DNA from: Phragmitibacter flavus
GTDB lineage: Bacteria; Verrucomicrobiota; Verrucomicrobiia; Verrucomicrobiales; Verrucomicrobiaceae
Reading direction: 5' to 3'
Length of the DNA: 64,000 bases
Assembly (NCBI RefSeq): GCF_005780165.1
Contig: NZ_VAUV01000005.1
Coordinates: forward strand, 310,001-374,000
The translations under genes and the position numbers were made by a program. The notes beneath the pieces were generated by a model that did not search any database, was not told the DNA's origin, and worked only from the letters and a program-made list of their open reading frames with translations. This document shows positions 1-64,000 of the stretch, in pieces. Each line of letters opens with the position of its first letter. Positions within the stretch are counted from its first letter, which is position 1.

Positions 1-399
1 CCTGCCGTTCATGAGCATTTCATGCCAGTGGAACAAAAGCTCGTTCGACAGGGGAGTGTCAAACTGGCGGTAGAGTTCCACCATCATCTGAGCGATGCCT
101 TGCTCGGCTGCCGGAATCTTGCGGTTGTCCGTGGTGAGACCGAAATTGCGGCGGATGGAGGATTGCAGGCTGTCCCGGTTGAGTATTTCGCCTTCGATCT
201 CGGAAGTGTTCAGGGCTTCATCACTGATCAGTTCAACGATGAGCTGGTGGCGGTCATCGTCAGTGACATGCTTGATGGCTCCTATGAAAATGCCGGAATT
301 GCGGAGGAATTCAGCCTCTAGGCCAGACAGTTTAGCAGTGTCATAGCGGAATTGTGGCCAGTCTTCTTGCTGCCAGTTCCAGATTGGTATATCGACCAT
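1..399 (-). CDS. Fic family protein, N-terminal part (DUF4172), cut by window edge
   Basis: Reading leftward from an ATG at 399, the frame stays open for 133 codons to the window edge. The protein begins MVDIPIWNWQ and contains the text ALNTSEIEGEIL, typical of the N-terminal DUF4172 region of Fic proteins. There the S/T-x-x-I-E-G-E segment resembles the inhibitory helix that blocks the ATP site. The catalytic HPFxDGNGR motif would lie beyond the edge and is not seen. Fic proteins usually transfer AMP to hydroxyl side chains of target proteins. The gene is the leftmost of an A+T-rich accessory region. Family assignment is fairly sure; activity is unknown. Confidence 0.75.
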   Translation of the reverse strand, partial: MVDIPIWNWQQEDWPQFRYDTAKLSGLEAEFLRNSGIFIGAIKHVTDDDRHQLIVELISDEALNTSEIEGEILNRDSLQSSIRRNFGLTTDNRKIPAAEQGIAQMMVELYRQFDTPLSNELLFHWHEMLMNGR

Positions 400-714
400 G
401 ATGCAAAGCCCCGCTGTTTATACCTCACAATTTTGCACTATTTTGAGGAATAAATCTAGTTTTATTACACATGCTCATAAAAATCATGTTTTTACGCGTT
501 TTCAATACAGATCGACTTGCAAACTCACCAGTTGACGCATTAACAACGCATACTGTCGTATGGATTGCGATTCCAGGCAATGTTTCTGAATGGTTGCAAA
601 AATGGACGACGCTAAAGACTTGTTAAATAAAATGAATTGCGGTATCGCACGCAAGCTGCATGGCTTGTGATTTGCCTTGTCAGACCATAGCGCAATTTTA
701 CACCACTCACAGCC
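400..714. other. A+T-rich intergenic region between divergent genes
   Basis: This stretch separates the leftward Fic gene from the rightward DUF262-HNH gene, so promoters for both should lie here. Around 425-452 the imperfect inverted repeat CCTCA...TGAGG sits just upstream of the Fic start and could be an operator. No coding frame here resembles a known protein. Confidence 0.4.
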
Positions 715-2598
715 ATGAAAACACTCGTTTATTTGGACCACTTAATTCAGCGTGATGGTCTTTTGTATGAACGATCTGGAAATCAAGCTGGTGACATTGG
801 TGACTACCGTAAGACTTTGTTAATCCGTGACCTTGAGAACTCAGGACAGCGTGCCTTGTTACGTAAACCTGACTTTCAGCGAGCAACATATGCTTGGAGT
901 CCGAAAGATTGCGTCGACCTTCTGGAAGCTGTTTTGACTGAACAAGTGGTTCCAAGTGTAATTCTCTGGCTTGACTCTTATGGTAGCCAATACGTGCTTG
1001 ATGGAGGACATAGGATCTCAGTCCTCCTCGCTTGGATAAAAAACGACTGGGGTGATGGGCCAGAGGTTCGTGCATTAGGAGACGAACATTTAGAAGAAGC
1101 TGCAAAAGAGGCAGCTGACCAAGTAAGAGATCTATTGAAAGAACGGAGAATCGGCACTTTTGAGGAGCACAAACAGGCAATTAATGTTTATGAATCAATG
1201 ACTGACAGTGGCCGAGACCCTAAGGTTCTTATGGCTGATAGCATGTTGATGATGGCCAACAATTATCGTCGTTGGCAATCCGTTGAAGCTGGTTTTCCGA
1301 TTTTGTGGGTGCGTGGTGATTATCAAAAAGCAGAGGAGTCTTTCCTGGCTATCAATAAAAGTGGGCAACGTTTGTCTGAATGGGAGACTGCTCTAGTAGA
1401 AAACCGAACAGGTGCATTTGCGCGAGTTGTGATGTCAATCGCATTTCCTAATAGAGCGCGTCACTGTTGGCCCAGCCAGGACCTTTCAAGCACTGAAAAA
1501 GCACATCTGCAGGTAACTACAAGTAAAATCACTGAAATAAGAAAGAGACTTTTTGAATACCCTTACCTGCAGCCGATACGGGATTATAAGCAACCTCTTT
1601 TAGGGCATCCTGCGGCTCAGCCGGATAGCGGGCCTACATATGTAGCAGAAATTCTTACGGTCGTAGAAGGCCGCAGAGGATTGCCGTCCGATACACGAGA
1701 TCTATTGCAGCGCGATAAAAGTAGTCAAGGTTGTGATGTCATCAAAAATGCGGAAAGATTGACCTCCGAGACTTTAGAAGGCTTGGACAATATATATGGT
1801 CCGTCGCCTCGATCGCTGAGCATCATGCCGCTCGTCTACTGTTACAACGGTGAAGGCCAATGCGTGCGTGCACTACTGTATGGGTTTCTGCACTGGATAA
1901 TTAGTGGAACAGAAACTCAAATTACCAATAGAAAATTTGCGTTCACGTATTACAGAAGATCGTTTGAAGCTGTCCTTCTGACCGAAAAGCGAAATATTGT
2001 AGCACGTTTTTCGCGACGCATCGGTTCAGGCGGTGAGGTTACTTTGCAATTGGGTAGATATTTTAACGGCCTTTTGCAACTCTTAATTGCCCATGGCGGC
2101 GAATGCGTTGGCACCGATTTTTCTGCCAGCCATGCAATACTTTTAGAAAGTAGTTCACTGAAGAAGCAGTCACCTTCTTCAGTGAATTCGGATGCTGAGC
2201 CTGTAAAAATTTCCCAGAGCCGGTTCTATTCAGGAACGGTTAAGAAACGACTCCAGGTAGAGACTATTGTAAAAGGATTGTCGATGTGCGAGATCTGTGG
2301 CGGATATTTTTACCCCGGAAGTAACACGCAGATCGATCACAATAAGCGTTACCGTGATGGCGGACAAACCAGTGTTGAAAACGGTCGTTTTGTTCATCCG
2401 TTTTGCAATAACAACCGTGATCGTATCGAGAGACTTCAATCAGGCGAAGAGAAAGTAGAGTTGCCTGATTACGGACAAGTTCGAACAGAGAATTCACAGC
2501 CCCAGCTCAACTTTTTTGAGAATCTATTCTTTGATGCACCCGCACCCTGGATGGAATTGCAAGAAAGCGATGCTCCATCTGAAGTGCCTGAAGAGTAA
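715..2598 (+). CDS. DUF262 and HNH endonuclease domain protein (candidate restriction enzyme)
   Basis: The protein has 627 residues. Its N-terminal third is a DUF262 (ParB/Srx-like) domain. Residues 96-100 read DGGHR, matching the DGQQR signature that in this family binds and hydrolyses nucleotide. Near the C-terminus, residues 525-564 form an HNH nuclease with a zinc site: CEIC, then IDHNKRYRDGG, an asparagine, and a final H-x-x-x-C. The same two activities occur in GmrSD-type type IV enzymes, where the nuclease part is usually DUF1524; here it is a zinc-HNH. The stop codon lies 2 bases from the stop of the convergent DNA methyltransferase gene, suggesting a shared defence role. The domain calls are firm; the restriction role is inferred. 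Confidence 0.8.
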   Translation: MKTLVYLDHLIQRDGLLYERSGNQAGDIGDYRKTLLIRDLENSGQRALLRKPDFQRATYAWSPKDCVDLLEAVLTEQVVPSVILWLDSYGSQYVLDGGHRISVLLAWIKNDWGDGPEVRALGDEHLEEAAKEAADQVRDLLKERRIGTFEEHKQAINVYESMTDSGRDPKVLMADSMLMMANNYRRWQSVEAGFPILWVRGDYQKAEESFLAINKSGQRLSEWETALVENRTGAFARVVMSIAFPNRARHCWPSQDLSSTEKAHLQVTTSKITEIRKRLFEYPYLQPIRDYKQPLLGHPAAQPDSGPTYVAEILTVVEGRRGLPSDTRDLLQRDKSSQGCDVIKNAERLTSETLEGLDNIYGPSPRSLSIMPLVYCYNGEGQCVRALLYGFLHWIISGTETQITNRKFAFTYYRRSFEAVLLTEKRNIVARFSRRIGSGGEVTLQLGRYFNGLLQLLIAHGGECVGTDFSASHAILLESSSLKKQSPSSVNSDAEPVKISQSRFYSGTVKKRLQVETIVKGLSMCEICGGYFYPGSNTQIDHNKRYRDGGQTSVENGRFVHPFCNNNRDRIERLQSGEEKVELPDYGQVRTENSQPQLNFFENLFFDAPAPWMELQESDAPSEVPEE

Positions 2599-2599
2599 G

Positions 2600-3514
2600 C
2601 TATTTTATTTCATGCGTAAAACTATCCAGACCGAGACGTTTCGCTGCTTCAATTATAGCAGTTTTACTCAAGTCAATTCCAATTAGTCTGGCTTTAGGTT
2701 TAAGCGTTCTCGCAGTTTCTAATGCGGTTCCACTACCACAAAAAGGATCGAGTATTGTCCCTTTTGGTGGCAACGTCGCCTTGATTGGAAGCATAACAAG
2801 CGAAGCCGGAAATACGGCTGCATGCTTTTTGAAGTTTGGAGGGTTCGGCATCGACCAGACAGATGAGGGTGGTTTCACCTCGCCTTTCCTAGTCTTACAT
2901 GGCACAGCCACAGCCTTAAAATTGTAGTAATAATGCCTAGAGTGAACAAAATGGAAAAAATATTCATGAGCACATGCGGAGCGATCACGCACGGGGTCAG
3001 GGGTCGGCGCTGTTTTGTGCCAAACGTTGTCGTTTCTTAGTATCCAACCTTGATCTTGCATGCTCACTGCAAAGCGATGAGGCAAGAGGAGCAATTGCTT
3101 TTGCTTACACCAATCACGGGGCCCCCGTTTGTCTTGTGGACGAAGAAAACGCCGATGCTTATTTTTTGCATCACTGCTATGAGCAGCTCCGCGTCCGCTC
3201 CAATAAGTATCTCCCAGATTTACCCACAAGCTGCCTGTTGCTTTTAGAACTCGTTCAGCCGCACCAAAAATATTAACTAACCGTTCGATATAATCTAGTG
3301 GGTCTGACTCCAGGCCTATCTGCCCTGACATTCCGTAGTCGCGCTGACCGTAATATGGTGGCGAGGTAATTATGCAATCTACACTATCTTCGGGTAACGA
3401 CTCGATAGCCGACAGTGCATCGCCGTAGATGAGTCTCAACGACTCGCCAGCACAAACAGGGCCAGATGGGGTGGTCGGTGCGACTTTTTTTGGTGATTTC
3501 GTTACTCTTGGCAT
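2600..3514 (-). CDS. DNA methyltransferase, beta-class N4-cytosine/N6-adenine type
   Basis: From the ATG at 3514 the product is 304 residues. The catalytic motif TSPPYYGQRDYG is near the N-terminus and the SAM-binding motif DPFCGSGTALE near the C-terminus. This order, motif IV before motif I, marks the beta class of amino-methyltransferases. The TSPPY form occurs in both m4C and m6A enzymes, so the modified base cannot be told. The frame stays open upstream to 3904, but that part would overlap the divergent recombinase gene and looks unlike a methyltransferase. ATGs at 3553 and 3574 are alternative starts; none has a clear ribosome site. It is convergent with the DUF262-HNH gene, so it may protect host DNA from it. 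Confidence 0.82.
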   Translation of the reverse strand: MPRVTKSPKKVAPTTPSGPVCAGESLRLIYGDALSAIESLPEDSVDCIITSPPYYGQRDYGMSGQIGLESDPLDYIERLVNIFGAAERVLKATGSLWVNLGDTYWSGRGAAHSSDAKNKHRRFLRPQDKRGPRDWCKQKQLLLLPHRFAVSMQDQGWILRNDNVWHKTAPTPDPVRDRSACAHEYFFHFVHSRHYYYNFKAVAVPCKTRKGEVKPPSSVWSMPNPPNFKKHAAVFPASLVMLPIKATLPPKGTILDPFCGSGTALETARTLKPKARLIGIDLSKTAIIEAAKRLGLDSFTHEIK

Positions 3515-3670
3515 TCTTTGCAGCAAACATACCTTCAACGCCCCTCTTTGCATCCTGAATTGAACACGCTTCATATTAAATCGCTGCACGTTCAAAATGA
3601 ACGCAGTATGCTTTATTTTCCATAAAAGAAAAATACTTTGCCGTTTTCCCACCTCCACTGCTTTATAGTA

Positions 3671-3699
3671 TTGATAATGTATTTTATCACTACTATAAA
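3671..3699 (+). promoter_or_regulatory. Sigma70-type promoter of the recombinase gene
   Basis: TTGATA at 3671-3676 and TATAAA at 3694-3699 are 17 bases apart, the ideal spacing for a housekeeping promoter. The recombinase ATG follows at 3722, preceded by GAGGGG as ribosome binding site. Inferred from sequence only. Confidence 0.55.
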
Positions 3700-3721
3700 A
3701 GATTGAACCTGAGGGGATTGC

Positions 3722-4693
3722 ATGGACACGGATTTTAAGGTTTTGACGGTCGATCCGCAAAACCGCATTTTGACGGCAGGAGAATTTCAATCGCTGGCCG
3801 ATGTGCCACCAGAAGTGGAGTGGTTCGCAAATATTGAAAATTCGAATACGCGGCGGGCATACAAAAATGACGTTCAGGAGTTCATGAAGTTTGCCGGAAT
3901 TCACCAGGCCGAAGAATTTCGCCTGGTGAAGCGGTCACACCTGATTGCATGGCGCAAGCAACTGGAATCAAGGTCTTTGGAGGCTTCAACCGTGCGCCGG
4001 AAACTGTCCGCTGTGGCTTCTTTGTTCGATCATTTGTGCGAGTGCAATGCCGTCCCGTTCAACCCTGCAAACGGTGTAAAACGCCCCAATAATGGAGCAA
4101 ATGAAGGCAAATCTCCGGCGCTCGGGGATGCGCAAGCAAAAGCGCTTCTTGAGGCTCCTCCGACGGACACTCTCAAGGGGTTTCGTGACCGCGCAATCTT
4201 GTCGATTCTCCTTTTTCATGGGTTACGGCGTGCTGAACTGTGCTCGCTCAGGGTCGGAGACATCGAATCGAGGAGGGGAGTGATGCATTTCCGTGTTCAA
4301 GGCAAGGGCGGCAAAATCAGATTTTTGCCGGTGCATCCGCACAGCTCACAACGAATCAGCGAATATCTTGAAAGGGCAGAACATGGGGATGATCTCGGCA
4401 AGCCGCTCTTCCGTCCGGTCAAAAATTCTGCCGGAAATTTGAGCAGCGCCCTCACAGGGCATGGAGTTTATAAAGATGTGGTGCAAAAATATGCGCGTGT
4501 TCTCGGTCTTGATCCGAGATCGGTCTGCGTGCACGGCTTGAGAGCAACAGCCGCCACAAATGCGCTAGATCATGAGGCGGATATTGCCAAGGTGCAGGAG
4601 TGGCTGGGTCATGCCAGCATTGCGACCACACGTCTTTATGACCGTAGAAAAACTAAGCCGGAAGACTCGCCAACTTTCAAAGTCAGCTACTGA
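3722..4693 (+). CDS. Tyrosine recombinase / integrase (XerC/D-like)
   Basis: This 323-residue protein has an N-terminal SAM-like core-binding domain (about residues 30-125) and a C-terminal catalytic domain. The active-site set is visible: Arg169 in HGLRRAEL, Lys near 195-198 in GKGGK, His271 and Arg274 in HGLR, His297 in LGHAS and the nucleophile Tyr306. It catalyses site-specific strand exchange through a 3'-phosphotyrosine link. The start has a good GAGGGG ribosome site and an upstream promoter. It lies in the A+T-rich region and converges on the disrupted prepilin gene with a 7-base gap. It could be a transposon or integron-like recombinase rather than the chromosomal Xer. Confidence 0.88.
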   Translation: MDTDFKVLTVDPQNRILTAGEFQSLADVPPEVEWFANIENSNTRRAYKNDVQEFMKFAGIHQAEEFRLVKRSHLIAWRKQLESRSLEASTVRRKLSAVASLFDHLCECNAVPFNPANGVKRPNNGANEGKSPALGDAQAKALLEAPPTDTLKGFRDRAILSILLFHGLRRAELCSLRVGDIESRRGVMHFRVQGKGGKIRFLPVHPHSSQRISEYLERAEHGDDLGKPLFRPVKNSAGNLSSALTGHGVYKDVVQKYARVLGLDPRSVCVHGLRATAATNALDHEADIAKVQEWLGHASIATTRLYDRRKTKPEDSPTFKVSY

Positions 4694-4700
4694 CCTTCGT

Positions 4701-5746
4701 TTAAGGGCACGTATAGGAAGCAGAACCACAGGCTGGATTTGAGGTTCCTGTGCAATAGCCGCTTAGCATGCTCGCACACAATCCCCATCGAGTTGCCATT
4801 CCACACTCTATTTCTGCCGCTTCTGATTCTGATAGAGTTCGATTATAAATAGCAACCTCCCCAACAAAGCCGGTAAAAGTTTCACCCAGCATGATTCCTG
4901 ACATTCTATAATCGGCGTCTGGCACATGTGACATCGCTACGCTATCAATCAATTTTTTGCCGTTTACAACGGACATTCTTTTCTTCGTGCTTTCATTAAA
5001 TGAAAATGACATAATATGGTTTGTATCAGTTGGAACAGTTTGATGCCCGAAGGAGCATAACTCAGGTGCGGAGCATGTTGAGTAACAAGTTCCTGTCCCT
5101 ACATCGGTGCGTAAAACTCTATTATGATTTCCTAACCCTAATTTTTGGTATGAACCAACAACCGTTGAGGTTCCGAGATCGAAATTCGCCACCGCTATTA
5201 CGGTAAAGTCAGTATTCGTAGTCTTACCTTGGGCTATAAATGAGGATACGGCATCAACTGTTTCAATAGCGTTATAACTGTTGATGACCGATGTCCTTAG
5301 AACAGGGCTGCCCATTGCGGTTGCATGGTTTCCAGATGCTTTGTCGCACCATAAGTTTATTTTATCACCACCTGATGAGACTTGGGGATAATTTGCCGAT
5401 ATATCACCTCTTAAAGATGACCCTGCCTGTGCGTCAAACCAGTGCGTGCATCCAGACACTCCGGATGGACAAATATTGGAGGCGGCGCACGCAGTGCATT
5501 CCGCTACTTGACCTGCTGGACACACTGATTCCCCCGAGGAGCATGAAACTGCGCTGCCATCAGAGCAGGCCGGATTTAGTCCGGCTAAACATACTGGAAC
5601 GCTGGTTGAGCAGTCTGGCTCATCAGGCGCCGCAATGGAGACATCCCAGCGCTTGGCCATGTCTCTAGTAATTTTTTGAATTTCCGCATCTGTAAGCGGT
5701 TTGCCATACATTGAGAATTCTGAAATATCACCTTTAAAAGGAACAC
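4701..5746 (-). pseudogene. C-terminal fragment of IS-interrupted prepilin/LamG protein
   Basis: This is the distal part of a gene whose proximal part lies at 6626-8699. Removing the insertion sequence and one CTAG copy joins the halves in frame, restoring a protein of 1039 residues. The fragment holds the end of the second LamG-like repeat (GDISEFSMYGKPLTDAEIQ), a cysteine-rich linker, and a third repeat beginning GCTHWFDAQAGSSL with the INLWCDKASGN signature. An internal ATG at 5711 leaves an open frame of 336 codons, but it would lack a signal or prepilin leader, so export of this piece is unlikely. Confidence 0.8.
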
Positions 5747-5750
5747 CTAG

Positions 5751-5770
5751 AGGCTGTCCGAAAACTAAGT
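5751..5770. repeat. IS5-family left terminal inverted repeat
   Basis: It matches the right end (6606-6625) in inverted orientation at 19 of 20 positions and starts directly after CTAG at 5747-5750. Confidence 0.9.
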
Positions 5771-5792
5771 GGAAGGTTTTGGGTGGCTAAGT

Positions 5793-6569
5793 TCAAGTGA
5801 GATGACGCATGACGATCATCAGGCATCCCAGCAGGGTGAAGCCTGTAAACACTGAAAGTTGTTTATCGTAACGCACCAGCAAGCGGCGGTGATTGCCCAG
5901 CCAGGCGATGGTTCTCTCGACTTTCCACCGACGTTTGTAACGCCGCAGTGGACGACCATCCTGGGTGACGTTTTCGGGCAAGCGATTGGACCGGTGTGGT
6001 GAGATCATTTCAATGCCCAGTTCAGCCAGGGTGGCATCCAGAGCATCATCATCATAGGCCTTGTCTCCAATGAGACGCTCAGGCTGTGTTTCAGGCGCAA
6101 AGAGTTCCAACGTTCCCTGAACCATTTTGTTCTCGCCTTGACCCGCCGTGCCTATGGATACCCCCAGCGGAAGACCCTCAGCATCAACAATGAGCTGCAT
6201 CTTGGTCCCCTTGCCCTTGCGCGTCAGTCCCACACCTTGTCCGCCTGCCTTGGCAGGGGCGAAGGTGGCATCTATAAAGCACTCTTCCAGATCGATGCGA
6301 CCCCGCTGCACCAGCATACCCACTACCCTCGCCAGCAACTGTCTGAAGGCCTGCCTGCCCACCCAGTGCTGCAGGTAGTCATGCACCGTGGACTTGGGTG
6401 GAAAAGTCCTCGGGAGATGCTTCCACTGAATACCGGTATGCAACACGAAGAGCACGGCCTCAAAACACTCGCGCTCATCGGCTCGGGGCCGTCCATACTG
6501 GCTTTTACGCGGAACTTTCAACACAGGCTCCAACGCCTCCCATGCTTGATCAGTGATGAACATCGCCAT
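5793..6569 (-). CDS. IS5-family transposase (DDE, single frame)
   Basis: The 258-residue protein begins MAMFITDQAWEALEPVL, with an N-terminal DUF4096-type helical domain followed by an RNase-H-like DDE catalytic domain. Likely acidic residues are Asp in FIDATFAP, Asp in GDKAYDDD and Glu in RWKVERTIAWL, whose arrangement R-W-x-V-E-R-T-I is characteristic of IS5 relatives. The gene is unbroken and needs no frameshift. It cuts and joins the element ends bounded at 5751 and 6625. It has no relation to the interrupted host gene, which happens to lie on the same strand. Confidence 0.93.
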   Translation of the reverse strand: MAMFITDQAWEALEPVLKVPRKSQYGRPRADERECFEAVLFVLHTGIQWKHLPRTFPPKSTVHDYLQHWVGRQAFRQLLARVVGMLVQRGRIDLEECFIDATFAPAKAGGQGVGLTRKGKGTKMQLIVDAEGLPLGVSIGTAGQGENKMVQGTLELFAPETQPERLIGDKAYDDDALDATLAELGIEMISPHRSNRLPENVTQDGRPLRRYKRRWKVERTIAWLGNHRRLLVRYDKQLSVFTGFTLLGCLMIVMRHLT

Positions 6570-6605
6570 GCAGCCACATCTATAAAATATTCTGTACTCT
6601 TCTCA

Positions 6606-6625
6606 ACTTACTTTTCGGACAGCCT
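6606..6625. repeat. IS5-family right terminal inverted repeat
   Basis: This is the inverted partner of 5751-5770, ending directly before the second CTAG at 6626-6629. Transposase transcription runs away from this end. Confidence 0.9.
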
Positions 6626-8699
6626 CTAGATAAGCACTGGCTGATGGGTGATAGTAAACCTCCCTAGCTTCAATCTCACTAACCATTTCACCATTTACAT
6701 AAAGGGTAGCTATTTCGGCTATGGGATCGTGTTTCAATGCAAGTATATACTCGGTTCCTACAAACGCGGAATTTTGTCCAAAATATCCAGTTGTTCCGCT
6801 GTGAAAGCTATATTGCCACATCCTATACACATTGTGGTATGGGGTAAGCATATTTGCGCTATTCCACATTGAAATGATTTCTTGGTTTGAGTAGTCATAA
6901 GCGAATTTAGCGACAAAGAAAGTTGTGAATCCGTTGTCTATATCGGTCTTCGGGAGAATAAACCCACCCTTATTGGCATTTATTACGTCGGCCGTATGAA
7001 CCGAATCAAATCCAGTGCTAAATCCATTAGCTTTGAATGATGGACTGCCATAGGAAATGGCGTTGTTGTTGTGGCCCGACTTATCACACCAGAATTCAAT
7101 AGTATCTCCATCGCTTACAGGCATGCCGGAATAACTTTTAAGGAGAGAAGCATCATTAGCGCTATACCAGATTTGGCAATCATCCACATCACCAGGGCAG
7201 GCGGGAGTAGTCACCTCACCCACGCAATAATTAGTGCAATGATCTAACTTCATACCGTATTTTTCTGACATGTAGCATTCTAGTTGCTTGATTTGATTAT
7301 CTGGCAAATTGGTTGGGTAGTAGACAAGCTCTGCAACCTCACCATTGAACCCTGCACTGTTGCCTCCTATTACAAAACTAAATGGAGAGGTGGACATTGC
7401 TGAGGTGCCATGTATTCCTTCTATATGCTGCTGTCCGTTTATTCTTATTCCAGATTTGGTTCCAACTCCGCCTGAATGTCCGGTGACGAGAACTTTTCTT
7501 CCGGGCAGACCACTTCTGTAGTTTGTCCCACAAGTCTCCGGGCAACCCCTAAACTGTGCAGATATCTGTTGGCGTCCAGCACCGTTTCTGGTATATCCGA
7601 AGTTAATATGGTTTCCATCAGTTCTGAATATGTTAGAGGTAACATTTGTGGACGGTAAGATGACGGCCATGAGTGTAAATTTATTACCCCAGGAAGCGGC
7701 GGCTGTAGATAAAGATTTCGTTCCATTGAAAAATACTGTTGGCCGTGAAACCAGATTTCCCTCATCATCAAGGAACTCAAAAGAACCCGTTTGTCGAACG
7801 GGTGCATTGCCTGCGACGGCATCGCGACCTTGCCCGCTTTTATCATACCAGGTGGTGACATTTGTTATTTCTGACTCGGTAGAATCCTCGGTGTAGTCGA
7901 CTCCATCAGCATTGATGTCGGTCGCATCCAGCCAAAGAACACAGCCCGGAATTTCTAGTGGGCATGGCACTTTAGCAACAACATCATTTAGCACCATATC
8001 ATCAAACGAACGTGTTGAACCGAGAACTGTGGCACCGGTGACACTCCATTTGTCGTCAATGAAGGTAATGTCATCATCACAGTTTTCAACATCATCCGTC
8101 CCTCCTGTGCAATACTTCTCCTGAATACCTACCCTGTTATATGCACCAATGCGGTTTGGCCCATGACTACCAATCACGTAATCTGGAGCCGGGTTAATCG
8201 CAGTCCCGTCAATTGTCTGCAATATAATAGGGTCTTTGGCAGACCCCGTGTGAACCCTTCCAAAGTTGATGGCGTAGATAATCCTGCTTCCCCATTCATC
8301 ATACATGTAAGAATCTGATAGATCCAAAGCGCGGGTTGGAATCGTTCCAATAAGAGCGAGATTTGAATCGCTGGAAGGGCAAGAAAGCCCTGCTGGGCAT
8401 GTGACCGTCGCGTTTGGGCAGTTCTCAGCTTCTGCTCCATACCAATCACTGGCGGCAGGTGCTATGCGCGATGCAGGGCATGGATATTTGCCTCCACTTG
8501 TAATCTTGTATGCTTTAAGCGCATCATCTATCACTCGCAGCTTTGCTTTGGTGCTGTCTACTTTGTCCAGGGTTCGCCCTGCCTTGGTGGGGTTGTAGGC
8601 GGAGAACAGAAGACCTGCGATGACAAGCATCACCGAGATGACGATGAGGGCAAAGCCATGACGCGAGGATGGGGTGGTTTTGCTTCGATCTGCTGACAA
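6626..8699 (-). pseudogene. N-terminal part of prepilin-like LamG-repeat protein, interrupted by the IS
   Basis: The frame opens with TTG at 8699, preceded by GGAG, and an in-frame stop upstream excludes a longer start. Residues 1-15 form a short basic leader ending in glycine. Then follows the hydrophobic FALIVISVMLVIAGLL, the prepilin-peptidase type of segment, although the usual Glu at +5 is Val. A globular part with PCPASR follows, then LamG/concanavalin-like repeats starting GCVLWLDATDINADG and DDCQIWYSAND, each carrying a W-C/Y-DKSG core. After the codon at 6628 the frame runs a few codons into the insertion sequence and stops at 6603. Intact, it would be a 1039-residue surface or secretion pseudopilin; now it is most likely inactive. 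Confidence 0.82.
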
Positions 8700-8895
8700 C
8701 CGGTTGCTCCGTCATTTGTGTTGGATTTCAATTTAGTGATTTTGGCGGAATAATGAATGACTTTCGCAATCCCTTGAACAATCTAGCGATTTTTGCCGTT
8801 CGATGTCGTATTCCCGCAACGCAAGGAGGGGTATACCTCCAAAGTTTAAGATTTTCTGCCATTGAGGCGGGGTTGTTTTCAGGTATTTTCAGCGC

Positions 8896-9309
8896 ATGAC
8901 ATCTGAATCAGCATCCAAACGAGTGGCATATTCACCGGGGGAGTTTGCTGAGTTGTTTGGGAAGTCGCAGACTTGGGGTTATCGCCAGATTTACGGTGGG
9001 AAAGTGACTGCCATCACCGAGCATGGGCGTATTTTGATTCCAGCAAAAGAGGTCGAGCGAGTCCTTGAAAGTGCCGGAATATACAACGGGAAGGAGAAAC
9101 CGAAGCTGTCGAAACAAGGGGTGAAGAAGCTGACGCCGGAACAATTGGGAAAATGGGAGCAATTCGTCAAATCACGACGCCAGAAGACAACGAGTGTTGT
9201 TAAGGACAAGGGGAAGCAGCGGGACGTGAAGACTTCCAAGACTGGAACCCGCAAGTCCATATTGAACCGGGTTGCCAAGTCCTGGAGGGGAAAATCAAAA
9301 AGCGTTTAG
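8896..9309 (+). CDS. Small basic HTH protein, excisionase-like
   Basis: The product has 137 residues. Residues 10-55 (YSPGEFAELFGKSQTWGYRQIYGGKV...ILIPAKEVERVL) read like a MerR/excisionase winged helix: a recognition helix followed by a short hairpin. The C-terminal half is strongly basic and lysine-rich. Its 3' end overlaps the end of the convergent recombinase gene by 4 bases, a layout common for integration modules. It may control excision direction or regulate the recombinase, but no specific family is recognised. Confidence 0.6.
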   Translation: MTSESASKRVAYSPGEFAELFGKSQTWGYRQIYGGKVTAITEHGRILIPAKEVERVLESAGIYNGKEKPKLSKQGVKKLTPEQLGKWEQFVKSRRQKTTSVVKDKGKQRDVKTSKTGTRKSILNRVAKSWRGKSKSV

Positions 9310-10418
9310 GCGGCAACAGCGGGGGAGAAGGAGACTTTTTGCGCCTGCGCCCTTGAATGCTCCCGACGAAGGTGCCCATAGGTTTTCATGGCAAGTGCGC
9401 CTCCGTCTTTATGTCCCAGCCAACGTGAAACCGTCGGGATGTCTACGCCACTTTCAATACATACCGTGGCAAAGAAGTGCCGCAGATCGTGGTGGGTGAT
9501 TCGAGCCATGCCAATTTTCTTGGCTGCACGATCCATGGCTTTCTGACACTCGCGCACGCGGAAAACAGGGGTGGATTTTGGCTCGCTATCCCTTGTTGCG
9601 AGCATGCGATCTAGGAGGGTGCGGGCGTTTGGGATCATTGGAATTCGGCGGATTTCTCCATTTTTCGTCGCGTCTTCCGGGTCGCCTTTGATCAAAATCT
9701 CGTCGGTAGTGAAATTGAGATCAGCCCTTTCAATTCTGCCCGCTTCTGAAAGGCGGCAACCGGTGAATGCCAGCCCTTCTGCGAAGTCAGCACAGTTGAC
9801 GGAATCGCGCCCCCCTGCTCTCCTCATTACGCTGATGAACTCGGAAAACTGAGCAAGGCTTGGAAGTTCCAAAATTTTAGGTTTGACCGGTTTACGTTCA
9901 AGGCCTGTTGCCACATTCGAGAAGACAACACCGTTTTCGATTGCCACGTCGATGACATGCCGAAGCAGCGCCAGGGTGTTGTTGTATCGTGTGGGACTGC
10001 AATCCCTTGCAAAACGTGCAGCCCAATCCCGGCAAGCTTTGGTAGTGATTTTGCGCACCTCCATACTCGCCAGTTCCGGCCAGCTCTTGAGTAGTGCCGC
10101 AAGAATCTCCTTCCAGTAATCACGGGTGCGAGGTTTGATGGTGACTTTTTCGTCGAGGTGTTGAGTGTGCAGTTCTGCTGCCTGACCGAAAGTCATTTTC
10201 GCACTTGAGGAACTCTGGTCGCGGCTCTTCCGCTGACGGTGTTCCTTTTGGGCTTCAGCGAGCCTCGACTCGGCTACTGAGAAATGCTTTGTTTTGAGTG
10301 ATTTCCAAACCTCTTTGCCATTCAGGAATAATCTGACATAGTATCCGCCGGATTTATGTCTCAACAGGTTTTGCAACCTCGTCTTCTCCCACGTTTTCAC
10401 GGTGGCTTCAGTCTTCAT
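9306..10418 (-). CDS. Tyrosine recombinase / phage-type integrase next to tRNA-Arg
   Basis: This 370-residue protein has an N-terminal arm-binding region (GGYYVRLFLNGKEVWKSL), a core-binding domain (about residues 75-180) and a catalytic domain. Catalytic residues seen are Arg222 in GCRLSEA, His310 and Arg313 in HHDLRHFFAT, His336 in WLGHKD and Tyr347 in KTYGHL. It probably integrates a genomic island. The start lies 83 bases before the tRNA-Arg gene, that is, on the 5' side of the tRNA, whereas islands more often sit on the 3' side. No second copy of a tRNA end was found in the window, so the element borders are not defined. Confidence 0.88.
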   Translation of the reverse strand: MKTEATVKTWEKTRLQNLLRHKSGGYYVRLFLNGKEVWKSLKTKHFSVAESRLAEAQKEHRQRKSRDQSSSSAKMTFGQAAELHTQHLDEKVTIKPRTRDYWKEILAALLKSWPELASMEVRKITTKACRDWAARFARDCSPTRYNNTLALLRHVIDVAIENGVVFSNVATGLERKPVKPKILELPSLAQFSEFISVMRRAGGRDSVNCADFAEGLAFTGCRLSEAGRIERADLNFTTDEILIKGDPEDATKNGEIRRIPMIPNARTLLDRMLATRDSEPKSTPVFRVRECQKAMDRAAKKIGMARITHHDLRHFFATVCIESGVDIPTVSRWLGHKDGGALAMKTYGHLRREHSRAQAQKVSFSPAVAA

Positions 10419-10501
10419 GACTCAACCGTAGAACAAAACCGTGAAAAAGCAAGTTGCAAAGCTTACCGAACGAGCTTAAACACCAGGGAGATCAATGAAA
10501 A

Positions 10502-10577
10502 GCGCTAGTAGCTCAGTGGATAGAGCAGCGGATTTCTAATCCGCTGGTCGCAGGTTCGATCCCTGCCTGGCGCACCA
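10502..10577 (+). tRNA. tRNA-Arg (anticodon UCU), CCA encoded
   Basis: The cloverleaf can be folded by eye. The acceptor stem GCGCTAG pairs with CTGGCGC (one G-U). The D arm is GCTC/GAGC. The anticodon stem GCGGA/TCCGC encloses the loop TTTCTAA, giving anticodon TCT. The T arm is CAGG-TTCGATC-CCTG. The discriminator A is followed by encoded CCA. It decodes AGA. A 7-bp hairpin with an AAA loop (10586-10602) follows the gene. Confidence 0.96.
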
Positions 10578-10863
10578 CTCATAATATGCTGAAAATCAGC
10601 ATGTTAGATGCGGAACGGGGGCCAGATTGAGCTGATAACCAAACAGGCCAAAATGGACAAAAGTGGCCACTTTTTGCCAATTCTGTGCAGAAAACGGTCT
10701 ATGGAAATCGAATGATGGGTGGAGGAGATTGCTCGGGTAGATGGGAGACAAAAGGAAAGTCGGAATAATGACATTCCAGTGTTCATCGATCGAAATCTTA
10801 TATGCAATAGGATTGACAAAATAATGGTTTGTTCCCATTAATTGCAAACCTAATACGTCGCCA
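10578..10863. other. Intergenic region after tRNA-Arg
   Basis: It holds the hairpin ATGCTGA-AAA-TCAGCAT at 10586-10602, which lacks a T run, and otherwise A+T-rich sequence with no convincing gene. A promoter for the HEPN-like gene must lie here, but no clear one was seen. Confidence 0.4.
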
Positions 10864-11556
10864 ATGAGAACTCTCTCCCCTACAAGCATCCGAGACGATT
10901 TCCTTGCTGCTCTGGTAGATGTTGAGACGACCTTTCAAGCGGCAGAATCTGCGGGTATTAACGCTGCAGGGATGAAGCTCATTACAGAGTTCTCGTTTTT
11001 GTCTGCGGCTATCCTTTTTGAGGGCTACATAAGCGATTTATTTGTTGCCTACATCAACCGCGATAGTTCAGTGTTCTCTGCGCATCTAGTCGGCAAAATG
11101 GTGATCGAAACTATTGACCCTCATGCGAAGCGCGCTAAGAGCCTCGCTACTATCTCCATCCACCAGCGCCTGACCGCTGCTGATATTCGGTCAGTTTTGG
11201 ATTCCCGCGATTACAACATTACCTTTCCCACGGTAGCGGAGATGAAAACTGGAGCGGGTCAGTGGCTCGCCCCTTCCTTTAAAGCCTATTTTGTCAACCT
11301 TACCGCGTCACATGCAGCTATCCTTTCCGCAACGAAGACGATGCGTAACTTTCTAGCTCATCGAAGCGGCGCTTCAAAGAACGAAATGCAAACGGCACTT
11401 GCAGCTTCTGATTTGCCGGCTTCTTTACGACGCGGACAACATACGATTCGTGATGTCGGTTCCTTCCTGCGTTCACGTCCCACGCCACAAGAGTCGCTGC
11501 GCTTCAATCAGTATTTGCAAGCATTAAATCAAATAGGAAATGCTCTCTGCCCATAG
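10864..11556 (+). CDS. HEPN-like domain protein
   Basis: The product is an all-helical protein of 230 residues. Residues 161-166 read RNFLAH, an R-N-x-x-x-H arrangement that fits the R-x(4-6)-H signature of HEPN ribonuclease domains. The preceding region (VNLTASHAAILSATKTM) has the helical look of MAE_28990/RiboL-PSP-type HEPN proteins. Many HEPN proteins cleave RNA in toxin-antitoxin or abortive-infection systems. No antitoxin partner overlaps it; the next gene, a DUF3800 protein, starts 175 bases downstream. The call rests on this motif and predicted helicity only. Confidence 0.55.
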   Translation: MRTLSPTSIRDDFLAALVDVETTFQAAESAGINAAGMKLITEFSFLSAAILFEGYISDLFVAYINRDSSVFSAHLVGKMVIETIDPHAKRAKSLATISIHQRLTAADIRSVLDSRDYNITFPTVAEMKTGAGQWLAPSFKAYFVNLTASHAAILSATKTMRNFLAHRSGASKNEMQTALAASDLPASLRRGQHTIRDVGSFLRSRPTPQESLRFNQYLQALNQIGNALCP

Positions 11557-11731
11557 CAATCAAATTAAACGAAAGTTAAAGGTGCTTTGCTATTACTCCT
11601 ATGCCAATGGCGACTGTTAGCTGGTCTAAATTTTTTATTTAAGTTATGCCGATGAATTTATTGTTCAGGCAGAAACGCTTCAGCATAAAAGTTACGAACC
11701 ATAATCCTCAAGAACCACTAACAACTTAATT

Positions 11732-13195
11732 ATGATTGACCACCTTGAACAGGTCTATTGGGAGGATGTGTTGCAACCCAGAGGGGAAGTGTATGAAAAT
11801 TGCAGCTTTAGCTTTCTTCCTGCCAAGACTCCCACGGGGGCACTTGTTATTGAAGAATATTGGTTGAAAAACCAAGAAATTTTACAACGAGTCAACGTTC
11901 TTATCGAGTTCGATAAAATCGGCGTGAAATATATAAAAAATCACCCAATATGGTCTATTACATCCAAGCCATTAATGCTTCAGTTTATCTATGCTGCCTT
12001 CTGGCGTCTGAAGACCATCGACGCAGGATTCGGACAGGCAAAATTTCGCGATCTAAATATTCAAGATAGATCGAGCGGAATAACCGCTCACTTACTGATC
12101 ACTAGCCAGGTATTCTTTGATACAGGAACACCAGTAATTCTATTGGCCAACTATGCTAACGTTCATCTTGTTGATCAGCTTGATGCAACGATTAAGGATG
12201 GTGATTTGGTCACACCCCTCAATAACTATAATAGTAAAATTAAGTGGCTCCGAAGCATTTCACTTGCCAATCCTCCTTGCATTTCAGACAACTTTGGAAG
12301 TGGAGCTTCTAAGACGGCACCAGAACCTACCTCTCTATATATTGACGAAACAGGTGATTTAGGCTTCCGCAAACCGGGACACTTCTACGCCATAGCTGGA
12401 CTTGCTATACCTGACCAATATTTGCGCCAAGTCAGAGAACAGCTTAAGAATATTATCAATGACCATTGGCAAGGGCCTACAAAACCGCGTGAATTGCATT
12501 TTTCGAAGATCAATGAATCAAAACGAATTGCTGTGATCGCAGCTATTGGAGTAATTTTCGAAAAATTTGTTTCTTATGGAAATTGCTTCGTCACAATGAA
12601 CTTCTCATTTTTGTTCAACTTAGTCAGGGCAGAAATTGAGTATTTTAGGGATGAGGAGCGGCCCTCACGAACCGTTATTGCGGACCTTCTTGCATCATCT
12701 GATGGCCATGTTCCCAATCGGTTGCTGATGCTTGCGACTGAAGATCTCATCAGCACTACAATTATCGAAGGAATGCTTGATGTTCCCTTCGTTTCAGTTT
12801 ATCACGATAGAAAGCGAAGCGAATGGATGAATGGTGCAATTACCGATGGTTTTAACGCGGCTATGGAAAACCTAAAGAAATTTGCTTTGAGCAACGAACA
12901 TGTGGATGCGATCCCAAACGCAAGTTTTCATATAATTGATTCCGAAGCCGACCCGTGTCTTTGGCTGTGTGATTGGTTATGTTGGGAGCTCGGTGGCTGG
13001 ATACGTAACGAAAGAAAACTAAGCGCGGAATTTTTAAAAGCTCTACAAAAATTAAATTTCTTTACATTCAATGAAGCTGGGGAGAGGGTTCAATTTGAGC
13101 ATCCCGGTGGTAAGGAGATACGACGTTATCCTGATCGGGCGAGAGAGATTACACCTCTTAAAGGGCATGGATCTCGTGCCAATACTATGTCGTAG
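11732..13195 (+). CDS. DUF3800 domain protein with unknown N-terminal domain
   Basis: The product has 487 residues. Residues 1-195 form an unrecognised mixed alpha/beta domain. Residues 201-450 match DUF3800: it opens SLYIDETGDLGFRKPG, the Y-x-D-E-x-G-D motif, followed by GHFYAIAGLAI and later DSEADPCLWLCDWLCW, with conserved acidic positions. DUF3800 has been compared to RNase-H-like folds and often occurs in defence islands; its activity is poorly known. Here it follows the HEPN-like gene in an A+T-rich island beside tRNA-Arg. The domain call is good; the function is unknown. Confidence 0.72.
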   Translation: MIDHLEQVYWEDVLQPRGEVYENCSFSFLPAKTPTGALVIEEYWLKNQEILQRVNVLIEFDKIGVKYIKNHPIWSITSKPLMLQFIYAAFWRLKTIDAGFGQAKFRDLNIQDRSSGITAHLLITSQVFFDTGTPVILLANYANVHLVDQLDATIKDGDLVTPLNNYNSKIKWLRSISLANPPCISDNFGSGASKTAPEPTSLYIDETGDLGFRKPGHFYAIAGLAIPDQYLRQVREQLKNIINDHWQGPTKPRELHFSKINESKRIAVIAAIGVIFEKFVSYGNCFVTMNFSFLFNLVRAEIEYFRDEERPSRTVIADLLASSDGHVPNRLLMLATEDLISTTIIEGMLDVPFVSVYHDRKRSEWMNGAITDGFNAAMENLKKFALSNEHVDAIPNASFHIIDSEADPCLWLCDWLCWELGGWIRNERKLSAEFLKALQKLNFFTFNEAGERVQFEHPGGKEIRRYPDRAREITPLKGHGSRANTMS

Positions 13196-13300
13196 ACAAT
13201 GGTAATCCGTTGATGGGGGCTGCACCCCTTAGATGTAGTTTGTAAGTTAGCGAATTGCTAGCTTTTATCAGAAGAGAATGTCAAGAAAGATGCAAAAAAA

Positions 13301-13342
13301 CCGTCACAGCCTACCGGTAAACAGTCTGATCAACTGTGACGG
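13301..13342. repeat. 9-bp inverted repeat
   Basis: CCGTCACAG at 13301-13309 pairs with CTGTGACGG at 13334-13342. There is no T run on either side, so it is not a typical terminator. Confidence 0.5.
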
Positions 13343-13531
13343 CACCGAAAACCTCCATAGGACAAGGGGAAATCTATTCGTGGGCCTCCTCGAATGTCTC
13401 CAGCTTCTTCTGAGCGGGAGCGACCTTGCTTTCGAGATGGCGTTGGACTCGTGGGAACTCTTCAATCGCGGCCCTCAAGGAGACCAACCGTTTGTATTGT
13501 ATTCAGGGACCAGAGTGTTTGACCGGGCAAA

Positions 13532-13576
13532 CCCGGCACTGCGTGCCGGGCTGTTATGAATCGTCCCGTTGGGACG
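13532..13576. repeat. Two adjacent hairpins, REP-like
   Basis: CCCGGCA/TGCCGGG with a 5-base loop is followed 11 bases later by CGTCCC/GGGACG with a GTT loop. The tight stem plus triplet loop resembles the other intergenic palindromes in this window. Confidence 0.5.
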
Positions 13577-13755
13577 GAGAATTCTTGCATGCTGCGAGAG
13601 GAGAACGCTCGACCCGGATTTGCTTTTCGGGCCTGTTCTGACGGGCCGGCAGTGCGGTCCGAAGTGAAATGATGGCATGCGCGGGAGGTTGCCATGAGGG
13701 GTTGGATAAGAAAGAACTTGGAATTCACTGAGGTTCAGTGCTTGGTGAGGTCGAC

Positions 13756-14787
13756 ATGAGCATGGCGGATGACGAAGATTTTATGAGGCTGGCGCTGGAA
13801 CAGGCGCGGTTGGGGATGGGGCTGACTTCGCCGAATCCGGCGGTGGGGGCGGTGTTGGTGAATGGAGAGGGACGGGTGATCGGAAAAGGGTGGCATCGCA
13901 AGGCGGGGCTGGCGCATGCGGAGGTGGAGGCGTTGCGGGATGCGGAGGCGAATGGCGAGGCGGTAGAGGGGGCGACGGCTTATGTGACGTTGGAGCCGTG
14001 TTCAACACATGGTCGCACGGGGGCTTGCACGGATGCGTTGCGCAATGCGGGGGTGACTCGGGTGGTGTATGGGGCGAGAGATCCGAATCCGGCACATGCA
14101 GGAATGGCGGATGAGGTTTTGCGAGGGGCGGGGATGGAGGTGATTTCCGGGGTTTTGAAGGAAGAGTGCGATGAGGTAATCCGGCCGTTTGCGAAGTGGA
14201 TCACGACGGGCTTGCCTTATGTGATGGCGAAGTGCGGCCAGAGTTTGGATGGTCGGATCACGCGACCAGAGGGGGAGTCGCAATGGATCACCAGTGAGCT
14301 TTCACGGTCACATGCGATGGGGCTGCGGGTGAGGTGCGATGCGATCTTGGTGGGCGGGGAGACGTTGCGTCGGGATGATCCAAGGTTGACGTTGCGGGGA
14401 GAAGCGGTGCCGGAGGGGAAGGTGCAGCCGTGGCGGGTGGTGGTGACGCGGAGTGGGGATTTGCCGCACGGGGCGAAGGTGTTTACGGATGAATGGCGGG
14501 AGCGGACGATGGTGTTGAAAGGGGAGTTTTCGTTTGGAGGGATTTTGCAGGAACTGGCGACGCGTGGGGTGATGAGTGTGTTGCTGGAGTGTGGGGGAAA
14601 TTTGATGGGACAGGCGTTTGCGGAACGGGTGGTGGATGAGGTGTGTTGGTATGTGGCACCGAGATTTTGTGGGGAGACATCATCTTCGGTGGGTGGGGTG
14701 TTGCCGGGCTCAGTGAGATTGGAGAGGGTGAGGCATCTGAGTCTGGGGGAGGATGTGCTGGTGAGCGGGGTGCCGGTTTGGGAATGA
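13756..14787 (+). CDS. ribD: Bifunctional riboflavin biosynthesis deaminase/reductase RibD
   Basis: The ATG at 13756 is preceded by GGTGAGG at the right distance, so it is preferred to the GTG at 13738. The 343-residue product has the two RibD domains. The N-terminal zinc deaminase shows HAE (near residue 54) and PCSTHGRTGAC (Cys near 82 and 91). The C-terminal reductase has MAKCGQSLDGRI and VGGETLRRDDPRLT. It converts the pyrimidine produced by GTP cyclohydrolase II by deamination, then NADPH reduction of the ribose. No other rib gene is nearby. The last 25 bases of the gene recur at 15002-15026. Confidence 0.95.
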   Translation: MSMADDEDFMRLALEQARLGMGLTSPNPAVGAVLVNGEGRVIGKGWHRKAGLAHAEVEALRDAEANGEAVEGATAYVTLEPCSTHGRTGACTDALRNAGVTRVVYGARDPNPAHAGMADEVLRGAGMEVISGVLKEECDEVIRPFAKWITTGLPYVMAKCGQSLDGRITRPEGESQWITSELSRSHAMGLRVRCDAILVGGETLRRDDPRLTLRGEAVPEGKVQPWRVVVTRSGDLPHGAKVFTDEWRERTMVLKGEFSFGGILQELATRGVMSVLLECGGNLMGQAFAERVVDEVCWYVAPRFCGETSSSVGGVLPGSVRLERVRHLSLGEDVLVSGVPVWE

Positions 14788-15066
14788 GGATTAACCACGA
14801 ATGGACACGAATTTACATGAATGGGATGAGGATTTTTATCTGAGTCTATCTGTGTTCATCTGTGGTTTTTGGATGGGAGTGAGGAATGATTTTAACCACA
14901 GATGGACACAGATGGACACGGATGGACACGGATGGAATTTTTTGAATGATGAAAAGGGCTTTTTCTTTGATCGGGATGGAGTGGTGAATGTTTCGCCGGG
15001 GGCGGGGTTCCGGTTTGGGAATGAGGGGTTGATTTGGCGACTGCCGGGGAGTATTTTGATGACGGT
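14788..15066. repeat. Repeat-rich scar: 10-bp tandem repeats and a tandem-duplication junction
   Basis: After the ribD stop there are TTAACCACGAATGGACACG-type sequences. Then GATGGACACA/G is repeated about 3.6 times (14901-14936). Next comes a 63-bp copy of the 5' end of the gmhB-like gene (14946-15008, one base shorter than the original at 15593-15656). It is joined through a shared GCGGGGT to a 25-bp copy of the ribD 3' end (15002-15026; original 14765-14789, one mismatch). The order gmhB-start then ribD-end is that of a tandem duplication junction. Confidence 0.85.
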
Positions 15067-15294
15067 ATGAATGCGGAGACGATATTGCAGGAAGCGCTCA
15101 AGCTGCCTCAGGAGCAGCGGGAAAAGTTGCGTGATCGTCTGGATCAAAGCTTGATGTCGGAGGATCAGGAGGGTGATGAGCAGGCGGAGATTATAACACA
15201 GCGATTAACGGCTCATCAGGAACGTCCTGAAGAAGTGATCAGCAGGGAAGAGTTGGAAGCGAAGTGGCTGGTGAGATGGAGCGCGGGCGCATGA
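15067..15294 (+). CDS. Antitoxin, addiction-module component family
   Basis: The 75-residue acidic protein begins MNAETILQEALKLPQEQREKLRDRLDQSL, the pattern of the short addiction-module antitoxins (TIGR02574 type): a helix of the LPxxER kind, with a C-terminal EVISREELEAKW segment that wraps the toxin. The ATG at 15067 is chosen over a TTG at 15034 because the latter lies in duplicated scar sequence. Its stop overlaps the toxin start (ATGA), so the two are translationally coupled. It should neutralise the toxin and repress the pair. Confidence 0.82.
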   Translation: MNAETILQEALKLPQEQREKLRDRLDQSLMSEDQEGDEQAEIITQRLTAHQERPEEVISREELEAKWLVRWSAGA

Positions 15295-15590
15295 ATTGGC
15301 GATTGGATGTCAGGATTGAAGCGTCGCTGGATTTTGACCGGGCGATTGAATGGTATGCGGACCATGGTTCTTCAGAATTGGCGCATCGGTTTATCGCCGA
15401 CGTGAAGCTGGCATTTGATGAAATTCAAAACTCGCCGGAGCGGTTTCATTTTAGTCGATGGGGGACGCGAAGGTTCAAACTGAAGAAGTTTCCCTATGAC
15501 ATCCACTATCTTGTGGAGAAGGATCGAGTGGTGGTGATGGCGGTGTTTCATCAACGGCGTGATGATCGGCAACTTGGCGAGCGTTTGTAG
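15291..15590 (+). CDS. Toxin of the RelE/ParE superfamily
   Basis: The product has 99 residues with the RelE/ParE fold: helix-rich start (SLDFDRAIEWYADHGS), a central strand motif SPERFHFSRWGTRRFKLKKFPYDIHYLVEKDRVVVMAVFHQRRD ending in the usual basic tail. Such toxins either cleave ribosome-bound mRNA or poison gyrase, and which applies here cannot be told. The start overlaps the antitoxin stop in an ATGA. The gene stops two bases before the gmhB-like ATG, which places the pair exactly between the duplicated segments. Confidence 0.85.
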   Translation: MNWRLDVRIEASLDFDRAIEWYADHGSSELAHRFIADVKLAFDEIQNSPERFHFSRWGTRRFKLKKFPYDIHYLVEKDRVVVMAVFHQRRDDRQLGERL

Positions 15591-15592
15591 AG

Positions 15593-16132
15593 ATGATGAA
15601 AAGGGCATTTTTCTTTGATCGGGATGGAGTGGTGAATGTTTCGCCGGGGGCGGGGTATGTGCTGCGGAAGGAGGATTTCTTTTTTAATGATGGCGTGGTG
15701 GAATTGCTGGCCTGGTTGAAGGAAGAAGGGTTCATTTTGGTGGTGGTGACGAGTCAGCAGGGAGTGGGGAAAGGGTTGATGTCGATGGAGGATTTGAACG
15801 GGATTCATGCGTTCATGCAGGAGGAGTTGGCGAAAAAGGGGGCGGCGTTTGATGCGATTTATTCATGCACTTGTTTGGGGAGTGATCCGGGCTGCACTTG
15901 CAGGAAACCGAGTGCAGAGATGGTGTTGAAGGCGGCGGAGGAGCTTGATTTGGATTTGTCGGGATCGTGGTTGATCGGGGATCATGACCGGGACATTCAG
16001 ATGGCGCTGAATGCGGGGGTGCCGAAGACGATTCGGGTGTTGGGGGATCAGCATGCGCCCTTGGTGGAGGCGACGCATGTGGTGAACGCGGTGGCGGAGG
16101 TGCTGCCGTGGTTGCAGGCGCGAGGGGTGTGA
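15593..16132 (+). CDS. gmhB: HAD-IIIA phosphatase, GmhB-like (heptose bisphosphate phosphatase family)
   Basis: The product has 179 residues. The HAD nucleophile motif is FFFDRDGVVNVSPG (D-x-D), motif II is VVTSQQGVGKG, and motif IV is LIGDHDRDIQMA. A cysteine cluster CTCLGSDPGCTCRKP matches the structural zinc site of GmhB and HisB-type phosphatases. The likely reaction removes the 7-phosphate of D-glycero-manno-heptose 1,7-bisphosphate for LPS core synthesis; the histidinol-phosphate alternative is less likely. Its first 64 bases have a second, frameshifted copy at 14946-15008. Confidence 0.8.
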   Translation: MMKRAFFFDRDGVVNVSPGAGYVLRKEDFFFNDGVVELLAWLKEEGFILVVVTSQQGVGKGLMSMEDLNGIHAFMQEELAKKGAAFDAIYSCTCLGSDPGCTCRKPSAEMVLKAAEELDLDLSGSWLIGDHDRDIQMALNAGVPKTIRVLGDQHAPLVEATHVVNAVAEVLPWLQARGV

Positions 16133-16187
16133 TGGACTGACTGGGCTGGGGTGATGCGATGCGATGTGAAGTGAATCTTCGCCGTCC

Positions 16188-16688
16188 CTACGGATTTGGT
16201 CCCTGTAGACCCGGTTGCTGCTGCCTTGATTTGAGCCACTCGATGACGGGGGAGGGATTGGTGATGGGCGGACTGGGAATGGTGCCGGTCATGCGCAGAA
16301 TGCCGTAGACGAAAAAGGCGATGACAAAAAGGGTGGGCAGCAGGGTGCGGCGCTCGATGATTTCGATTTTTTGAACGAGCATGGAGCGCCAGGGGGCGGG
16401 GGCGATGGCGCTCAAGGTGAGCAGCAGACCGAGGATGAAGAAACCGGGTGAGAAGGGGTGATAGTGGATGGCCAGGGGGAGGTCGCCGCGCAAGAGGGCG
16501 GCAGTGGCGCGGGTGATGCCACAACCGGCGCAGGGCAGGCCGGTGACGGTGGAGAAGGGGCAGGGGAGAAGGTTGAGTCCGCAGAGATGGGCGAGGCCGA
16601 GGACGGCAGCGGTGATGACGAGTCCACGGCAGAGGGTGACGTGGGCCAACAGCGGGGCAAGCCAGGGGCGAAGGAGGTTCCTGATCAT
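16188..16688 (-). CDS. DUF2752 integral membrane protein
   Basis: The product has 166 residues and three or four hydrophobic segments. The diagnostic text is CPFSTVTGLPCAGCGITRATAALLRGD (residues 43-69), the CPxxxxTGxPCxxCGxTRA signature of DUF2752, a small inner-membrane family of unknown function with conserved cysteines. A repeat-like sequence, GAAGTGAATCTTCGCCGTCC, lies at its 3' end. It is transcribed opposite to gmhB, with the stop 55 bases from the gmhB stop. Confidence 0.85.
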   Translation of the reverse strand: MIRNLLRPWLAPLLAHVTLCRGLVITAAVLGLAHLCGLNLLPCPFSTVTGLPCAGCGITRATAALLRGDLPLAIHYHPFSPGFFILGLLLTLSAIAPAPWRSMLVQKIEIIERRTLLPTLFVIAFFVYGILRMTGTIPSPPITNPSPVIEWLKSRQQQPGLQGPNP

Positions 16689-16708
16689 GCGGGTGTCCTA
16701 GGGGTTGG

Positions 16709-16754
16709 CCGACGAAACGTGGGCAGTCCATGGAGGTCCGACGTGCCGTCGGAC
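16709..16754. repeat. REP-like palindromes related to those around the RAYT gene
   Basis: CCGACGAAACGTGGGCAGTCCA at 16709-16730 closely resembles the 43,548 palindrome unit (CCGACGAAACGTCGGTGGTCC). It is followed by a second hairpin, GTCCGACG-TGC-CGTCGGAC (16736-16754). This suggests that the transposase at 42.9 kb acts on dispersed copies. Confidence 0.6.
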
Positions 16755-16835
16755 GCTAGACGAACAGTTTTGGTCAATTTCTGGTCTGACGTTCACTCGA
16801 AGGAGGATTGGAGGAGAGGCTGCGGGCAGACATCC

Positions 16836-16884
16836 GGGTTCTCGGCAAGATGCCGAGAACGACACGCAAGATGCGTGTGCTCCC
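16836..16884. repeat. Double hairpin with AGA loops
   Basis: TTCTCGGCA-AGA-TGCCGAGAA is followed by ACACGCA-AGA-TGCGTGT and then GCTCCCC. The same two stems occur at 24118-24170 (inverted), and the second one alone at 24243-24272. It abuts the stop of the PagL-like gene and may end its transcript. Confidence 0.7.
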
Positions 16885-17496
16885 CTAGAAATGCCAGCCG
16901 ACGCTGAACATGGGGCCGAGGGCGTCGATGCCGGGGTTGATGTCGTCCTGGTCCATGTTGGAGATGTGCTGGAAATACAGTCCAAGGGAAACGCTGACGC
17001 GTTCGGCGGGCATGACACGGACGCCGGAGTAGACGAGCCAGGTGTAGTTGAGGTCCTGGCCCTGGCCGCCTTCGACTTCGTAACCTTTGCTGTCCATGAG
17101 TCCGAGTCCGCCGCCGGCGGTGAAGAACATGGAGAAATTGCGGGCGGGGTTCCACCATTCCAAAAGGCCGGCTCCGGTGAAGCCGATGAAGTAGTTTTCG
17201 GGTCCTTCGACGATGGGTTCGACGGCGATGGTGAGTCGGTTTCGCAGGGCAAGGGTGCCGCCGAGGAACTCGCCTTTGAAAACGTAGGGGCTCTTGAAGG
17301 TGAGCAACTGAGGGAGGAGGACGTAGTCGAGAGGGGTGGCATTGCTGCCGAAGCTCCACAATGCGCCGGTTTCATAGGCAAACTCCCAGTGGTCGAGGGG
17401 ATCGTAAGCGGGAGCAGGGGGGGCGCTGGTTTCTCCGGCGGTTGCGAGTGAACTGGTGGATGAAAGAAGGACTGCTGCTAGAAGGGAACGCCACAT
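16885..17496 (-). CDS. PagL-like lipid A 3-O-deacylase family outer membrane protein
   Basis: The product has 203 residues with a signal peptide (MWRSLLAAVLLSSTSSLATA) and alternating beta-strand sequence ending in the aromatic SVGWHF, typical of an outer membrane barrel. The motif YFQHISNMDQDDINPGID near the C-terminus fits the H-x-S-N...NPG signature of PagL/acyloxyacyl hydrolase proteins, where His and Ser are catalytic. The likely role is removal of the 3-linked acyl chain from lipid A. A repeat double hairpin follows immediately; a terminator separates it from the upstream FAD gene. Confidence 0.75.
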   Translation of the reverse strand: MWRSLLAAVLLSSTSSLATAGETSAPPAPAYDPLDHWEFAYETGALWSFGSNATPLDYVLLPQLLTFKSPYVFKGEFLGGTLALRNRLTIAVEPIVEGPENYFIGFTGAGLLEWWNPARNFSMFFTAGGGLGLMDSKGYEVEGGQGQDLNYTWLVYSGVRVMPAERVSVSLGLYFQHISNMDQDDINPGIDALGPMFSVGWHF

Positions 17497-17559
17497 GGGG
17501 CGAGGATAGGTGAATTGGGGAAAGTGAAAAGTGAAATGTGGTTGGGGAGGTGGGGGCGA

Positions 17560-17601
17560 AATGAAAATAAAAGACCCGCAGGAGTCGGGCTCCGGCGGGT
17601 T
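17560..17601 (-). terminator. Rho-independent terminator after the FAD oxidoreductase gene
   Basis: Read on the minus strand, ACCCGC pairs with GCGGGT (17574-17600) around an inner GGAG/CTCC stem with a 5-base loop, and a T-rich tract CTTTTATTTT follows. It lies 75-115 bases beyond the stop of the gene ending at 17675. Confidence 0.7.
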
Positions 17602-17622
17602 GGTGGCGTGGAGTCGGTCGGA

Positions 17623-17663
17623 ACAGGCAAAATGCCTGTCTCACCCACAGGCAGAATGCCTGT
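17623..17663. repeat. Paired hairpins ACAGGCA-nnn-TGCCTGT
   Basis: Two identical 7-bp stems, with loops AAA (17623-17639) and GAA (17647-17663), stand head to tail just after the FAD gene. The stem-plus-triplet form matches the other palindrome families. Confidence 0.65.
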
Positions 17664-17674
17664 GTCACGACGGG

Positions 17675-19792
17675 TCACTTGGGAAGGAACTGGACGGCGT
17701 CGGCGATGACGTAGCCGTCGGCGTCTTCGTTGCTGATGGTGACGACGCCGGCGATGCTTTTGTCGAACTGGTAGGTGCCGAGGCTGAGGAACAGGTCGTC
17801 GATGGGAGGCAACTCCCTTTGATTCACGCGAATGGTTTCCTCGCCGCCTTGGTGACGGATGACCACCTTGGCGTTGCTGGCGCGGTTGGGGTTGTGAGGA
17901 ATGGCGAGGCGCACTTCGTATTTGCCGGATTTGGGGAGGGCGGCGTCGAAGCGGGCCTTGCTGAGTTCGGTGCCGCGAACGTTGTTGTCGTGACGATAGC
18001 CGGTGCCAACGTAGTTTTTGCCTGCGCCGCTGGTTTCCCAACTGCCGGTGAGCTGGGCTTTGGTGTCATCGACCACGATGCCGGGCAGGTTGGTGTTTTT
18101 GCCGGTTTTGAGAAGGTGGGGGGCTTCGAGGATCTGGCCGTCTTTGAGCAATTGTTCGCGGAGTTGTTCGTAGGGCACGTCCTGCACGGGAAGGTTGCCA
18201 TCGATGGCCATGACGGCGGCGGTGGCGGCCGATTGGGCAAGGATCATGAACACCGGTTCCATGCGGATGGAGCCAAAGGCGATGTGGCTGCTGGAGACAC
18301 AGACAGGGACAAACAGGTTGTCGGCCTGACCCTTTTTGGGGACGAGGGAACCGTAGGCAATTTCGTAGGGTCCGTTGGTGGAGACGCCGATGTCGCCTTC
18401 GTTCTGCACGTAACCTTCCGGCGTGATGTAACGCTGGATGTTGTGGGAGTCGATGGTGTAGGAACCCATGCCAACGGAGTCGGGGGTGGGTTTGAGTTTG
18501 CGCAGTTCGTTTTCGGTCATGACGAAATCTCCCACCAAACGGCGGGCTTCGCGGATGTAGAGCTGCGGGGACCAGTTGCCGTTGTCGGCGTATTCATCTT
18601 TGGGAAGGCCCCAGGTTTTCATTTCTTTTTGGACATCCGCAGGAATGCGTGGGTCGGTGGAGATGAAGTAGAGGAGGCCTTGCTGGTAGGTGATGTGTTC
18701 CTGGATGATCTCTTTGCGGCGCTCGTAGCTGGCGTCGGGGTAGTCATGGTTGTAACCGATGTTGTCGAAGCTGAAGGGGCCGTGGTTGTTGGTGTCGGTC
18801 TTGAGGTTGGGGATGGGATCGAATTTATCGAAGGTCTCGGTCCAGCCGGCATTGTAGATACGGATCAGCAATTCGTATTGTTTGGGATCGTAGCCATCGG
18901 GCTTGGGGAAGGGGACGCGGTTTTCTGGATGGTTGGTGAGGCACATGCGGAAGCAGTAGGCCTGCACGCCTTTGTCGCCTTCACCTTTTTTGCCGGGATC
19001 GTTGGGATTGATGCGGGGAAGGACGCCGCTGGAGGGATCGCCGGGGACGACGTAGGGATCGACCTTGTCCTTGAGCACACCGAAGTGGTGACGGTGATGA
19101 AGCACGCCGACCTGGACGCCGTTGTGTTCTTCGCCGTAGACGCTGTTGGCTTCGCGTCCGACGTGGTAGTCGACCTTGGCGGCGGCCATGAGGTCGCCTT
19201 CATAGGTGGCGTCAATGAACATCTTGCCGGTGTAGGTTTTGCCGCTGAGCATGGTGATCTGGGTGATGCGGCCAGCTTCTTTTTTGACGCCTTTTTCGCG
19301 GTCGAGCCACTCGTCGCGATGCACGGGGATGTCGAACTCCTTGATGTAATCTTCGAAGACCAGTTCAGCGACGTGGGGTTCAAAGATCCACATGGTGCGG
19401 TTCTCGCCGTCCATGGCGGGAGTGCCCTGGCCTTTGTTGCCGTAGTCCTCGCGCTTCTGCCACTTCCAGGCTTCGGGCTTCTGGTAGTGCATGTAGATGC
19501 GGTGGTAGAAGTCGCGGGAAAGGCCGCCGATGACGGCTTTGTTGCCAGTGTCAGTGAAGCCGAGGCCACCGGAGGACAGTCCACCAAGGTGTTTGTCGGG
19601 TCCGACGATGATGGCGGTTTTGCCCATCTTTTTGGCCTGGACGGCGGCGATGACGCCAGCGCAGGTGCCACCGTAGATGACGAGGTCGTAGTTGTGGTCT
19701 TCGGCAGCATTTAACTGAAGGCTGCTGGTGAGCAGGCTGAGGCCGAGAAGCGAGCCGATGAGGCGTCGAGGTCGAGGTGGCGCGAATTTCAT
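17675..19792 (-). CDS. Secreted FAD-dependent oxidoreductase with golvesin-like C-terminal domain
   Basis: The 705-residue protein has a signal peptide (residues 1-30, cut near LNAAEDH). A Rossmann FAD-binding motif follows, YDLVIYGGTCAGVIAAVQAKKMG (about 36-58), then GGLSSGGLGFTD, which is usual in PF12831 FAD_oxidored proteins of this phylum. Residues 560-705 form a beta-rich domain (GKNYVGTGYRHDNN...GKYEVRLAIPHNPNRASNAKV...ADAVQFLPK) like the golvesin C-terminal/xanthan-lyase-binding domain, which often attaches to polysaccharide. Substrate unknown, possibly a carbohydrate. It stands alone and has its own terminator downstream. Confidence 0.85.
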   Translation of the reverse strand: MKFAPPRPRRLIGSLLGLSLLTSSLQLNAAEDHNYDLVIYGGTCAGVIAAVQAKKMGKTAIIVGPDKHLGGLSSGGLGFTDTGNKAVIGGLSRDFYHRIYMHYQKPEAWKWQKREDYGNKGQGTPAMDGENRTMWIFEPHVAELVFEDYIKEFDIPVHRDEWLDREKGVKKEAGRITQITMLSGKTYTGKMFIDATYEGDLMAAAKVDYHVGREANSVYGEEHNGVQVGVLHHRHHFGVLKDKVDPYVVPGDPSSGVLPRINPNDPGKKGEGDKGVQAYCFRMCLTNHPENRVPFPKPDGYDPKQYELLIRIYNAGWTETFDKFDPIPNLKTDTNNHGPFSFDNIGYNHDYPDASYERRKEIIQEHITYQQGLLYFISTDPRIPADVQKEMKTWGLPKDEYADNGNWSPQLYIREARRLVGDFVMTENELRKLKPTPDSVGMGSYTIDSHNIQRYITPEGYVQNEGDIGVSTNGPYEIAYGSLVPKKGQADNLFVPVCVSSSHIAFGSIRMEPVFMILAQSAATAAVMAIDGNLPVQDVPYEQLREQLLKDGQILEAPHLLKTGKNTNLPGIVVDDTKAQLTGSWETSGAGKNYVGTGYRHDNNVRGTELSKARFDAALPKSGKYEVRLAIPHNPNRASNAKVVIRHQGGEETIRVNQRELPPIDDLFLSLGTYQFDKSIAGVVTISNEDADGYVIADAVQFLPK

Positions 19793-19876
19793 GGATGAAA
19801 CCTACGGGATCGACACGGGGGATGTAACGTCAAAAGCACAAAAAATTTGAGCTTGGTGACGTGGATGAAGGAAGGA

Positions 19877-20458
19877 TCAGGGCAGCTGCGGGACTTTCGC
19901 AAGCTTGCTGGTGGGGTAGCCTTTTTCGGCGAGTCGGTTGACGATGCCTTGATAAACGTCGTCGGGCAGGGTGGTTTCACGACTGAGAATCCAGACCAAT
20001 TTGCGGTTGGGGAGTCCGACGGCGCTCCACTGATAGTCTTTGTCCAGATCGAGGATGAGATAGGCATTGCGCAGGGGCCAGAGGAATTGCACACGCCACT
20101 CAGCGTTGGTCTTTTTATTGTGAACCCAAGCGACGCCCTTCCAGTCTTCTAACGGAGCGTCGAGAGTCTCTTTGCGGAAGAGGAAGATGTTGTCGATTTT
20201 TCCGTCAGGTCGCATCGCGTAACGGTCAAGGGTGCCGACTTTGCCTTTTTCGAGGGAATAAGGAACGTGGGCGATGACATACCAGTCTCCCATGTAGCGT
20301 GGGAGGTCGACATGATCGACGGTGGCGGGCGGAGCTGATTTTTTCATGGCTGAAGTGCAGTTGGCGAGGAGCAGCAGGCTTAGGCTCGCGAGGAGGGAAT
20401 TGAGCAGAAAGCTTGAAGTGGAACGACGTGTTGGACTTGGGCAATGGCTCATGGTCAT
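19877..20458 (-). CDS. Lipocalin-family lipoprotein (Blc-like)
   Basis: The 193-residue precursor has a lipobox LLLLANC (Cys near residue 34). The lipocalin entry motif YMGDWYVIAHVPYSLEKG follows, then beta strands ending LILDLDKDYQWSAVGLPNRKLVWILSRE, the conserved second lipocalin motif with Arg. Bacterial Blc proteins sit in the outer membrane and bind lysophospholipids or fatty acids. An ATG at 20452 is an alternative start. A small lipoprotein gene lies upstream on the same strand beyond a long inverted repeat. Confidence 0.88.
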   Translation of the reverse strand: MTMSHCPSPTRRSTSSFLLNSLLASLSLLLLANCTSAMKKSAPPATVDHVDLPRYMGDWYVIAHVPYSLEKGKVGTLDRYAMRPDGKIDNIFLFRKETLDAPLEDWKGVAWVHNKKTNAEWRVQFLWPLRNAYLILDLDKDYQWSAVGLPNRKLVWILSRETTLPDDVYQGIVNRLAEKGYPTSKLAKVPQLP

Positions 20459-20484
20459 GGTGGCAGGATGGGTGGGCTAAAAAT

Positions 20485-20533
20485 CGCCAAATGCTGGCGT
20501 GCTACGGATTACGTCGCAGGCCAGCATTTGGCG
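20485..20533. repeat. Perfect 14-bp inverted repeat between two lipoprotein genes
   Basis: CGCCAAATGCTGGC (20485-20498) and GCCAGCATTTGGCG (20520-20533) flank a 21-base loop. There is no T run, so it is either a structural element of the transcript or a mobile palindrome. Confidence 0.6.
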
Positions 20534-20589
20534 GAGGAAAACTAGCGTTCATGCAAGTGCGCTAGTGCATTGAGATGGGCGGGCCTGGA

Positions 20590-20787
20590 TTAGTAGGTCC
20601 GGGTTTCGCGAACGGTGGTCGATGACGCGGCTGGAACCGGATAGGAAGTGGTCACCGCCGGACGCACCACTTCGGTGGTGGATTGCGTGGTCACGGTAGG
20701 CGCAGGTTTTACTTCTTCATGATAGCTGCAGCTGGCGACGCTGAGGAGAAGGGCGGCGGTGCAAAGAGTAGGAACGATGGTTTTCAT
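20590..20787 (-). CDS. Small lipoprotein of unknown function
   Basis: From the ATG at 20787 the product is 65 residues: a signal peptide MKTIVPTLCTAALLLSVASC ending in a lipobox Cys, then a low-complexity Thr/Val/Pro-rich tail. The frame is open further upstream, but only this start gives a signal peptide. It resembles no family; a periplasmic or outer membrane tether is a guess. Confidence 0.6.
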   Translation of the reverse strand: MKTIVPTLCTAALLLSVASCSYHEEVKPAPTVTTQSTTEVVRPAVTTSYPVPAASSTTVRETRTY

Positions 20788-21058
20788 GTGGTATTTTTGG
20801 TTGGTTCTATCGTGGGGTTTGGCCACGCTTGTGACTGCACCACTTAAGAACTCGAAACGTGCCATGGCGTAGCGGGAGGTGTAAGGCGTTCATTCCGAGT
20901 GGAATTGATGAAGAATGGCTTCAAACCGAAAGAGGCAGGATTCAAATAAGCTTGCATCCTGCAAGACTTTTTGTGCCAGGCTTGCTAAAACTGCACGGCA
21001 TTGGCGTTTTCTTATTCCCCCGATTCACACCTTCGCCCAGACCACTTACCAGAACATC

Positions 21059-24000
21059 ATGCACCGAATCCTTTTTGCGGCCCTGCTTTCATGTGTGTCG
21101 ACCATCCAGGTTGCTGCCAGTGATTTCCCCGCCCCAAATGACACGCAGCCGTTGACGATTCCGTTCCCAACGGCCAAGGAATCGCTGGCGCTGATGAAAC
21201 TGCCGCCTGGATTCAAAGCAACGGTATTTGCAGCCGAGCCTGATGTGAACAATCCGATTGCCTGTGCATGGGACGCCAAAGGCCGGCTCTGGGTGGCGGA
21301 GAATTTTACTTATGGCGACAACAACGAGCGGTATAATTTGAAGTTGCGGGATCGCATTTTGATTTTTGAGGACACGGACAACGACGGGGTGCATGACAAA
21401 CGCACGGTGTTCACTGATCAATTGCAGATGCTGACCAGTATTGAGCGCGGGTTGGGCGGCGTCTGGGGGATGGCACCGCCGCACTTGTTGTTCATTCCAG
21501 ATGCCAATGGCGATGATGTGCCGGATGGTCCGCCACAGGTGGTGTTGGAAGGGTTCAGCACGGAGGCCGCGAGCCGACACACGTTTGCGAATGGGTTAAA
21601 GTGGGGTCCGGATGGCTGGTTGTATGGTCGATGCGGGATCAGCAGCACGAGCTTCATTGGCGTTCCCGGCAGCAAGCAGGAGGAGAGACTGGCCACGGCG
21701 GGCGGGATGTGGAGGTATCATCCAACGCGCAAGGTGTTTGATATTGTTTGTGCGGGGACGACCAATCCATGGGGGCATGACTGGAACGAGCATGGCGAGT
21801 TGTTTTTCATCAATACCGTGATCGGACATTTGTGGCATGGGATTCACGGAGCGCATTTGAAGCGCATGCATGGTCAGGATTTGAATCCGCGGGTGTATCA
21901 GCAGATGGAGCAAATCGCGGATCACTATCATTGGGATACGGGCGGCAGCTGGACGGATTCGCGTGAAGGAGCGAAGGGATCAAAGGGGGCGGATGCGTTG
22001 GGGGGTGGTCATGCCCATGTGGGCATGATGATTTACCAGGGGACCAACTGGCCGGAGTATTACCGGGGCAAGGTTTTCACATTAAACATGCATGGCCGTC
22101 GGGTGAATGTGGAGAAGCTCGAGAGAAATGGCAGTGGTTATGTGGGCAAGCATGAGCCCGATATCTTGAAGTCTGACGATCCGTGGTTCCGTGGCGTGGA
22201 GATTACTTACGGGCCGGATGGTGGCGTATATATTCTCGACTGGAGTGACATTGGAGAGTGTCATGAAAACGACGGGGTGCATCGTAACTCAGGGAGGATT
22301 TACAAGATCACTTATGGCGACGCGGTGAAACCGAAGGAGGCGGATTTGACGAAGGTAAGTGATGAAGAGTTGGTGAAGCTGCAGCTTAGTGACAATGAAT
22401 GGTTGGTAAGGAATGCGAGGCTTGAATTGAGAGAACGGGCCAATCGAGACAAGGCCCTGACATCACTTGCTCCCTCCCTCTATACCCAATTCCATGCTGC
22501 TCCGAATATCGCGAAGAAGTTAAATAATTGGTGGGCCTTGCGGATTTTGGCTGACTTCACCAAATCAGATCATGAATCACCGCTGATTCATGACAATTTG
22601 GCAAACATTTATCGAGATTCTATCCGTCTAAATGATCCAATTTTGAAGTCGTGGGCGATTCGATCCGTGAGTCCTGCTGGCCCAGCTGATAAGCTGAATT
22701 ATAGCGAATCGGGCAATTTGTTGGTCGAAATCGCCAAAGGCGAAGTTACTTCGACCGAGAGGCTGGTCCTCGCCTCAAGCCTCAAGACGCTGCATCCGGA
22801 CCAAAAGGTTAAACTTGGTGCGGTCCTGCTAGCGCGTGCGGACGATTCCAATGATCCGAACCTTCCACTGATGTATTGGTATGGCATCATGGATCTGCCG
22901 CCCGGTGAGTTGGTAAAGCTGTTTGCGGATTGCCAGATTCCCTTGGTGCGGAAGTTCATCGCGCGGCGTTGTGCGGAAGACATTGAATCGGACCCAACGG
23001 CATTGAATGGATTGCTGGCATTGGGCAAACATCAGGCGGATGTTTTGCTGGGGATGGGGGAGGCGCTGGATGGCTGGGCGAAGGCGAAAAAGCCGGAGGC
23101 TTGGGATGCGTTTGCGGCGAAAATCGAAGATGATGCGGCCGCGAAGGAAGCGTTGCAGGGACTTAGCCTGTTGTTTGGTGATGGTCGGGCGATTGATGAC
23201 ATCAAAAAGATCGCGCTGGATGACAAGGCGGATTTTGCACAACGAAACAATGCGTTGCAATCGCTGATCACGGCGAAGGCGGAAGGATTGAGGCAGATTT
23301 GCGAGAAGTTGCTGAAAACGCGCGGATTGAACATGACGGCGTTGCGTGGGCTGGCTTTGTTTGATGATCCGGCGATTGGCAAACAACTGGCATTGAGTTA
23401 TCGGAATTTTTATCCGAATGAACAACCGGTTTTGATTGAGACGCTGACATCTCGCAAAGGGTTTGCGAAGGCGTTGTTGGATCAGATGGCGGCGAATAAG
23501 GTGCCAAAGACGGCGCTTACGGTGATTCATGCGCGGCAGATTCGCTCGTTCAAGGACGAGGCTCTGGACAAGCAACTGGCCGAGGTGTGGGGGGAGATTC
23601 GGGAGTCGAGTGCGGACAAACAAAAATTGATCGCGGATCTGAAGGCCAAGCTGACGCCGGAGGTGTTGGCGAAGGGGGATCCGCATGCGGGTCGGGTGTT
23701 GTTCAACATGGCGTGTGCGGCCTGTCACAAGTTGTATGGCGAGGGCCATTTGATTGGTCCGGATTTGACGGGAAGTGGTCGCAAGGACATCAACTATCTC
23801 ATCGAGAACATTGTGGATCCGAGTGCGTTGCTGGCGGCGGATTATCGGATGACGATTGTGACGATGAAGGATGGTCGCGTATTGAGCGGCAATGTGGCGG
23901 CGAAGTCGGATCGCACGTTGACCTTGAAGATGGTGGGCCTGGAGCAGGTGCTGGAGCTGGAGCAGATCGCCAACACCCAGCAGTTGCCGGTGTCGTTGAT

Positions 24001-24091
24001 GCCGGAGGGGTTGATGCAGGCCTTCAATGAAGAGCAGGTGCGTGATTTGATGGCGTATTTGATGACGGATACGCAGGTGGAATTGAAGTGA
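21059..24091 (+). CDS. PVC-type membrane-bound dehydrogenase with C-terminal haem c domain
   Basis: The ATG at 21059 gives a signal peptide (MHRILFAALLSCVSTIQVAA) and a 1010-residue precursor; the frame is open further up but without export signal. Residues 30-430 form a six-bladed-propeller dehydrogenase domain (TIGR02604 type), with PPGFKATVFAAEPDV, AWDAKGRLWVAENFTYG and GRDRILIFEDTD-like text. A helical repeat region follows. A C-terminal cytochrome domain (TIGR02603 type) has CAACHKLYGEGHLIGPDLTG near residue 886, holding the CxxCH haem site. These proteins are numerous in Planctomycetota and Verrucomicrobiota and are thought to oxidise sugars at the cell surface; the substrate here is unknown. 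Confidence 0.9.
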   Translation: MHRILFAALLSCVSTIQVAASDFPAPNDTQPLTIPFPTAKESLALMKLPPGFKATVFAAEPDVNNPIACAWDAKGRLWVAENFTYGDNNERYNLKLRDRILIFEDTDNDGVHDKRTVFTDQLQMLTSIERGLGGVWGMAPPHLLFIPDANGDDVPDGPPQVVLEGFSTEAASRHTFANGLKWGPDGWLYGRCGISSTSFIGVPGSKQEERLATAGGMWRYHPTRKVFDIVCAGTTNPWGHDWNEHGELFFINTVIGHLWHGIHGAHLKRMHGQDLNPRVYQQMEQIADHYHWDTGGSWTDSREGAKGSKGADALGGGHAHVGMMIYQGTNWPEYYRGKVFTLNMHGRRVNVEKLERNGSGYVGKHEPDILKSDDPWFRGVEITYGPDGGVYILDWSDIGECHENDGVHRNSGRIYKITYGDAVKPKEADLTKVSDEELVKLQLSDNEWLVRNARLELRERANRDKALTSLAPSLYTQFHAAPNIAKKLNNWWALRILADFTKSDHESPLIHDNLANIYRDSIRLNDPILKSWAIRSVSPAGPADKLNYSESGNLLVEIAKGEVTSTERLVLASSLKTLHPDQKVKLGAVLLARADDSNDPNLPLMYWYGIMDLPPGELVKLFADCQIPLVRKFIARRCAEDIESDPTALNGLLALGKHQADVLLGMGEALDGWAKAKKPEAWDAFAAKIEDDAAAKEALQGLSLLFGDGRAIDDIKKIALDDKADFAQRNNALQSLITAKAEGLRQICEKLLKTRGLNMTALRGLALFDDPAIGKQLALSYRNFYPNEQPVLIETLTSRKGFAKALLDQMAANKVPKTALTVIHARQIRSFKDEALDKQLAEVWGEIRESSADKQKLIADLKAKLTPEVLAKGDPHAGRVLFNMACAACHKLYGEGHLIGPDLTGSGRKDINYLIENIVDPSALLAADYRMTIVTMKDGRVLSGNVAAKSDRTLTLKMVGLEQVLELEQIANTQQLPVSLMPEGLMQAFNEEQVRDLMAYLMTDTQVELK

Positions 24092-24117
24092 AGGGATGTG
24101 GGGAGGAGTGGGTGATT

Positions 24118-24272
24118 CGGGAGCATACGCATCCTGCGTGTCGCTCTCGGCATCTTGCCGGGAACTCGGGTTTTAGGCTGGGAAATATGGGTGGACGCTG
24201 ATGTGTTTGGACGCGCGATCGGCAGGTTTCGGCGGGACGCCAAAAACGACACGCAAGATGCGTGTGCTCCCC
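24118..24272. repeat. Inverted pair of AGA-loop hairpin repeats
   Basis: 24118-24170 carries GGGAGCATACGCATCCTGCG, then CTCGGCATCTTGCCGGGA. 24243-24272 carries ACACGCA-AGA-TGCGTGT-GCTCCCC in opposite orientation. Both match the double hairpin at 16836-16884. They fill the 217-bp space between two convergent genes, where they could stop transcription from both sides. Confidence 0.7.
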
Positions 24273-24308
24273 AGTTCCATGCTGGCGTTGATCGGGGGGA
24301 TTGAGCAA

Positions 24309-25286
24309 TCAATCGAAGCCGAAGAGGAGGCCTTGGGGCTCGTTGCGCTTTTTGGATGAGGACGATTTGGCCGGGGCTGGTGGGGGTGGCGACGCCGGAG
24401 TCGGTTCAACGTAGACGGGAGGAGCAACAGCAATTGGTGGCTCGACCGGCTCTTGCGTTTGAACGGGTGCTGGAGGTGGCAAGGGCTCGGTGATTGGCTC
24501 GGGCTCAGGCTCCGGTTCTTGCTCCTTGGTTGCCACTGGAACAATGGGGGCATGAGTGGCGGTTTTGACGGGCGGGGACGGTTTCTCCGCTTTGCGGCCG
24601 GCGGTGGTTTTGATTTTAACGGGCTCGGCTGCAGGCGCTGAGGCGGGAAATTCGCCGACTGGTGCTTCGCCGGGGAGGATGAGATAGGTTTGGCCTTCAA
24701 CTTCCTGACGGATGACTTCACCCTCAAAACAATGCTCCAGGGCGCGGGTTTCGATGGTCCAGACGGCGGGATAAATGCGCGCGATTTCGCTCAGAGGACT
24801 GTGGTGTTCGACGATGCGAAGCTGGTTGCCTTCCTGGACGATGTCGCTCATCCAGCCTTCGCTGTTGCGGATTTTGACGAACTGTTTGGCGCGTTCAGCG
24901 AGGGTTTTGCCTTTGATCTTGGCGGCCCATTGTTCGGCTTTTTGCTGGAGAAAACTGTGCAGAAGACGGTCGGGGGCGGTTTCGCCGAGCACTTGGGCGC
25001 TGAAGGCGAGCATGTTGAAGCAAAGTTCGTTGCCCCAGTTGGGCAGAACGAGGTCGAGCTTGACGGTGGGACGAAAAATTTTTTCAGGTCGACCGGTCGC
25101 TTTGGGTCTGCGCCACGTATCCAAGTAACCGCGTCGCTTCAAGGCGTCGCAGTGTTGTTTGACTCCCATGTATGACATTTTGAGAAGCGCGGCCAGCTCG
25201 TTCACGGAAATTCCCCCGGTGCGCTTGACGTGCACGAGGATTTCCCAGGAGACGGATGGGGCTATTTCACGACCGTGCTGCAACAT
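24309..25286 (-). CDS. HTH transcriptional regulator, SufR-like, with long Pro/Glu-rich tail
   Basis: From the ATG at 25286 the product has 325 residues; a TTG at 25325 is an alternative. Residues 1-70 are a winged helix (WEILVHVKRTGGISVNELAALLKMSYMGVKQHCDALKRRGYLDTWRRPKATGRPEKIF) as in SufR/ArsR-like regulators. A middle domain follows, with Cys in CFNMLAF and EHHSPLSEIARIYPAV...ALEHCFEGEVIRQ, resembling the effector part of SufR, where Cys residues bind an Fe-S cluster. The last 110 residues are a disordered Pro/Glu/Lys-rich tail not usual for the family. It is divergent from the aminomutase gene. Confidence 0.72.
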   Translation of the reverse strand: MLQHGREIAPSVSWEILVHVKRTGGISVNELAALLKMSYMGVKQHCDALKRRGYLDTWRRPKATGRPEKIFRPTVKLDLVLPNWGNELCFNMLAFSAQVLGETAPDRLLHSFLQQKAEQWAAKIKGKTLAERAKQFVKIRNSEGWMSDIVQEGNQLRIVEHHSPLSEIARIYPAVWTIETRALEHCFEGEVIRQEVEGQTYLILPGEAPVGEFPASAPAAEPVKIKTTAGRKAEKPSPPVKTATHAPIVPVATKEQEPEPEPEPITEPLPPPAPVQTQEPVEPPIAVAPPVYVEPTPASPPPPAPAKSSSSKKRNEPQGLLFGFD

Positions 25287-25350
25287 GATGAGTCCAAAGT
25301 ATTCGCGGTGCTTACCCTGAAACAATTATCACTTCTCGCAACCTTTCACG

Positions 25351-26676
25351 ATGAAAACCTTTCAAAACACCCTGAATCCGACGCATTTAGACCTACCCAT
25401 GCACAGTATTGACATCCCCGTTGATGAATCTAACTTCGACGGCTCTTCACCCCGCATGCAGCCAGCATCCCTATTGCCAGAGAAGGCATTTCGCAGTCAC
25501 GCCCCCGGTTATTGGGAGAAAAAGAACGTTTCGCCGGAGGACTGGAACAGCCACATGTGGCAGATGCGCAACCGGGTGACGACGCTGGCGGGATTGGAAG
25601 AGCATTTGGTGCTTTCGGATGAGGAGCGGGCCGGGGTTTTGCTTTCGGGCAACAAGCTGGCAATGGCGATCACGCCGCATTATTTCAATTTGATTCACCC
25701 GACGGATCCGGATTGTCCGATTCGTCGTCAGGTGGTGCCGCGCATTGAGGAGACGTGGGATGATCCGGAGGAAATGAGTGATCCGTGTGGCGAGGATTCG
25801 CACATGCCGGTGCCGGGTTTGGTGCATCGTTATCCGGACCGCGTGTTGTTTTTGGTGTTTGATCGCTGTGCGAGTTACTGCCGGTATTGCACGCGCAGTC
25901 GGGTGGTCAGCGGCGTGGGCGATCAGAAATTGGATACGGAGTTTGAGGCAGCGTTCAAGTATCTGGAGCAGCACACGGAGATTCGCGATGTGTTGTTGAG
26001 TGGGGGCGATGCGCTGTTGTTGTCGGATCGTCGACTGGAGAGCATTCTGAGCCGCTTGCGCAGCATTCCGCACATTGAGTTTGTGAGGATTGGTTCACGC
26101 GTGCCGATCTTTTTGCCGCAACGAATCACCCCGGCGCTTTGTGAGATGCTGGCGAAGTATCATCCGTTGTGGATGAGCGTGCATGTGAATCATCCACGTG
26201 AGTTGACGATTGAGGTGAAGGAGGCGCTGGAGCGTCTGTCGAATCACGGCATTCCCTTGGGCAACCAGAGTGTGTTGCTGCGCGGAGTGAATGATGATGC
26301 GCAGGTGATGAAGTCGCTGGTGCACAAGTTGTTGATGTCCCGTGTGCGGCCTTATTATCTGTATCAGTGTGACTTGATCGAGGGGAGTTCGCATTTGCGC
26401 ACCAGTGTGGCGAAAGGCATTGAGATCATTGAGGCTTTGCGTGGTCACACGACGGGTTATGCGGTGCCCCAGTATGTGATTGATGCTCCGGGTGGTGGCG
26501 GCAAGGTGCCGGTGAATCCGGATTACCTGTTGATGAAGGATGAGCAACGCACCTTGATCCGCAATTACGAGGGCAAGGTGTATGAGTATCCTGAGCCGGA
26601 GAGTGCGAAGAAGCGTGAACTGCCGGCGATGGTGAACCGTTTCTCGATGGTTTGGGAACCTTCGGCGAAGTGGTGA
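25351..26676 (+). CDS. kamA: Lysine 2,3-aminomutase (KamA family radical SAM enzyme)
   Basis: The product has 441 residues. The radical SAM cluster motif is C173-x3-C177-x2-C180 (DRCASYCRYCTRSR). The GGDALLLSD segment contacts SAM. The PLP-binding lysine sits in DAPGGGGKVPVNPDY near the C-terminus. The reaction converts L-lysine to L-beta-lysine. The full length and the PLP lysine favour KamA proper rather than a shortened EpmB. The divergent SufR-like gene could regulate it. An ATG at 25399 is a possible alternative start. Confidence 0.87.
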   Translation: MKTFQNTLNPTHLDLPMHSIDIPVDESNFDGSSPRMQPASLLPEKAFRSHAPGYWEKKNVSPEDWNSHMWQMRNRVTTLAGLEEHLVLSDEERAGVLLSGNKLAMAITPHYFNLIHPTDPDCPIRRQVVPRIEETWDDPEEMSDPCGEDSHMPVPGLVHRYPDRVLFLVFDRCASYCRYCTRSRVVSGVGDQKLDTEFEAAFKYLEQHTEIRDVLLSGGDALLLSDRRLESILSRLRSIPHIEFVRIGSRVPIFLPQRITPALCEMLAKYHPLWMSVHVNHPRELTIEVKEALERLSNHGIPLGNQSVLLRGVNDDAQVMKSLVHKLLMSRVRPYYLYQCDLIEGSSHLRTSVAKGIEIIEALRGHTTGYAVPQYVIDAPGGGGKVPVNPDYLLMKDEQRTLIRNYEGKVYEYPEPESAKKRELPAMVNRFSMVWEPSAKW

Positions 26677-26713
26677 TAAAAGGGGAAAGTTTTAAGTTTT
26701 CAGTTGCAGGAAA

Positions 26714-27001
26714 ATGGCGGTTTACGTTGATCGTGCAAGGCATCCGTTTCGGGGCATGATGATGTGTCACATGCTGGCCGATTCACTGGATGAGTTGCAT
26801 GCGATGGCGCTGGCGATTGGGATGAAACGCGAATGGTTTCAACCGATCAGCACGCCGCATTATGATCTGGATGTAGAGCTCCGCGCAATGGCGGTGGAGC
26901 GCGGGGCGATTGAGATCGACCGCAAACGCACGGTGCAGATCATCCGCGAGTGGCGGAAGATGAAATTGAGGAGTGCGGACATTCCTGTCCGAATGATCTA
27001 G
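26714..27001 (+). CDS. DUF4031 domain protein
   Basis: The product has 95 residues: MAVYVDRARHPFRGMMMCHMLADSLDELHAMALAIGM...PHYDLDVELRAMAVERGAIEIDRK, the full DUF4031 pattern (a small family of unknown function). The last residues, SADIPVRMI, are encoded by a palindromic repeat CGGACA-TTCC-TGTCCG (26976-26991), so the natural C-terminus may have been altered by repeat insertion. Its stop codon overlaps the convergent znuA stop. Confidence 0.82.
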   Translation: MAVYVDRARHPFRGMMMCHMLADSLDELHAMALAIGMKREWFQPISTPHYDLDVELRAMAVERGAIEIDRKRTVQIIREWRKMKLRSADIPVRMI

Positions 27002-27906
27002 GGCTTCAACGCCGCGACAATCGCGGAGACGTTGTGACGCAGCATGGTTTCGAAGGTGTGGGCATCGGGTGAGGTGCCGTCGGCGATGAGAGGTTTGCCG
27101 ATTTTGACGCCGGTTTCGCGGGCGATTTCTTCGAGAACTTTCGGATTGGCCTGGTCTTCAGGAAAGAGGGCGCGGATTTTGTGGTCGCGGATGACATTGA
27201 TGGTTTCGGTCATGTATTTGGGAGAGGCCTCGTCTTCACGGGCAAGGCCAAGGATGGGGACGCTTTTAAAACCGTATTCTTTGCAGAAGTATCCGAAGGC
27301 GGCGTGGGCGGTGACCAGCTTGCGATCGGATCGGGGAATGGCCGCAAGTTCCTGTTGGGCCCACTTTTTGAGTTCGGCGAAATGTTTTTGGGCGGTGTCG
27401 GCGTTGGCCTTGAAGGTCGTGGCGTTGGCAGGATCAGCAGCGCTGAAGGCATCGGCGATGGTGCGCGCGGCGCGTCGCATGTTCTCGGCACTGTGCCACC
27501 AATGAGGGTCGATGCCACCGGCGGCGTGCGCGGGGCAGCAGAGGAACATGTCGTTGCTGGGATCGATTTTGATGGAGGGAATGGGTTTTCCGACTTCGAT
27601 GATCTGGACACCGGTGCCGAGGGAGTCGCGCAGTTTGCCGAGGTAGTTTTCAAGACCCTTGCCGGAGGCGAGCACCATCTGGATCCCGCTGGCGGCGGAG
27701 ACTTCGCGGGCGGTGGGTTCGAAGTGATGGATGTCTCCGCCTGGTTTGAGGAGGTCGACTACCTGAACCTGTTGACCACCGACCTGACGGGCAAGATCAC
27801 CGAGCAGGGGATGCAGGCTGGCGACCTTGAGCTGCGATTGGGCAGGTGCGGAGGAACCGATGACCAATGACAGGATGGCGGCGGCAAGAGTAAAGATGGA
27901 TTTCAT
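26998..27906 (-). CDS. znuA: Zinc/manganese ABC transporter substrate-binding protein (ZnuA/TroA family)
   Basis: The product has 302 residues with a signal peptide (cleaved near APAQSQ). Metal-ligand positions typical of cluster 9 binding proteins can be seen: His in GDIHHFEPTARE, His in IDPHWWHSAENM, His in VTAHAAFGYFCKEYG, and Asp near the C-terminus in ADGTSPDAHTFE. It captures zinc in the periplasm for a ZnuBC importer, whose genes are not in the window. It follows the histidine-rich outer membrane gene by 86 bases on the same strand, probably in one operon. Confidence 0.88.
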   Translation of the reverse strand: MKSIFTLAAAILSLVIGSSAPAQSQLKVASLHPLLGDLARQVGGQQVQVVDLLKPGGDIHHFEPTAREVSAASGIQMVLASGKGLENYLGKLRDSLGTGVQIIEVGKPIPSIKIDPSNDMFLCCPAHAAGGIDPHWWHSAENMRRAARTIADAFSAADPANATTFKANADTAQKHFAELKKWAQQELAAIPRSDRKLVTAHAAFGYFCKEYGFKSVPILGLAREDEASPKYMTETINVIRDHKIRALFPEDQANPKVLEEIARETGVKIGKPLIADGTSPDAHTFETMLRHNVSAIVAALKP

Positions 27907-27992
27907 GGAATGCAGGAGGAGGAAGAAATGAGCGAAGGCATCCAGGTTAAGAAAAGCCCGGATGCCATTCGCTCAATTTAAGGGGTTACGTA

Positions 27993-29378
27993 TTAACGAA
28001 CTTCACCGCCACCCCAATTAAACCCGATCTGAAGCCAGACGCCATGTTGGTCGTCGAATTCAGGGCTGTGGTCGTAGTTGTATTGACCGCGAAGATAGAC
28101 GGTGCGGGCGGGGTTGAGATAGTAGGTGACGTTGGGACTGATGCGAAAACGCTCGGCGAGGGAGGTATTGGCGACGCCGCTGACATATTCACCACGAAGT
28201 CCGAATTCAAGGCCGTTGTCGAGCCCATAAATGAGGGAGGAGTAGATGCCGAACTCGGTTTCTGAGCCGCGATGAACATGGGCGTGATGCTCTTCTTCTT
28301 CTTCGTGTTCATGGTCATCACCGTGTTCGTCATGATCGTCGTGATCGTCATGGTGATCATGATCATCGTGGTGGCCATGTTCCTCTTCATGCTCGTCTTC
28401 ATGCCGGGCGTAGTAGTCGAATCCACGAACCATGGCTTCGGTGCGCCAGCGGAAATAACGTCCGCCGGTTTCGTAGCCGTTTTGACGCCATTCATACTGG
28501 AAGTGGACGCCATAAATCTGGGTGAGTTCGTTCATCTTGTTGTCGCCCCAGGCACCACTGGCACCATAGCGGAACTGGTGGAAATCGTTGTAGTCGTATT
28601 GGTTGGTCCAGTTGGCCACGATGACGGTGTCGTTGAACAAGGCGTCTTCGCCTTCGAACCAATGGTGTTCGTGCTCTTCATGATCGCCGTGTTCTTCGTG
28701 ATCATGTCCATGTCCATGTCCATGACTGTGACCATCATGGGACTGGGCTTCACCGATGCTGACGCTGAGGATGGAGGTCCAGGGGGTGGGAAGGTTCCAG
28801 CTGATTTCGCCGCCGATGGTGGTGAGGGCGTCGTCGCCGAGGAACCGTCCGTTGACGAGGTTGTTGTCGATGTAATTCCAGCCGTGCAGGTGGGTGCTGT
28901 TGTGCAGGCCGAAACGATTGAAGAAACGACCGCCGCGCAGTTCGAATCCGCCGGGGAGATTTTTGATCTTGGCGAACCATTCTTCGAATTCGCCGTCCCA
29001 ATCGCGGGTGTCGGCTTCCTGGAAAAGGTGGTAGGTGCCGAACGCTTCGAAGTATTCATTCACGCGCGCGGAGGCACCGAATTCGAATCCCTGGATGGTC
29101 CAGCCGTCGCTGACGGGATCGTGATGGCCGGCACCAAAGTGCTCAAGGTCATCGGCGGTGGTTTGACCGTAAACCGCCTGGAAATGGGCGTGGGGGAAAA
29201 TGATGCCGCCGATGTTGACGCCTTCGCCGGTGAGCCAGTTGACGGATGAACTGGATGAGTGGACTGGCGCTGCGTCTTTTCCGAGGGGAGTGCCTGCCTG
29301 GGACTGGATGGCGGCAGCAAACGAAATGGACATCGCGGAGATGGCGATGAGGCGTGAAGGAAGGTTGGATAGTTTCAT
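27993..29378 (-). CDS. Histidine-rich outer membrane beta-barrel protein, probable zinc uptake
   Basis: From the ATG at 29378 the product has 461 residues with a signal peptide (SRLIAISAMSISFAAAIQSQA). Alternating strands and the final GVWLQIGFNWGGGEVR suggest a porin-like barrel. Two large inserts are made almost only of His, Asp, Glu and Gly: SHDGHSHGHGHGHDHEEHGD and, later, a stretch of about 45 residues with runs such as HHDDHDHHDDHDDHDEHGDD. These would lie in loops and capture metal ions. Position upstream of znuA and a palindrome in the promoter region support zinc. A TTG at 29414 is a weaker start. Confidence 0.78.
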   Translation of the reverse strand: MKLSNLPSRLIAISAMSISFAAAIQSQAGTPLGKDAAPVHSSSSSVNWLTGEGVNIGGIIFPHAHFQAVYGQTTADDLEHFGAGHHDPVSDGWTIQGFEFGASARVNEYFEAFGTYHLFQEADTRDWDGEFEEWFAKIKNLPGGFELRGGRFFNRFGLHNSTHLHGWNYIDNNLVNGRFLGDDALTTIGGEISWNLPTPWTSILSVSIGEAQSHDGHSHGHGHGHDHEEHGDHEEHEHHWFEGEDALFNDTVIVANWTNQYDYNDFHQFRYGASGAWGDNKMNELTQIYGVHFQYEWRQNGYETGGRYFRWRTEAMVRGFDYYARHEDEHEEEHGHHDDHDHHDDHDDHDEHGDDHEHEEEEEHHAHVHRGSETEFGIYSSLIYGLDNGLEFGLRGEYVSGVANTSLAERFRISPNVTYYLNPARTVYLRGQYNYDHSPEFDDQHGVWLQIGFNWGGGEVR

Positions 29379-29459
29379 TGGTTGGCCGTTGGGAGTGGCA
29401 ATGGAGGTGGACAAGCGAATGATAGAATGGATTTCTGTAATCGCTTATCAATGTCAGTG

Positions 29460-29500
29460 GCAAATATGTTGCGTTAACGAATTGGCGCAAATGATTTGCG
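29460..29500. promoter_or_regulatory. Candidate Zur/Fur-type operator upstream of the zinc operon
   Basis: CGCAAATGATTTGCG (29486-29500) is a perfect 15-bp palindrome. An imperfect relative, GCAAATATGTTGC (29460-29472), lies 13 bases before it. Both are about 80-120 bases upstream of the barrel gene on the minus strand. Fur-family repressors bind such A+T-centred palindromes; specificity for zinc is inferred from the genes. Confidence 0.5.
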
Positions 29501-29592
29501 ATAAAATTTGATGGAGGTTCGAACGAAACCTCAAACGACCACGGAATGATCGCGGTGATGGACTGCCTTTTTGGCATGGCGACCATCATGAT

Positions 29593-29618
29593 CGCTGGCT
29601 GAAGTTGGTCAGCCAGCG
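29593..29618 (-). terminator. Hairpin downstream of lepA
   Basis: CGCTGGCTGA and TCAGCCAGCG form a perfect 10-bp stem with a 6-base loop, 44 bases beyond the lepA stop. No T run follows, so it may be only part of a terminator or may protect the mRNA end. Confidence 0.4.
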
Positions 29619-29661
29619 CGTGTTGGGGATAGGAGTCTGTGCTCCTTCGAGAGGGGCAATT

Positions 29662-31461
29662 CTAGTCGCCGCTTTTGAGAACCTGAATGAAGGCTTCCTG
29701 GGGAATGTTGACTTTGCCGATGCTCTTCATGCGCTTTTTGCCTTCTTTCTGCTTCTCGAGCAGCTTGCGCTTACGAGAGATGTCGCCGCCGTAACATTTG
29801 GCGGTGACGTCTTTTCTCAGGGCGCTGATGCGTTCGCTGGCAATGATCTTGCCACCGATGGCGGCCTGGATGGAGACAACAAACAATTGCTGGGGGATGA
29901 CTTCTTTGAGCTTGGCGGCGAGGGCACGGCCACGGGCCTCGGCTTTGCTGCGGTGGACGATGCAGGCGAAGGCGTCGACGGGGTCGCCGGCGATGAGCAT
30001 TTCCATTTTGACGAGGTCGGCGGGCTGGTAGCCGGCGTGTTCGTAGTCCATGCTGCCGTAACCGCGGGTGATGGACTTCAGCTTGTCGTTGAAGTCGACG
30101 AGGATCTCGTTGAGGGGGATGAGCGACTGCAGCATGACGCGGTTGTCGTCCAGGGTCTCGGTGTGCTCGACCTGACCGCGTTTGTCCATGACGAGCTGCA
30201 TCATGTCGCCGATGTATTCGTTGGGGACCATGAGGAAGATTTTCACCATGGGCTCACGAATTTCTTCGATGACCTGAACGGAGGGGAGGAAGCTGGGGTT
30301 GTCGACGATCATTTCTTCGCCGTTGGTCTTTTTGACTTCGTAAATGACGGACGGATACGTGCTGATGACGTCCATGTTGAACTCGCGACGGAGACGTTCC
30401 TGGATGATCTCCATGTGGAGGAGGCCGAGGAAGCCGCAGCGGAAGCCGAAGCCGAGGGCGGCGGAGCTTTCCGCCATGAAGGTGAAGGCGGCGTCGTTGA
30501 TTTGCAGTTTGCCGACGGCCATTTTCAGGGATTCGAAGTCGTCGGAGCTGATGGGATAGATGCCGCTGAAGACGAGGGGGTGGATTTCCTTGAAGCCGGG
30601 GAGGGCTTCGGGGGCGGGGCGGCGCATCTCGGTGACGGTGTCGCCGATTTTGACGTCGGCGGTGGTTTTCACGTTGGCGATGAGGTAACCGACGTCGCCA
30701 ACTTCGAGTTTGTCCATGGCGAACATCTTGGGGCGGAAGACGCCGACTTCTTTGACTTCGTAGTCGAGTCCGGTGGACATCATGCGGATTTTTTGGCCGC
30801 GAACGATGGTGCCGCTGAAGACGCGGACATAGGTGACGACGCCGCGGTAGGCATCGAAGATGGAGTCGAAGACGGAGGCTCGGAGGTAGTCTTCGCCGAG
30901 AGAGACGGGGGCGGGGACGAGGCGGACGACGGATTCGAGGATGTCGATGATGCCGATGCCCATTTTGGCGGAGGCAGGGACGGCTTCGTCGGCGGAGAGT
31001 TGCAGGATGTCTTCGAGCTGGCGTTTGCAGCGGGCGACGTCGGCGCTGGGGAGGTCGACTTTGTTGATGACAGGGATGACATACAGATTTTGCTGCATGG
31101 CAAGGTTGAGGTTGGCGACGGTCTGGGCTTCGACGCCCTGGGAGGCATCGACGAGGAGCAGGGCACCTTCGCAGGCAGCGAGGGAGCGGGAGACTTCGTA
31201 GGAGAAGTCGACGTGGCCGGGGGTGTCGAGGAGGTTGAGTTTGTAGGTTTTGCCGTCCTTGGCCTTGTAGCTCATGGTGACGGGGTGGGATTTGATGGTG
31301 ATGCCGCGTTCGCGCTCGAGGTCCATGGAATCGAGGAGCTGGGCTTTTTCATCGCGTTGGGCAACGGTGTTGGTCGCTCCCATGAGGCGGTCGGAAAGCG
31401 TGGTCTTGCCGTGGTCGATGTGGGCGATGATGGAGAAGTTGCGGGTGAGTTCGATGGACAT
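29662..31461 (-). CDS. lepA: Elongation factor 4 (LepA), ribosome back-translocase GTPase
   Basis: The 599-residue protein has full family length. The GTP-binding motifs are AHIDHGKTT (P loop), GITI (switch I), DTPGHVDF (G3) and NKVDLPSAD (G4). The C-terminal LepA-specific domain includes [27 protein letters not shown] and the conserved [22 protein letters not shown] tail. It acts on stalled ribosomes at the membrane or in the cytosol. It is monocistronic. A long frame on the opposite strand is only a codon-bias shadow. Confidence 0.97.
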
Positions 31462-31613
31462 CGGAAAGAAAGCGGACTGGACTGAACTGGAAATCTGGGA
31501 ATGAGGGGAGCGTAATTAACCCGGGAATGGGGCGGACGCAATGGGGAAGTGGGAAGGGGAAAGTCGGAATTCCAGGATTGACAGGGGGTTTGGAATTGGT
31601 TGGGATCGTCGGG

Positions 31614-32219
31614 ATGATTCGCTGGACGCCACGGGTAATGTTGATTTTTTTGGGTTGGGTCGCGATGGTGATGTTTATGGGTTCGCGCAAGAACAAGAAG
31701 ATCGATGGATTCTCATGCAAGGAATGTGGACGGGTGCATGCATTTGGTTCGATGGACATGGCTTTTCATCGGCCAAGCGCTTATTTTGACGTTCCCGAGG
31801 AGGAGCGGGCGTCTCGCTGCAAGGAGAGTGATGATTTGTGCAGGATTGATGGTGAGCGGCATTTCATCCGCGGGATGGCGTTGATATCCATCGTGGATTT
31901 GGACGATACCTTTGCATGGGGAATGTGGGCGGAAGTTTCGAAGGAGGATTTTAATGGCTATTTGAGGGCCTATTCGGTGGATGGATCATTGTTGCCACGG
32001 TTTCCAGGCAGGTTGTCGGTAGAGGACTTTGGATATCGCGGACTCGAAGGGCATGAAGTGGCCATTCAGTTGGGCAAGTCTTCAGAACGCCCGGAGTTCT
32101 ACCTGACGCCGTCGGATCACGCGTTTTATCGGGATCAGATTCAAGGGATTACCTATCACCGATCAAGAGAGATTCTACACGCGATGGACGGGCGGCATCC
32201 TGATCCGAACAAGGATTGA
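31614..32219 (+). CDS. DUF2199-like protein
   Basis: From the ATG at 31614 the product has 201 residues: a short hydrophobic start (MLIFLGWVAMVMFMG), then FSCKECGRVH, YFDVPEEERASRCKESDDLCRIDGERHFIRGMALISIVDLDDTFAWGMWAEVS and YLTPSDHAFYRDQIQG, the usual pattern of DUF2199 proteins of unknown function. The start is uncertain; ATGs at 31638 or 31671 would remove part of the hydrophobic stretch. It is transcribed away from lepA. Confidence 0.7.
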   Translation: MIRWTPRVMLIFLGWVAMVMFMGSRKNKKIDGFSCKECGRVHAFGSMDMAFHRPSAYFDVPEEERASRCKESDDLCRIDGERHFIRGMALISIVDLDDTFAWGMWAEVSKEDFNGYLRAYSVDGSLLPRFPGRLSVEDFGYRGLEGHEVAIQLGKSSERPEFYLTPSDHAFYRDQIQGITYHRSREILHAMDGRHPDPNKD

Positions 32220-32299
32220 GTGGGTGTGAGACGGGTGATCGCGTTGGATGCATTGGATCATCTAATTGACGCGAGGGTGTTCTCGTGGATTTTTGGTGT

Positions 32300-32473
32300 G
32301 TGGCCACCAAGACGTTCACCCTGGAGATGGATGCCTGTGAGAAGCTTCTTTTGGCGAAGCGTGGAGGCGAGTCGTTTACGGAAGTCGTGAGAAGGGCAGT
32401 GGTGGTCGAGGCACCTTTAACGGGCGCGGCTCTTCGAGAATATTTTTCGGCGAAGTGGGAGCGGAATCGGTGA
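32300..32473 (+). CDS. VapB-like antitoxin, orphan, probably frameshifted near its C-terminus
   Basis: The frame gives ATKTFTLEMDACEKLLLAKRGGESFTEVVRRAVV, the N-terminal pattern of VapB-type antitoxins, ending in WERNR. Codons GAA AAA TAT CTC GAT in another frame right after the stop read EKYLDAVEKACQ, a plausible natural end, so a one-base indel near 32470 seems likely. The GTG at 32285 has a better ribosome site (GAGGG) and would add five residues. No PIN-domain toxin follows; the next gene lies on the other strand. It could be a decayed toxin-antitoxin relic. Confidence 0.5.
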   Translation: MATKTFTLEMDACEKLLLAKRGGESFTEVVRRAVVVEAPLTGAALREYFSAKWERNR

Positions 32474-32592
32474 AAAATATCTCGATGCGGTGGAAAAGGC
32501 GTGCCAATAACTGGGATCGGCGCTTGTGAAGTGTCGTTTTTGCTTTTGCTCCGAAGCGAAGTGAAACTTCGCAGTCCCTCTTAGGTTTTAGC

Positions 32593-34455
32593 TCAATCCC
32601 ACTGGGTGCGTTTGGTGCCGATATAGGCGAGGGCGAGGCCGATGATGATGTGCAAAAGGAGGACGAAGGCGGCGATGTTCCAGGGAGCAAGGGTGGTGGT
32701 GGTGACTTGTCTGACGGCATCGTAAAAGGCGGTGGCTTTCATGGTGCTCAAGCTGCCGGACCAACCCCAGTAGGCGGCGATGAAGGGTTGGGCGAGGGGT
32801 TCGATGGATTTGGGCAGGGCGAGCACGGCACCGCTGAGGGGGAGTTGAAATCCAACGAGGTAGATGCTGAGGATGGTGGCTTTTTCGGGGGTGCGCATGA
32901 GGGCGGAGATGCCGAGACAGATGGCGCTCATAGCGGCACTCGATAGGAGCAGGAGCAGGAGTTTGATGAGAAGGCTGCCGGGGATGCCGTGACAGAGGAG
33001 TTCAACGAAGAGGCCCATCCAGACGGTTTGGGCGACCACGAAGCCGCCGAGGAAGAGGACTTTGCTGGTGATGTAGGCGGAGCTGCTGAGTCCGCCGAGG
33101 CGTTCGCGTTCAAGAATGTCGCGCTCGCTGGCGATTTCGCGGGCGGCGTTGTTGGAGGCCATCAGGGTGACGAGCACGATCTGCATGAGGATGAGTCCGG
33201 AGACGAGCCCTCCGGCATTGAGCTGGCTTTGCAGATGGGCGCTGCGCTCCTGTGCCTCGACGATGAAGTTGGCGTCGGCGCGTTGGGAGAGGGTGCGCAC
33301 TTGAGGGATGCCTTCGAAGCCGAAAATGACGACGAGGAGGGGAAAGCCGAGCAGCATGGCGAGCTGCAGCCAGAGCTGGGAGCGGTCGCGCCAGAAGATA
33401 GTCCAGCGACGGGTGAGGAGTTCGATGGTCTGGGTGAGGAAGCCGGGGAGTTCGTGGGCTTCGTCGACTTCGTGGCGGTGGTGTTTGCGCTTGTGGTGGG
33501 GTTTGGTTTCCTGGGGTTCGACGGGAGGGGGAGATTGAGAATCTTCGTCGTCTTCAATGCTGGGAGCCTTGGCTTTGGGGAGGGAAATTTTGCCGGGTTC
33601 GCGATCGCTGACGATTTTTGGTTTGTCGATGGGCTCGAGAGTGCCGGGAGGGGCAAGTTCGTAGGTGGCGTAGTAGGCGTCGCGATGGCGGTCCCAGGAA
33701 TCGGCCCAGCGTTCGGCGCTGCGACGGGCGAGTTTGGGATAGATGTCTTCGGCGTGTTCGACGCTGAAATAATGGGCGAGAGCGCGGGGCGGACCGTGGT
33801 AGATGACGCGGCCTTCGTGCAGCACGAGGACGGTGTCGTAGAGGGAAAGGTTGCCGAGGTTGTGGGTAACGTTGATGACGATGCGGTTGCGGTCGGCGCG
33901 GGCGAGGTCGTGAAGGAGCTGGGTGATCTCACGTTCGGATTTGGGATCGAGTCCGCTGGTGACTTCGTCGCAGAGAAGCAGGGTGGGTTGGGTGACGATT
34001 TCAAGGGCGAGGCCGAGTCGGCGTTTCTGGCCGCCGGAGAGGATTTTGACCTGTCGGTCGCGCAGGGCGGTGAGGCCGGTGCTTTTGAGGGTTTGGTCGA
34101 GCAGGGCGGTCGCCGATTCGTCGTCGTTCTGGCGGGTGCGCAGGGTGATGGCGCTGGTGACGCATTCTTCGATGGTGAGGAGCTCGTGGGCGATGCTGAA
34201 CTGCGGAACATAGCCGAGTTCGGAGGGGTGAAGGTCGCCGTCTTCAGCAAGGTTGCGACCCTGCCAGAGGATTTCGCCGGTGTCTTCCTCCTTGAGGCCG
34301 GCGATGGTTTTCATCAGGGTGGTTTTGCCGCAGCCGGAGGGTCCAACGATGGCGAGCAGGTGGCCGGAGGGGACGCTGAAGTGGATGTTTTCGAGGAGGG
34401 ACTGATTTTCCCCGTCGCGGAGGACGCTGAGCGAGATGTTGTGGAGTTCTAGCAT
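32593..34455 (-). CDS. ABC transporter, ATPase fused to ABC-2 type permease (ABCG-like)
   Basis: The product has 620 residues. The ATPase domain (about 1-230) has Walker A GPSGCGKTT, signature LSGGQKRRLGLAL and Walker B LLLCDEVTSGLD. A charged linker (about 275-335) holds a His/Lys-rich segment HHKRKHHRHE. A C-terminal permease with six hydrophobic helices (from TIFWRDRSQLWLQLAMLLGF to ALAYIGTKRTQWD) resembles ABC-2 exporters of the White/ABCG half-transporter type. The substrate is unknown. No operon partners; the two flanking genes run the other way. Confidence 0.88.
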   Translation of the reverse strand: MLELHNISLSVLRDGENQSLLENIHFSVPSGHLLAIVGPSGCGKTTLMKTIAGLKEEDTGEILWQGRNLAEDGDLHPSELGYVPQFSIAHELLTIEECVTSAITLRTRQNDDESATALLDQTLKSTGLTALRDRQVKILSGGQKRRLGLALEIVTQPTLLLCDEVTSGLDPKSEREITQLLHDLARADRNRIVINVTHNLGNLSLYDTVLVLHEGRVIYHGPPRALAHYFSVEHAEDIYPKLARRSAERWADSWDRHRDAYYATYELAPPGTLEPIDKPKIVSDREPGKISLPKAKAPSIEDDEDSQSPPPVEPQETKPHHKRKHHRHEVDEAHELPGFLTQTIELLTRRWTIFWRDRSQLWLQLAMLLGFPLLVVIFGFEGIPQVRTLSQRADANFIVEAQERSAHLQSQLNAGGLVSGLILMQIVLVTLMASNNAAREIASERDILERERLGGLSSSAYITSKVLFLGGFVVAQTVWMGLFVELLCHGIPGSLLIKLLLLLLSSAAMSAICLGISALMRTPEKATILSIYLVGFQLPLSGAVLALPKSIEPLAQPFIAAYWGWSGSLSTMKATAFYDAVRQVTTTTLAPWNIAAFVLLLHIIIGLALAYIGTKRTQWD

Positions 34456-34648
34456 GCGTGCGGGTCGATGGCGGTTGCGTTTGGGGATGAAAGGGGGATT
34501 AAAGGCGGGGTTGGGCGGGCTGGCGAGCGAAAATTCCCGGGGTGATCGGATGATGTTTGGCGGGCGCAGATGAGATGGCTGGGGCGATTTGAATAAAATG
34601 AAGGATGCGTGTCGGGTGGAATTTGTGCTTTATTAACAAAAGAATTTT

Positions 34649-36160
34649 ATGAGTGCTCGTGCGGCAAAAAAAAGGAACAAAAGAAGCTGGCTAGGCTGGG
34701 TGCTTGGGCTGGTCGGATTGCTGCTGCTGGCGGTGGCGGGGTTGGGGATTTATGGGTATGTGTGGGTGTCGAATTATGTGCAGAGCGATGCGTTTCGGGT
34801 GATGCTTTCGCGCGAGTTGGGGGAGGCGACGCGTTCGAGGGCGGAGATCGATGATCTTTCGATTACGGGACCGTTTGTGCATGTGTCGGCGGCGCGCATG
34901 AGGCCAATCAAGAGGACGGGCTGGAGTATGGTGGAGGCGGATCGGGTCGAGGCGCAGGTGAGTCTGGATCGATTGCGGCAGCGGGTGGTGGAGGTGGAAA
35001 GTGTGCTGGTGGACAAGGCGGTGTTGCAGATGAGTGGTGAGGGCGACCGGTTGGGGGAGTTGCCGTTGGAGCTGGATCAGGCGGTGGAGTCTTCGAATGT
35101 GCCGGAGTGGTTGAAGCGTTTCCTGCCAAACCGGACGGTGATTGGGTCGATCACGGCGGAGGATTTTGATTTGCGTCCAGCGAAGGCGGGCGGGGTTTCG
35201 ATTGAGGGGCTGCATTTGACCGGCACGCCGGTGGAGGGAGGCAAGGGGGAGTGGCAGTTGCGGGGAAGAAATGGGATGTTGCGAATTCCGGCGTCTGAGG
35301 TGCCGTTTCGGTTTGATTCGGCGACGGCGAACGTGGGCAAATCGGGGTTGGTGCTGCATGATTCGATGGGGAAATGGATTGGGGATGCGGAGGTGACCTC
35401 GCGCGGGGAGTTGCCGTTTGGCGAAGGTGGCGAGTGGAGGTTCGAGGGGACGTATCGGGACCTTGAGGTGCGGTCGTTTTTGAGTGATCGGATGCGGCAG
35501 CATGTAAGCGGGACGTTGGCGGGAGATTACGACGTGAACGCGGAGCGGTTTCACACCGAGGTGGAGATGACGGGAGGGTTGGTGCAGAATTTGCCGTTGT
35601 TGGAACGGGTGGCGGATTTTACCCGCACGGAGCAGTTCAAGCGCCTGGTGCTGGATGAAGCGAAGGCCGAGGTGACGCGCAGGGGTGAGTTGATTCAAAT
35701 GCGCAATGTGGTGCTGCACTCGAAGGGGTTGGTGAGGGTGGAGGGCGATATTGACGTTGAGGGGCAGCAGTTGCGTGGCGATTTGTATGTGGGGGTGACA
35801 ACGGGCGCGTTGCGGTGGATTCCGGGTTCGCAATCGAGGGTGTTTACGGAGGAGAGACGCGGATCTGAGCCGGGGTTTGTCTGGACGCGGGTGCAGTTGA
35901 GTGGAACCATCGGAGCGCCGAAGGAAGATCTGAGCAACCGCTTGCTGGCGGCGATGGGCAAGGCGTTGATTCTGGATGCACCGTTGGGAGCGGCGGGAGT
36001 CGGCGTGGACATTTTGAAAGGGACCGGCGAAGTGGCCGGGGACGCGGCGAAGGGCACGGTTGAGACAGGAGCTGGGGTGATCGAGGGGGCGGGAAAGGCG
36101 GCGGGGAAAGCGGTGGAGACGGGAGCGGATTTATTGAAGAAGGTGATTCCGGGGTTTTGA
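34649..36160 (+). CDS. AsmA-like membrane-anchored protein
   Basis: The product has 503 residues: one N-terminal transmembrane helix (WLGWVLGLVGLLLLAVAGLGIYGYVWV) followed by a long periplasmic region of beta strands with repeated segments such as VEADRVEAQVSLDRLRQRVVEVESV and FDSATANVGKSGLVLHDSMGK. This matches the AsmA/TamB-like repeating beta-groove proteins that help lipids cross the periplasm. The C-terminus is Gly/Ala/Glu-rich (EVAGDAAKGTVETGAGVIEG). The assignment is by architecture, not by a strict motif. Confidence 0.6.
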   Translation: MSARAAKKRNKRSWLGWVLGLVGLLLLAVAGLGIYGYVWVSNYVQSDAFRVMLSRELGEATRSRAEIDDLSITGPFVHVSAARMRPIKRTGWSMVEADRVEAQVSLDRLRQRVVEVESVLVDKAVLQMSGEGDRLGELPLELDQAVESSNVPEWLKRFLPNRTVIGSITAEDFDLRPAKAGGVSIEGLHLTGTPVEGGKGEWQLRGRNGMLRIPASEVPFRFDSATANVGKSGLVLHDSMGKWIGDAEVTSRGELPFGEGGEWRFEGTYRDLEVRSFLSDRMRQHVSGTLAGDYDVNAERFHTEVEMTGGLVQNLPLLERVADFTRTEQFKRLVLDEAKAEVTRRGELIQMRNVVLHSKGLVRVEGDIDVEGQQLRGDLYVGVTTGALRWIPGSQSRVFTEERRGSEPGFVWTRVQLSGTIGAPKEDLSNRLLAAMGKALILDAPLGAAGVGVDILKGTGEVAGDAAKGTVETGAGVIEGAGKAAGKAVETGADLLKKVIPGF

Positions 36161-36274
36161 TAGTGAGGTGGAACGGTGGAGTGGTGACCGGAAGTGGGGT
36201 TCTCGCAGGTGGAATGATTTTGGGCTTGCTTCCAAGATGATCCTCATCACCCTTGGGGGCTCCTTTTTATTATC

Positions 36275-38248
36275 ATGCAAAGTCTCTGGAACGATCAAGA
36301 AGCCGCTGAGTTTGGAACCGATCTGCTCGGTCAACGTGTTTACACTTCACGGCTGCTGGGGCGTGATTCCGCACTGGTGCTGCACGGCGGCGGGAATACG
36401 TCGGTGAAGGTCGAGGAGAAGGACTTTTTTGGTGAGCCGGTGTCGCTTTGTTATGTGAAAGGATCAGGCTGGGATTTGGCGACGATTGAGCGTGGTGGGT
36501 TTGCGCCCGTGAAGCTGGATGCGCTGTTCAAGATGGCGGAGCTGGCGACGATGTCGGACACCGACATGGTGACCCAACAACGGGTGGCGATGACCGATCC
36601 TGCGGCTCCCACGCCGTCGGTGGAGGCGATTTTGCATGGGGTGCTGCCGTTCCGATTTGTGGATCATACGCATGCAGATGCGATTGCGGCGTTGACCTGT
36701 CATGCCGATGCCGAGGCGCGTGTGAAGGAAGTTTATGGCGACCGGGTGCTGGTGATTCCGTATGTGATGCCAGGATTTATTCTGGCGAAGACGATTTACG
36801 ATTTGATCAAGGGTCGCGATTTGAAAGCGGAAGGGATTGTCGGCATGGTGCTGTTGCAGCACGGGATTTTTTCGTTCGATGACGATGCGAAGAAAAGCTA
36901 TGAGCTGATGATTGAGCTGGTGACGCAGGCGGAGGACTGGCTGGCGGCGAAGAGCAAGGCGGTCGCGAAGAGTGAAGTGGCGGTGACGGAGGATTTGCTG
37001 GGCTTGGCGAAACTGCGCAAGACGGTTTCGAAAGTGCGTGGATTTGCCCAGATTGCGAAGTTGAACGCGTCGCCCGAGGCGGTGGCTTATGCGAGTCGTG
37101 CGGACATTGCGGATGTGGGAACGAGGGGCACGTTGACGCCGGATCACACCATTCGCACCAAGCGGACTCCGGTGGTGGTGGGCGATGATGCAGAGGCGGC
37201 GGTGCTGGCTTATGCGGAAGAATATGCGGCGTATTTCAAACGCAATGCCAAGGCTGAGACGATGCTCGATGCGGCACCGCGTTTTGCTTTGTGGAATGGC
37301 AAGGGGATCGTGAGTTTTGGCGATTCGGTCAAGGATGCGGGGATCGTGGCGGACATCGCGGAGCACACGGCGGCGACCATTCAACTCGCGGAAGCGGTGG
37401 GTCGTTGGACGCCGTTGCCTGAGAAGGATTTGTTCGAGATTGAATATTGGGAACTGGAACAGGCCAAGTTGCGCAAGGGTCCGGCTCGCAAAGTTCATCA
37501 GGGCAAGGTGGCCTTGGTAACGGGTTGTGCGGCGGGGATTGGTTTTGCGATTGCCGAGAGCCTGGCGGAGCAGGGAGCGCAGGTGATCGGACTGGACATC
37601 GACAAGGACATCCCGGAGATCATGAAGAAGATCGGCGGCATCGGCATCGTGGTGAATCTTACTGAAGATGAGCCGGTGCAGGAGGCGATTGAGTTTGTGA
37701 TCCGTGAGTTTGGCGGGCTCGATGTTGTCGTGAGCAATGCGGGGATTTTCCCGAAGAACGAGCATCTGGATCAGATGAAGCAGGGGGATTGGGATCGCAC
37801 GATTTTGATCAACCTGACCAGTCATCAGAAGTTGATGCACCGGGTGATTCCGTATGTGAAGCAGGGGATCGATGCGAGCATCATTTTTGTGGGCAGCCGC
37901 AACTTCAAGGCTCCGGGGCCTGGGGCTTCGGCTTATTCATGCAGCAAGGCGGCGTTGACGCAGCTTTGCCGGGTGGCGGCGTTGGAGTTGGCTCCGGATC
38001 GGGTGCGGGTGAACATTGTGCATCCCGATGCGGTGTTTGATACCAAGCTCTGGACGCCGGAAGCTTTGCAGCGCAGTGCGGAGCGTTATGGCATGACGGT
38101 GGACGAATACAAGACCAAGAACCTCATGAAGGTGGAGATCAAGAGCAAGGACATCGGAAACATGGTGTCGGCGATGGCTTCGCCGTTGTTCTCCAAGGTG
38201 ACGGGCGCGCAGATTCCGGTGGATGGTGGCAACGATCGTGTGATTTGA
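36275..38248 (+). CDS. Bifunctional class II aldolase / short-chain dehydrogenase (RhaD/RhaE-like)
   Basis: The product has 657 residues. The N-terminal class II aldolase domain (about 1-230) has the zinc ligands in VDHTHADAIAA and LLQHGIFSF and a phosphate site in HGGGNTSVK. The C-terminal SDR domain (from residue 408) has VTGCAAGIGFAIAESLAEQGA for the cofactor and YSCSKAAL for catalysis. Similar fusions convert rhamnulose-1-phosphate to dihydroxyacetone phosphate and lactaldehyde, then oxidise the aldehyde. No other rhamnose gene is nearby, so the substrate is tentative. Confidence 0.87.
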   Translation: MQSLWNDQEAAEFGTDLLGQRVYTSRLLGRDSALVLHGGGNTSVKVEEKDFFGEPVSLCYVKGSGWDLATIERGGFAPVKLDALFKMAELATMSDTDMVTQQRVAMTDPAAPTPSVEAILHGVLPFRFVDHTHADAIAALTCHADAEARVKEVYGDRVLVIPYVMPGFILAKTIYDLIKGRDLKAEGIVGMVLLQHGIFSFDDDAKKSYELMIELVTQAEDWLAAKSKAVAKSEVAVTEDLLGLAKLRKTVSKVRGFAQIAKLNASPEAVAYASRADIADVGTRGTLTPDHTIRTKRTPVVVGDDAEAAVLAYAEEYAAYFKRNAKAETMLDAAPRFALWNGKGIVSFGDSVKDAGIVADIAEHTAATIQLAEAVGRWTPLPEKDLFEIEYWELEQAKLRKGPARKVHQGKVALVTGCAAGIGFAIAESLAEQGAQVIGLDIDKDIPEIMKKIGGIGIVVNLTEDEPVQEAIEFVIREFGGLDVVVSNAGIFPKNEHLDQMKQGDWDRTILINLTSHQKLMHRVIPYVKQGIDASIIFVGSRNFKAPGPGASAYSCSKAALTQLCRVAALELAPDRVRVNIVHPDAVFDTKLWTPEALQRSAERYGMTVDEYKTKNLMKVEIKSKDIGNMVSAMASPLFSKVTGAQIPVDGGNDRVI

Positions 38249-38320
38249 GACAGGATTGACCGGATTGGTTTCGGATTAACGGGATTGCTTCCGGCACAAA
38301 GTTCATCTGGGAGAGGGCGT

Positions 38321-38356
38321 GGAATTCACAAAATTGATGTGAATTCCTGCTATGAT
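38321..38356 (+). promoter_or_regulatory. Palindrome overlapping an extended -10 promoter
   Basis: GGAATTCACA (38321-38330) and TGTGAATTCC (38338-38347) form a perfect 10-bp inverted repeat with a 7-base centre. It is followed at once by TGCTATGAT, an extended -10 element (38348-38356), 52 bases before the aminotransferase ATG. A repressor bound here would cover the promoter. The binder is unknown. Confidence 0.5.
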
Positions 38357-38407
38357 TTTTCCTTGGTTGGAGCAGTTTGTCGGTTCTGATTCTGAACTGA
38401 TTGATCC

Positions 38408-39679
38408 ATGAATGACGACCTGACGAGCCAATACACGATTCCCAATTATCGCCGTTATGATTTCTGGCCGGAGCGCGGTCAGGGGGCCTATGTGTGGGAT
38501 CGTGATGGCAAAAAGTATCTGGATTTTGCAGGTGGCGTGGCGGTGAATCCGCTGGGTCATTGTCACCCTGAAGTGGTGGCGGCGGTCAAGGGGCAGGTGG
38601 AGAAGCTGATCCACGTGTCGAACTGGTTTCAAATTCCGCAGCAGGGCGAGCTGGCGAAGGTGCTGGTGGAGGAGATTTTGCAGATTCCTGGGAAGTGTTT
38701 TTTTGGCAACAGCGGGGCGGAGGCGAATGAGGGATTGATCAAGCTGGCGCGTCGTTACGGCGTGTTGAAAACAAAGGCGGATGGTTCGCCGAGGTATGAG
38801 ATTTTGACCTTCACCGGGAGCTTTCATGGTCGGACGTTTGCGACGATGAGTGCGACGGCGCAGGAGAAAATCCATGGGGGATTTGGTCCGCTGGTCCCGG
38901 GATTCACTTATTTGCCGTTCAATGATGTGGCCGCGCTGAAAGCAGCGGTGAATGAGAACACGGTGGGGATTTTGCTGGAACCGGTGCAGGGCGAAAGCGG
39001 AGTGAATCCGGCCACGGCGGAGTTTTTGCGTGCGGCAGCGGCTTTGCGCGATGAGCACGATCTGGTGCTGTTGTTTGATGAGATCCAGTGCGGTCTTGGT
39101 CGCGCCGGGCATACGGCTGGTTGGCGCTGCATCGTGCCGGGCGATGAGATTCGTCCGGATGGGGTGAGTTTTGCGAAGTCAATTGGCAGCGGTTACGCGT
39201 TGGGCGCGTTCTGGGCGAGGGATCGTTCAATTGGCGACGCGGCGGGCACTTCGTTGAGTGATATTTTGGGTGCAGGCAGTCATGGAAGCACTTATGGGGG
39301 TTCACCATTGGCCTGTGTGACGGCGTTGGCAACCTTGGAGGTGATTCTGCGGGACAAATTGCCGGAGCATGCGCAGAAGATGGGCGCGATGATTGCGGAG
39401 ACGGCAGGTGGTTGGAATTTGCCCGCGTTGACGGCAGTGCGGGCGTTCGGTTTCATGATCGGCTTTCAGCTGAATGTCCAACGGATTGAAGCGAATGAGG
39501 AGTTCAAGGCGAGTGGTCAACTGGCCTCTTTGTGGATCGCGCAGAAGTGCCTTGATGCCGGGTTGGTGTCGGTTCCGGCCGGTCCGAAAGTGATTCGCTG
39601 GCTGGCTCCGTTGAATACGACGGAAGCCGAGGTAGCGGAGGGATTGGAGATCTTTAGAGGCGTGCTGGCAGCGGTGTAG
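38408..39679 (+). CDS. argD: Class III aminotransferase, acetylornithine aminotransferase-like
   Basis: The 423-residue protein has the fold-type I subgroup pattern: DGKKYLDFAGGVAVNPLGHCHPEVV near the N-terminus, FGNSGAEANEGLIKLARR, LLFDEIQCGLGRAGH with the PLP-ring Asp, and the PLP lysine in GVSFAKSIGSGY. It would transfer the amino group between N-acetylornithine and 2-oxoglutarate in arginine synthesis. Related enzymes for 4-aminobutyrate or lysine are possible, so the gene symbol is tentative. No arg neighbour is visible. leuS follows after 167 bases. Confidence 0.75.
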   Translation: MNDDLTSQYTIPNYRRYDFWPERGQGAYVWDRDGKKYLDFAGGVAVNPLGHCHPEVVAAVKGQVEKLIHVSNWFQIPQQGELAKVLVEEILQIPGKCFFGNSGAEANEGLIKLARRYGVLKTKADGSPRYEILTFTGSFHGRTFATMSATAQEKIHGGFGPLVPGFTYLPFNDVAALKAAVNENTVGILLEPVQGESGVNPATAEFLRAAAALRDEHDLVLLFDEIQCGLGRAGHTAGWRCIVPGDEIRPDGVSFAKSIGSGYALGAFWARDRSIGDAAGTSLSDILGAGSHGSTYGGSPLACVTALATLEVILRDKLPEHAQKMGAMIAETAGGWNLPALTAVRAFGFMIGFQLNVQRIEANEEFKASGQLASLWIAQKCLDAGLVSVPAGPKVIRWLAPLNTTEAEVAEGLEIFRGVLAAV

Positions 39680-39846
39680 CGAAACTCTGCTCGCATATCG
39701 GCCGATGGTCAGCACGATGGGACGTTTGATGCGACCGTGCGGGTTGGTGCTTGTCACCTCTGTCCAAAACAGGGGGGTGAGGCGATTGGGGTTGCGGATT
39801 GGGAAAGTTGGGGGTTTGTTGTCGGCCCCTTTTTTCCCACCGCATT

Positions 39847-42540
39847 ATGAGCAACGACCGCCGCCGACAATTTCCTTTTGATGAGTTTGAACCGAAGTGG
39901 CAGGCGCTTTGGGATGAGAAGAAGGCGTTTCGCACGGCGGGTCCGGGGGATGCGGATTTTGATGCGTCAAAACCGAAGTATTTTGTGCTGGATATGTTTC
40001 CGTATCCGAGTGGGGCGGGTTTGCATGTGGGTCATCCTGAAGGATATACGGCGACAGATATTGTGGGTCGGTATAAGAAGTTGACCGGGTTTAACGTATT
40101 GCATCCGATGGGATGGGACGCGTTTGGGTTACCGGCGGAGCAGTATGCGATCAAGACGGGTCAGCATCCGCGCACGACGACGGAGCGAAATATTGATGGG
40201 TTTCGCGGGCAGTTGAAGCGGCTGGGTTTTGCTTATGACTGGGATCGCGAGGTGAACACGACAGACCCGGGGTATTTCAAGTGGACGCAGTGGATCTTTT
40301 TGCAGTTGTATCACTCGTATTTTGATGGGGCGACGCAGAAGGCGCGGCCGATTGCGGAGTTGGAGGCAAAGGGATTGTCGCGGGATGAGGTGGATGCGCG
40401 GAGACTGGCTTTTGTGAGTGAAGCGCCGGTGAACTGGTGTCCGGAATTGGGCACGGTGTTGTCGAACGAAGAGGTGATTGATGGCAAGAGCGAGGTGGGT
40501 GGGTTTCCGGTGGAGCGTCGGCCTTTGCGTCAGTGGATGTTGCGGATCACGGACTATGGTCAGCGGTTGATTGATGAGCTGGAGGGGTTGGATTGGCCGG
40601 AGGGGATCAAGTTGTTGCAGAAGAACTGGATTGGGCGCAGTGAGGGGGCGGAGGTGGAGTTCGGATTGCGGAATTCGGAACGCGGAATCACGGTTTTTAC
40701 GACGAGGCCGGATACGTTGTTTGGGGCGACTTACATGGTTTTGGCGCCTGAGCATGCGTTGGTTGATGTCATCGTGACGCCGGAACAGAAGGAGGCGGTA
40801 GAGGCTTATCGTAAGGTTGTGGCTGGGAAGTCGGATTTGGAGAGGACGGAACTTGCCAAAGAGAAGTCGGGGGTCTTTACCGGCGGGTTTGCGGTGAATC
40901 CGGTGAACGGGGCGGAGATTCCGGTGTGGATTGCGGATTATGTTTTGAGCACTTATGGCACGGGCGCGATCATGGCGGTGCCGGGTCATGATGAAAGGGA
41001 TTATGAGTTCGCGTTGAAGTTTGAATTGCCCATCAAGCAAGTGGTTATGCCTCCGCAACATTACGGCGAAGAATCCGTGGTCGAAGCGAAAACAACGATG
41101 GATCAGGATCGGGAATCTGTGATTCATAAAATGGTTAAGATACCAGAGGCCAAGGGAGTTGATGATTTGGTCGGGATACACAAGGCCAAAGCCTTCGCCG
41201 GAGAGGGATTTGCTATTAATTCCGGGTTTTTGGATGGCTTGTCGACGCAGGATGCGAAGCGCAATATGATTGACTGGTTGGAGGAGAAGGGTTTGGGCAA
41301 AGGGAAGGTCAATTTCAAACTGCGGGACTGGTTGTTCAGTCGTCAGCGGTATTGGGGCGAGCCGTTTCCGATTGTTTGGGAAGATGGGAAACATCGGGCG
41401 GTGCCGGAGTCGGAGCTGCCGGTGTTGCCTCCGGATTTGGAGGATTTTAAACCGTCGGGGACGCCGGAGCCGCCGTTGAGCAAGGCGACGGATTGGGTGC
41501 GGCATTCGGAGACGGCGAAGCGCGAGTTGAACACGATGCCGCAGTGGGCGGGGTCGTGCTGGTATTACTTGCGGTATTGCGATCCGAACAATGCGGAGCG
41601 GTTCATTTCGAAAGAGGCGGATGAATATTGGATGGGCTCAGCCGGGAAGCCGGGTGGGGTGGATCTTTATGTGGGCGGAACGGAGCATGCGGTGCTGCAT
41701 TTGTTGTATGCGCGCTTCTGGCACAAGGTGTTGTTTGATCTGGGTCATGTGTGCACGCCGGAACCGTTTCAGCGGTTGGTGAATCAGGGACTGATTTTGG
41801 GGGAGGACAGTCAGAAGATGTCGAAGTCGCGCGGGAATGTGGTGAACCCGGATGACGTCATTGAAGAGTATGGCGCGGATGCGTTGCGTTTGTATGAGAT
41901 GTTCATGGGTCCGCTGGAGCAGGTGAAGCCCTGGTCGATGAAGGGGGTGGAAGGCGTGTATCGTTTCCTGGCACGGGTTTGGCGTCTGGTGATGGAGACC
42001 AATCAGGAAGGGGTGTGGACGCTTTCTCCTCAGTTGCAGGACGTGGCGGTGGACAAGAAGGTGAACAAGGTGGTGCATGAGACGATCAAGAAGGTCGGTG
42101 ATGACATTGAGCGTTTGGGTTTCAACACGGCGATCAGTCAGATGATGGTGTTGACCAATGCGTTGACGCAGGTGGAGGTGCGGCCGGTTTCGGCGGTGAT
42201 GACGTTGCTGCAGGTGTTGAATCCGTTTGCGCCACATTTGACGGAAGAACTGGCGGAGCGGATTGGCGCGGCGTTTCCAGAGTATGCGAAAGACGGATTG
42301 CTGGCGCATCAAACCTGGCCGAATTTTGATGAAGCGGCGTTGGTCGTTGATGAGGTGGAAATTGTGGTGCAGGTGAACGGCAAGCTGCGTGGGCGTTTGG
42401 TGGTGCCGAAGGATTATGATCAGGCGGCGCTGGAGCGTGAAGCGATGGCGATTGAGAAGGTGCAGGAGTTTGTCGTGGGACTGACGGTGCGGAAGGTGAT
42501 CGTGGTGCCGGGCAAGTTGTTGAATATTGTGGCGAACTGA
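39847..42540 (+). CDS. leuS: Leucyl-tRNA synthetase
   Basis: The ATG at 39847 gives 897 residues beginning [28 protein letters not shown]. Signatures are [13 protein letters not shown] (HIGH), the inserted editing domain with [19 protein letters not shown] and [21 protein letters not shown], and [14 protein letters not shown]. The C-terminal anticodon-binding and leucine-specific regions are complete. A stretch around residues 395-470 ([19 protein letters not shown]...) enlarges the usual linker. It charges tRNA-Leu and edits mischarged species. The upstream region shows no T-box. Confidence 0.97.
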
Positions 42541-42618
42541 GCTGCCTTCGGCGGGGATCGGAGCTGGAAGATCAGAGATGGGGGTTGCTTTGAAGGCGAC
42601 TTCTGGTTTGTGTCTTGG

Positions 42619-44535
42619 ATGCGCGTGGCTTTGGTTCATTATTCGGCTCCTCCAGTGATTGGAGGGGTTGAGAGAGTTTTAGGGCAGCAGGCGAAGGTGT
42701 TGTTGAAGCATGGGCATGAGGTGGTCGTGGTCTGTGCGAATGAGGGGGCGATGGTGGAGGGGTGTGAGATGAGGGTGGTGGATTGGGGGGGGGGAGACCG
42801 ACGGAACGTCGGTGGTCCGACGGATGAGATGAATGATGACCGACGTGACGTCGGTGGTCCGATTGGGACTGGGAGGGCCGATGAATCATCGGCCTTGGGC
42901 TTCTTGAATGTGGAGGAGACAATCGTCAAGCACAGGCACGTGCTGCCGCATTGGCATCAGGATGGAGTTTATGCATTTGTGACCTGGAGATTGGCGGACT
43001 CGTTGCCGGGACATGTGGTGAGAGGGTGGGAAATGGAGAAGGAGATTTGGTTGGGGCATCATCCGAAGCCTTGGACGGAAGACGTGGAGAGGGAGCATCA
43101 TCGGAGGTTTTCGAAGCGGGTGAATGAGTGGCTGGACGGGGGAAGCGGGGAGTGTTTGTTGAGAAGGAAGGATTGTGCGGAAGTTGTGGTGGGAACATTG
43201 AGAAAGTTTGATGGGGTGAGGTATGATTTGTGTGCGTTTGTGGTGATGCCGAATCATGTGCATGTGGTGGCGAGGTTGAGGGAGGATTTTGGAATCGAGA
43301 AGGTGGTAAAAGGATGGAAGGAATGGTCGGCGAAGGGGATCAATGCGGTGTTAGGGAAGACGGGGAAGGTATGGGCGGTGGGGTATTTTGATCGTTTGGT
43401 GAGGGATGGTCGGCATTTGGGGAAGGTGGTGGATTATGTGGTGGGCAATCCGGCGAGGTTGAAGGGAGGGTTTGTGGTTTGGGTGGGTGAGGGGTTTGAT
43501 GACCGACGGAACGTCGGTGGTCCGATTGAAGAGGTGACGACTGAAGACCGACGAAACGTCGGTGGTCCGACTGAAGGGCTGACGAATGAGGGCCGACGTG
43601 ACGTCGGCGGTCCGAGTGGGGGTTGCCGAGGTGATGTTGTTCCCACTGGGAGGGCCGATGTGACATCGGCCTTGGGGGATTGCGTGGTGGTGATTGTGCA
43701 CAACATGCTGACAATGCCGTTTGACGATGGGGCGGCGACGAGGTTGGGGGAGATGAGTGGTGAGTGCAGGATGATCAACTGGGTGCATGATGTGGATGTT
43801 TCGCGGGAGTGGTTTGAGCAACTGGGGTTTGTGGGGCGGCATGTGGCGGTTTCGGAGGCGAGGAAGGAGCTTTTGCGCGAAAGGCTGGGAGTGGAGGAGT
43901 GTTTGGTGGTGCCGAACGGGGTGGACGTTGGGGCGACGTTGGGGTGGTCGGAAAGGCTGGAGGGCTTGAAGCTGCTGGAGCGGGAGGTGGTGATGTTTCA
44001 TCCGTCACGGGTGCTGGCGCGGAAGAACATGGAGTTGGGGATTCTTGTGGTGGAGGTGTTGAGAAAAAAACGCGGGGTGGATGCGGTTTATGTGGTTTCA
44101 GGGGCGCCTGATCCGCATCGGGTGGCTTCGGCGTCGTATGCGGCGGGATTGAGGGAGATGGTGATTGAAAAGGGCTTGGGCGACGCGGTCATTTTTGTGG
44201 GGGAAACGGGGGCAGTTTCGGATGAGGAGATGCAGGCGCTTTATGGATTGGCGGATGTGGTGTTTTTTCCGAGCAAGGCGGAGGGGTTTGGACTGCCGTT
44301 GGTGGAGGCGGCGTTGTTTGGGGTGCCGGTGTTGTGTTCGGACATTCCGCCGCACCGGGAAGTGGCGGGGGTGGATGCGGAATTTTTTGGACTTGATCAG
44401 AGCGCGGAGACGGTCGCAGAGCGGGTGATGTCGATGGTGGGAGCAAGATCGAAGGGCCGGAGAGAGGCGGCGACCCGATATGGTTGGGATCGCATTTATC
44501 AGGATTATCTTGAGCCTTTGCTTAAGGAACGCTAA
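42619..44535 (+). CDS. Glycosyltransferase family 4 protein split in frame by an inserted RAYT transposase
   Basis: The frame is open for 638 codons from the ATG at 42619. Residues 1-58 are the GT-B N-terminal strand and helix (RVALVHYSAPPVIGGVERVLGQQAKVLLKHGHEVVVVC). Residues about 353-638 continue a GT4 protein: VVVIVHNMLTMPFDDGAATR, INWVHDVD, VVPNGVDV, MFHPSRVLARKNMELGI, and the donor-site ADVVFFPSKAEGFGLPLVEAALFGVPVLCSD. Between them (about 60-352) lie palindrome-derived peptides and a complete RAYT with NHVHV. Without the insert, about 345 residues remain, near a normal GT4 length. Whether the enzyme still folds is open. The frame is uninterrupted throughout. Confidence 0.85.
   Translation: MRVALVHYSAPPVIGGVERVLGQQAKVLLKHGHEVVVVCANEGAMVEGCEMRVVDWGGGDRRNVGGPTDEMNDDRRDVGGPIGTGRADESSALGFLNVEETIVKHRHVLPHWHQDGVYAFVTWRLADSLPGHVVRGWEMEKEIWLGHHPKPWTEDVEREHHRRFSKRVNEWLDGGSGECLLRRKDCAEVVVGTLRKFDGVRYDLCAFVVMPNHVHVVARLREDFGIEKVVKGWKEWSAKGINAVLGKTGKVWAVGYFDRLVRDGRHLGKVVDYVVGNPARLKGGFVVWVGEGFDDRRNVGGPIEEVTTEDRRNVGGPTEGLTNEGRRDVGGPSGGCRGDVVPTGRADVTSALGDCVVVIVHNMLTMPFDDGAATRLGEMSGECRMINWVHDVDVSREWFEQLGFVGRHVAVSEARKELLRERLGVEECLVVPNGVDVGATLGWSERLEGLKLLEREVVMFHPSRVLARKNMELGILVVEVLRKKRGVDAVYVVSGAPDPHRVASASYAAGLREMVIEKGLGDAVIFVGETGAVSDEEMQALYGLADVVFFPSKAEGFGLPLVEAALFGVPVLCSDIPPHREVAGVDAEFFGLDQSAETVAERVMSMVGARSKGRREAATRYGWDRIYQDYLEPLLKER
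42796..42894. repeat. Left palindrome block of the RAYT element (two P1 units, one P2)
   Basis: P1 units at 42796-42820 and 42838-42862 have the form GACCGACG-nnn-CGTCGGTGGTCCGA, stem CCGACG/CGTCGG with a 3-base loop. They are followed by P2, GGCCGATGA-A-TCATCGGCC (42876-42894). In frame they read DRRNVGGP, DRRDVGGP and GRADESSALG. Confidence 0.88.
43501..43671. repeat. Right palindrome block of the RAYT element (three P1 units, one P2)
   Basis: P1 units lie at 43501-43525, 43546-43570 and 43591-43615, followed by P2, GGCCGATG-TGA-CATCGGCC (43653-43671). The order and orientation repeat the left block, and the frame again reads DRRNVGGP, DRRNVGGP, GRRDVGGP, GRADVTSALG. Confidence 0.88.
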
Positions 44536-44550
44536 GAAGATGAAACAATT

Positions 44551-46743
44551 ATGGCGCAAACTTCCCATCCCCACGATGAACAGGTGCAGCAAATCGTTGC
44601 TGCGAGTCATGCGAACCCATTCGGTTATCTGGGACCGCAGCGGTCTGACGATGGCGGAATGACGGTGCGGGCGATCCTGCCGGGGGCGCAGGGGATGGTG
44701 GTGGTGATGAAGAAATCGGGCGAGCGGATCGGGGCTTCAAGGTTGCATGAGGATGGCTTGTTTGAGGCGCGGCTTTCGGGAGAAAATTGGGGCAAGGGTT
44801 ATGCGCTGGAGTGGTCGGTGGGCGAGGGACAGGTGGTGGTGAAGGACGATGCGTATGCGTTCGGGTTGTGCCTGGGCGACCAGGACATGTATTATTTCCG
44901 TGAGGGACGGCATCAGCGTCTTTATGACGTGCTGGGGGCGCACCCCAAGGTGATGGACGGTGTGGAGGGGGTGATGTTTGCGGTGTGGGCGCCAAATGCG
45001 CGTCGAGTGTCGGTGATCGGCGATTTCAACAACTGGGATGGTCGCGTGCATCCAATGCGGAACCGGATTGAGGCGGGGTTGTGGGAGATTTTTGTGCCAG
45101 GAATTGGTTTGTATGCGCATTACAAGTTTGAGCTGGTGGGGGCGCATGGCAATTTGTTCAACAAGTCGGATCCGTTCGCGTTTTTCTCGCAAAACGGGGC
45201 GCAGACGGCTTCGCTGACCTGGGATTACAACAAGTATGAGTGGCGGGATGCGGCGTGGATGAAGCGTCGCGGGGAGGTCGATCCTTACAAGATGCCGATG
45301 AGTGTTTATGAGGTGCACTTGGGATCGTGGAAGCGCGGTCAGGACGGATTGCCGCTGACTTATCGGGCCTTGGGCGAGCAGTTGATTCCTTATGTGAAGG
45401 GACTTGGGTTCACGCATATTGAGCTGATGCCAGTGAGCGAGTTTCCGTTTGATGGATCGTGGGGGTATCAGGTGAGCGGGTATTATGCACCGACGTCGAG
45501 GTTTGGCGGTCCGGATGAGTTCCGCGATTTTGTGGATCGCTGTCATGAAGAAGGCATCGGGGTGATTGTGGACTGGGTGCCAGCGCACTTTCCAAAAGAT
45601 GCGCATGGTTTGGCGAAGTTTGATGGGACGGCGTTGTTCGAGCATGCGGACCCGCGTCAGGGCGAGCACATGGATTGGGGGACGTTGATTTTTAACTATG
45701 GTCGCAATGAGGTGAAAAATTTCCTGATCGCGAATGCGTTGTTTTGGCTGGAGCATTATCACATTGACGGCATTCGTGTGGATGCGGTGGCGTCGATGTT
45801 GTATCTGGATTACTCACGCGAACATGGGCAGTGGATGCCGAACCGCTTTGGTGGTCGTGAAAACCTCGAAGCGATCGAGTTCCTGAAGGAGTTGAACCAG
45901 CTTTGTTATGCGAATCATCCGGGCGTGTTGATGATTGCGGAGGAGAGCACGGCATGGCCGGGTGTGTCGCGTCCGGTGAGTGCGGGCGGACTGGGTTTTG
46001 GCTTCAAGTGGAACATGGGCTGGATGAACGATTCACTCAGCTACATCGAGAAGGAACCGATTCATCGGAAGTATCATCATGGCGAGGCGACGTTCTCGAT
46101 GTTGTATGCTTATGATGAAAATTTTGTGCTGGTGCTGAGTCACGATGAGGTGGTGCACGGCAAGGGATCGATGATCGACAAGATGCCCGGCGATCGCTGG
46201 CAGCAGTTTGCAAATTTGCGGATGTTTTATGGCTGGATGTGGACGCATCCGGGGAAAAAATTGTTGTTCATGGGCAGTGAGATTGGTCAATGGAAGGAAT
46301 GGAACCATGATCGCGAGCTTGATTGGGCGGTGTTGTTCGGTGAGGAGCACCGTGGATTGCAGAAATTTGTGGGTGATTTGAACCGGTTGTATACCGGGGT
46401 GCCAGCGTTGCATCGGGTGGATCATCAGCCGGGCGGATTTCAGTGGCTGGATGCGAATGCGTGGCAGGACAGTGTGTTTGTGTTTACCCGGTCGGCTCCT
46501 GGTGAGGGGACGGTTTATGTCGCGGTGAATGCGACGCCGGTGCTGCGCGAAGGTTATCGGATGGGAGTGGCGGAGGGTGGGTTTTACCGCGAGTTGCTGA
46601 ACAGTGACGCGGCTTGTTACGGCGGTTCGAATGCGGGGAACGGGGCGGGGCTGGATGCTCAGCAGGTTTCCTGGCAGGGCCAGCCGTGGTCGGTGGTGAT
46701 GACGCTGCCGCCTTTGGCAACAGTGGTGCTGGCGCGGGCTTAG
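44551..46743 (+). CDS. glgB: 1,4-alpha-glucan branching enzyme (GH13)
   Basis: The 730-residue protein has the extra N-terminal domain (NPFGYLGPQRSDDGGMTVRAILPGA), a CBM48 domain (VWAPNARRVSVIGDFNNWDGR), and a GH13 catalytic barrel: GVIVDWVPAHFPKD, DGIRVDAVASMLYLDYSR with the nucleophile Asp, MIAEESTAWPGVS with the acid Glu, and VLSHDEVVHGK. It forms alpha-1,6 branches in glycogen. It begins 15 bases after the glycosyltransferase gene, so the two may share a transcript. No glgA or glgC is in the window. Confidence 0.97.
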   Translation: MAQTSHPHDEQVQQIVAASHANPFGYLGPQRSDDGGMTVRAILPGAQGMVVVMKKSGERIGASRLHEDGLFEARLSGENWGKGYALEWSVGEGQVVVKDDAYAFGLCLGDQDMYYFREGRHQRLYDVLGAHPKVMDGVEGVMFAVWAPNARRVSVIGDFNNWDGRVHPMRNRIEAGLWEIFVPGIGLYAHYKFELVGAHGNLFNKSDPFAFFSQNGAQTASLTWDYNKYEWRDAAWMKRRGEVDPYKMPMSVYEVHLGSWKRGQDGLPLTYRALGEQLIPYVKGLGFTHIELMPVSEFPFDGSWGYQVSGYYAPTSRFGGPDEFRDFVDRCHEEGIGVIVDWVPAHFPKDAHGLAKFDGTALFEHADPRQGEHMDWGTLIFNYGRNEVKNFLIANALFWLEHYHIDGIRVDAVASMLYLDYSREHGQWMPNRFGGRENLEAIEFLKELNQLCYANHPGVLMIAEESTAWPGVSRPVSAGGLGFGFKWNMGWMNDSLSYIEKEPIHRKYHHGEATFSMLYAYDENFVLVLSHDEVVHGKGSMIDKMPGDRWQQFANLRMFYGWMWTHPGKKLLFMGSEIGQWKEWNHDRELDWAVLFGEEHRGLQKFVGDLNRLYTGVPALHRVDHQPGGFQWLDANAWQDSVFVFTRSAPGEGTVYVAVNATPVLREGYRMGVAEGGFYRELLNSDAACYGGSNAGNGAGLDAQQVSWQGQPWSVVMTLPPLATVVLARA

Positions 46744-46862
46744 GCGTAGCGTAAGGGTAGATCCGCGCTGCGTATCAGGGTTGCTACAACAGAGGTTGTG
46801 GCGAGGTTGAGGGACACGGGTGAGTTTTGTCCGGGAGGTGTCATTTTTTTATTGGAACGACT

Positions 46863-49445
46863 ATGAGTTTGCCAAAGATCGCGGGTCTTGAATTGCAGGA
46901 GTTGATCGGCAGCGGAAGCTGTGGGGCGGTCTACCGGGCGGTGTCGGCTTCAACGCACGAGGAGTGCGCGGTGAAGGTGTTCAGTTCGATGAGCATCAAC
47001 CGGAAGTTGCTGTCGATTGTGCTGAACGGGATGCAGTCGATGCCGGAGCATCCGGGGTTGTTGCGACCGGTGATGTTTAACTTTGATCAGAGTCCGTATT
47101 TTTGTGCGATGCCGCTGGTGGGGTTCATGACCACGGATGGGTCGGGCAAAAAAGTGTGGGACACGCCAACGCTGGAGACCTGCTGTGGCAAGGTGGCGGC
47201 GGGGGAGGCGTGGCGCTATCTTTACGAGGTGTGCGATGCGATGGCGTGGTTGCACAAACACAACCTGGTGCATTGCAATTTGAAACCGTGCAATGTGTTG
47301 CTGGAGAACAGTGAGACCAGCGCGACGCGGATTACTGATCCGCTGCAGGGATGGATTCAGGGGATTCATCACTTTGAGGTGACCGATCATTTTATGCATG
47401 TGCCGCCGGAGCAGGTGGACACGCCGGATCAGCTGGCGGTGAATGGATCGCGCTGGGATGTGTATGCGTTTGGGGTGCTGGCGTATCGGTTGTTGAACGG
47501 CAAGTTTCCGCGTGCGGGTGAGGTGTATGAGGTGGAGATGCAGAAGGTGAAGGCATCGAACGGCATGGGCGCTTTGGATGGCAAGGCGGTGATGGCGGCG
47601 GTGAAAGCGCAAAAGACCGTGGAGTGGCCGGCGGCACCGGTGGACAAATGGGACGCGCGGCGGCGTGAGGTCATTGATGGGTGTCTGATGCTGGAGATGA
47701 ATGACCGCTGGGCAGATTTGCGTGAGGTGATGCGGGAGTTTGAAAAGTTGGAGGCGGATTTTCTTTTGGAGGATGCACGGGAGAAGATTGAGATCGAGAA
47801 GGTGCGGCAGGCGCGCAAGGTGTGGTTGTTGAGGTCGGCAGCGATGGTGTTGGGGGCGGCGTTTGTGGTGGCGGTGGTGTATGGTTCGTATCGGTATTTC
47901 AGCACGCTGGACCGGGCGAAAGAGGCGGAAAGCACCATCGTGGAGAATGCGGCGGATCATTTGAATCAGGTGACGGCGCTGGAGACGACGAACATTGATT
48001 TGTCGCAGGCGAAACAACAGGCGGAGGAAGCGAAGCGGGTGGCAGATGCGAATTTGCAGATGTCGCAGGTGGCGGTGGACAATTTGCTGACGCAGATTTT
48101 GGAACTTCCAACCGGGTTGGGGTTGGACTCAGGATTGTCGGACAAGCCGATTGCGGATGCGTTGTCGTTTTACGAGAAGGAGCGGGAGAATTTCAAGGAC
48201 AATGAAGCGTTGTTGCCAGAGCGGGCGCGGAATTATTTCAACTCGGCGCAGTTGTTGATGCGGCAGCAGAAGCGGGCGGAGGCTTTGAGTTTTTTCCAGC
48301 AGGCGAGGGAGGTGTTGCTGGAGTTGTTGAGCAAGGAGCCTGGGCATGTGGATGTGCCGAGGCGTCAGGCGTTGTTGGGGAAAACGTGCCGGTGGTTGGG
48401 GGCGTTTCGCGCGGAGGACGGATTGCGCTCCGAGGCATTGGCGATGTTCAGGGAGTCGGTGCAGTATTTGCAACCGGCATTGGCGGCAGATCCGGGCAAT
48501 CGGGCGACTCGGGAGGAGACGGCGACGGCTTTTTATGAGTTGGGCAAACGGTTGCGTCGGGATGGCGACACGGGGTCGGCGGTGGAGGCGTTGAACAACG
48601 TGCCGATCATTCTGGCAAAGGAGCATTTGCCGGATGATGCGCTGAGCGAGATTGAGCAATTTTTGGTGGCGCGCAGTCAGATTGAGCAGGCGCTGGCGCT
48701 GCGCGACAAGGGCGAGGTGGATGAGTCGATGAGGGTGTTGTTCGATGCGATGGAAGTGATGGTGAAGCTGGTGGAGAAGGCGGCACCGAACAACAAGGAG
48801 CAGGCGCTGACGCTGGCGGAGGCTTATGTGGAGTTTGGCGGGGTGATTTCCGGGAAGCTGGGGAGTTCGGATGCAAAAGAGGCGCAGACCGAGGCACAGG
48901 CGATTTTGATGGAGTTGCTGCGTGTGCATCCGCAGTGGGCAGAGGCGAGGTTTTTGCTGGCGAAAAGTTATGGGGAAGTGGCCGGGCTGGAGCGCAATGA
49001 AGGTCATGGACCTGAGGCGTTAAGGCGGCAAACGACGGCGGTTCAGACCTTGGCAGAGTTGAGTCGGGACAACCCGGAGAACACGCGGTTTCTCGTGGAG
49101 TTGGCGCGTCAGCAGGGTCAGCATGCGCAGATGTTGTGTGAGTTGGGCAAGGCGAAGGATGGGGTGGCTCTGGTGTCGGAGGCGGTGACGGCGCTTGAGG
49201 GGTTGATCGATCAACGTTCGGATGCGTTGGATGAACTGGATCGCAAGACTTGCGGGGTTTTGCTGGCGCAATTGTTGGGGATTCGGGGGTATGCGGGCGA
49301 GACTGCGAAGGACATGGAGCTGGCGAAGTCATCTTTCGCCAAGGCATCCGAACAATGGCAGGCGATGGAGACGAAACACGGGAAGGAAGATGTCATTGAG
49401 CAGGGGTTGGAATGGACGGCCGGCAAATTGAAGAGCCTTAAATGA
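46863..49445 (+). CDS. Ser/Thr protein kinase-like protein with TPR region, probable pseudokinase
   Basis: The ATG at 46863 gives 860 residues. Kinase features present are the glycine loop GSGSCGAVY, Lys38 in CAVKVF, the activation-loop Asp in ITDPLQG and the PPEQ motif. The catalytic HRD, however, reads His137-Cys-Asn139 (HCNLKPCN), losing the proton-accepting Asp. A transmembrane helix (about 320-345: WLLRSAAMVLGAAFVVAVVYGSY) is followed by a coiled coil (LSQAKQQAEEAKRVADAN) and helical TPR-like repeats to the end. It is probably a membrane-anchored scaffold or sensor with an extracytoplasmic TPR domain. Its partner is unknown. Confidence 0.82.
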   Translation: MSLPKIAGLELQELIGSGSCGAVYRAVSASTHEECAVKVFSSMSINRKLLSIVLNGMQSMPEHPGLLRPVMFNFDQSPYFCAMPLVGFMTTDGSGKKVWDTPTLETCCGKVAAGEAWRYLYEVCDAMAWLHKHNLVHCNLKPCNVLLENSETSATRITDPLQGWIQGIHHFEVTDHFMHVPPEQVDTPDQLAVNGSRWDVYAFGVLAYRLLNGKFPRAGEVYEVEMQKVKASNGMGALDGKAVMAAVKAQKTVEWPAAPVDKWDARRREVIDGCLMLEMNDRWADLREVMREFEKLEADFLLEDAREKIEIEKVRQARKVWLLRSAAMVLGAAFVVAVVYGSYRYFSTLDRAKEAESTIVENAADHLNQVTALETTNIDLSQAKQQAEEAKRVADANLQMSQVAVDNLLTQILELPTGLGLDSGLSDKPIADALSFYEKERENFKDNEALLPERARNYFNSAQLLMRQQKRAEALSFFQQAREVLLELLSKEPGHVDVPRRQALLGKTCRWLGAFRAEDGLRSEALAMFRESVQYLQPALAADPGNRATREETATAFYELGKRLRRDGDTGSAVEALNNVPIILAKEHLPDDALSEIEQFLVARSQIEQALALRDKGEVDESMRVLFDAMEVMVKLVEKAAPNNKEQALTLAEAYVEFGGVISGKLGSSDAKEAQTEAQAILMELLRVHPQWAEARFLLAKSYGEVAGLERNEGHGPEALRRQTTAVQTLAELSRDNPENTRFLVELARQQGQHAQMLCELGKAKDGVALVSEAVTALEGLIDQRSDALDELDRKTCGVLLAQLLGIRGYAGETAKDMELAKSSFAKASEQWQAMETKHGKEDVIEQGLEWTAGKLKSLK

Positions 49446-49481
49446 GGGTTGATGAATTTTTGAGCTCTGTTAATATGAACA

Positions 49482-50546
49482 GTGTTCGATATTTTAAACA
49501 AGCCGATTCGAGGTCGTGGAGCTGAGGGAAATCCCTTGGAGAGGTTTGTTTCTCTTCGCGTCGAGTATGACGACGGAGAGGCACCGGGCAGGGTGGAGAC
49601 GAAGGTGTTCGTAGATCATTCGAGTTCGGTGATTTCGAAGAACGAGAGTCCTGATCTCGGGATGATGGCGAGTGTTAATCCTTATCGGGGTTGTGAGCAT
49701 GGGTGTGCTTATTGTTATGCGAGGCCGACCCATGAGTATCTGGGTTTTGGTTCGGGGGTGGATTTTGAGTCGCGCATCATGGTAAAAACGGAGGCACCAA
49801 AGCTGCTGAGGGCGACGTTGATGAAACCCCGGTATCGGGTGGTGCCGGTGACGATGAGCGGGGTGACGGATTGTTATCAGCCTTTGGAGAAGAAGCTGAG
49901 GGTCACGCGTGGATGTCTGGAAGTGTTTGCGGAATTTCGGCATCCGGTGGCGATCATCACGAAAAATCATCTGGTGACGCGCGATGTGGATTTGTTGAGC
50001 GAGCTGGCGAAGTTTCAGGCGTCGATGGTGTATGTGTCGATCACATCGTTGGATGCGGATCTGGCGCACAAGCTGGAGCCGAGGGCCTCGTCGCCGAAGA
50101 TGCGACTGGAGGCGGTGAGGTTATTGAGGGCGGCGGGAGTGCCAGTCGGGGTGTCGGTGGCACCGATGATTCCGGGGCTGAATGATCACGAAATTCCGGC
50201 GATTTTGGAGGCGGCGGCGCAGGCAGGGGCGATGGCGGCTTTTTATTCAGTAGTGCGGCTGCCGTTTGGAGTGAAGGAGGTATTTGCGGAGTGGTTGGAG
50301 ACGCATTTTCCGGATCGGAAGGAGAAAATTTTGGGGCGGATTAGGGAATCGCAGGGGCAGACGATGTCGCATCCAGAATTTGGAAAACGACTGAGCGGAG
50401 TCGGGGTGTGGGCAGAGCAGGTGGCGCAGTTGTTCCGGGTGGGGATGATTCGAAGCGGGCTGGCGAAGATGGAGCGTCCGAAGCTGAGCAATGCGGCTTT
50501 TCGCAGGCCGGGGGAGCAGATGCAGTTGGAGCTGGTGGGTGTGTAG
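49482..50546 (+). CDS. PA0069-type radical SAM protein (SplB-like)
   Basis: The gene starts with GTG at 49482. The 354-residue protein opens with NKPIRGRGAEGNP and then has the radical SAM cluster motif CEHGCAYCYARPTHEY (C-x3-C-x2-C). The pattern SGVTDCYQPLEKKLRVTRGCLEVFAEFRHPVAIITKNHLVTRD matches the PA0069/Rv2578c radical SAM group, relatives of spore photoproduct lyase. The reaction is not known for this group. It is transcribed in the same direction as the kinase-like gene, 36 bases after it. Confidence 0.85.
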   Translation: MFDILNKPIRGRGAEGNPLERFVSLRVEYDDGEAPGRVETKVFVDHSSSVISKNESPDLGMMASVNPYRGCEHGCAYCYARPTHEYLGFGSGVDFESRIMVKTEAPKLLRATLMKPRYRVVPVTMSGVTDCYQPLEKKLRVTRGCLEVFAEFRHPVAIITKNHLVTRDVDLLSELAKFQASMVYVSITSLDADLAHKLEPRASSPKMRLEAVRLLRAAGVPVGVSVAPMIPGLNDHEIPAILEAAAQAGAMAAFYSVVRLPFGVKEVFAEWLETHFPDRKEKILGRIRESQGQTMSHPEFGKRLSGVGVWAEQVAQLFRVGMIRSGLAKMERPKLSNAAFRRPGEQMQLELVGV

Positions 50547-50635
50547 CTGGCAACAGGAGTGGGAGATGTTTGGGGGAAAAGTAGTGTCTTACGGAAAGGT
50601 TTATGGTTTACTGGACGATTCTTTTGATTCCTCCC

Positions 50636-51766
50636 ATGCGCATTCTTCTGGCATTTGATAAATTTAAAGGGTCACTGACGGCTGTTCAGGTGGCTGAAGC
50701 GGCGCAACGTGGTTTGCAGCGGTCCTGGCCGGAGGTTGAGGTGGTGGTGAGTCCGATTGCAGATGGCGGTGAAGGGTTTACGGAGGCGGTTTTGAGTGCG
50801 TGTGAGGGTGAGGGGCGGTGGATGGACGCGAAAACGCATGATGCCCAGGGGCGGCCGATGAAGTCGCGGTATGGAATCGTGCAACGTGATGGCGAGGCCG
50901 AGGCGGTGATGGAAATGAGCGCGGCCTCGGGGCTGGCGTTGGTGAAGGATCTGCCGTTGAACCCGCATCTGGCGAGCACGTATGGGACGGGCGAGATGAT
51001 GTTGCATGCGCTGGATCAGGGCGTGAAGCGGCTATTGATTGGCATCGGCGGAAGTGCGACCAATGACGGGGGTTGCGGGATGGCGATGGCATTGGGTTGC
51101 CGGTTTTTGGACAAGGACGGGGCGGAGTTGGGATGTTTGCCGGCAGATCTGGATGTGCTGGATCGGATTGATGCGTCGGGGATGACAAAATGTGAGGTGC
51201 TGGTGGCCTGTGATGTCGACAATCCATTGCTTGGCGAGAAGGGGGCGTCAACGGTTTATGGTCCGCAGAAAGGCGTGCAGGAAGTAGGGTTGTTTGATGG
51301 AAGATTGCAGCGTCTGGCCGAGGTGGTGAAACGCGATTTGGGATGTGATCACCGGTTGGTGCCTGGAGCGGGGGCGGCGGGTGGATTGGGTTTTGGGCTG
51401 ATGAGTTTTTGCGGGGCCGAACTGCGGGGGGGATTTGATATTGTGGCGGATCTGAGCGGGTTGCGGGCAAGGATTGAACAAGCGGATCTGGTGATCACGG
51501 GGGAAGGGCGGATGGATGGTCAGACCTTGCATGGAAAGGGTCCGCATGGAGTGGCGCTGATGGCGCGGGAGTTGGGCAAGCCGGTGGTGGGGATCGCGGG
51601 CATGGTGGAGTCGGATGCCGGACTGGAGGCCTGTTTTGATGGATTGGTGCAGGTCAAACCGGAGTCGATGAGCTGCGAGGAGGCGATTGCCAATGCGGCG
51701 GTATTGGTGGAGGAAACCGTTGCGCAGCGGGCAGACTGGCTTAAGGACTTGGTCTCAAATCGTTAG
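50636..51766 (+). CDS. Glycerate kinase, GlxK/GarK family
   Basis: The ATG at 50636 gives 376 residues beginning MRILLAFDKFKGSLTAVQVAEAAQRGL, the strict signature of the class I glycerate kinase family (glycerate to 2-phosphoglycerate). Further motifs are SPIADGGEGF, IGIGGSATNDGGCGMAMALG, PGAGAAGGLGFGL and ITGEGRMDGQTLHGKGPHGVA. Earlier starts exist in frame but lie outside the family pattern. fabD follows 17 bases downstream. Confidence 0.94.
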   Translation: MRILLAFDKFKGSLTAVQVAEAAQRGLQRSWPEVEVVVSPIADGGEGFTEAVLSACEGEGRWMDAKTHDAQGRPMKSRYGIVQRDGEAEAVMEMSAASGLALVKDLPLNPHLASTYGTGEMMLHALDQGVKRLLIGIGGSATNDGGCGMAMALGCRFLDKDGAELGCLPADLDVLDRIDASGMTKCEVLVACDVDNPLLGEKGASTVYGPQKGVQEVGLFDGRLQRLAEVVKRDLGCDHRLVPGAGAAGGLGFGLMSFCGAELRGGFDIVADLSGLRARIEQADLVITGEGRMDGQTLHGKGPHGVALMARELGKPVVGIAGMVESDAGLEACFDGLVQVKPESMSCEEAIANAAVLVEETVAQRADWLKDLVSNR

Positions 51767-51783
51767 ACTCAAGCATTCATTTT

Positions 51784-52719
51784 ATGATGGCGAAGAAAGT
51801 TGTGTTGTTGTTTGCGGGCCAGGGTGCCCAGAAAGTTGGCATGGGCAAAGATCTTGCGGAGGCCAATCCCAAGGCAAAGGCGTTGTTCGATCGGGCGGAT
51901 GAGGTGCTGGGGTTCAAGCTTTCCGAGGTGATGTTTGAAGGGCCGATGGAAGAGCTGACCCGGACCTCGCGTTGTCAGCCTGCGTTGTATGTGCAGGGAT
52001 TGGCTTTGCTGGAAGTGTTGCGTGAGAAGATGCCGGATCTTGAGGTGGCGGCGTGTGCGGGCTTGTCTTTGGGAGAATTCACGGCTCACGCGGCAGCGGG
52101 CACGTTTGATTTTGAGACGGGTTTGAAGCTGGTGCATCAACGCGGGACATTCATGGAAGAGGCTTGTGAAGCCACCGAAGGCGGAATGGCGGCGATGATC
52201 GGCGGAGAGGAAAGCGCGGTGCGCGAACTGGCGGCGGAGTGTCATGTGGATGTAGCGAATTTGAATGCGCCGGGGCAGATCGTGTTGAGCGGCGGCGTTG
52301 AAGGCATCAAGGCGGCGGTGGCAGGGGCGAAAGACAAGGGGATTCGCAAGGCGGTGGAGTTGCCGGTGGCCGGGGCGTATCACAGTCGTTTGATGAAACC
52401 GGCGCAGGACAAGCTGGCGAAGGTTTTGGAGACGGTGGAATTGAAGCTTTCGGAGATTCCTGTGATCAGCAATTTTGAAGCGGATGCGGTGACCAGTGAG
52501 ATCGTGATCAAGAACACGCTGGAGCGTCAGGTGACGGGTTCGGTGCGCTGGAGTGAGTCGATGCAGCTTTTGTTGAACGGGGGTTACGATACTTTCCTTG
52601 AGCTGGGTCCTGATGGCACACTGGCGGGGTTGATGGGCCGCATTCAGAAGGGCGTGGACATCACGACGTTGAAGGATGCGGCGAGTGTCGATGCTTATGT
52701 GGCTGCGGCGAATGGCTGA
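51784..52719 (+). CDS. fabD: Malonyl-CoA:ACP transacylase
   Basis: The 311-residue protein has full family length. Motifs are LLFAGQGAQKVGMGKDL at the N-terminus, the nucleophile elbow CAGLSLGEFTAHAAAG with the active Ser, NLNAPGQIVLSGG, and the catalytic His in PVAGAYHSRLM. It loads malonyl groups onto acyl carrier protein for fatty acid synthesis. It is not beside other fab genes here. The two start codons (ATG ATG) cannot be separated. Confidence 0.96.
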   Translation: MMAKKVVLLFAGQGAQKVGMGKDLAEANPKAKALFDRADEVLGFKLSEVMFEGPMEELTRTSRCQPALYVQGLALLEVLREKMPDLEVAACAGLSLGEFTAHAAAGTFDFETGLKLVHQRGTFMEEACEATEGGMAAMIGGEESAVRELAAECHVDVANLNAPGQIVLSGGVEGIKAAVAGAKDKGIRKAVELPVAGAYHSRLMKPAQDKLAKVLETVELKLSEIPVISNFEADAVTSEIVIKNTLERQVTGSVRWSESMQLLLNGGYDTFLELGPDGTLAGLMGRIQKGVDITTLKDAASVDAYVAAANG

Positions 52720-52868
52720 GAGCGGCTAGTGGAAGGATACTCCTGATGGCGCGGTTTTGGCGGTTATGTCGAAATCCGTGCTGTGACATGACAACCTGCC
52801 GCAATAAACCCTACCGGGCAGGCGTATCAATATCATTGCCGTCCTCCCGAATCTGGAACCGTGACCTT

Positions 52869-54146
52869 ATGAACATCAATCGCCGTCGTTTTATTCTCCG
52901 ATCCCTGGGTGCCTCGTTGGCATTGCCTGGACTGTCTTCCTTGATGGCCAATTCGGTGGGGGGGAACTCTGCGGTTCAGGTGGCCAAGGGTGCGGGAGTT
53001 GGCGCTCGACGTTTTGTGGCCGTTGGCAATCTGCTCGGTTTTCAGGTGAAGCAGCTTTTTCCAACCACCCAAGGGCGAAACTACGAGAAGACCACGCTGC
53101 TCGAGCCATTATGGGAAAATCGCGATCAGTTGACGGTTTATCGTGGTCTTGATCACGGTGTTAAAGGGGGTCACTTCGCGGTGCATTCGTTCCTTTCCGG
53201 CGTGCTCAATTCGGAAGCGCAAAATCGTCCCGATGGCAATGTCTCCATCGATCAGTTTCTTGCGGATGAAGTCGGGTATCACACGCGCTTCCCTTCGCTC
53301 ACGGTCGGTTCCGAGGGCGGAATTCATGGCGGCTGCCAAATTGCCTGGACCAAGTCTGGCGTGCGCGTTCCTCCTGTTACAGGTCCCGCCCAACTTTTTG
53401 AAAAACTCTTTGTCAGCGACTCGCCCGAGCGTCAGGCCAGCCGGGTTCAGGACAATCAGGTTCAGGCTTCGATTCTTGATGCGGTTTTGGGAGATGCCAA
53501 TCGCCTTGCCCGTCAGGTGAACAAGGAGGACAAGGACAAGCTCGACGAGTATATGACCTCCATTCGCGATGTGGAAAAACGTTTGGAACTGCGTCAGCGT
53601 TGGGATCATCAACCAAAGCCGGAAGCGCCGTTTGGCAAGCCTGCCAACCGCAATCCGGTAGAGGATTTGCCGCTGCTTTATGAGTTGATCGCTCTTGCTT
53701 TGCAGACGGATTCCACCCGCATTGCGACATTGGAAATCGGCGGAGATTTCATGCCGCAGCACCTCGGCATCAAAAAGGATTATCATGGTCTTTCCCACCA
53801 CGGCAACGACCCGGAAGCCATCGCCAACCTCATCGCGCTGGAGAAATACCAGATCATGCATTTCGGCAAATTCATCAATCGCCTGTCGAACATTCAGGAT
53901 GGCGAGCGCACGTTGCTTGACTCGACCGCCGTGCTTTTCGGCAGCGGCATTGGCGATGCCAACTCGCACCGCAACTCCGATTTGCCGATCATCCTTGCCG
54001 GTGGTGGGTATAAGCATGGTGAGTTCCGTGAAGTGCCACGCGAAGGGATCAACAAGGTTCCCCTTTGCAATCTTTATGTCGACATCGCCCAGAAGATGGG
54101 CGTGGAGACGGATTCCTTCGGCAGCAGCACCGGTCGTTTCTCCTGA
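52869..54146 (+). CDS. DUF1552 secreted protein
   Basis: From the ATG at 52869 the product has 425 residues with an export signal like the Tat type (NRRRFILRSLGASLALPGLSSLMA). The pattern then follows DUF1552: GNLLGFQVKQLFPTT...LLEPLWENRDQLTVYRGLDHG, GGHFAVHSFLSGVLN, SIDQFLADEVG, GDANSHRNSDLPIILAGGGYKHGEFRE. Its function is unknown, and it almost always accompanies DUF1592 haem proteins. Its stop overlaps the next start by one base (TGATG), so the two are coupled. Codons end in C far more often than in the flanking genes. Confidence 0.92.
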   Translation: MNINRRRFILRSLGASLALPGLSSLMANSVGGNSAVQVAKGAGVGARRFVAVGNLLGFQVKQLFPTTQGRNYEKTTLLEPLWENRDQLTVYRGLDHGVKGGHFAVHSFLSGVLNSEAQNRPDGNVSIDQFLADEVGYHTRFPSLTVGSEGGIHGGCQIAWTKSGVRVPPVTGPAQLFEKLFVSDSPERQASRVQDNQVQASILDAVLGDANRLARQVNKEDKDKLDEYMTSIRDVEKRLELRQRWDHQPKPEAPFGKPANRNPVEDLPLLYELIALALQTDSTRIATLEIGGDFMPQHLGIKKDYHGLSHHGNDPEAIANLIALEKYQIMHFGKFINRLSNIQDGERTLLDSTAVLFGSGIGDANSHRNSDLPIILAGGGYKHGEFREVPREGINKVPLCNLYVDIAQKMGVETDSFGSSTGRFS

Positions 54147-56818
54147 TGCGCTTTTTTCATCAGGTCCGCTTGATCGCCGTCGTTTTGGCGATGGGTTTCA
54201 GCTTCGCCGCTCATGGAGAGGAAAAAGCTGCAAAGCTGCCGTCGGCCTCATCACCGGCAAAGGCTCCGTCAGAGTCAAAGCCTGCGGTTGCCGAACCTGA
54301 GGCTAAGTCAGTGCCTCCCGCCGTTTCGACCGCGAATCCCAAGCCTGCGGAGGCTGAGGCACCGCCCCCCGCCGCGCAATCCTCGCCTCCAGCCAAGCCG
54401 ATCCCGCCGCGCGAACTGGTGCTGCAATTTCTCTCTTCTTATTGCCTCGAATGCCACGACAGCGATGTGCAAAAGGGTGACCGCGACTTTGCTCTTTTTG
54501 GTCTGCCGCTCAGCAAAGAGGCCGATCTGATCGAAGCCAAGGACATCATTGACCAGCTCACGCTGAAAGAGATGCCGCCGAAGAAGTCCGACCAGCCTTC
54601 CGATGAAGAACGCATCGCCATGGTCCGCGCCTTGCGCGAAGGGGTTGTGGCCGCCCGGGGCAAGATTCAGAGCACCGGCTCCCGCACGGTCATGAGGCGC
54701 CTCTCCAGTCGCGAGTATGAGTCAACCTTGGCCACGCTTTTTGGACGACGCGTGGACACGCTCGGACTCACCGCCGATTTCCCGAAGGAGAAAACCAGTC
54801 ATCACATCGACACCATTGGCCAGACCTTGGTGACTTCCGGCTTTCTTGTGGATCAGCATTTTCAGTCGGCCAACCGGCTGGTTGAAATGCGGCTCGGCAA
54901 ACCGTCGATGCAGCCGCAGGAGTGGCACTTCAACGGCCACTTTGTGCAATACGAAGAGCTGCAAGGTTCACACAAGGACGCTTTTAACTTTGGCTATTTG
55001 AACCTCTATGAACAGCCCAACACCGACACCCGTCAGGGCGGCTACGGCCATATCGAAGACTTCCTCAAAGGCGTGCCTGTGTCTGGATTGTATGACATCG
55101 AAGTTGAAGCCCAGGCCATGCACCGGGACACCCACTATGATCCCGAGATCTTCGGCATCGATTTTTCCGAGCCTTTCATCCTTGGCATCGTTCCTGGCGA
55201 CGTTACCAAGGGCCACATCCATTATCCGCAGGCGATCGAACCTTTGCTCGCCAGCAAGACGGTCCCGGATTCGCGCACCCGGCTTGGCTTCCGCGTCTGG
55301 TTGGAAGCTGGACAAACACCGCGCTTCATCTTTCCCAATGGCCCCTATGAGTCGCGGGCCTCGGTCATCACCGTGAACAAGCGCTATAAGGATGAATTCA
55401 AAGCAAAGATTCCCTCATCGCTCGTTGGTCGTGCGCACATTCTGCGCGAAGGTAAGCTGCCGCACATCCGCATCAGCGACATCAAGATCAAAGGCCCTGT
55501 GCAGGAGAAAGGTGGCAGCGTCGAGGAGGTGGCGGTATTCGGCAGCGAAGGCTTCAAAGCCGAGCGCGCGATGGATCAGCTTTATGCTTTTGCCGAAAAG
55601 GCCTATCGTCGCCCGCTGGACGACACTGACCGGCAGCCCATCCGTGCGCTTTATGAGAAACGGGTTGCAGAAAAAGCCAGTCCGCGTCAGGCCGCCTTGG
55701 ATGCCTTGAAGCTGATCCTTTGTTCGCCTTCTTTCCTCTATCTCAGCGAGGTCACCGAAGAATCTGAGAAGGCATTGAAACCCCATGACCTTGCTTCACG
55801 CCTCTCCTATGCCTTATGGACGGCACCGCCGGATGCTGAATTGCTGCAGGTCGCCAAGTCAGGCAAGCTTGCCGGGGAAGAAGAGTTGAAAAAGCAAGTG
55901 CAACGCATGCTTTCGGATGAACGCGTTTCCAATTTTGTAAACGATTTTCTGGATAGCTGGCTCAATCTTCGGGACCTCGGCAGCCAGCCGCCCCCGCGCG
56001 AGACCAACCGTGCTTATTATGCGGAAGATCTTCCGGCATCCATGAAGAAAGAGATCCGTCTTTTTTTCACCGACCTGCTCAAAAACAACGGTCCCGTGAC
56101 CAACTTTATCGATGCTGACTACACCTTTGCGGACAAAAAGCTGGCTGCGGTTTACGACATTCCCGAGAAGAAAACGTTGCGCCTCGCCGATGGATTCAAG
56201 AAGGTCAGTCTCAAAGGCAATTCGCGCCGTGGTGGGCTGCTTGGAATGGCCGGGGTGCTGACAGTCAGTGCCAATGGCGTGGAGACTTCACCGGTCACGC
56301 GAGGGGTTTGGGTGAGTGAAAACATTCTCGGCTACCAGCCGCCACCGCCGCCTGATGAAGTTCCTGCGATTGATCCTGATGTCAGCGGCGCCACCACCAT
56401 TCGTGAACGGCTCGCCAAACACAGCCTCGACCGCACCTGCGCTGAGTGCCATCGCAAGATCGATCCCCTGGGCTTTAGTCTGGAGACATTCGATCCCGTC
56501 GGTCGCTGGCGGGACACTTATCCGAAGCCCAAGAAAAAAGAACTTCCTGCGCCGAAGATCGATTCCACCGGGGAATTTCCCTCGGGTGAAACCTACAAGG
56601 ATTTTGCCGGATTTAAGAAGATCATTCGCGACACGCGTGCCGACTTTTTCACCCGGCATCTGATCAAGCAGGTGCTCAGCTACTCCACCGGGCGGCACAT
56701 GGAGATCGCTGATGAAGCAGAGATTGAAGCGATTCAGGAGAAGGTGAAAAAGGAAAAGCTCGGCCTGCGCAGTCTGTTGGTCGCGTGCCTGACCAGTGAG
56801 ATTTTCCGTTCAAGGTAA
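54146..56818 (+). CDS. DUF1592/DUF1588/DUF1585 planctomycete-type cytochrome protein
   Basis: From the ATG at 54146 the product has 890 residues. A signal peptide is followed by a Pro/Ala/Ser/Lys-rich linker (about 25-85), a PSCyt1-type haem site CLECHDSDVQKGD, DUF1587, DUF1592 (YRRPLDDTDRQPI...SPSFLYL), DUF1588 (SRRGGLLGMAGVLTVSANGVETSPVTRGVWV) with a second haem-like CAECHRKIDPLGFSLETFD, and DUF1585 at the end. Such proteins are thought to form periplasmic electron-transfer and polysaccharide-handling complexes with DUF1552. Translationally coupled to it. Confidence 0.93.
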   Translation: MRFFHQVRLIAVVLAMGFSFAAHGEEKAAKLPSASSPAKAPSESKPAVAEPEAKSVPPAVSTANPKPAEAEAPPPAAQSSPPAKPIPPRELVLQFLSSYCLECHDSDVQKGDRDFALFGLPLSKEADLIEAKDIIDQLTLKEMPPKKSDQPSDEERIAMVRALREGVVAARGKIQSTGSRTVMRRLSSREYESTLATLFGRRVDTLGLTADFPKEKTSHHIDTIGQTLVTSGFLVDQHFQSANRLVEMRLGKPSMQPQEWHFNGHFVQYEELQGSHKDAFNFGYLNLYEQPNTDTRQGGYGHIEDFLKGVPVSGLYDIEVEAQAMHRDTHYDPEIFGIDFSEPFILGIVPGDVTKGHIHYPQAIEPLLASKTVPDSRTRLGFRVWLEAGQTPRFIFPNGPYESRASVITVNKRYKDEFKAKIPSSLVGRAHILREGKLPHIRISDIKIKGPVQEKGGSVEEVAVFGSEGFKAERAMDQLYAFAEKAYRRPLDDTDRQPIRALYEKRVAEKASPRQAALDALKLILCSPSFLYLSEVTEESEKALKPHDLASRLSYALWTAPPDAELLQVAKSGKLAGEEELKKQVQRMLSDERVSNFVNDFLDSWLNLRDLGSQPPPRETNRAYYAEDLPASMKKEIRLFFTDLLKNNGPVTNFIDADYTFADKKLAAVYDIPEKKTLRLADGFKKVSLKGNSRRGGLLGMAGVLTVSANGVETSPVTRGVWVSENILGYQPPPPPDEVPAIDPDVSGATTIRERLAKHSLDRTCAECHRKIDPLGFSLETFDPVGRWRDTYPKPKKKELPAPKIDSTGEFPSGETYKDFAGFKKIIRDTRADFFTRHLIKQVLSYSTGRHMEIADEAEIEAIQEKVKKEKLGLRSLLVACLTSEIFRSR

Positions 56819-56918
56819 AGCGGTGTTGTTCGCGGTTTCGTATTCGATAAACAAGATGTGCTGTTCATGTTGAGTGGAGACAACTACAGTTGCGAATTAC
56901 GCTGTCCTTCCTGTTTCC

Positions 56919-58202
56919 ATGAACTCGACTGATGAACCTTCGGATCAACCTGTGTCGCCACCGTCCGACCCCGCTTCCGGGCCGGTGGTTCCGCCAGTGG
57001 TGACGCTCACGCATGAGCCTGGAATGCCGCCGGTGTCGTCTGCCAGTGGGGTGCAGGATTCATCCAAAACCGGTCGATGGTTTGAGGCCTGGAAAAAGAT
57101 CGGCGGCGGATCATTGATGGTGAGTTTGTTGATTCACGCGGGATTGCTGATCGTAGCGGCGTTTGCGGTGCAGACGATCGTGCATGAAGATGCGGTCGAT
57201 TTTCTTTCGGGAGGCGGCAGCAAGGCATCGGAGGCGGCGAGTCAGGCGATGACCCAGCAGGTGCAGACCAAGAAGCGCAACAGTTTCCAACGCAGCCTGC
57301 CCATGCAGCGGGTGGTGTCGAGTTCGGATTCGGCCTCCATCAAGCTGCCTGATGCGGCGACGGATGCGGTGGATATTCCAGAAATGAGCAGCCTTCTCTC
57401 GGCGGGCAGCATGGGCAGTGGGGGATTTGGATCGGCGGGAGCGGGCGGAGGATTTGGTGCGGGGGTGGGCATTGGAGGACTCAAGGGGAAGATCTCTTTT
57501 TTTGGTCTCTCAACACCATTGGATCGTGTGGTTTTTGTGCTGGATTATTCGATTTCAATGAAGCCGAATCAACTGGACCTGGTGGTGGCCGAAATGGGCA
57601 AGACATTGAAAGTGCTGCCGCCCAAGGCGGAGTATCAGGTGATTTTGTTTGCGGGCGGTGCCCGATTTGCATCGGATGACTGGACGGTGGATTCGCAGCA
57701 CCGATACGACCGGATCGTGCTGCATCGCAGGAAGAAGTTCCGCTTCTATTCGCCGACCAACTCCTTCATGGATTATGCGTTTGAAGGCAAGGATGACGAA
57801 TTGCCGGAGGATCGCTGGATCAGCGCCAATGCTCACAATGTCAAACGCACCATGGAGAACCTTGAGGCGAAAAAGACCTGGAGCGGCACTGACTGGCGCT
57901 GGGGTTTCAAGATGGCGATGAACATGAATCCACCGCCGAAGGTGATTTATTTTATGACCGACGGCTTGATGGACAGGGCGGCGGAGGCGGTGGATGTGAT
58001 TCTCGACTACAACAAAAACGTCCGCAAATCGAACACGCAATTCAACACCCTTTTGATGCACACGAAAGCGGGGAGCGAGCACATGGCGAAGCTGGCAAAG
58101 GGGTCGTCGGGACGGTTCACCATGGTGTTCAATGATGGCAGTTCGGTTGATGGCGATACCTACTTCAAAGATCGCGAGAAGTATGATGCGAAGTTGAGGT
58201 GA
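56919..58202 (+). CDS. VWA domain protein with membrane anchor
   Basis: From the ATG at 56919 the product has 427 residues: a Pro/Ser-rich N-terminus, one transmembrane helix (SLMVSLLIHAGLLIVAAFAVQTIV), a Gly/Ser-rich linker (GSGGFGSAGAGGGFGAGVGIGG), and a von Willebrand A domain whose metal site starts DRVVFVLDYSISMKPNQ (D-x-S-x-S). A frame open further upstream adds 15 residues without support. Such Verrucomicrobial VWA proteins act with MoxR/DUF58 systems, as seen downstream. Confidence 0.83.
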   Translation: MNSTDEPSDQPVSPPSDPASGPVVPPVVTLTHEPGMPPVSSASGVQDSSKTGRWFEAWKKIGGGSLMVSLLIHAGLLIVAAFAVQTIVHEDAVDFLSGGGSKASEAASQAMTQQVQTKKRNSFQRSLPMQRVVSSSDSASIKLPDAATDAVDIPEMSSLLSAGSMGSGGFGSAGAGGGFGAGVGIGGLKGKISFFGLSTPLDRVVFVLDYSISMKPNQLDLVVAEMGKTLKVLPPKAEYQVILFAGGARFASDDWTVDSQHRYDRIVLHRRKKFRFYSPTNSFMDYAFEGKDDELPEDRWISANAHNVKRTMENLEAKKTWSGTDWRWGFKMAMNMNPPPKVIYFMTDGLMDRAAEAVDVILDYNKNVRKSNTQFNTLLMHTKAGSEHMAKLAKGSSGRFTMVFNDGSSVDGDTYFKDREKYDAKLR

Positions 58203-58419
58203 AGTAAGGGATGCGTAGGTTGCTGGGCTGCATTTTTTCCTTGAACCGGCTCGTCAGTGAGTGTCGACCTTGATTGATGCGTCGACTATTGAGAGAGGCC
58301 GACGTCTCAAATTGGTCATGGATACGAGAAGTCATTTGCCGCCGCCCGCGTCGCTGTGTATTTCTTGGAAGGGGCACTGAGTGGTGCCTGATCGAATCGC
58401 TTGTTGTCTTTGCTTCGTT

Positions 58420-60084
58420 ATGAACCAGCCTCCCCGTCGCAAAGCACCGACTGAGCAGCCTTTGCTGGTGCTGGTGGAGGAGGCAACCCATCTGCTGCGG
58501 CGGTTGCCGTTGGGGGCATGGTTGGGATATTTTGTGGGGACCGCGCCGCTGGTGGTGTATTTGTTTTATTTTTGGACCGACATGTCGCGCTCGGCCAATG
58601 CCATGGGGCGCGTGGTGGAATCGTCATTGATCCTGGCCTTGCTGTATGGATGGATGAAGGTGTGGCATGCAGTGTTTTGTGGAAAGATGATGTCAGTTCT
58701 CGAGGCGAGTGAGCCGAATGGAGATGAGGGTTCCCCCATGTCGTTGAAGGGGTGGGTGAAGCTGATCGGGGGGCAGATGCTCATTCATGCAACGATGCCG
58801 GTGGTGATGTTGCTTTCCTTGGTCGCCGTGCTGCCGTTTGGCTGGGTGTATGCGTTTTATCACAATGTGTCGGCACTGGCCTGGGGGCATTTTCAGAAGG
58901 GGGGGACGACGCGGGAATTGATGGGATTGGCACTGGCGCAATCGCATCGGGCACCAGTTCAGAATCATTTGCTGATTTCGGTGATCACAGCCTTGGCGGT
59001 ATTGATTTATGCGAATTGTTTTTCTGGATTGGCCACGGCGTTGATTTTGTCGAAATCGATCACCGGGACGGAGAATGCTTTTAGCTCCAATGCTTTTTTG
59101 TTCATGAGTTCGTCGTTTCAAGTATTACTGATTGGATTGAGCTACATGGTGATCAATCCGCTGGTGAAGGCGATGTATGCGTTGCGGTGTTTTTATGGCG
59201 TGTCGTTGCGAACAGGCGCGGATATGAAGGCGTCACTGCGGATCTTGACGCGGTCGAAGGCAGCAGTGGTGGCACTGATGATGGCGATGTCTTTTGGCTC
59301 GATGGGGGGGATGCAGGCGGAGGAGGTGGGCAGTTCGGATGATGGCGTGGTGTTGGAGGAATCGATCCGACAGGTGTTGCAGGGGAGTGAATATCAATGG
59401 CGTCTGCCGCGTGACAGTGGCGGGCAGAGTGAAACGGAAGATTCATGGATCGCTTCGATGTTGCGCTGGATCGTGGATGGCATCAGTGAAGCGTTTGATG
59501 GAGTTGGCAAGATGTTTGGAAATTTGATGGACTGGTTGTTCCGGCGGGATCAACCCCTGACGGGTTTTGATGGTGGAGGCGGTGGCACGGAATGGATGGT
59601 GTGGTTGCCGCGCTTGCTATGGGTGATGGTGATTGCGTTGGTGGTCGGGCTGGGATGGATGATCTATCGCCATTGGAGGCTGGCGCGTCGCACGGCGGAG
59701 GTGGAATCGGCCGATGTGCCGGTGGAGATCAATCTTGAGGCGGAGCATGTGGTGGCGACGCAGTTGCCGGAGAACGAATGGCTGCGTCTGGCGCGGGAGA
59801 AGGCGAAGGAGGGGGATCTGCGGCTGGCCTTGCGTGCGCTGTTCCTGGCGACGCTGGCGCATTTGGGGGAGAAACGGTTGCTGACGATTGTGGGATCAAA
59901 GTCGAATGGCGATTATGTTCGTGAACTGGGGTGGCGGGCGCGTGGTCGTGATGGGCTGCATGAGGGGTTTCAGGAGCAGGTGCGGGTGTTTGAGCAGGTG
60001 TGGTATGGCTGGCATGAGGTGGGCGAGGATTTGATGGCGAAGTTTGAACAACAGCATGAAAGGATCACCTCCCATGCGTCTTAG
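58420..60084 (+). CDS. Multi-pass membrane protein with C-terminal DUF4129-like domain
   Basis: From the ATG at 58420 the product has 554 residues with about six or seven transmembrane segments in its first 300 (including LGYFVGTAPLVVYLFYFW and VVALMMAMSFGSMGG), another near 405-425 (LLWVMVIALVVGLGWMIY), and a C-terminal helical region LRLALRALFLATLAHLGEKRLLTIVGSKSNGDYVREL, the DUF4129 pattern. The gene overlaps the DUF4350 gene by 11 bases, showing coupling. It is part of the MoxR cluster; the function is unknown. Confidence 0.75.
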   Translation: MNQPPRRKAPTEQPLLVLVEEATHLLRRLPLGAWLGYFVGTAPLVVYLFYFWTDMSRSANAMGRVVESSLILALLYGWMKVWHAVFCGKMMSVLEASEPNGDEGSPMSLKGWVKLIGGQMLIHATMPVVMLLSLVAVLPFGWVYAFYHNVSALAWGHFQKGGTTRELMGLALAQSHRAPVQNHLLISVITALAVLIYANCFSGLATALILSKSITGTENAFSSNAFLFMSSSFQVLLIGLSYMVINPLVKAMYALRCFYGVSLRTGADMKASLRILTRSKAAVVALMMAMSFGSMGGMQAEEVGSSDDGVVLEESIRQVLQGSEYQWRLPRDSGGQSETEDSWIASMLRWIVDGISEAFDGVGKMFGNLMDWLFRRDQPLTGFDGGGGGTEWMVWLPRLLWVMVIALVVGLGWMIYRHWRLARRTAEVESADVPVEINLEAEHVVATQLPENEWLRLAREKAKEGDLRLALRALFLATLAHLGEKRLLTIVGSKSNGDYVRELGWRARGRDGLHEGFQEQVRVFEQVWYGWHEVGEDLMAKFEQQHERITSHAS

Positions 60085-61357
60085 TCGGAATCAGCCACTG
60101 TTGATGGGCGCGTTGATCGCGGTGCTGTTGGGCACGGCGTGGTTGTTTTCGCGGGTGCTGGAAATGCGGTTTGAATCGGGGACGGTGTATCCGCCTTACT
60201 CAACCTTGCGGGCTGATCCGCTGGGATCGAAGGCATTGTATGAGTCGCTGGATCGGCTGCCGGGAATGGAGGTGAGGCAGAATTTTCGGAGCCTGGAAAA
60301 ACTCCATGGCAAGGTTGGGGAGACCTTGGTGTTGTTGGATTTGAAGCCGAGCACCTGGGTGGATGGGTTGGTCATAAAAGGGAAGGATTTGCAAAGATAT
60401 GCCGTTGAAGGCGGTCGGGTGGTGATGACTCTTGATGGCGCTGGCATGGGCATGGCAAGGATTGGCGAGGAGGCACGCCAGCAGCGATTGGAACGTGAGA
60501 AAGAGCGTCAGCGCAAAGCTCGCAAAGATAAAGATAAGGATGGAAAAGAGATCTCGGATGAGGACTTGAAGAACTTAGGTCTGGAGTTGCCCGATTCGCT
60601 GGCAAAGGTAACTGGATTGGAAGTCTCCGGTGGCAAGTTCATGTTGACGAGCAAAGGTGGGAAGCCTTTAAAGAAAGAGGAAGGGCTAAAGCTGGATGAT
60701 GCGAAACTTCCGCTGTGGTATAGCGGAACCTCTCTTGAAGTTGACGAGAAGGTCAAAGCGGATTGGAAGGTTTTGGCCACGGTGAACGGGGATCCGGTGA
60801 TGGTGGAAAAAAGCGCGGGTCGCGGCAGCATGGTGGTGTGCACTGACAGTTATTTTGTGAGCAATGAGGCGTTGTTGAAGGAGCCTGCGCCAGAGTTTTT
60901 GTTGTGGTTGATGGGTGGCAATTCAAGCACGGTGATCTTCGATGAAACGCATTTGGGAACGAAGGAATCGCCGGGGATCATGGCGCTGGCGAGGCGCTTT
61001 CGATTGCATGGGTTTTTTGTGGGCGGGCTGCTGCTGTTTGGATTGTTTGTCTGGCAGGCGAGTTCGAGTCTGGTGCCACAGAGGGGAAGTGATCGTGGTG
61101 ATGGATCGGTTTCTGGTCAAGGCGCGACGGCGGGGTTGGTGAGTTTGTTGAGACGCGGAGTGTCGCGTCGGCAATTGCTGTCGAAGTGTTTTGAGGCTTG
61201 GGACAAAGGCGCGTTGGTGAAGTCTCCGGCGATGCAACGACGGATGGAGGAGGCACGGGTGTTGCTGACTCAGCAGGCAGGTGAGCGGATGTCGCGCGGG
61301 GCGCTGCGAAAAGGGTATGCGCAACTGAGTGCGGTGCTCAAGTCACGGGCGGGATAA
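60074..61357 (+). CDS. DUF4350 domain protein
   Basis: From the ATG at 60074 the product has 427 residues: an N-terminal transmembrane anchor (LLMGALIAVLLGTAWLFSRVL), then PYSTLRADPLGSKALYESLDRLPGMEV, the DUF4350 opening, a charged insert rich in Lys/Arg/Asp (REKERQRKARKDKDKDGKE), and a C-terminal transmembrane helix (FFVGGLLLFGLFVWQASS). It accompanies MoxR and DUF58 proteins in many bacteria. The cluster order DUF4129-DUF4350-MoxR-DUF58 is typical. Confidence 0.83.
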   Translation: MRLSRNQPLLMGALIAVLLGTAWLFSRVLEMRFESGTVYPPYSTLRADPLGSKALYESLDRLPGMEVRQNFRSLEKLHGKVGETLVLLDLKPSTWVDGLVIKGKDLQRYAVEGGRVVMTLDGAGMGMARIGEEARQQRLEREKERQRKARKDKDKDGKEISDEDLKNLGLELPDSLAKVTGLEVSGGKFMLTSKGGKPLKKEEGLKLDDAKLPLWYSGTSLEVDEKVKADWKVLATVNGDPVMVEKSAGRGSMVVCTDSYFVSNEALLKEPAPEFLLWLMGGNSSTVIFDETHLGTKESPGIMALARRFRLHGFFVGGLLLFGLFVWQASSSLVPQRGSDRGDGSVSGQGATAGLVSLLRRGVSRRQLLSKCFEAWDKGALVKSPAMQRRMEEARVLLTQQAGERMSRGALRKGYAQLSAVLKSRAG

Positions 61358-61389
61358 CCATTGATTTTTGCTAACTCAACAACTTACTT

Positions 61390-62355
61390 ATGACTGAATC
61401 GCTGGATACTGTAAAAAGCGCGCTCGCTGAAGCGCGGGCTGAGATTGCCAAGGTTATTATTGGACAGCAGCATGTGATCGATCACGCGTTGATCGCGATC
61501 TTTACCGGTCATCATGTATTGGTGGAAGGCGTGCCTGGGGTGGGGAAAACGTTGCTGGTGAGGACACTGGCCAAGGTGTTGGGTGGTGACTTTGCGCGGA
61601 TTCAGTTCACACCGGATTTGATGCCGGCGGATATTACCGGCACGAGTGTGTTTAACTTGAAGGACAATGATTTTGTGTTGGTGAAAGGGCCGGTGTTTAC
61701 CAGTTTCCTGCTGGCGGATGAGATCAACCGGGCACCGGCGAAGACGCAGTCGGCCTTGTTGCAGGCCATGCAGGAGCGGTTGGTGACGATTGACAATGAG
61801 ACCCATGAGTTGTCTTCGAGCTTCACGGTGTTTGCGACGCAGAACCCAGTGGAGTATGAGGGGACTTATCCGCTACCGGAGGCGCAGAAGGACCGGTTCA
61901 TGTTTAAGGTGAATGTGGGATATCCGGATCGGAATGAAGAGCTGTCGTTGGCGAATCGAATGCTGGGAATCGCTTCGCCAGAGGCGGTGCTGGGGAGTGG
62001 TGAGGGGAGGGAGGGGGTGACAGCGGACCGCATTCTCGCATTGAGGCAGGCATTGCAGGGCGTGACGGTGCGCGAGGAGTTGGTGGCGTATGTGGTGGAC
62101 ATGGTGCGCGCAACTCGGGAGCACGAGGCGGTGCTGGTGGGGGCGGGTCCACGTGCGACGCAGTCATTGATTCTGGCGAGTCGCGCGCGGGCAGCGTTGG
62201 ATTCGAGAGATTTTGTGACGCCGGATGATGTGCGCACATTGGCCGAACCGGTGTTGGGTCATCGACTGATTTTGCGCCCCGAGTTCGAGATCGAAGGATT
62301 GACGATTGGGGAGTTGATAGGTCGCGTTTTGGAAGCGGTGCCGGTGCCAAGGTGA
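61390..62355 (+). CDS. MoxR-family AAA+ ATPase
   Basis: The product has 321 residues. Walker A is EGVPGVGKTLL, Walker B LLADEINRAPAKTQSALLQAMQE, sensor 1 FATQNPVEYEGTYPLPEAQKDRFMF and sensor 2 GAGPRATQSLI. These are the canonical MoxR motifs. MoxR proteins act as chaperones for partner complexes containing VWA or DUF58 proteins, both encoded next to it. Separated from the DUF4350 gene by 32 bases and from DUF58 by 43. Confidence 0.95.
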   Translation: MTESLDTVKSALAEARAEIAKVIIGQQHVIDHALIAIFTGHHVLVEGVPGVGKTLLVRTLAKVLGGDFARIQFTPDLMPADITGTSVFNLKDNDFVLVKGPVFTSFLLADEINRAPAKTQSALLQAMQERLVTIDNETHELSSSFTVFATQNPVEYEGTYPLPEAQKDRFMFKVNVGYPDRNEELSLANRMLGIASPEAVLGSGEGREGVTADRILALRQALQGVTVREELVAYVVDMVRATREHEAVLVGAGPRATQSLILASRARAALDSRDFVTPDDVRTLAEPVLGHRLILRPEFEIEGLTIGELIGRVLEAVPVPR

Positions 62356-62398
62356 AGTGAAAAGGTATAAGTGAGAAGTGAAAAGTGGTTGTAATCGC

Positions 62399-63757
62399 AT
62401 GCCTGTTCCATCTAACAAGTTACTGATTTATACCTTGGTGGTGGGCATTCCTTTGTTCACGTTGCTGGGGTTGATGGAGGTTCCGTTGGCGGGGGTGGTG
62501 GGAATTGGGGTGATGCTGGCGTTGGTGGTGGCGATGGACATGCCGGGGGCGGCGGCTTCGTTGAGGAGGTTGAAGGTGGAGGTGCCGAAGGTGATTCGAA
62601 CGACGAAGGGCAGGAAGTTTGAGCTGCCGCTGGTGGTGGTGAATGGGGGGATGCTGGCGAAGAGGATCAAGGTTGGATTGCCTTTGCCGGAGGAGATTGA
62701 TGGGGAGAAATCGGTGCTCGACTGGAAGCTGAGGAACGATGATGAACGCAATGGAACGAAGTGGGAGTTGCTGGCGGTGGAGAGGGGGAGTTTTAAGATG
62801 GAGAGGCTTTATTTCGAGGGAATCTCGGGGTTGGGGTTTTGGTTGGGACGACGGGCGATTGAGGTGCTGGTGGAGGTGAAGGTCTATCCGGATTTGAGTC
62901 ATGAACGCAGTGTGCTGGCGCCGTTGTTTTTTCGAAGGGGAACGATCGGGGTGCATCAGGTGAGACAGATCGGCAAGGGTAGGGAGTTTGAGCAGTTGCG
63001 TGCTTATGCGCCGGGGGATGGTTATGAGGATGTGTATTGGAAGGGGACGGCGAAGCGGAGGTTTCCAGTAACAAAGATGTTTCAGTTGGAACGGACGCAG
63101 GAGGTTTATGTGGCGGTGGATTGTTCGAGGCGGAGTCGGCGTCGGCTGGAGGGTTTGATTGGTCATGAAGAGGCGGGGATGGTGGCGAAGACGCAGTTGG
63201 AAAGGTATATCCAGGCGGCGCTGGTGCTGGCGTTGGCGGCGCAGCAGCAGTCGGACCGGTTTGGGTTGCTGGTGTTTTCCGACAAGGTGCAGCGGGTGAT
63301 TCCGGCAGGGAGCGGTCGGGCGCATTATGATGTGATCCGCGATGTGCTTTACACGTTGCAGGCGCAGGCGGTGAGCCCGGATTTTGATGAGTTGTTTGTG
63401 CAGATTGGGAATCGGATGAGGCAACGGGCGCTGCTTTTGATTTTGACGGATCTGGGGGAGCCGTGGCTTGCGGAGTCGTTTGTGGAGGGGGTGTCGCTGG
63501 TGTCGAGAAGGCATGTGGTGTTGACGCACATGTTGGGTCAGAAGGAGGTGCGGCCGATGTTTGGTGACGGGGACCGGGTGGAGGATGATGATGAATTGTA
63601 TGGCAGGCTGGCGGGGCAGTTGATGTGGAATGATTTGCAGGAGACGATGCGGTTGTTGAAGCAGCGAGGGGTGCATTTGACGTCGTCGACGCAGGAAAGT
63701 TTGGTGGCTGATGTGGTGAGTGAATATCTGAAGGTGAAGAAGCGGCAGTTGATTTGA
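62399..63757 (+). CDS. DUF58 domain protein
   Basis: From the ATG at 62399 the product has 452 residues: two N-terminal transmembrane helices (LLIYTLVVGIPLFTLLGL and GVVGIGVMLALVVAM), then the DUF58 core with GKGREFEQLRAYAPGDGYEDVYWKGTAKRRFPVTKMFQ, and a VWA-like C-terminal fold (VYVAVDCSRRSRRRLEG). It is the standard partner of MoxR. The protein probably assembles at the membrane with the VWA and DUF4129 proteins. Confidence 0.9.
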   Translation: MPVPSNKLLIYTLVVGIPLFTLLGLMEVPLAGVVGIGVMLALVVAMDMPGAAASLRRLKVEVPKVIRTTKGRKFELPLVVVNGGMLAKRIKVGLPLPEEIDGEKSVLDWKLRNDDERNGTKWELLAVERGSFKMERLYFEGISGLGFWLGRRAIEVLVEVKVYPDLSHERSVLAPLFFRRGTIGVHQVRQIGKGREFEQLRAYAPGDGYEDVYWKGTAKRRFPVTKMFQLERTQEVYVAVDCSRRSRRRLEGLIGHEEAGMVAKTQLERYIQAALVLALAAQQQSDRFGLLVFSDKVQRVIPAGSGRAHYDVIRDVLYTLQAQAVSPDFDELFVQIGNRMRQRALLLILTDLGEPWLAESFVEGVSLVSRRHVVLTHMLGQKEVRPMFGDGDRVEDDDELYGRLAGQLMWNDLQETMRLLKQRGVHLTSSTQESLVADVVSEYLKVKKRQLI

Positions 63758-63778
63758 TCTGAATTGAGATAAGATGAA

Positions 63779-64000
63779 ATGATTGCGGATCTGAAAGGTT
63801 TTATTGAGCGCGAAGAGCCCCACTGGTTGGAGCTTGAGAAGGAGCTGGCGCGGATGCGGGATGGGCTGGGGGATTTTTCGGATTTGAAGTATGCGCGGCA
63901 TGTATTGTCGCTATTTCAAAGAGCCTCGGCGGACTTGTCGAGGATTCAGGGGTATTCGGCGGAACCGGAGTTGAAGGCCTATCTTGAGCGGTTGGTGGGC
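63779..64000 (+). CDS. SpoIIM-like (stage II sporulation protein M family) membrane protein, N-terminal part
   Basis: The ATG at 63779 opens a frame that continues to the window edge (74 codons). The sequence IADLKGFIEREEPHWLELEKELARM...LSRIQGYSAEPELKAYLERLV matches the N-terminal region of SpoIIM-related proteins, which in non-sporulating bacteria sit beside MoxR and RDD genes. The hydrophobic core would be beyond the edge. Its start follows the DUF58 stop by 21 bases. Confidence 0.7.
   Translation, partial: MIADLKGFIEREEPHWLELEKELARMRDGLGDFSDLKYARHVLSLFQRASADLSRIQGYSAEPELKAYLERLVG

Follow-up and report, generated by a model that had tools for sequence, protein, structure and literature searches.

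A REP-associated transposase gene carried in frame within a glycosyltransferase gene of Phragmitibacter flavus, and comparable insertions in other genes of Verrucomicrobiota

The window, a stretch of 64,000 nucleotides from Phragmitibacter flavus (assembly GCF_005780165.1, contig NZ_VAUV01000005.1, positions 310,001 to 374,000), contains a glycosyltransferase (GT4) gene whose reading frame passes without interruption through a complete REP-associated HUH tyrosine transposase (RAYT) gene and the REP palindromes on both of its sides. The arrangement is probably a REPtron (RAYT gene plus REPs) that resides in frame within a host coding gene and is translated together with it, so that the host protein, left unspliced, has a transposase domain in one of its tolerant loops. 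Both translation and mobility are inferred here, as no RNA or protein data are available.

The fused frame and its components

The fusion occupies a single open frame of 638 codons on the forward strand, from an ATG at 42619 to 44535, with no internal stop; the ORF listing gives this one frame from an upstream GTG (42610-44535). A preliminary description, made from the sequence alone, had read this frame as unbroken, in the order GT4, REPs, RAYT, REPs and GT4, and both the ORF listing and Pfam agree. The gene lies between leuS (39799-42540, +; ORF listing and leuS survey), which carries no RAYT in this genome, and a gene for a glgB-like branching enzyme (44551-46743, +; translation judged by eye, in agreement with the preliminary description). 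The N-terminal part of the GT4 (42619-42792, +; residues 1 to 58) comprises the first Rossmann strands and a helix, as assigned by Pfam (Glyco_transf_4/Glyco_trans_4_4) and orthologue alignment. On the 638-residue product, Pfam recognizes the Glyco_transf_4 N-part, Y1_Tnp (residues 201 to 274) and Glycos_transf_1 (residues 454 to 607). The remainder of the GT4 (43678-44535, +), which comprises the latter part of the N-domain plus the C-domain, is 48-54% identical to the closest orthologues; its resumption near residue 353, as described earlier, holds once the position is corrected to about 354. With both domains detected by Pfam and the family-invariant columns kept in the alignment, the host part qualifies, by sequence, as a GT4 glycosyltransferase of the GT-B type. 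The window GT lacks a clear equivalent of approximately 15-20 host loop residues, which in relatives read NFYVKRVRSAVAG, in line with the earlier suspicion that the insert may have replaced host residues.

The RAYT (42901-43497, +; approximately residues 95 to 293) is identified by Pfam Y1_Tnp (PF01797, above cut-off), by its place in the RAYT set and tree, and by a weak match (E=0.008) to the solved TnpA_REP structure PDB 4er8. It contains the NHVH and YVVGNP motifs of a Y1/HUH transposase, with the His-Val-His codons at 43255-43263 (+) and the catalytic Tyr codon at 43435-43437 (+). It has neither a stop of its own nor a nearby ATG, and does not qualify as a stand-alone RAYT/TnpA_REP gene; by its sequence features, it is an embedded, in-frame RAYT variant. 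Given that its W-Q motif is altered (VWAVGYFDR) and that its flanks are direct, not inverted (two type-A and one type-B palindromes on the left, three type-A and one type-B on the right), the window copy may now be immobile.

Five type-A REPs (CCGACGNNACGTCGG) lie at 42798, 42840, 43503, 43548 and 43593. Their start-to-start spacings of 42, 663, 45 and 45 nt are all divisible by three, so that all five translate as DRR(N/D)VGGP or GRRDVGGP. Palindrome and REP pattern searches place REP A1 (42796-42820, +; DRRNVGGP) and A2 (42838-42862, +; DRRDVGGP) to the left of the RAYT, and the palindrome search places A3 (43501-43525, +; DRRNVGGP), A4 (43546-43570, +; DRRNVGGP) and A5 (43591-43615, +; GRRDVGGP) to its right. 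A second palindrome type occurs once on each side, in copies 777 nt apart, again a multiple of three, that encode near-identical peptides: B-left (42871-42899, +; GRADESSALG; palindrome family D4) and B-right (43648-43676, +; GRADVTSALG), the latter occupying, in the orthologue alignment, the place of the host helix that precedes the VIVHN strand in relatives. The window contains seven REP matches with up to one mismatch, versus 0.24 expected by chance. The genome contains 53 matches per strand versus 1 and 0 for a reversed control pattern. The flanking REPs thus occur in many genomic copies, as in REP-flanked RAYTs, and their position in frame within a protein gene also makes them coding REPs (REP-decorated protein, RPE). 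Two more type-A REPs, one with a mismatch, lie elsewhere in the window (16709-16752). The idea, raised in the preliminary description, that these palindromes are neutral to coding can be kept only in part: inspection by eye showed most frames of the REPs to be open, but a copy whose centre contains TGA does not have every frame open.

An AlphaFold2 model built on 57 sequences (mean pLDDT 85, pTM 0.60) assigns the GT and RAYT parts a pLDDT mostly above 90 and the REP-encoded stretches (residues 62 to 86 and 297 to 343) values below 50; with a pTM of 0.60, the relative placement of the domains is uncertain. The GT4 structure match scores Z 19.1 with the insert versus 18.5 for an insert-free orthologue, at a similar rmsd of approximately 17 Å. 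Damage by the insert was rejected as the cause of the large rmsd to solved GT4s, since the insert-free control gives the same value. The structure-match lists (Foldseek/VIA) were filled by GT4-like chains only, and the RAYT fold was not queried alone.

In the proposed mechanism, the element brings no start and no stop, and ribosomes on the GT4 mRNA would traverse the RAYT together with the REPs on either side of it and then complete the GT4. The predicted product is a single unspliced protein, in which disordered linkers encoded by the REPs tether an HUH transposase domain to the GT4 fold, within the variable loop that precedes the VIVHN strand. The host promoter would drive expression of the RAYT, and the RAYT could hardly be lost other than by a near-precise deletion that keeps the frame; it would be protected because only such a removal is tolerated. 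That the fusion is translated, that both domains function (GT catalysis included), that the RAYT still cuts REP DNA and that alleles move between cognate host genes are all inferences.

Embedded RAYTs in the family and the phylum

The distribution of the GT insertion was determined in 68 genomes of the same family, not selected on reading frame, of which 62 contain the GT orthologue. A RAYT occupies the same loop in five of these 62 (G000, the window genome; G007; G020; G044; G046), representing two genera, and is in frame in all five; no disrupted GT orthologue was found among the 62. The loop usually spans 129-231 nt, as measured between the PPVIGGVE and HNxxTMPF motifs. The RAYT-bearing distances are 1050 (window), 1029 (G007), 858 (G020), 807 (G044) and 807 nt (G046), all multiples of three and stop-free, and orthologues in which one motif was missed have an open frame of ordinary GT length. 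No relative carries the GT and the RAYT as separate genes split by a stop, which would have refuted the preliminary description; the RAYT is either absent or in frame. In G080, the GT linker (L093) has no RAYT and one in-frame REP (GGAGCGCCGACGAATCGTCGGC), with flanking residues common to G044 and G046; from its sequence, this linker is possibly the scar of a RAYT loss or a pre-insertion state. Elsewhere in the window genome, a RAYT interrupted by a TAG stop (L032, G000 C13:106637-107188), probably decaying, groups weakly in the tree with the GT-embedded RAYT of G007. An assembly or misjoin artefact is hardly conceivable: draft assemblies and MAGs do dominate the set, but in independent genomes of different genera, it is the same loop of the same gene that carries a homologous embedded RAYT with the frame intact, and the window genome has a completeness of 99.89% in 44 contigs.

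RAYT searches of the family genomes and of 388 genomes of the phylum revealed many RAYTs in very long frames. In the phylum search, by a rough hand count, about 48 of the approximately 158 RAYT matches listed lie within frames of at least 550 residues. Most non-GT cases were chosen for their long open frames, which biases this share, and many of the genomes are drafts or MAGs. Long frames with probable free RAYTs (L252, L257), without a Pfam match (L254) or with an unclear host side (L248, L262/L265, L274) were left out of the embedded set. The RAYT lies between Pfam domains of the host in LeuRS, ValRS, XseA, PriA, CarB, IspG, MetH and HypF, in mevalonate diphosphate (MVD) decarboxylase, in several HsdR, Eco57I and MmeI enzymes, and in a creatininase, a B12 radical-SAM protein, ClpB and an ADH-GFO oxidoreductase. 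Two further surveys were not frame-selected: leuS carries a RAYT in 2 of 62 genomes and clpB in 1 of 65, in frame each time, and a relative with a 98% identical ClpB C-part has an empty clpB site. In six genomes, the RAYT-bearing LeuRS is the only strong match to the LeuRS editing domain, and in four genomes, the only PriA carries the RAYT.

Alignments indicate that the insertion sites are loops of species-variable length. The LeuRS stretch that receives the RAYT, from HDERDFEFA to FLDGL, normally has 46-97 residues and varies in length between species, and the ClpB insert takes the place of the linker LQNESLTETPDKPKAQP. Loop occupancy in essential genes recalls inteins and self-splicing introns, and removal of the insert by RNA splicing (IStron or group I intron) or by protein splicing (intein), leaving a normal host protein, was considered. 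It is very unlikely, as no Rfam intron match was found in 42300-45000 at E up to 1, nor any Hint/intein Pfam match at E up to 1. Furthermore, RNA splicing requires neither an open frame nor the loss of the RAYT start and stop, yet all of these recur, and the inserts replace host residues in variable loops where an unspliced domain can be tolerated.

Embedded RAYTs retain their catalytic motifs: HUH is present in 36/36 copies and the Tyr motif in 34/36. Most are flanked by matching inverted REPs (e.g., 28/28, 26/26 and 28/28 nt). They differ from free RAYTs at their ends. In the 30 residues before the LPHW motif, an ATG is present in 1/36 embedded versus 30/35 free copies (Fisher p ∼1e-13), and free RAYTs have a stop soon after the Tyr domain, whereas embedded copies have none. 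These differences bear on the possibility that GT and RAYT are nested genes expressed separately, with the RAYT read from an internal GTG or TTG. Several such codons lie within 16 residues before the window RAYT motif, and an internal start cannot be excluded. Separate expression nevertheless appears quite improbable: without a RAYT stop, any internal start would also yield the GT C-part, and, besides the near-absence of an ATG, approximately half of the embedded copies have no ATG, GTG or TTG within 30 residues before the motif. Translation as an enzyme with an inserted domain, one of two options in the preliminary description, fits best, although direct evidence of translation is absent: five GT genes from two genera have the frame intact, the arrangement recurs in other genes, essential ones included, and the RAYT start and stop are lost.

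In three genera, a NUDIX hydrolase also has a RAYT fused in frame to its N-terminus through REP-peptide linkers (L105, G000 C5:266253-266774; L145; L147; L148; L149). These fusions are N-terminal rather than internal, and a GTG ahead of the RAYT may serve as their start. One HsdR (L139) contains additional in-frame REP-like peptides, e.g., NRRADFPVRLS twice.

Frame openness, selection and allele turnover

The five other frames contain 15, 14, 2, 6 and 2 stops over the window insert, so that the openness of the host frame is not due to stop-poor DNA. Across the embedded inserts, the other frames are open in just 2/180 cases and closed in 178/180. The distance between inverted REP arms leaves a remainder of 0, 1 or 2 modulo three in 16, 7 and 13 of 36 embedded copies, respectively. 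A cassette of fixed phase was rejected on this basis, with the proviso that the detected arms are not necessarily the true ends; the frame would instead have been fixed once the element was inserted, through selection or remodelling of the loop.

In the G044-G046 GT pair, dN/dS (Nei-Gojobori, NG86) is 0.099 for the RAYT core and 0.13 for the GT C-part. The RAYT core gives 0.066 in an ADH pair and approximately 0.11 in one NUDIX pair; in the GT and ADH pairs, the core value resembles that of the host halves or is lower. The linkers give 0.05 to 0.6, and several other pairs were saturated at silent sites and gave no ratio. For the measurable pairs only, these ratios indicate that purifying selection is keeping transposase and host as a functional protein. 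In several pairs, silent sites have diverged more in the RAYT than in the host, most of all in the NUDIX fusions (pS 0.83 versus 0.145, G001 versus G011), where the RAYT looks, from these values, as if it had been replaced in place.

Some features are compatible with a bystander fusion, in which near-stop-free REPs in genomes with few stops allow chance survival in frame while the RAYT decays: the genome is GC-rich, the REPs are mostly open and the W-Q motif of the window RAYT is changed. This scenario remains improbable in light of the closure of the other frames, the RAYT-core dN/dS of 0.06-0.11 at high dS, the conserved HUH and Tyr motifs and the five in-frame GT insertions out of five.

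RAYT lineage is tied to host gene, as the six host-gene labels on a 78-row RAYT tree require only 6 changes (minimum 5; shuffled mean 15.6). The GT-borne RAYTs of G000, G020, G044 and G046 form one clade (100/96). HsdR-borne RAYTs from different families are sisters, with L139 and L247 sharing 80% host and 82% RAYT identity. Within this association, alleles do not follow their hosts. For priA, pairs within a genus share 79% and 88% host identity with 48% and 49% RAYT identity, and pairs across families share 62-63% host identity with RAYT identities of up to 59% and 68%. Four priA copies (L261, L268, L275, L280) carry two RAYT alleles in the same PriA loop, distributed against the host phylogeny. 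Similarly, G020 and G007 are 80% identical in the GT and 47% in the RAYT, versus 52% and 64% for G020 and G044. Such discordance in PriA and GT suggests, as far as sequences can tell, a gene-specific, homing-like movement or replacement of RAYT alleles. One clade per host gene whose members diverge rapidly, or a host gene transferred together with its insert, is not excluded: a single origin of all GT-borne RAYTs was not rejected (AU p=0.46), nor was one clade of leuS-borne RAYTs (p=0.45) or of priA-borne RAYTs, and the two family leuS copies alone gave p=0.0504 for one clade. The broader proposal that in-frame RAYTs are splicing-free, intein-like homing elements, with lineages tied to host genes (GT4, priA, leuS, hsdR, metH), invading the same tolerant loop in other species and persisting as translated domains of essential proteins, is a tentative one that we hold to be possible but doubtful.

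Relation to known elements and significance

Inteins and homing-endonuclease elements lie in frame in conserved, often essential genes, occupy the same gene in distant species, are patchily distributed and have allele trees at odds with the host. The embedded RAYTs resemble them in being in frame, in essential genes, in the same gene of distant species, patchy and discordant with host trees. Unlike inteins, they have no splicing domain, lie in variable loops, carry an HUH nuclease and apparently stay in the mature protein. IStrons are IS605-type elements with a group I intron; they likewise represent a Y1-family element tolerated within genes, but here no intron was found and an open frame takes the place of RNA splicing.

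In the RAYT/TnpA_REP REPtrons described so far, the gene stands alone and behaves like a housekeeping gene (PMC2817692, PMC8266576, PMC6006769). The embedded copies share their HUH Y1 transposase, REP palindrome flanks and retained catalytic motifs, whereas here the RAYT has no start or stop of its own and forms a domain inside a host protein. In TnpA_REP subclass 2.4, REPs lie inside tnpA without breaking its frame (PMC6006769), while here the transposase lies inside the host protein. Rickettsia palindromic elements and REP-decorated proteins place palindromes in frame within protein genes, including those for DNA repair and tRNA synthetases, but add peptides of only 20-82 residues (PMC3733652), in contrast to the whole transposase gene carried in frame here. 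The verrucomicrobium Opitutus terrae had the most intragenic GTAG repeats in that study (PMC3733652). In-frame REPs are therefore already known, and whole RAYTs living in frame inside host genes are apparently unreported: the literature search, which left out subscription papers and preprints, turned up no description of a complete RAYT in such a position. A few unexpectedly long TnpA_Y1 proteins were previously discarded as fusions or annotation errors (PMC6006769), and such long 'fusion' RAYT proteins merit re-examination.

Residence as a translated, selected domain in the loops of essential enzymes, such as a cell's only LeuRS or PriA, would add a survival route for a mobile element in compact genomes that is neither intergenic nor spliced. 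It makes testable why single-copy RAYTs have been kept for so long and how their expression is maintained. The insertions also provide natural domain-insertion sites in enzymes, and the allele sets, in which the same loop holds different RAYTs, are suited to testing homing by an HUH enzyme.
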